21,366 bases of DNA, taken from IMG/VR virus record IMGVR_UViG_3300020207_000202, positions 1 to 21,366 of that record; one strand, 5' to 3'. This DNA comes from a virus. The notes beneath the pieces are model-generated. The model did not search any database, had not been told where the DNA came from, and was given only the letters and a program-made list of their open reading frames with translations. Made by a program: the position numbers and the translations under genes. Below are positions 1 through 21,366 of this stretch, piece after piece. Position 1 is the first letter of the stretch, and each line of letters begins with the position of its first letter.

Positions 1-2
1 CA

Positions 3-200
3 ATGCTTGATAGATTGGCCAGATATATGGAAACAACTCAAATTGAGCATGGACGTGATGGTAATATTAATTCACTTGTAAATGCTGCAGCCAAGTTTGA
101 ACAAATTAGGAATTCTTATAAAGGAGCCTTTAGTGATATGAAGGAGGAACAAGAAAGCCAAGTTCGTGGTGGTGCAGGTTTAGCTTATGATCAAATGTAA
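3..200 (+). CDS. Unidentified phage protein, probably 3' part of a longer gene
   Basis: I do not recognise this gene. The visible 65 residues are hydrophilic and helical-looking, with a charged stretch near residues 30-52 and a Gly-rich end (RGGAGLAYDQM). The frame is open to the left edge of the window, so the Met at position 3 may be internal and the protein may begin outside. The gene lies just before the packaging genes. A terminase small subunit would often sit here, but no helix-turn-helix can be seen in the fragment, so I do not assign that role. Its TAA stop overlaps the ATG of the next small ORF by one base. Confidence 0.6.
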   Translation: MLDRLARYMETTQIEHGRDGNINSLVNAAAKFEQIRNSYKGAFSDMKEEQESQVRGGAGLAYDQM

Positions 201-325
201 TGACAAACAAAAAAGAAAACTGGGTCTTCTGTTATTGGGATGAACCCATTGATATAAAACCAAATAAAGAAAAGAATGAAAACAAAAATAGTCCCCGTAG
301 GAAAAAAGGTTCTAATAAAGGCTAA
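200..325 (+). CDS. Small 41-aa hypothetical protein overlapping the co-chaperonin start
   Basis: A short ORF starts at an ATG sharing one base with the stop of the preceding gene (TAATG), an arrangement this phage uses elsewhere (557, 10709, 21086). It encodes 41 residues beginning MTNKKENWVFCYWDEPIDIK, then a Lys/Asn-rich basic tail (RRKKGSNKG). The first 25 residues have an aromatic, protein-like composition. The last 50 bases overlap the start of the GroES-like gene in another frame, which argues for caution. No function can be assigned. It may be a real short gene translationally coupled to its upstream neighbour, or a chance ORF. Confidence 0.4.
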   Translation: MTNKKENWVFCYWDEPIDIKPNKEKNENKNSPRRKKGSNKG

Positions 326-557
326 AGAAGCAGAAAGAACTATACCTGGTACTAATATTATTATCCCAGATACAGCTTTAGAAAAAGTATATCAGGGATA
401 TGTTGTAGCTGTAGGTGCTGAAGTTGAAGAGATTAAATCTGGAGATTTTATTCAATATGCAGATTACTGTGTTCCAACAGAAATGAAACATGATGGTGAA
501 AAACATTTACTTATAAATGCTGGAGATGTTTTTGCTATAATTGAAAGCATTGAATAG
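276..557 (+). CDS. GroES-like co-chaperonin
   Basis: This 93-residue protein has the length and layout of the GroES/Cpn10 family. It has an N-terminal strand (KIVPVGKKVLIKAKEAE), a mobile-loop region around residues 18-32 with a hydrophobic III tripeptide at 28-30 followed by PDTA, a central GYVVAVG strand (41-47), the SGDFIQY turn (55-61), and a C-terminal INAGDVFAIIE strand (80-90). In the family the mobile loop docks on GroEL and caps the folding chamber. T4 gp31 is the known phage analogue needed for capsid protein folding. No GroEL partner lies in this window, so it probably works with the host chaperonin; that is inference. The segment where GroES has its roof hairpin looks short. Its stop overlaps the next start by one base. 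Confidence 0.85.
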   Translation: MKTKIVPVGKKVLIKAKEAERTIPGTNIIIPDTALEKVYQGYVVAVGAEVEEIKSGDFIQYADYCVPTEMKHDGEKHLLINAGDVFAIIESIE

Positions 558-2746
558 TGTTTATAGAAATCCCAACATATGAAGGTGGTCAATGGACTGT
601 AACAAACTTTGAAACAAGGCAAGATTTTTCTGAGTTTATACTATCTATATTTAAAGAACCCGGTCTATATAATTTTAATGAAACAAGCTTTTTATTTAAC
701 AAAGAAGCAATTCATTTTAATAAGGAAGGGTTTTACTGCGGTGCACCTTTTAGATCTAGAGATTTTATAGATTATTGGGATGATCAAAAAAATAAATGCC
801 GTGTGGGAGCTATCTATAAAGATGGTTCCCATACTTGGTATTTAACCCGTGATTATTACATGTGGTTAAACTTTCTTCCTATCTATGACAAGGAAGAAAA
901 GAAATATGGTTTTGCTAAAGTACGTGATGCTCAATATCACATGGCTCTTTATGAATTACTAGCAGAACTTAATCATAAACACTCTGCTATTCTAAAGAAA
1001 CGTCAGATTGCATCTTCTTACTTTCATATGGGTAAGATCATTAACACATACTGGTTTGAAGAAGGTAGTACGTGTAAGATTGGTGCATCATTAAAAGACT
1101 ATATCAATGATAAAGGTTCTTGGAAGTTTCTTGATGAATACAAGACATTTTTAAATGAGCACACGGCCTGGTATAGACCAAGTAACCCAGAGAAAGTATT
1201 GCTATGGCAACAGCAGATTGAAGTTAAAGTTGGTAATAGAAAAACGTCCAGAGGTCTTAAATCTAAGATACAAGGTGCTTCTTTTGAAAAGAATGCAACA
1301 ACTGGTGTAGGTGGTCCAACAACTTACTTCTTTCATGAAGAGGCTGGTATTGCCCCCAAGATGATGCAGACATATGAGTATTTGCGTCCTGCAATGTCTT
1401 CTGGTATGGTAACTACAGGTATGTTTATAGCCGCTGGTTCTGTGGGTGATCTTGATCAGTGTGAACCATTAAAGGAAATGATATTAAATCCTACCTCAAA
1501 TGATATATATGCTGTAGAAACTAATCTGATGGATGCAGACGGCACTATTGGATTAGCAGGCCTCTTTATACCAGAACAGTGGTCTATGCCTCCTCACATT
1601 GACAAGTATGGTAATTCACTTATAGAAGATGCATTAGAAGCAATTAGATTAGAAAGAGTAAAGTGGAAGGCTGATCTAAACCCTGAGCAATATCAACTGC
1701 GTATTTCTCAGAAACCAACCAATATTGCAGAAGCTTTTGCTTATAGAAAAGAATCAGTATTTCCTCAAGGTATTATATCTAAACAGCTTAAAAAGATTGA
1801 GGATAAAGATTATGCATATGAGCATATAGAACTTGAAAGAGTTCAAGATGGAATTATGGCTAAAAGATCAAACAAGTTACCTATCTCAGAGTTTCCTGTA
1901 AACAAGAAAGCTCAAGATAAAACGGGTTGTTTGGTTGTTTGGGAAAGACCTATATCTAATCCAGAGTTTGGTGCTTATTATGCATCCATTGACCCCGTAT
2001 CTGAAGGTAAAACAACTACATCAGATTCTTTATGTAGTATTTTTGTTTACAAGAATTCTGTAGAGATAACTAGGGAAACTCAAAACGGTCTTGAGCATTT
2101 TATTGAACCTGCTAAAATTGTAGCTGCTTGGTGTGGTAGATATGATGATATTAATAAAACACATGAGCAACTGGAATTAATTATAGAATGGTATAATGCT
2201 TGGACTCTTGTGGAGAACAACATATCTCTTTTTATACAGCATATGATTGCTAAGAAAAAACAAAAGTATCTGGTTCCTAAACAGCAAATTCTTTTCTTAA
2301 AAGACCTAGGAAGTAACAGAACTGTGTATCAAGAATATGGGTGGAAGAATACAGGTACGTTGTTTAAAAGCCACCTTATTTCTTATGCAATTGAATTCTT
2401 AAGAGAAGAGATTGACGTGGAGACAGATCAAGATGGAAATGTTTTAAATACAACTCTGGGTATTGAAAGAATACCGGATCCAATGTTACTTAAAGAAATG
2501 CTTGCATATTATCCTGGACTTAACGTGGATAGATTGGTAGCTTTTTCAGCATTAGTGGCTTTTTCAAAGATTCAAGAGTCAAATAGAGGATATTTGAAAA
2601 GAAGAGAGTCAGAATCAGACAATTCTTTGGATAATTCAAAAAATTTGTATAAATTAAAGTATAGTCCGTTTAAAAATTTAGGACGTGGTAAAACTACTCT
2701 TGGAGGTCATAAAATAAAAAGATCTGCATTTAAAAATATTAGATAA
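557..2746 (+). CDS. Terminase large subunit (DNA-packaging ATPase/nuclease)
   Basis: At 729 residues this fits phage TerL, the motor that translocates and cuts DNA at the portal. An ATPase region includes a Walker A-like KKRQIASS (147-154) and a Walker B-like YFFHEEAG (257-264) with paired glutamates. The C-terminal RNase H-like nuclease region shows YYASIDPVSEG with Asp479, LVENN with Glu553, and NVDRLVAF with Asp658, at the positions expected for the metal-binding acidic residues. The start is a GTG sharing one base with the TAG of the GroES-like gene; no ATG lies near the start of the frame, and residues from FIEIP onward look like native sequence. The portal follows after two bases, the usual TerL-portal order. 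Confidence 0.9.
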   Translation: MFIEIPTYEGGQWTVTNFETRQDFSEFILSIFKEPGLYNFNETSFLFNKEAIHFNKEGFYCGAPFRSRDFIDYWDDQKNKCRVGAIYKDGSHTWYLTRDYYMWLNFLPIYDKEEKKYGFAKVRDAQYHMALYELLAELNHKHSAILKKRQIASSYFHMGKIINTYWFEEGSTCKIGASLKDYINDKGSWKFLDEYKTFLNEHTAWYRPSNPEKVLLWQQQIEVKVGNRKTSRGLKSKIQGASFEKNATTGVGGPTTYFFHEEAGIAPKMMQTYEYLRPAMSSGMVTTGMFIAAGSVGDLDQCEPLKEMILNPTSNDIYAVETNLMDADGTIGLAGLFIPEQWSMPPHIDKYGNSLIEDALEAIRLERVKWKADLNPEQYQLRISQKPTNIAEAFAYRKESVFPQGIISKQLKKIEDKDYAYEHIELERVQDGIMAKRSNKLPISEFPVNKKAQDKTGCLVVWERPISNPEFGAYYASIDPVSEGKTTTSDSLCSIFVYKNSVEITRETQNGLEHFIEPAKIVAAWCGRYDDINKTHEQLELIIEWYNAWTLVENNISLFIQHMIAKKKQKYLVPKQQILFLKDLGSNRTVYQEYGWKNTGTLFKSHLISYAIEFLREEIDVETDQDGNVLNTTLGIERIPDPMLLKEMLAYYPGLNVDRLVAFSALVAFSKIQESNRGYLKRRESESDNSLDNSKNLYKLKYSPFKNLGRGKTTLGGHKIKRSAFKNIR

Positions 2747-2748
2747 AT

Positions 2749-5514
2749 ATGAAGGTATTCAATGCAATGCAATTAAAGAACGGTGCCAAAGCTGATAGCG
2801 GGTACCCAACCACGTCAAGCCTTACCCAGCCTTTGCAGTTTCTTCCTGCTAAAAAGAAAGATGAAAACTGGGCTGCTTGGAATTTGGACTGGCTGGAATT
2901 GCAGGGTATGCAATTCCTTAGACAAAATTCTAGAAAGCTTTTAAAAAACTACAAGCTTGCAAAAGGAATTATTGATAAGAGCGACTACATTGTAGAAGAA
3001 GACAATGAGTATAAAGATCTTGTAGATGTTCTTACTAAGGAGGATGAGTCAGCCTTAGAACTTAAATTTTACCCCATTATTCCAAATGTTGTAAACGTAC
3101 TATCTGGAGAATTCTCTAAAAGATTTTCAAAAGTTCAGTTTAGAGCTGTAGATGATTTGTCTTACAATGAAATGCTAGAGCAAAAAAGAATGATGATTGA
3201 AGAGAATCTATTAAGAGATGCTTCAAATAAACTAATGCTCAAGATGATTGAGATGGGTGCTGATCCTAATGATGAGCAATTCCAACAACAGCTAGCACCT
3301 GAAAATATTAAAACCCTTCCTGAAATTCAAGACTTCTTCAGTAAAGATTATAGATCACTGGTAGAAGAATGGGCTTCTCATCAATTGAATGTTGATGAAG
3401 AACGTTTTAAAATGCAAGAACTAGAAGAGCGTGCATTTAGAGATATGCTTATTACAGACAGAGAGTTCTGGCATTTTAGAATGCTTGAGGATGACTATGA
3501 GTTAGAGCTTTGGAATCCTGTACTTACATTCTATCAAAAGTCACCAGATGCCAGATATATATCCCAATCTAATTATGCGGGTAAAATGGATCTAATGACC
3601 GTTGCTGATGTAGTTGATAAGTATGGATATCTCATGAATGAAAAGCAATTAGAGTCTTTACAGGAGATCTATCCTGCTAAATCAGGTAGATATCAGGTAT
3701 CCGGTTATCAAAATGATGGCGCATACTATGATCCTACAAAGTCTCATGAATGGAACACAGGTTCACCAAGCTTGGCTTATAGACAATTTGTAAGTAATTG
3801 GAACAGTTCTCCTGAATATGGGGGTGATATCATCAGTTCTATTCTGAACGAGGGAGATGATTTACCTAATTGGGGGGAAGGGTCCTTAATGAGAGTCACC
3901 ACAGTTTATTGGAAAACTCAACGGAAAGTTGGACACCTTACTAAAATAACAGAAGAAGGGGAGGTAATTCAGGAGATCATTGATGAAACCTTTAAGGTTA
4001 CAGAAAAACCAATTTATGACACAACCATCTTTAAAAATAAAACTAAAAACAATCTAGTTCAAGGTGAGCATATTGATTGGATTTGGATTAATGAAGTATG
4101 GGGTGGTGTTAAGATTGGACCAAACTTACCTGCATTTTGGAAATCAGACGCAAGCAATAATATTAATCCTATTTATTTAGGTATTAATAGAGAAAAACCA
4201 GGAAAGATTCCTTTCCAATTTAAAGGTGATAACTCTTTGTATGGTTGCAAGCTTCCTGTAGAAGGACGCGTATTCTCTGACCGCAATACTAGATCTACAT
4301 CTCTTGTTGATCTAATGAAAGCGTATCAGGTTGGATACAACATGGTTAATAATCAGATTGCAGATATTCTAGTAGATGAACTAGGTACTGTAATTATGTT
4401 TGATCAAAACGCATTACCTAGACATTCTATGGGTGAAGATTGGGGTAGAGGAAATTATGCTAAAGCTTTTGTAGCAATGAAAGATTTCCAAATGCTTCCT
4501 TTGGACACATCCATTACAAACACAGAGAATGCAACAAACTTTAATCATTATCAGACTCTAAACATGGAGCAAACTAATAGATTAATGTCACGCATTCAGT
4601 TAGCTAATTATTTTAAACAACAAGCTTTTGATGCTATTGGTGTTAATCCGCAGAGACTAGGAGCACCAATGGGTAATGAAACGGCAACAGGTGTTACACA
4701 GGCTTTAAATCAGTCTTATGCACAAACTGAAATTTACTTTACGCAACACTCAGATCATTTAATGCCAAGAGTACATCAGATGCGTACTGATCTTGCGCAG
4801 TTTTATTATAGTACAAATCCTAGTGTAAGATTATCTTATATATCATCTGCTGCAGAAAAAGTAAACTTCCAAATTAACGGTACTGATCTTCTACTAAGGG
4901 ATTTTAACGTATTTGCTACAACTAAAACAAATCATAGAGCAATTCTTGACCAATTAAAACAATTGGCAATTCAAAATAATACTTCAGGCGCAAGCATCTA
5001 TGATCTTGGTAATATCATTAAAGCTGATTCTATTGCTGAAGTTTCTGATATCTTAAAAGATGCAGAAAGCAAACAACTGCAATTAAGAGAACAAGAAATG
5101 CAGCAGCAAAGAGAAATGCAAGAACAACAGCTTCAAGCTAAAGCTCAAGAGCAGCAAATGAAAATGCAATTTGACGCAGCAGAATCTGAGAAAGAAAGAC
5201 AAAAAGATCTTCAGGTTGCAGAAATTAGAGCTGCAGGATATGGAGCTATGGTTGATATTAATGAAAACAAAGTATCAGACTATCAAGATGCAATGAAGGA
5301 AATGAGAAGAACCAATGAGAGAAGAGAAGACTTTAGCTTTAAGAGAGAGCAGGCTTCTATAAAGAACTCTATGGAGAATTCTAAAATGCAAATTGAAAGA
5401 GAAAAATTAGCAGCTCAAAGAGAGGTTGCGGATAAACAACTTCAAATTGCAAGAGAGAATAAGAACAAGTATGATGTTCAAGGTTCTAAGTCTAAGAAAG
5501 AAGATAAAAAATAA
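2749..5514 (+). CDS. Portal protein (head-tail connector, long form)
   Basis: Called from its position directly after TerL, its large size and its composition. The 921 residues begin with a Trp-rich, charged region (DENWAAWNLDWLELQGMQF) and continue through a long mixed region with FKGDNSLYGCKLPVEG (about 485-500), consistent with a portal core. From roughly residue 772 to 915 the chain becomes a Gln/Glu/Lys/Met-rich coiled coil (EMQQQREMQEQQLQAKAQEQ), ending in a Lys-rich tail. Portals form the dodecameric ring through which DNA enters the head. The long coiled coil resembles the C-terminal barrel/helical extension of large portals such as that of P22; that comparison is inference. No catalytic residues are expected. 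Confidence 0.8.
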   Translation: MKVFNAMQLKNGAKADSGYPTTSSLTQPLQFLPAKKKDENWAAWNLDWLELQGMQFLRQNSRKLLKNYKLAKGIIDKSDYIVEEDNEYKDLVDVLTKEDESALELKFYPIIPNVVNVLSGEFSKRFSKVQFRAVDDLSYNEMLEQKRMMIEENLLRDASNKLMLKMIEMGADPNDEQFQQQLAPENIKTLPEIQDFFSKDYRSLVEEWASHQLNVDEERFKMQELEERAFRDMLITDREFWHFRMLEDDYELELWNPVLTFYQKSPDARYISQSNYAGKMDLMTVADVVDKYGYLMNEKQLESLQEIYPAKSGRYQVSGYQNDGAYYDPTKSHEWNTGSPSLAYRQFVSNWNSSPEYGGDIISSILNEGDDLPNWGEGSLMRVTTVYWKTQRKVGHLTKITEEGEVIQEIIDETFKVTEKPIYDTTIFKNKTKNNLVQGEHIDWIWINEVWGGVKIGPNLPAFWKSDASNNINPIYLGINREKPGKIPFQFKGDNSLYGCKLPVEGRVFSDRNTRSTSLVDLMKAYQVGYNMVNNQIADILVDELGTVIMFDQNALPRHSMGEDWGRGNYAKAFVAMKDFQMLPLDTSITNTENATNFNHYQTLNMEQTNRLMSRIQLANYFKQQAFDAIGVNPQRLGAPMGNETATGVTQALNQSYAQTEIYFTQHSDHLMPRVHQMRTDLAQFYYSTNPSVRLSYISSAAEKVNFQINGTDLLLRDFNVFATTKTNHRAILDQLKQLAIQNNTSGASIYDLGNIIKADSIAEVSDILKDAESKQLQLREQEMQQQREMQEQQLQAKAQEQQMKMQFDAAESEKERQKDLQVAEIRAAGYGAMVDINENKVSDYQDAMKEMRRTNERREDFSFKREQASIKNSMENSKMQIEREKLAAQREVADKQLQIARENKNKYDVQGSKSKKEDKK

Positions 5515-5663
5515 ACCTTCTAAATATATTTACATAAAGAAAAAATATAGATAGCTATATACTGCACAAAATCAAAAACATTAGTTGCATTTTGTAAGTT
5601 TAATAGCAAAAATTTTTTTATATTGTATATGTAACTATTAGTAATTACAAAACCAACGATATT
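5515..5663 (+). other. AT-rich intergenic region upstream of the scaffold-like gene
   Basis: These 149 bases between the portal and the scaffold-like gene hold no convincing ORF. They contain a short AT hairpin (5545-5550 pairing with 5555-5560), a second possible 7-bp pairing (ACAAAAT with ATTTTGT near 5566-5594), and the promoter-like motif at 5613-5632. No U-tract terminator can be seen after the portal gene. Confidence 0.5.
5613..5632 (+). promoter_or_regulatory. Promoter-like motif, copy 1 (before scaffold-like gene and MCP)
   Basis: A T-run followed by TATATTGTATATGT, 31 bases before the ATG of the 431-aa gene. The same arrangement occurs at 11203 and 12586, each time in an intergenic gap close before a gene. 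Shared form: TTTTT, G or T, TATATT, R, T, M, TATGT. It does not match the Bacteroidota TTG/TAnnTTTG consensus well, so it may be a phage-specific late promoter; that is inference. Confidence 0.5.
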
Positions 5664-6959
5664 ATGGCAACAGAAACTAAAACAGTAGAGAGCAAAGTAG
5701 CTCAAGTAGATATTGATTTAGATTCTCTTTTTGATGGTGCAGCTGGTGCAGATAGCGTAACAGTCCCAGAAGAAAGTAAACCTAAATCTGTATTTAGCAA
5801 ACCAACAGTAGATGCGGACTTCTCTTTTACAGAACCAAAAGATTCAGAAGATTCAGAAGATTTAGAAGATTCTAAAGATTCTGAAGATGTTAAAGATGTT
5901 GAGGAGTCAACAGAAAATAAAAAGTCTGAAACCAAGGAAAGTGCAGAAGATGTTTTTAAAGCACTTGACGAGGATGAAGATGAAGAGGATGAGAAAAAAG
6001 AAACAAGAGGAAGAAAAAAGATTTCTGGAATAAGCGATGTATTTAACAAGCTTATTAAAGAAGACAAGATTGTTCCTTTTGATGATGATAAACCGCTGGA
6101 AGAATATTCAGCAAAAGACTGGGAAGAACTCATTGAAGCTAACTTAGAAGAGAGAGCTCATCAGGTTAGAAGAGAGACACCCAAACAGTTCTTTGAAAGT
6201 TTACCACAAGAACTCCAGATTGCTGCACGTTACGTGGCTGATGGAGGTACAGATCTGAAAGGTCTATTTTCAACTTTAGCTCAAGCGGAAACAAAGAAAA
6301 CGCTTGATGTTAAATCTGAAAGAGATCAAGAAATTATTATCAGAGATTACCTTCAAGCTACAGGATACGGAACAGCAGAAGAGATTGCAGAGGAGATTGA
6401 AGTTTGGAAAGACTTAGGAAAGCTTGAACAACAAGCCGCTAAGTTCAAACCAAAGTTGGACAAAATGCAAGAAAAGGTTGTTGCACAGAAATTGCAAGAA
6501 CAAGAAATGCGTAAAAGACAACAAGAACAAGCTTCTCAACAATACATGGAGAACGTATATAATACCCTTAAAGATGGTGCTTTGGGTGATTTAAAAGTTG
6601 ATAGAAAGACTCAGTCTATGCTATACAACGGTTTAGTTCAACCAAACTATCCTTCTGTAAGTGGTAGAAATACAAACTTGTTAGGTCACTTGCTTGAAAA
6701 GTATCAGTTTGTTGAACCAAACTATACACTAATTTCAGAAGCACTGTGGTTGTTATCTGATCCTGATGGATACAAATCCAAGATCATGGAGAAAGGAGCA
6801 CAAAAGAGTGTAGAGAAAACGGTAAGAAAGCTTAAGACTGAACAAGCAAATGCTGGTGGTTCCTCTCTTGGAGTAGAGCAACGTGAAGAAGATACTAAAA
6901 CACGCAGCTCTTCAAAAAGAAAGATTCCTAGAAGCAATAACATATTTAAAAGGTTTTAA
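5664..6959 (+). CDS. Putative capsid scaffolding protein
   Basis: Assigned mainly from position between portal and MCP and from composition. The 431 residues contain a low-complexity acidic tract (about 57-113) built on DSE/DSK repeats and a run of Asp/Glu, a basic patch (KKETRGRKKIS, 111-121), a folded-looking middle (150-250), a Gln/Lys/Glu-rich probable coiled coil (about 250-295), and a strongly basic C-terminus (RSSSKRKIPRSNNIFKRF). Scaffolding proteins are typically highly charged, helical and end in a basic segment that contacts the inner capsid, which fits. No protease motif is visible. The ATG is preceded by an AT-rich leader, with the promoter-like motif 31 bases upstream. Other possibilities are an internal head protein or a portal-associated protein. 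Confidence 0.55.
   Translation: MATETKTVESKVAQVDIDLDSLFDGAAGADSVTVPEESKPKSVFSKPTVDADFSFTEPKDSEDSEDLEDSKDSEDVKDVEESTENKKSETKESAEDVFKALDEDEDEEDEKKETRGRKKISGISDVFNKLIKEDKIVPFDDDKPLEEYSAKDWEELIEANLEERAHQVRRETPKQFFESLPQELQIAARYVADGGTDLKGLFSTLAQAETKKTLDVKSERDQEIIIRDYLQATGYGTAEEIAEEIEVWKDLGKLEQQAAKFKPKLDKMQEKVVAQKLQEQEMRKRQQEQASQQYMENVYNTLKDGALGDLKVDRKTQSMLYNGLVQPNYPSVSGRNTNLLGHLLEKYQFVEPNYTLISEALWLLSDPDGYKSKIMEKGAQKSVEKTVRKLKTEQANAGGSSLGVEQREEDTKTRSSSKRKIPRSNNIFKRF
5841..5903 (+). repeat. Seven imperfect 9-bp tandem units encoding an acidic tract
   Basis: The unit GATTCAGAA (Asp-Ser-Glu) is repeated seven times with drift: two exact copies, then GATTTAGAA, GATTCTAAA, GATTCTGAA, GATGTTAAA and a last GATGTTGAG. 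It lies inside the scaffold-like gene and keeps the frame, so copy-number change would lengthen or shorten the acidic arm without breaking the protein. Confidence 0.75.
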
Positions 6960-6997
6960 CTAAAAAACAAATAATAATCAATTAATAACAATCAATT

Positions 6998-8614
6998 ATG
7001 GCAACTCCTGTTTTAAACAATGGAATTTTCCTAAGAGATACTAGCTACAAAGCAAGTTCTCATGTTGATTCTTATCACCTTACCCAGATGCTTGGTTCTG
7101 CCGAGCCTATGGATATGGGACCAGTTGATCTTTGGGCTATGACCCAGAAGGTAGAAATGCCTTTGTATCAAATGGCTTCTTTTGGTGGAAAGAATACAAT
7201 CTTGGTAGACAACGCACGTGGTGAGTACAAATGGCAAACTCCTATCGCTCAAGATTTACCTTTTGTTGTAGCTGACATTGAGCCAGCAAATGACGCAAAA
7301 GGTGTTGATGGTACTACCTTCAAGATCAAGCTTTCTAAAAGAGCTTTTGGTCACGGTGATATCATTACTTATGATAAGTACAATGGTTTGGAAATGTACA
7401 TCACTGCTGATGACATTATTCCTGCTGGTGACGGATTCATCTACACTGTTCAGTTGGTAAACAACAACAGTGCTGTTTCTTTAGATAACTCTTACTTGGC
7501 TGCTGGAACTAAGTACTTCAGAAAAGGTTCTGCACGTGGTGAATACGGTGAGAGATTCTCTGACATTGAAACTGGTTCTGGATTCCGTGAGTTCTACAAC
7601 TTTGTTGGTGGAGCTGAAGCACACGTACACTACTCTATTTCTAGCCGCGCTGATTTGATGATCAAAGGTGGTTTGAATGCTGATGGTACTGTGCCTGTAA
7701 CGGAAATCTGGAGAAACTTTGATGAAAGCGGTAACCCTTCTGTTTCTTCTATTGAAGAATTGGTAGCTAGCATGGGTAAAGCTGGTGCACGTCAAGCATT
7801 TGAAGAAGGTAGATTAAGCAGAACTTTCGTTACTAATATGGAAGCAGCTCACCTTAGCAAAATTGCTAATGACATTGAAACTTACCTCATGTGGGGTAAA
7901 GGTGGTAAGGTTAAGCAAGACGGACCAGATGATATCAGATTGTCTGTAGGTTTGTGGGCTCAATTGGATAACTCATTCAAGAGAGTATACAACAAATCTT
8001 CTTTCACTCTTGATATGTTCAAGTCTGAATTGTACAACTTCTACCAAGGTAAAGTAGAATTTAAAGGACCAGACCCACAGCGTTCTTTGGTTGTTCAAAC
8101 TGGTATCGGTGGTATGCAGTTGATCAACAAGGCTATTGCTGATGAGGTATATGGTTCTGGTTTAGTTCAGAATGCATCTGACATTGGTGCTGTTAAAGGT
8201 AGTGGTATGGATCTTGACTTCGGTTTTGCTTACACCAGCTTCACTATTCCTTTCTTGGCAAATGTTAAGTTTGTATTGAATCCTGCATTTGATAATCTTC
8301 ACACTAATGATGTTGAGAATCCATTGATTGATGGACGTCCTTTGAGCTCTTACAGCTTCATCATCTTTGACGTGACTGAAAATGGTAATGATAACATTCA
8401 CTTGTTGAAGTTGTCTTGGGATAACCAATTGAAGTGGTTCTACCAAAACGGTACTATGGACTACATGGGACGTACTCAAGGCTTTGCTTCTTCTGGTAAC
8501 TTTAATGGTTACAGAGTTTACATGACTCAAACCATGCCAGCAGTATGGGTGAAAGATCCTACCAAAGTGTTGAAAATTGTTATGAGAAACCCTGTAACTG
8601 GTGGTTCATTCTAA
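6998..8614 (+). CDS. Major capsid protein
   Basis: Called from position (portal, scaffold-like, then this), its 538-residue size, and strongly biased codon use. Leu is mostly TTG, Gly GGT and Arg often CGT, and Asn, Phe and Tyr codons often end in C, unlike the AGA/TTA-rich packaging genes; this marks a highly expressed protein. The N-terminal region includes GKNTILVDNARGEYKWQTP (about 68-86). The chain then alternates strands and Gly-rich turns and ends in a compact region with VWVKDPTKVLKIVMRNP. An HK97-like fold is the family expectation but cannot be proven by eye. A terminator 18 bases after the stop closes the unit. The ATG leader is AATCAATT with no Shine-Dalgarno. Confidence 0.8.
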   Translation: MATPVLNNGIFLRDTSYKASSHVDSYHLTQMLGSAEPMDMGPVDLWAMTQKVEMPLYQMASFGGKNTILVDNARGEYKWQTPIAQDLPFVVADIEPANDAKGVDGTTFKIKLSKRAFGHGDIITYDKYNGLEMYITADDIIPAGDGFIYTVQLVNNNSAVSLDNSYLAAGTKYFRKGSARGEYGERFSDIETGSGFREFYNFVGGAEAHVHYSISSRADLMIKGGLNADGTVPVTEIWRNFDESGNPSVSSIEELVASMGKAGARQAFEEGRLSRTFVTNMEAAHLSKIANDIETYLMWGKGGKVKQDGPDDIRLSVGLWAQLDNSFKRVYNKSSFTLDMFKSELYNFYQGKVEFKGPDPQRSLVVQTGIGGMQLINKAIADEVYGSGLVQNASDIGAVKGSGMDLDFGFAYTSFTIPFLANVKFVLNPAFDNLHTNDVENPLIDGRPLSSYSFIIFDVTENGNDNIHLLKLSWDNQLKWFYQNGTMDYMGRTQGFASSGNFNGYRVYMTQTMPAVWVKDPTKVLKIVMRNPVTGGSF

Positions 8615-8632
8615 TAACAGATATTAATAACC

Positions 8633-8669
8633 AAAAGGGGAGGTGGGTAAAACCTCCTCCCTTTTTTTT
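8633..8669 (+). terminator. Rho-independent terminator after the major capsid gene
   Basis: A G-rich arm (AAAAGGGGAGGTGGGT) and a complementary C-rich arm (ACCTCCTCCC) form a strong stem with small bulges around a short A-rich loop, followed by eight Ts at 8662-8669. The As before the stem could make it work in both directions. It lies 18 bases past the MCP stop. Confidence 0.85.
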
Positions 8670-8682
8670 AAATTAAAATACC

Positions 8683-8841
8683 ATGGCCCTTGATAAATTT
8701 AAACAAAAAAACCGTGATGAGGTTCTTGACAAAGCGTCAAGATCAGAGCATGGCTTAGCCAAATTTGCTCACTTAAATGAACTAGTTAAATATATTAACG
8801 CTTTAGAACAAAGAATTGCAGCTCTTGAAGAAGCTAATTAA
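8683..8841 (+). CDS. Small 52-aa helical protein after the capsid gene
   Basis: A short ORF beginning MALDKFKQKNRDEVLDKASR and ending in a heptad-like helix (LNELVKYINALEQRIAALEE, 31-50), consistent with a small coiled-coil protein. The ATG follows an AT-rich leader (AAATTAAAATACC) typical of this phage's starts and lies 13 bases beyond the MCP terminator, so it would be expressed by read-through or from a weak unseen promoter. I do not recognise a family. Its position next to MCP would suit a small head-associated or assembly-assisting protein, but that is only inference. Composition and leader make it a credible gene. Confidence 0.6.
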   Translation: MALDKFKQKNRDEVLDKASRSEHGLAKFAHLNELVKYINALEQRIAALEEAN

Positions 8842-8857
8842 TTTTAAAGCAGTTTTA

Positions 8858-8940
8858 TAACTCAAATAACTTTTGCCAGGTTAACCCCTGGCATTAGAAA
8901 TATTAATAATAAGTATGGCCAATTGGCTATATTTGAGTTG
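8858..8940 (+). ncRNA. Structured intergenic RNA element (predicted three-way junction)
   Basis: In this 83-base gap three helices nest neatly. The outer helix pairs AACTCAAA (8859-8866) with TTTGAGTT (8932-8939), plus a U-G pair at 8858/8940. Inside are a 7-bp hairpin TGCCAGG/CCTGGCA (8874-8880 with 8887-8893, loop TTAACC) and a 7-bp hairpin TATGGCC/GGCTATA (8914-8920 with 8925-8931, loop AATT, one G-U pair). No U-tract follows, so it is not an ordinary terminator. It starts 17 bases after the 52-aa gene and ends 39 bases before the next ATG. A cis-acting leader, an RNase processing site or a small RNA are possible; tRNA and hammerhead signatures are absent. Confidence 0.5.
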
Positions 8941-8979
8941 AAAAACAAGTATTATTAATCTAAAAAAACCAATTGAAAG

Positions 8980-9996
8980 ATGAGTGATTACACTATTGTA
9001 GAAAAGTATCAGCAAAACAAAAGTCAAGTTATTGCTATACGCCCTTTCTTTGATCCTAGTAAACAAAACATGGGATTAGAGAATTATGGAATGGCACTTC
9101 ATGAAGGAGTGTGGCATGAAGAATCTTTAGCCTGTTTAGAGTTAAACGGTGTTAAAAGATATGTAACAGGATTGAATGAGTTTGCTCCTGATGTAAAAAG
9201 ATTGTCACCTGGAGAACGTGAAGTTAAAATAAAAGAAATCAGATCAGTTGTTGCACAACTTGAAGCTGAACTTGCGGCTAATGTTATTGATCCAGAAGAC
9301 AAAGACTTTTGGAATAAAGTAACATTATTAAAGCCAGATAATGATAAGTTCTGGTCCCGTATTAGTTTGAGATGTGGTAATGACCCTGTTTTCTTGGATC
9401 CTGAAAAAGATCCATATGATTTAATTAAAATCTATGCTATTAATGCAGGAGGTTTTTCTATTGTAGCCAGATCACTTAAGGATGCAAAGAAATCAGCTAA
9501 TCCTCCTAAATTTTATTTAGATCAGCTTGAAGAAACCATCAGTGAAAGAACACAATACACTAAACTAAAAAATAAAGCATTGGTTGAGTTACAAAAACTA
9601 TATGACGGAGATACTACTAAGCTTATGTATGTAGCTAAAGCTGTTGACGTTGATAGTGTTCAGTATACTAAATCAACTCCCAATGATATTATGTATGAAA
9701 ACATGGACATGTTCATTAATGGTGAGGGTACAGAATCTAATAAGAAAAGAGCAGCTCAGTCATTTATTGAAGCAGCAGCAGATTCTATGGAAAATCTAAA
9801 AGTAAGAGCTCTTGTTAAAGATGCCTTATTTTACAGATTCCTTGTGCCAAAATCTTCAGGATGGATTGAGACTGTAGATAGCTCAGAAAAATTAGGCAAG
9901 AGACCTAACGAAGCAATTGAGTATCTAAAAGATCCAAGTAATGAAGACACTCTGATGAGTTTGATGTCCAAGGTTGAACCCTATTGGAACGCATAA
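8980..9996 (+). CDS. Unidentified virion-module protein, 338 aa
   Basis: I do not recognise the family. The protein is soluble-looking, with no signal peptide or membrane segment. It begins MSDYTIVEKYQQNKSQVIAI, contains a long charged helical stretch around residues 75-100 (SPGEREVKIKEIRSVVAQLE), and ends with a mixed region (PNEAIEYLKDPSNEDTLMSL, then VEPYWNA). Codon use is ordinary for this phage (AGA, TTA), unlike the highly biased MCP, so modest expression is likely. It sits between the capsid gene and a probable connector, 11 bases before the latter, and follows the structured element at 8858-8940. Head-completion, neck or assembly function is plausible from position only. Confidence 0.7.
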   Translation: MSDYTIVEKYQQNKSQVIAIRPFFDPSKQNMGLENYGMALHEGVWHEESLACLELNGVKRYVTGLNEFAPDVKRLSPGEREVKIKEIRSVVAQLEAELAANVIDPEDKDFWNKVTLLKPDNDKFWSRISLRCGNDPVFLDPEKDPYDLIKIYAINAGGFSIVARSLKDAKKSANPPKFYLDQLEETISERTQYTKLKNKALVELQKLYDGDTTKLMYVAKAVDVDSVQYTKSTPNDIMYENMDMFINGEGTESNKKRAAQSFIEAAADSMENLKVRALVKDALFYRFLVPKSSGWIETVDSSEKLGKRPNEAIEYLKDPSNEDTLMSLMSKVEPYWNA

Positions 9997-10007
9997 CACA
10001 TTAGATA

Positions 10008-10709
10008 ATGAATAATCAAACTCTACAAATTAAATTAAAGCAAAGGCTTAACAAGCTTGCAAGCAATGACTATGATAATATTGAGTGCTGGCAAATTGTA
10101 GAGGCTTTTAATAAAGCTCAAGTTGAATGGGTAAGACGTCAACTGCATGGTAATAATTTATACCGTGAGGGTGATGAGATGTCTAAAAGAAGAATTGATG
10201 ATTTACAGATTCTTTTAGAAGAAACCACTTTACCTGGTTCACAGCAAGATAACTATTTTGAGTCATCTAGTATTCCTGCCAATTACATGGAATACAAAAG
10301 GGTTACTGCATACGCTACTAGTGAGTGTTGTCCAGATCCAAGATCAATGACTGTGTATTTATCAGAAGAGGCTAATGTTAATTTAATTATGAGAGACCCT
10401 CTTAAAAGACCAGACTATGAATGGGGTGAAACATTCTGTACATGGTTGGGTAATAATGTAAGAGTTTATAAAAGAGAGTTTGATATTACAGATGTGATTT
10501 TAACTTATTATAGACAACCTGTTAATATAGAAATAGCAGGTTGCCAAAACCCTTACACAGGTGCTCAAACACTTGTAGATGTAACATGTGAATTTAAAGA
10601 TGATATTGTTGAGGTTCTTTTGGATGAAGCCGCATCATTAATTGCGGGTGATATTGAGAACTTTAATCAGTATCAAACTAATCAGCAATCAGCAGAAAGA
10701 AATAACTAA
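10008..10709 (+). CDS. Probable head-tail connector/adaptor protein
   Basis: The 233-residue protein opens with an amphipathic helical region (NIECWQIVEAFNKAQVEWVR, about 24-43), followed by a charged helix (GDEMSKRRIDDLQILLEE). A beta-rich centre includes SIPANYMEYKRVTAY, MTVYLSEEANVNL and NVRVYKREFDI, leading into a strand ending in LTYYRQPV. A final helix (DDIVEVLLDEAASLIAGDIE, about 198-217) follows. Helix-beta-helix proteins of this size directly after the capsid genes are typical adaptor or ring proteins that bridge the portal to the tail, and the wording resembles proteins I recall from Bacteroidota phages. The assignment is therefore by layout and resemblance, not a defined motif. Its stop overlaps the next ATG by one base, implying coupled translation. 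Confidence 0.6.
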   Translation: MNNQTLQIKLKQRLNKLASNDYDNIECWQIVEAFNKAQVEWVRRQLHGNNLYREGDEMSKRRIDDLQILLEETTLPGSQQDNYFESSSIPANYMEYKRVTAYATSECCPDPRSMTVYLSEEANVNLIMRDPLKRPDYEWGETFCTWLGNNVRVYKREFDITDVILTYYRQPVNIEIAGCQNPYTGAQTLVDVTCEFKDDIVEVLLDEAASLIAGDIENFNQYQTNQQSAERNN

Positions 10710-11185
10710 TGGAACACAGAAGATCTTTAAAGACACAGCCTTCTAAAGGTTTATCTAGACCAACAACAAAAACATCAACAATGGAAAGATCTCCTGAGAT
10801 GAAAGAAGTTGATGGTATGACCGCAGAGTTAGTTGTTGAAATAATGAATGCTGCAACTAGTTTTCACAAGTTACATTTATCTGTAACTGGAGATGGTTCA
10901 TATGCACAACATAAAGCACTTAATGAAATTTATGATGCATTACCTGATTTAGCAGATACAATTGCTGAAGGATATCAGGGTGCTTGTGAAGTTATATTAA
11001 ACTATCCAGATAAAGCACCAGCAAGGCTTATGAGCATTGAAGGTGCTGTGGAATATATGAGAACATTATCTATGCAAATTGCTGATTTGCAGAAAGTAAT
11101 GCCTCATACAGAGGTGGTAAATAACCTTGATCTTATTAAAGATCAGATAAACTCAGCTAAGTACAAATTATTATTCCTTAGCTAG
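10709..11185 (+). CDS. Dps/ferritin-like protein
   Basis: This 158-residue protein carries the Dps ferroxidase signature in order and spacing. His56 (SFHKLHLSVTG), His68 (AQHKALNEIY), Asp83 and Glu87 (LADTIAEG) are separated by 12, 15 and 4 residues, as are His51, His63, Asp78 and Glu82 of E. coli Dps. The second acidic ligand (Asp67 in E. coli) is Asn72 here, so the site may be partly altered. Dps proteins form 12-mers that oxidise and store iron and protect DNA. Length fits the family. The first 24 residues are basic (RRSLKTQPSKGLSRP) and could bind nucleic acid or the virion; an alternative start at Met25 exists. The start shares one base with the connector stop. I recall Dps-like families in other phages, possibly DUF5856, but this needs a search. 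Confidence 0.7.
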   Translation: MEHRRSLKTQPSKGLSRPTTKTSTMERSPEMKEVDGMTAELVVEIMNAATSFHKLHLSVTGDGSYAQHKALNEIYDALPDLADTIAEGYQGACEVILNYPDKAPARLMSIEGAVEYMRTLSMQIADLQKVMPHTEVVNNLDLIKDQINSAKYKLLFLS

Positions 11186-11202
11186 TTGTTATTTTTCACA
11201 AA

Positions 11203-11223
11203 TTTTTGTATATTATATATGTG
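11203..11223 (+). promoter_or_regulatory. Promoter-like motif, copy 2 (before the 414-aa protein)
   Basis: TTTTTGTATATTATATATGTG lies 46 bases before the ATG at 11269, matching the motifs at 5613 and 12586. It overlaps the left arm of a hairpin (11215-11224 pairing with 11230-11239, one mismatch, loop ATGAC), so an initiating transcript could carry a stem near its 5' end. The rest of the 83-base gap is AT-rich with no ORF. Confidence 0.55.
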
Positions 11224-11239
11224 CATGACGCACAAATAT
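11215..11239 (+). promoter_or_regulatory. Leader hairpin overlapping promoter motif
   Basis: ATATATGTGC pairs with GCACAAATAT around the loop ATGAC, ten positions with a single A-A mismatch. It lies between the promoter-like motif and the highly codon-biased 414-aa gene. It could stabilise the 5' end of an abundant mRNA or be an operator. Not seen in the same form at the other two motif copies. Confidence 0.4.
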
Positions 11240-11268
11240 TTATTTGTTAAACATTAATTTTTTAGAAA

Positions 11269-12513
11269 ATGGCTTATTTTAATCATGCTTTTTACAAAAG
11301 CTTTTTAGCAACAGACGCTTCTGCTGCTAATGGAACTAAGACTTCTGCTTTGGCTGCTGGTCAATTAGCTTTGGTTGATGGTTCAGACTGGACGGCTCAC
11401 GCATCCGGTGCTTTCCCTACCCCTGGTATGGCTTATTTAGTGCAAGGTTCTTTGCACGGTAGTGACACTGTAGGTGGAAATAAATTCCACGGTGGTTACG
11501 CAGAATCAGTAAAATCAAAAGGAATCAATCCTAGATACTTGACTAGAGTATGGGAATCTTCTTGTATTCAGGCTACTGCTGCTACTGCTTCTATTGCAGT
11601 TGGTTCTAAGTGTAACCCTTGTGGTGAAATCTTTATGTTGCGTTTGGACGTTAAAGGTGCCCCTGCATTGCGTTTCTTGAATCACAATGCTTATGCTATT
11701 GGTGATTCTGCTCACGTAGCAATGGATGCTGACGGTGTTCCTTACGAGCAATCTTCACTTTGTTGTGCTGATGGTCAAGAGTTTTTGGATCCTGCTGTTG
11801 CACTTGCAAGAGCTGCTCACATGTTGATTTCTGATCCTATTCTTGAGCCTTTCGTTAAAGAGAAAACTGGTGGTGGTATGACCGTAGTTGTTGGTGGTGT
11901 TTCTACTGTTTACACTATTGAAGAAGTTCTTGATGGTACTTACTCTCCTTCTGTTGATCCTGTTGCTGATGCAGTAACTGCTAAAGTTACCTTTGAAGGT
12001 GCTTATGTAGATACTAAGTTTGGTGACTGTTCTTTTGACAGCCGTGATTACTACGGTAAAGAGCCTATCCAATTGGTAGCTTCTTTGTTGGATGAAACTG
12101 GTGATTCTTGTAGCGAATGTGGTGTAGCATCTAGCACTCCTGGTACTATGCAGCAAACTGTTGGTGAAACTGTACTTAGAAAACTTTTGTTGACTGAGTC
12201 TTACGGACAAGCTCCTTTCCACCAAGGTAACGTTGATTCTGTACGTATGCGTGAGATTGAAGGTTCTGAGGAAGTAATTAGTGCTATTGACCGCAGTGCT
12301 TTGTACAAGACTTACTATGTACAACACAGCGTTCCTAGATTGAACAATGCAACTAGCGTATTTGACAATGAGCAGTACGTTTATGAAATCTTTGTGAAGT
12401 GTGATGATGAACAAACGCAAGGTGAAATTGAAGCGTTGTTGGATATCTTGGTTGCTGCTGCTAATGCTTCTGGCAATCCAATGACAAGAGAAGAAACTAT
12501 TGATCAACAATAA
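11269..12513 (+). CDS. Probable major structural protein (tail tube/sheath candidate), 414 aa
   Basis: No family is recognised by motif, but expression signals are strong. The gene has its own promoter-like site, its own terminator and the same biased codon choice as the MCP (GGT, TTG, CGT, GCT, TAC). The protein is Gly/Ala/Ser-rich and beta-rich, with a distinctive N-terminus (MAYFNHAFYKSFLATDASAA), HGSDTVGGNKFHGGY near residues 64-78, paired cysteines (CNPCGE, SSLCCADG, CSECG), and an acidic C-terminus. Abundant phage proteins outside the head are normally tail tube, sheath or decoration proteins. Its place after the connector genes and before the fibres suits tail tube or another major tail or neck component. 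The cysteine pairs are unusual and could bind metal or form disulfides. Confidence 0.6.
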   Translation: MAYFNHAFYKSFLATDASAANGTKTSALAAGQLALVDGSDWTAHASGAFPTPGMAYLVQGSLHGSDTVGGNKFHGGYAESVKSKGINPRYLTRVWESSCIQATAATASIAVGSKCNPCGEIFMLRLDVKGAPALRFLNHNAYAIGDSAHVAMDADGVPYEQSSLCCADGQEFLDPAVALARAAHMLISDPILEPFVKEKTGGGMTVVVGGVSTVYTIEEVLDGTYSPSVDPVADAVTAKVTFEGAYVDTKFGDCSFDSRDYYGKEPIQLVASLLDETGDSCSECGVASSTPGTMQQTVGETVLRKLLLTESYGQAPFHQGNVDSVRMREIEGSEEVISAIDRSALYKTYYVQHSVPRLNNATSVFDNEQYVYEIFVKCDDEQTQGEIEALLDILVAAANASGNPMTREETIDQQ

Positions 12514-12536
12514 TTAGATCAATAATAATGCTTTAT

Positions 12537-12569
12537 AAAAGGGTGGGGGAGAAATCTCCCACCTTTTTT
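12537..12569 (+). terminator. Rho-independent terminator after the 414-aa gene
   Basis: AAAAGGGTGGGGGAGA and TCTCCCACC form a GC-rich stem with a small bulge, closed by a short A-rich loop and followed by six Ts (12564-12569). It starts 24 bases after the stop, and the third promoter-like motif begins 17 bases after it, so this is a clean boundary between transcription units. It resembles the terminator after the MCP in having As before and Ts after the stem. Confidence 0.85.
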
Positions 12570-12585
12570 ATTTCTAATTATGATC

Positions 12586-12608
12586 TTTTTTTTGTATATT
12601 ATCTATGT
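12586..12608 (+). promoter_or_regulatory. Promoter-like motif, copy 3 (before the tail/fibre genes)
   Basis: Eight Ts, then GTATATTATCTATGT, 30 bases before the ATG at 12638 and directly after a terminator. It matches the copies at 5613 and 11203. The palindrome TAGTATACTA follows at once (about 12608-12617). As the first promoter-like site after a terminator it would drive the tail-protein and fibre genes. Confidence 0.55.
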
Positions 12609-12637
12609 AGTATACTATTTATATAAAAAAAATTATC

Positions 12638-13189
12638 ATGGCTGATAAGCATATATTAAGTTTGGAGGTTCCCACAGTGGCTAACTGTGAAATACTTAGT
12701 ATAAAAGATACTAGTCAGTACACAGATAAGCTTGATATAGATTGTGGTGAACTATTAATTACTTCACCTGGATATAATGTCCCTGTTCTTATAAAGGTAG
12801 ATCCTGATTTTGATCTTAACCTTAATGGTTGTTTGCTAGGTACACAGACAGAACACTGTGGTACTATGAGAACAGCATTAGCAGATGGAATCTATATTAT
12901 TAAATACAGCGTTGCACCTGTAAGTAAAGTTTATGTGGAGTACAATCATTTAAGAATAACTAGTCTTTTAACTTCTTATTACAACACATTGTGTCACATT
13001 GATGTGAATGATTGTGAACCTCATAGTGAAAGAAAAGATCTTATTGATGAGATGAAATATATTAGGACAGTAATTGACGCTGCGGTTGCAAAGGTTGAGT
13101 ACTGTAATAGTCCTAAAGAAGGAATGGCTTTGTATAACTATGCAAAGAAAAGACTTCAAAAAATATCTTGTAAAACTGTAGGATGTTAA
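12638..13189 (+). CDS. Cys-rich virion-module protein, 183 aa
   Basis: I do not recognise the family. The N-terminal two thirds look beta-rich (HILSLEVPTVANCEILSIKD, LLITSPGYNVPVLIKVD, ADGIYIIKYSVAPVSKVYVE). The last third is helical and charged (ERKDLIDEMKYIRTVIDAAV, then GMALYNYAKKRLQKI). Nine cysteines are spread through the chain (for example CEIL, DCGELL, EHCGT, LCHIDVNDC), many for a cytoplasmic phage protein, and it ends in CKTVGC. The gene heads the unit begun by the third promoter-like motif. A sandwich-plus-helix protein before the fibres might be a tail or baseplate component, but no activity can be assigned. The start is preceded by an A-run leader, with no Shine-Dalgarno. Confidence 0.7.
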   Translation: MADKHILSLEVPTVANCEILSIKDTSQYTDKLDIDCGELLITSPGYNVPVLIKVDPDFDLNLNGCLLGTQTEHCGTMRTALADGIYIIKYSVAPVSKVYVEYNHLRITSLLTSYYNTLCHIDVNDCEPHSERKDLIDEMKYIRTVIDAAVAKVEYCNSPKEGMALYNYAKKRLQKISCKTVGC

Positions 13190-13209
13190 ACTTTAAATAA
13201 ACCAACATT

Positions 13210-13338
13210 ATGACTTGTAAAAAATGTAACAAAACTTTTAGCTGTGGTTGTCAAAAAACACAAGCTTCAGATGGCTCAACTGTCCACAAGACATGTTTAG
13301 GAGAATATGAAGCCATGCTACAAGCAACAAAAAAATAA
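13210..13338 (+). CDS. 42-aa zinc-ribbon-like microprotein
   Basis: A short ORF encoding MTCKKCNKTFSCGCQKTQAS, then DGSTVHKTC and a short helical tail. Cysteines at 3, 6, 12, 14 and 29, with His26, give CxxC and CxC pairs plus a later C, a layout suited to binding a single zinc ion. The ATG lies 20 bases after the stop of the previous gene, in an AT-rich leader (AATAAACCAACATT), and the TAA is one base before the ATG of the next gene, so it fits the operon well. Role unknown; possibilities are a nucleic-acid or protein-binding clip. It competes with an alternative longer start of the next gene (13307), and the fit here favours this reading. Confidence 0.65.
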   Translation: MTCKKCNKTFSCGCQKTQASDGSTVHKTCLGEYEAMLQATKK

Positions 13339-13339
13339 A

Positions 13340-13861
13340 ATGGATAGTGCCTTAATTAAGAAGATTGAAACAGAAAAGAAGTTTGCTACTGCTGTATATA
13401 AAAACTTCATGTCTTTAAGATATGGGATGGATCCATGTTGTCTTGTTGATATGGAAGCAGCTTCTATTAAGAAGTGGCTTTGTGATTGGGATGACCTAAC
13501 ACTTCAAGTTGCAACCCCAAGTGAAGATTTGAAAACAACAACACAAAGTATAATTGTTTGTCAGACTCCAACAGAGACTGGTGTAACATCATGGACAAGT
13601 GCTGATATAGATGCATTAATTAAGAGAATTGAAATTCTTGAAACTACTGCACTAGAAGATGAAAAAGATCTTAATTATGTACATGATCAACCTGTTGCAA
13701 GTACAACTTGGACAATTATTCATAACCTCAATAAGAAACCTTCTGTTAGAATTGAAGACTTATTGAAGAATGATATTATGGGTGAAATAGACTATACGGA
13801 TAATAATACAGTAACAATAAAGTTTGCAATTCCTGTTGCTGGAAGTGCATACTTAAACTAA
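13340..13861 (+). CDS. Tail-associated protein with C-terminal adhesin-like domain
   Basis: I place the start at the ATG at 13340 rather than 13307, because the longer form would overlap the zinc-ribbon ORF and its first 11 residues (MKPCYKQQKNK) look like another frame of that gene. The 173-residue product has a helical N-terminal half (MDSALIKKIETEKKFATAVY), a double cysteine (DPCCLVD), and a short helix (IDALIKRIEILETT). Its C-terminal domain runs from about residue 120 to the end (STTWTIIHNLNKKPSVRIED, GEIDYTDNNTVTIKFAIPVA, GSAYLN). That final domain is a form often seen at the ends of phage tail proteins, with the WxIxHNL and NTVTIxF strands. It probably belongs to the tail tip or baseplate; receptor contact is inference. 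Confidence 0.65.
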   Translation: MDSALIKKIETEKKFATAVYKNFMSLRYGMDPCCLVDMEAASIKKWLCDWDDLTLQVATPSEDLKTTTQSIIVCQTPTETGVTSWTSADIDALIKRIEILETTALEDEKDLNYVHDQPVASTTWTIIHNLNKKPSVRIEDLLKNDIMGEIDYTDNNTVTIKFAIPVAGSAYLN

Positions 13862-13900
13862 TAAGCAACAAAAATAAAAACAATTAAATAAATAACAATT

Positions 13901-15763
13901 ATGGCTCTTAAGTATTTGTCTCATTTAGAGACGTTAAACATTGACATGCAAGGGTACGAGTTACAAAACGCTGTAATTCACACTCTTACCACTGCAACAA
14001 GACCTGCAAGTCCTACGGCAGGTCAGATTATTTACAACGCATCAACTGGTTCATTAGAAGTATATGATGGATCTGGATGGGTTTCTGCTTCAGGTGATAT
14101 TACTGCGGTAACTGTATCAAGTGGTACTGGTCTTACTGGTAGTGCTTCTGGTACTTCAGGTGCAGTATCTGGTACTATTTCTCTTGATTATACTGGTACA
14201 AACAACTTTATTGATTCTGCAACGAATCTTGAAGGTACTGATATTGCAACAGGTGATACTATTGTATACCATGATGCTACAGACAATAACGTTAAAAAAG
14301 GTTTTGTTTCTGACTTACCTTTTACAAACAATACAGGTACTGTAACATCTGTTAGTGGTACTGGTACTGTAAGTGGATTGACCTTAAGTGGTACTGTAAC
14401 TTCAAGTGGTAACTTAACTCTTGGTGGTACTTTAGTACTTACAAGCAGTCAAGTAACTACAGCTTTAGGTTACACTCCTTACGATAGTACAAACCCTAAC
14501 GGGTATACTTCATTTGCTGAACCGGGTATTTTCTCTGGTGGTGGTACTCCTACTCTAGCTAGTGGTGTAACTGCAGCTGAAATCAGAGCTTTGATTGGTG
14601 CCGGTACTTCTAGTACTACAGGTACTGTTACTTCTGTAGCTGTATCGGGTAGCAACGGTATTACTGTATCAGGTTCTCCTATTACAGGTGCTGGTACTAT
14701 TAGCCTTGGTTTATCTAACTTGGCAAATAGCGTTCTTGCAAATGATGATGTAACATTTGGTACTACAACTGTAGCATTGGGTGGTAGCTCTACTTCTATT
14801 GCTGGCCTAACTGCATTGGATTTTGCAGCTGGCGATAGAACTATTGGTGCTTCTATTGGTGCAAATAATTTGACTCTTGCCGGTTCAACTTCTACGGTTG
14901 TTATTCCTGGTAACTTGACTGTAAATGGTACTACAACTACTGTTAACTCAAATCAAGTTAATATTGGTGATGCAATTCTTACATTAAATGCTGATGAAAC
15001 AGGTGCTCCTTCTCAAAACGCAGGTTTTGAAGTTGAAAGAGGTACTTCTGCAAATGTTCAGTTTATATGGAATGAAACTGATGATAGATGGGATTTTGGT
15101 GCTTCTTATGATGTACGTGCTAATGCATTTATTGGTGATTTAGATGGTACTGCTGCAGATGCTAGTAAATGGACTAATGCTAGAACTATTACTCTTGGTG
15201 GTGATGCTTCTGGTTCTGTATCTATTGATGGTTCTGCTAACGTAACTCTTACCGTAAGTGTTGATGGTGTACAAGCTAACTCTGTTGCTCTTGGTACTGA
15301 TACTACTGGTAACTATGTTGCAACTGTATCTGGTTCTGGTGCAATTAGCGTTAGTGGTTCTGGATCTGAAACAGCTGCTGTAACTGTTTCTATTGCTGAT
15401 TCTAGTACTACTGCAAAAGGTGCTGTTGAATTGGCAACTTCTGCTGAAGCCATTACGGGTACTGATACTGCACGTGCTGTAACTCCTAAAGCGGCTAGCG
15501 ATATGGTTGCTGATAGAATCAGTAATTATAGAGTAACAGATACTATGCCTGCAGGATCTTTAGTTCATCCTGTTGCTCATGGTATGGGTACCGCATTTGG
15601 TGTTAGTGGTGCTGTTTCTCCTATTATTGTAAGCTGTTTTGATGCAATTACAGGAGAAATGTTGATGATTGAAACAGTTCAAATTTCTATTGATGATTTT
15701 GAATTGAGATCAGTTGCACCTACTGCAAATGATATTTTAGTTTCTGTAGTATTTGCAGGATAA
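13901..15763 (+). CDS. Tail fibre protein, 620 aa
   Basis: Rich in Gly, Ser, Thr and Val, with short repeats (GTVTSV, SGTG), as in trimeric beta-helical fibres. The N-terminus (MALKYLSHLETLNID) resembles that of the next gene (MAIKFLSAIDQ), so both probably attach to the same site. Around residues 347-400 is a block of the type VNSNQVNIGDAILTLNADET with EVERGTS and DDRWDFG, found in many environmental phage fibres. At about 508 is a fibre repeat (VELATSAEAITGTDTARAVT). The last 70 residues form a separate compact domain (SLVHPVAHGMG, then FELRSVAPTANDILVSVVFAG), a candidate tip. Likely role: host recognition or a fibre shaft. No chaperone domain is present at this end, unlike the neighbouring fibre. 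Confidence 0.8.
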   Translation: MALKYLSHLETLNIDMQGYELQNAVIHTLTTATRPASPTAGQIIYNASTGSLEVYDGSGWVSASGDITAVTVSSGTGLTGSASGTSGAVSGTISLDYTGTNNFIDSATNLEGTDIATGDTIVYHDATDNNVKKGFVSDLPFTNNTGTVTSVSGTGTVSGLTLSGTVTSSGNLTLGGTLVLTSSQVTTALGYTPYDSTNPNGYTSFAEPGIFSGGGTPTLASGVTAAEIRALIGAGTSSTTGTVTSVAVSGSNGITVSGSPITGAGTISLGLSNLANSVLANDDVTFGTTTVALGGSSTSIAGLTALDFAAGDRTIGASIGANNLTLAGSTSTVVIPGNLTVNGTTTTVNSNQVNIGDAILTLNADETGAPSQNAGFEVERGTSANVQFIWNETDDRWDFGASYDVRANAFIGDLDGTAADASKWTNARTITLGGDASGSVSIDGSANVTLTVSVDGVQANSVALGTDTTGNYVATVSGSGAISVSGSGSETAAVTVSIADSSTTAKGAVELATSAEAITGTDTARAVTPKAASDMVADRISNYRVTDTMPAGSLVHPVAHGMGTAFGVSGAVSPIIVSCFDAITGEMLMIETVQISIDDFELRSVAPTANDILVSVVFAG

Positions 15764-15777
15764 TATAGAATAAATAA

Positions 15778-15797
15778 TTAGATTTGTAAAAATCTGA
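15778..15797 (+). promoter_or_regulatory. Small hairpin before the long fibre gene
   Basis: TTAGATTT pairs with AAATCTGA around the loop GTAA, eight positions including one G-U. It lies 10 bases before the ATG at 15808 and is not followed by a U-tract, so it is unlikely to end transcription. It might affect ribosome access or mRNA processing; it could also be chance in AT-rich DNA. Confidence 0.35.
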
Positions 15798-15807
15798 ATA
15801 TAAAGAT

Positions 15808-18800
15808 ATGGCTATTAAATTTTTATCTGCTATTGACCAAGGAGCTTATCAACTGCCATCAGTTGATGGCTCTGCCGGTCAAGTGCTAACAACAGATGGT
15901 AGTGGCAATGTAACATTTCAAAGTGTTGCTGCTTCTGCAAACTATTATTTGAGTGGTGCTTCATTTAATACTGGAAACGGTGTTTTGACCTTAACAGTAA
16001 GTGGAGCTGCAAATCAGACTGTTGATTTGGATGGTAGATATGCATTAAGTAGTCATACGCATTCTTATGATAATTATCAGTCCTGGAATCTTAAAACAAA
16101 TGGGATTCAAAGGACTACCGTACAGTCTGGGGGAACATTAGATCTTGTAGCGGGATCTAATGTCTCTCTCAGCTACGGAGCTGGAGGTGTTGTAACAATT
16201 GCCTCCACAGATACAAATACTGATACCAATGATATAGATTATATCAATGCTGCATCATTTAACACAAGTACTGGTGTTATTACAGGTACTGGTGTTGGTA
16301 ATGCAGGATTTACTGTGGATATTGACGGTAGATACTTACCACTTGCAGGGGGTACAATTACAGGTAATTTACAGGTTAATGGTTATATCAAGAGTAATGG
16401 TCAACAACTTGTATTAAATGCTGGAGAATCCGCAGGTTACGCTACGGGACAAACCTCAGAAATTGTATATATCAATGCCGAGGCGGGATTAGAGATTTTA
16501 TCTTCACCCGACAATTGGTCAACAGGATGGGCAGGACGTAATAGTGCGTACATTAACAGAGCAGATGCCACATCATACTTGCCAGGTACTTTAACAGTAA
16601 ATGGACATGGTAACTCCTCACAATGGAATACTGCATACGGTTGGGGTGATCATGCTAGTGCTGGATATCAACCTGCTGGAAACTATTTTACAGATGGTGA
16701 TACAGTATTAAACATGGCCAACAATGATGGTTTTGTGTATGATGACACTACCAACACTATGTATGTTAAGCTAGATGGTACTAACCGTGAGATTTATCAT
16801 ACGGGAATTTTTACTGATAATTCAGCTAACTGGAATACTGCTTATAGCTGGGGTAATCACGCGTCCGCAGGCTACTTAACATCTTATACAGATACAGATA
16901 ATTATGTAGATTCAGTTGCTTTTAATACTACAACTGGTGTTCTTACACTTGGTAGAACAGGAGCTCTTACTGATTTAACTGTTGATTTAGACGGTAGATA
17001 CCAAGGAGCGGGTACATATAATACCATCATAGGAACCGATAGTGATATTAGTGCCACAGGTGCAACTGTAATTAGTGCAATTAATATGACTGATGGTGTT
17101 ATTCAGTCACATAGTACCAGAACCTTAACTCTTGCTAATTTAGGCTACACTGGTTCTGCTACAGCAGATGATTATGGTGGCTGGAGAATCAGTGATTCTT
17201 CAAATACAGAAGTTATTGGTGCCGGTGATACACTAACAGTTGTTGGTGCTGGCGCGGCAAATGTTCAATATGACACAAGTACAAATACACTTACAATTAC
17301 AAGCACTGATACTAACACTAATACTACATATAGTGCTGGAAGCGGTTTATCATTAAGTGGTACTACATTTAGTCACGCTGATACTTCATCTCAATCATCA
17401 GTTAATAACGGTGGTAGAACTTATATTCAAGATATTACATTAGATACCTACGGTCACATTACAGGTATTGTTTCTGCTACAGAAACTGTAACTAATACAG
17501 ATACTATAACTAGAGTTGGTACATCTGGAAATGAAGCCAGTGGAACTATAACTTTGATTGCTGGTGGTGCAACCACTATTTCTCAATCTGGTACATCTAT
17601 TACCATTAGCTCTACAGACACTAATACAGACACTAATAACTATTTAACAGGTGCTAGTTTTAGTACAAGCAATGGTATACTTACGCTAACAAGACAAGGT
17701 CTTGGAGATATTACTGTTGATTTAGATGGTAGATTTACAGATAACGGATATGCTGATGCACTTAACCAGCATTTAAGAACATCTGATTCTCCATCATTTG
17801 CTGGTATGACCATTAATGGTAACCTTACTGTCACAGGTACAACAGTTACTGATCAGGTAGAAGTTGTTTCTACATCAAACGGTATTTTGTTTGAAGGTAG
17901 TGCAGCAGATGCATATGAAGGATTATTATTAGCTGGCACTTTAACAGCAGATAGAACATACACTTTACCAAATGCTACGGGTACAGTAGCACTGACTTCT
18001 GATATTCCAACGGTTAATAATGCAACACTTACCGTGCAAGGCACAGGTATTCTTAGCGGATCCGGTACATTTACGGCAAATGCTTCTAGTAATGCTACTA
18101 TTAGTATTAGTCATAATGACACTTCTACATTAAATGGAGCCTATGGTGGTTCTAATAATGGAGTTGTTATAGAAGATATTACAGTTGATGCGTATGGTCA
18201 TGTTACTGCAATTGGTACAAGAGATCTAGATGGTAGATTTGATAACTATGGTGGTTGGAGAATTAGTGATACTGTAACTACAGAATTATTAGGAGCAGGC
18301 GCAACATTAAATGTTGTAGGAGCGGGTGCATCAACTGTTCAATATGATGCTTCAACAAACACTTTAACAATCACAAGTACAGATACAAACACTGATACTA
18401 ATACAACATATTCTGCAGGCAGCGGTCTTACTTTAACTGGAACAACATTTAGTCACACAGATACAAGTAGTGCTTCTTCTGTAAACAACTCAGGAAGAAC
18501 GTACATACAAGATATTACAATTGATACATACGGTCACGTAACCGGGATATCTTCAGCCACTGAAACAGTAACAAATACTGATACAAACTATTACTTAAAT
18601 GGAGCTTCATTTAATACATCAGATGGTGTATTAACTTTAACAGTATCAGGTACTAGTAATCAAACAGTTGACCTTGATGGAAGATATCAACTTGCCGGTA
18701 CATACAATACTATAATTGGTACAGACTCAGATATTAACACATCTGGTGCTACTATTATTGATAATATATATGTTACTGATGGTGTTATTACAAGTATGGG

Positions 18801-19374
18801 TACACGTACTCTTACTCCTGGTGATATTGGTGCAGCTTACTATGATCATTTTAGATCATTAGGTACTACTGCATTTACAGCAGGTGGTGGAAGTAATTCA
18901 TCTATTACTACAGACCAGTTAATTTCTGAGATGGAAGGTGATGGTGCATTTGATTCTTATACTTCTACATTTAAAACTAGTTGGTCATATGCAGGTAATG
19001 ATAATCTTAGTAATGCTGGAAACTTTACAGAAACTGCCGGTACTTCATGGTTAACTTGGACAGATGATTCTAGTGACAGCACCCGTGGAAATATTACTGC
19101 TCTTGCAATTGCTCCAAATACTGGTGGTTCTGCTTATGGGGTTTATATTTATAATGATCAAGGTTCTGGTTATTCTCCAGGATGGAGGGAAGTTTGGACT
19201 GATAAAACTCTTAACCCTATTGTATCTGCTACTGTATCAAATGATACAACTACTTATGTAAAAGCAGATGGAAGTTCATTTTCATTAACAACTAGTGATG
19301 CTAACTCTAATACATATGTAACCGGAGCATCATTTAATACTGGTGACGGTGTCCTTACATTAACAAGAAACTAG
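15808..19374 (+). CDS. Long repetitive tail fibre, N-terminal part (frame broken at the 3' end)
   Basis: The 1188 residues are a chain of fibre modules: LTLTVSGxxNQTVDLDGRY, NTAYGWGDHASAGY, TGNLTVTGTTV, GTYNTIIGTDSDI, YGGWRISD, and repeated TNTTYSAGSGL...SGTTFSH blocks with IQDITLDTYGHITGI. The N-terminus MAIKFLSAIDQGAYQLP resembles that of the previous fibre. The reading ends at TAG 19372 in the middle of a module, after LTLTRN. In other copies this continues through eight to ten residues into VDLDGRY, and that text resumes at 19371 in another frame. So this is probably the first part of one fibre of about 1,750 residues that ends at 21086. Alternatives are programmed frameshifting, real decay, or a sequence/assembly error in a repeat. 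Confidence 0.75.
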   Translation: MAIKFLSAIDQGAYQLPSVDGSAGQVLTTDGSGNVTFQSVAASANYYLSGASFNTGNGVLTLTVSGAANQTVDLDGRYALSSHTHSYDNYQSWNLKTNGIQRTTVQSGGTLDLVAGSNVSLSYGAGGVVTIASTDTNTDTNDIDYINAASFNTSTGVITGTGVGNAGFTVDIDGRYLPLAGGTITGNLQVNGYIKSNGQQLVLNAGESAGYATGQTSEIVYINAEAGLEILSSPDNWSTGWAGRNSAYINRADATSYLPGTLTVNGHGNSSQWNTAYGWGDHASAGYQPAGNYFTDGDTVLNMANNDGFVYDDTTNTMYVKLDGTNREIYHTGIFTDNSANWNTAYSWGNHASAGYLTSYTDTDNYVDSVAFNTTTGVLTLGRTGALTDLTVDLDGRYQGAGTYNTIIGTDSDISATGATVISAINMTDGVIQSHSTRTLTLANLGYTGSATADDYGGWRISDSSNTEVIGAGDTLTVVGAGAANVQYDTSTNTLTITSTDTNTNTTYSAGSGLSLSGTTFSHADTSSQSSVNNGGRTYIQDITLDTYGHITGIVSATETVTNTDTITRVGTSGNEASGTITLIAGGATTISQSGTSITISSTDTNTDTNNYLTGASFSTSNGILTLTRQGLGDITVDLDGRFTDNGYADALNQHLRTSDSPSFAGMTINGNLTVTGTTVTDQVEVVSTSNGILFEGSAADAYEGLLLAGTLTADRTYTLPNATGTVALTSDIPTVNNATLTVQGTGILSGSGTFTANASSNATISISHNDTSTLNGAYGGSNNGVVIEDITVDAYGHVTAIGTRDLDGRFDNYGGWRISDTVTTELLGAGATLNVVGAGASTVQYDASTNTLTITSTDTNTDTNTTYSAGSGLTLTGTTFSHTDTSSASSVNNSGRTYIQDITIDTYGHVTGISSATETVTNTDTNYYLNGASFNTSDGVLTLTVSGTSNQTVDLDGRYQLAGTYNTIIGTDSDINTSGATIIDNIYVTDGVITSMGTRTLTPGDIGAAYYDHFRSLGTTAFTAGGGSNSSITTDQLISEMEGDGAFDSYTSTFKTSWSYAGNDNLSNAGNFTETAGTSWLTWTDDSSDSTRGNITALAIAPNTGGSAYGVYIYNDQGSGYSPGWREVWTDKTLNPIVSATVSNDTTTYVKADGSSFSLTTSDANSNTYVTGASFNTGDGVLTLTRN
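17173..17502 (+). repeat. Fibre module repeat, copy 1
   Basis: Encodes YGGWRISD, a GAG...VGAGA core with VQYDTSTNTLTITSTDT, then SGTTFSH and YIQDITLDTYGHITGI. It recurs at 18247-18585, and in shortened or diverged form at 19557-19760, 20127-20292 and about 20352-20562. DNA copies differ at many synonymous sites, so the duplications are old or maintained by protein-level selection. Confidence 0.7.
18247..18585 (+). repeat. Fibre module repeat, copy 2
   Basis: Second full copy: YGGWRISD, LLGAGATLNVVGAGA, VQYDASTNTLTITSTDT, then SGLTLTGTTFSH and YIQDITIDTYGHVTGI. Nearly the same protein text as copy 1 with frequent third-position changes. Such repeats make this stretch prone to recombination and to mis-assembly. 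Confidence 0.7.
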
Positions 19375-19469
19375 ATGGACGTTATCAATTAGCAGGAACG
19401 TACAACACTATCATAGGAACAGACACTGACATTGATACTTCAGGTGCTACTATTATAGATAACATCTAT

Positions 19470-21086
19470 ATGACAGATGGGGTTATTACCTCACATGGTA
19501 CTAGAACACTAACATTAGCTAACTTAGGATATACAGGTGCTACAAATGCTGATGCATATGGTGGATGGAGAATTTCTGACGGAGCTACTACTGAACTATT
19601 GGGTGCTGGTGCAACTCTTACAGTTAATGGTACTGGGGCTACAACAGCAATTTATGACGCTGCAACAAATACATTAACAATTAACTCTACAGATACCAAT
19701 ACAAACACCACTTATAGTGCTGGTAATGGTATTAGCCTTTCAGGCACTACATTTAGTGTAGCAGCTGGTACTGGTTTATCTCAAACAAGCACAGGTTTAG
19801 CATTAGCAACTGCCGGTGCTGGAGCCGGAACATACGGTTCTACAGGTAATGGTACTAAGATAGATACAATTACTCTTGACGCTTATGGAAGAATAACTGC
19901 TGTAGCAACCGGAGCAACGGGTGATATTTTAGGGGTTACCGCTGGTACGGGATTATCTGGGGGTGGTACTTCAGGTACTGTGACAGTTTCTTTAAGTCAT
20001 TTAGGTCTTGAATCTTTAGGAGATCCTAATGCTGATCGTGTGGCTTTCTGGGACGATAGTGCGGGTGCATTTAAATGGTTGACAATGGGTTCTAATTTAT
20101 CTATATCAGGAACTACGTTAAATGCCACAGATACAAATACCAATACAACTTATACTGCTGGCGGTGGTTTAACACTTAGCGGTACAACTTTTAGTCATAC
20201 AGATACATCTTCTCAGGCTTCAGTAAATAACTCTGGTAATACAGTAATTCAAGATATTACTGTTGACACATATGGTCATATTACTGGATTAGCTTCTAAA
20301 ACTTTAACTTTATCTGGATTAGGATACACGGGTGCATCTAATGCGGATTTATATAACTATTGGACAATTGATGCAGGTGGTCAACAAACCAATGTTACAA
20401 CACAAAGTATAATAACATTTGTAGGAACGGGAGCAACTAATGTTCAATATGATCCTGTTCTTAAGCAACTTACAATTGATTCCACAGACACTAATACAAA
20501 CACAACGTATAGTGCTGATGGTAACTACGGTCTTACATTATCTGGCACTACGTTTAGACTAGAGGATGATAGACGTAGAAACAGTAGTACTACTGATATT
20601 TATACAGGTAATACTCATGACTATACATTCTATGACGCAAGTATAGGTATCCGTTGGTATACAGCTGGTGCTGAAGAAATGCGTTTACAAGATAATGGTA
20701 CACTCCATGTAGATGGTGATGTTGTTGCTTATTCTAGCACAGTTTCTGACAGAACCTTTAAGGATGATATTGTTACTATAACAGATGCAATAGATAAGGT
20801 TAAAAAGCTAAGAGGTGTTGAGTACGTATGGAATAGCGGTTATAGAAAAGGTAAAAAAGATTTAGGTCTTATTGCACAAGAGGTTCAAGAAGTATTACCA
20901 GAAATTGTACACGAGCATGAGATGCCTCTTATGGAAGATGCAGAAGCTGGTAAAACTTATAAGACCGTAGACTATGAAAAAATGGTTGGCGTGCTCATAG
21001 AAGCAATGAAGGATCAACAAGTAATGATTGATACTTTAACTGCTAAATTAGAGACATTAGAAAAAAACTTTAATTCAAGACTGTAA
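19470..21086 (+). CDS. Tail fibre C-terminal part with S74-type intramolecular chaperone
   Basis: This 538-residue ORF continues the fibre modules of the preceding gene in a different frame; homologous text (LDGRYQLAGTYNTIIGT) begins at 19371, before its first ATG. Residues 1-360 are repeats like those upstream. Residues 366-425 approach the end (YTGNTHDYTFYD, DNGTLHVDGDVVAYSSTV). From Ser426 the endosialidase-type chaperone (peptidase S74) begins: SDRTFKDDI, LRGVEYVWN, DLGLIAQEVQEVLPEIV, YKTVDYEKMVGVLIEAMK, and a final coiled coil. In that family the domain trimerises the fibre and cuts itself off before the Ser; Ser426, Asp427 and Lys431 are in place. It could be translated separately from 19470, but an isolated C-terminal part would lack the attachment end. 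Confidence 0.75.
   Translation: MTDGVITSHGTRTLTLANLGYTGATNADAYGGWRISDGATTELLGAGATLTVNGTGATTAIYDAATNTLTINSTDTNTNTTYSAGNGISLSGTTFSVAAGTGLSQTSTGLALATAGAGAGTYGSTGNGTKIDTITLDAYGRITAVATGATGDILGVTAGTGLSGGGTSGTVTVSLSHLGLESLGDPNADRVAFWDDSAGAFKWLTMGSNLSISGTTLNATDTNTNTTYTAGGGLTLSGTTFSHTDTSSQASVNNSGNTVIQDITVDTYGHITGLASKTLTLSGLGYTGASNADLYNYWTIDAGGQQTNVTTQSIITFVGTGATNVQYDPVLKQLTIDSTDTNTNTTYSADGNYGLTLSGTTFRLEDDRRRNSSTTDIYTGNTHDYTFYDASIGIRWYTAGAEEMRLQDNGTLHVDGDVVAYSSTVSDRTFKDDIVTITDAIDKVKKLRGVEYVWNSGYRKGKKDLGLIAQEVQEVLPEIVHEHEMPLMEDAEAGKTYKTVDYEKMVGVLIEAMKDQQVMIDTLTAKLETLEKNFNSRL
19557..19760 (+). repeat. Fibre module repeat, partial copy 3 (after the frame break)
   Basis: Encodes YGGWRISDGATTELLGAGAT, then an AIYDAATNTLTI block and TNTTYSAGNGISLSGTTFS. 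The IQDIT half is replaced by a different Gly/Ala-rich segment. Its presence in the second reading frame shows that the two ORFs are parts of one fibre. Confidence 0.65.
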
Positions 21087-21366
21087 TGCCACTTCAGAGC
21101 TCAGGTCAAATAAGTATAAGTCAGATTAATGCAGAACTTGGATTATCAAATTCAGATTCAAGTTTAGCTAATTTATCTGCTGCTGCAAATAATACAGATC
21201 CTTGTAATAGTGGATCATTACCTACATCTAATGCAGCACCACATTCTATGGCAGAGTTTTATAACTATGATCATAACTGTACAAGTGGACCAACTCTTAT
21301 ACAATGTACTATTGCAGGACCTTTTCCAATTTCTGATGAAGCTTGTGCGTTTGGTACTGAATTTTG
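21086..21366 (+). CDS. Tail protein, N-terminal part (runs off the window)
   Basis: The ATG overlaps the stop of the fibre gene by one base (TAATG) and the frame is open to the window edge, giving about 93 residues. It begins MPLQSSGQISISQINAELG, a form seen at the start of many phage tail and receptor-binding proteins, followed by a Ser/Asn-rich stretch and SMAEFYNYDHNC, the second half of that N-terminal unit. Further Gly/Pro/Cys-rich sequence follows (TLIQCTIAGPFPIS). The remaining protein is outside the window, so its end domain and role cannot be judged. Confidence 0.75.
   Translation, partial: MPLQSSGQISISQINAELGLSNSDSSLANLSAAANNTDPCNSGSLPTSNAAPHSMAEFYNYDHNCTSGPTLIQCTIAGPFPISDEACAFGTEF

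Follow-up and report, generated by a model that had tools for sequence, protein, structure and literature searches.

A 22-base frameshifting deletion probably separates a long tail fibre from its S74 chaperone end in a crAss-like phage contig

The window analysed here is the entire linear IMG/VR record IMGVR_UViG_3300020207_000202 (21,366 bases), and the terminase, portal and crAss-type capsid protein that it encodes mark it as a fragment of a crAss-like phage (Crassvirales). The capsid protein matches the Pfam family Crass_capsid at 111.7 bits (cut-off 27), and the large terminase (phrog_6681) and portal (phrog_6547), both well matched, adjoin the capsid gene; a match to Pfam P22_portal stays below its cut-off. 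Searched by tblastn, the capsid protein finds Cellulophaga phages phi17:2 and phi4:1 and the gut phage csAssE-Sib at 24-26% identity, and is distantly related to the capsids of the two Cellulophaga phages. A megablast search of the phage collection returned no match to the window.

The features of the fibre locus are collected in Table 1. The intact fibre-like gene that serves as a positional anchor upstream of the fibre gene also precedes it in five related contigs (L087, L089, L091, L092, and L093). A downstream duplicate of this 620-aa gene was considered and rejected, the equal length being a coincidence.

Table 1. Features of the fibre locus, in window coordinates
Feature	Position	Strand	Remarks
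Intact fibre-like gene, 620 aa	13901..15763	+	Upstream of fibre gene; positional anchor
Fibre gene, 5' part, 1188 aa	15808..19374	+	N-terminal MAIKFLSAIDQGAYQLP and repeat modules; ends LTLTRN-TAG
Overlap with both frames open	19347..19374	+	No XXXYYYZ heptamer
Deletion junction	19369..19374	+	Sister's 22 bases missing between 19371 and 19372
Fibre gene, 3' part, -1 frame	19371..21086	+	571 aa from 19371; 538 aa from first ATG at 19470
Peptidase_S74 chaperone domain	20745..20910	+	Pfam match from residue 459 of 3' part

The original prediction described a 1188-aa ORF that ends in the middle of a repeat module, with the expected continuation beginning at 19371 in the -1 frame and running on to an S74 end, and this description was confirmed. 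The TAG at 19372-19374 stops the ORF mid-module, and the module goes on in the -1 frame as LDGRYQLAGTYNTIIGT, with the stop at 21086 and Peptidase_S74 at the end. The -1 frame is open from 19347, and its first ATG, GTG or TTG lies only at 19470, so that the 3' part read from 19371 has no standard start for 99 bases. The 1188-aa ORF has no Pfam or PHROGs match, and the 3' frame matches tail-fibre families as well as the S74 domain. A search of the window's own record for a further copy of the junction recovered other modules only, at 69-81%.

At its C-terminal end, the 3' part matches Peptidase_S74 (PF13884) at 57.1 bits against a cut-off of 22 (E 2.3e-15); weak matches to the T5-type long tail fibre 6f45 and the MYRF ICA 7dc3 were also seen. 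In S74 fibres such as T5 pb1, folding is guided by a trimer of the C-terminal chaperone, which is afterwards removed by cleavage at a serine (PMC4690869). The window carries the motif SDRTFK, in which the serine (20745-20747) stands five residues ahead of the lysine (20760-20762), the same spacing as the pb1 pair Ser1264/Lys1269 (PMC4690869), and this spacing fits S74 autocleavage.

The nature of the break is best seen by comparison with a sister contig, IMGVR_UViG_3300017951_000039 (L007 and L087), which aligns to window positions 7808-21366 (13.6 kb) at 99.7% identity. The two sequences differ by 15 substitutions and a single indel, which falls precisely on the junction and consists of 22 bases that the sister has and the window lacks. 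In L087 the fibre gene is a single 1766-aa ORF (L087 8001-13301) with the same start and N-terminus as the window's 5' part and no internal stop; the module that reads ...LTLTRN-stop in the window reads ...LTLTRNSGSVTVDLDGRY... there. The S74 chaperone is therefore in cis with the fibre in the sister and out of frame with the 1188-aa ORF in the window, which bears out the earlier view that the attachment end and the chaperone have been separated. That more than one base had been lost was also correctly foreseen, but the proposed length of about 25 or 28 bases was not, because it was derived from non-allelic modules of 28 residues, whereas the allelic module has 27 and the sister has 22 extra bases (L087 11564-11585). 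The loss takes 7.3 codons from one beta-rich repeat module.

Each junction allele is seen in one contig only, the deleted one in the window and the intact one in L087. Exact searches of viral contigs recovered nothing besides the window's own record for the deletion junction and only the known sister for the intact junction, and an exact search of prokaryote genome contigs with the sequence next to the junction gave no match. A third near-identical contig, 3300018418_000073 (L088), stops at window position 17739, before the junction, and cannot vote; it ends within the fibre gene, though the window has no long exact repeat there. This contig also differs from the window by a one-base A indel at 8962-8968, between the genes at 6998-8614 and 8980-9996.

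Within the fibre gene, seven of the eight SNPs that separate window and sister are synonymous and nothing else would disable the gene, which makes a recent break probable. The silent changes point to purifying selection on the gene until recently. Past the break, the 1.7 kb of the 3' part carries no sister SNPs where fewer than two would be expected, so that their absence is a poor guide to the time since the downstream part became free. Five of the sister substitutions fall within 59 bases (17879-17937), four of them silent and four at an A in the window; this cluster is perhaps a small recombination tract. A diversity-generating retroelement (DGR) was rejected as its source, the changes being mostly at A but silent at four of five sites, with no RVT_1 found.

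More distant relatives allow the ancestral state to be judged. The syntenic gene is one ORF with an S74 end in five lineages (L087, the sister; L089/L090; L092/L015; L093/L094; and L095). L093, from another contig that is just 76-87% identical in aligned upstream stretches, carries the same intact module peptide, NSGSVTVDLDGRY (also given as GVLTLTRNSGSVTVDLDGRY), in an unbroken ORF of 1630 aa. A mid-module break like that of the window was found in none of the relatives compared (the L087, L089-L095, and L098 groups). Because these five lineages keep fibre and S74 in one ORF and no relative has such a break, the ancestral gene, judged from these alignments, is a single 1766-aa ORF ending in an S74 intramolecular chaperone, and the window state is derived.

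Other fibre arrangements were observed during this comparison. In L091/L034 (3300025759_000062; L091:8001-13684, L034:3841-8019), the one fused gene at the locus is replaced by two module-rich fibre genes that flank a gene for a 576-aa protein of unknown family, the S74 end lying on the second; here recombination has split or joined fibre genes. L098:7290-10559 holds a 1089-aa fibre ORF ending ...GFNNDAGT-stop in which an S74 match was not found; its fibre end may be truncated or of an alternative form. At L042:5296-5364 (IMGVR_UViG_3300028388_000041), a perfect tandem duplication of 34 bases (TTCTACTACTATTACTGCAGGTAATGGTCTTACT twice) breaks up an S74 fibre gene that is unrelated to the present one, also a frameshift within a fibre repeat; a single-copy sister of this gene was not found in viral contigs.

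How the 22 bases were lost is constrained by the scarcity of repeats. Only a 2-base CT microhomology lies at the junction, making the exact placement of the deletion ambiguous by as much; exact repeats shared by the 150-base flanks reach 7 bases at most, and the longest anywhere in the window measures 17 bases. At these lengths, one would not expect homologous recombination between modules, nor a k-mer collapse. Among the origins first proposed, a real multi-base deletion thus gains support from the near-identical contig with an intact frame and microhomology from the CT at the junction, whereas repeat recombination and assembly collapse in repeats find none. A replication or end-joining slip between the CT microhomologies would produce the deletion, perhaps helped by a weak hairpin. 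Over the missing segment, such a hairpin has nine stem pairs, one of them G-T, and its predicted DNA fold of -4.1 kcal/mol is among the lowest 3% of the gene's 30-base stretches. Agreement with the deletion ends (eight of nine pairs) requires a 5-base end tolerance that was picked post hoc (1.8% of positions) and is unremarkable at 4 bases (8%), so that hairpin skipping as the deletion route is suggestive only. An origin by slippage from TCTGGAT to its imperfect repeat TCTAGAT was rejected, as it would remove 20 bases rather than 22.

Taken together, we put at roughly two in three the probability that the break is a recent 22-base frameshifting deletion in the gene for the phage's long trimeric tail fibre, a loss of function like that of lambda stf. 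It is possible, though we think it unlikely, that the sampled population is intact and that the contig acquired the deletion from a minor variant or as a library or assembly artefact, such as a chimeric read or one that skipped the hairpin. The sister allele is intact, the hairpin overlaps the missing segment, and a metagenome contig gives a single consensus, all of which would suit such an artefact. The short exact repeats argue against a k-mer repeat collapse, however, and the window lacks the scattered indels that error-prone reads would leave, bar the one outside genes relative to L088.

Readings in which the broken gene still works as a system are much less probable. Two separately translated fibre subunits, the second made from the ATG at 19470 or from a non-standard start, would have a parallel in L091/L034, where an S74 end also lies on a second ORF and the fibre with the MAIKFLSAI N-terminus lacks S74. 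Those genes are genuinely separate, however, with their own starts (the second MATITGSKRLL...) and the 576-aa gene between them, while the window's second part opens mid-module upstream of any standard start and the gene is fused in the sister; we regard a functional split as very improbable. We give equally little credence to a programmed device, whether reversible phase variation, -1 frameshifting or stop readthrough, through which some virions would regain the complete fibre. The frames would indeed be reunited by a -1 slip at AAC-TAG, at a cost of just seven residues of one module, but the overlap of the two frames holds no X-XXY-YYZ slippery heptamer, as had been noted at the outset, and readthrough of the TAG alone remains in the wrong frame. 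Recoding, one of the options raised originally, is further undercut by the sister and relatives, which are open without an in-frame stop. Nothing was found that speaks positively for phase or host-range switching: no direct repeats flank the site to allow reversible slippage, the arrangement is not common to relatives, and RVT_1, the mark of a DGR, was unmatched in six related records (three of about 117 kb) with positive controls working, these records being fragments in which absence is not proof. Reassignment of TAG was rejected as well, as the sister frame has no internal stop and a sense TAG would leave the frame broken; in addition, a second gene of the window (10709-11185) seems to use TAG as its stop. 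As findings go, this one is ordinary: a frameshifting deletion, and neither a switch nor a recoding device.

If the frameshifting deletion is real, the 1188-aa product is a truncated chain cut off from its out-of-frame trimerisation chaperone and would probably fail to fold into a normal fibre; the second ORF, for its part, lacks an attachment end. By analogy with lambda stf, the variant may then be a mutant that has lost its fibre, a loss either tolerated or favoured because adsorption is slower; alternatively, it may be a defective genome maintained by co-infection. That deleted and intact alleles coexist as a maintained polymorphism, with selection for loss where hosts grow densely or attached to surfaces and with intact fibres coming from co-infecting siblings, seems doubtful. 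The case is chiefly a matter of annotation, in that automatic annotation will report two fibre genes in a lineage that possesses a single one. A deletion borne out by reads would provide lambda stf loss with a natural counterpart in an uncultured phage, and an opportunity to measure adsorption selection in marine crAss-like phages.

Among known systems, the fibre gene resembles fibres with an intramolecular chaperone, such as T5 pb1 and the K1F endosialidase, in having a C-terminal Peptidase_S74; unlike in those proteins, the window's chaperone is out of frame with the fibre that it would fold. The nearest precedent for the break itself is lambda stf, where a small frameshifting lesion splits a gene that is intact in a near-identical phage, as it is in our sister contig: laboratory lambda has an stf frameshift and is without the side tail fibres that Ur-lambda possesses (PMC3509688). 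Large-plaque stf mutants of lambda are known as well, and biofilm-like conditions readily select for frameshifts in the gene: of 21 sequenced isolates, 19 were mutated in stf, 15 of these by a frameshift (PMC2762979). Unlike the lambda lesion, the one described here spans 22 bases in an uncultured crAss-like phage, and lambda Stf is a different protein.
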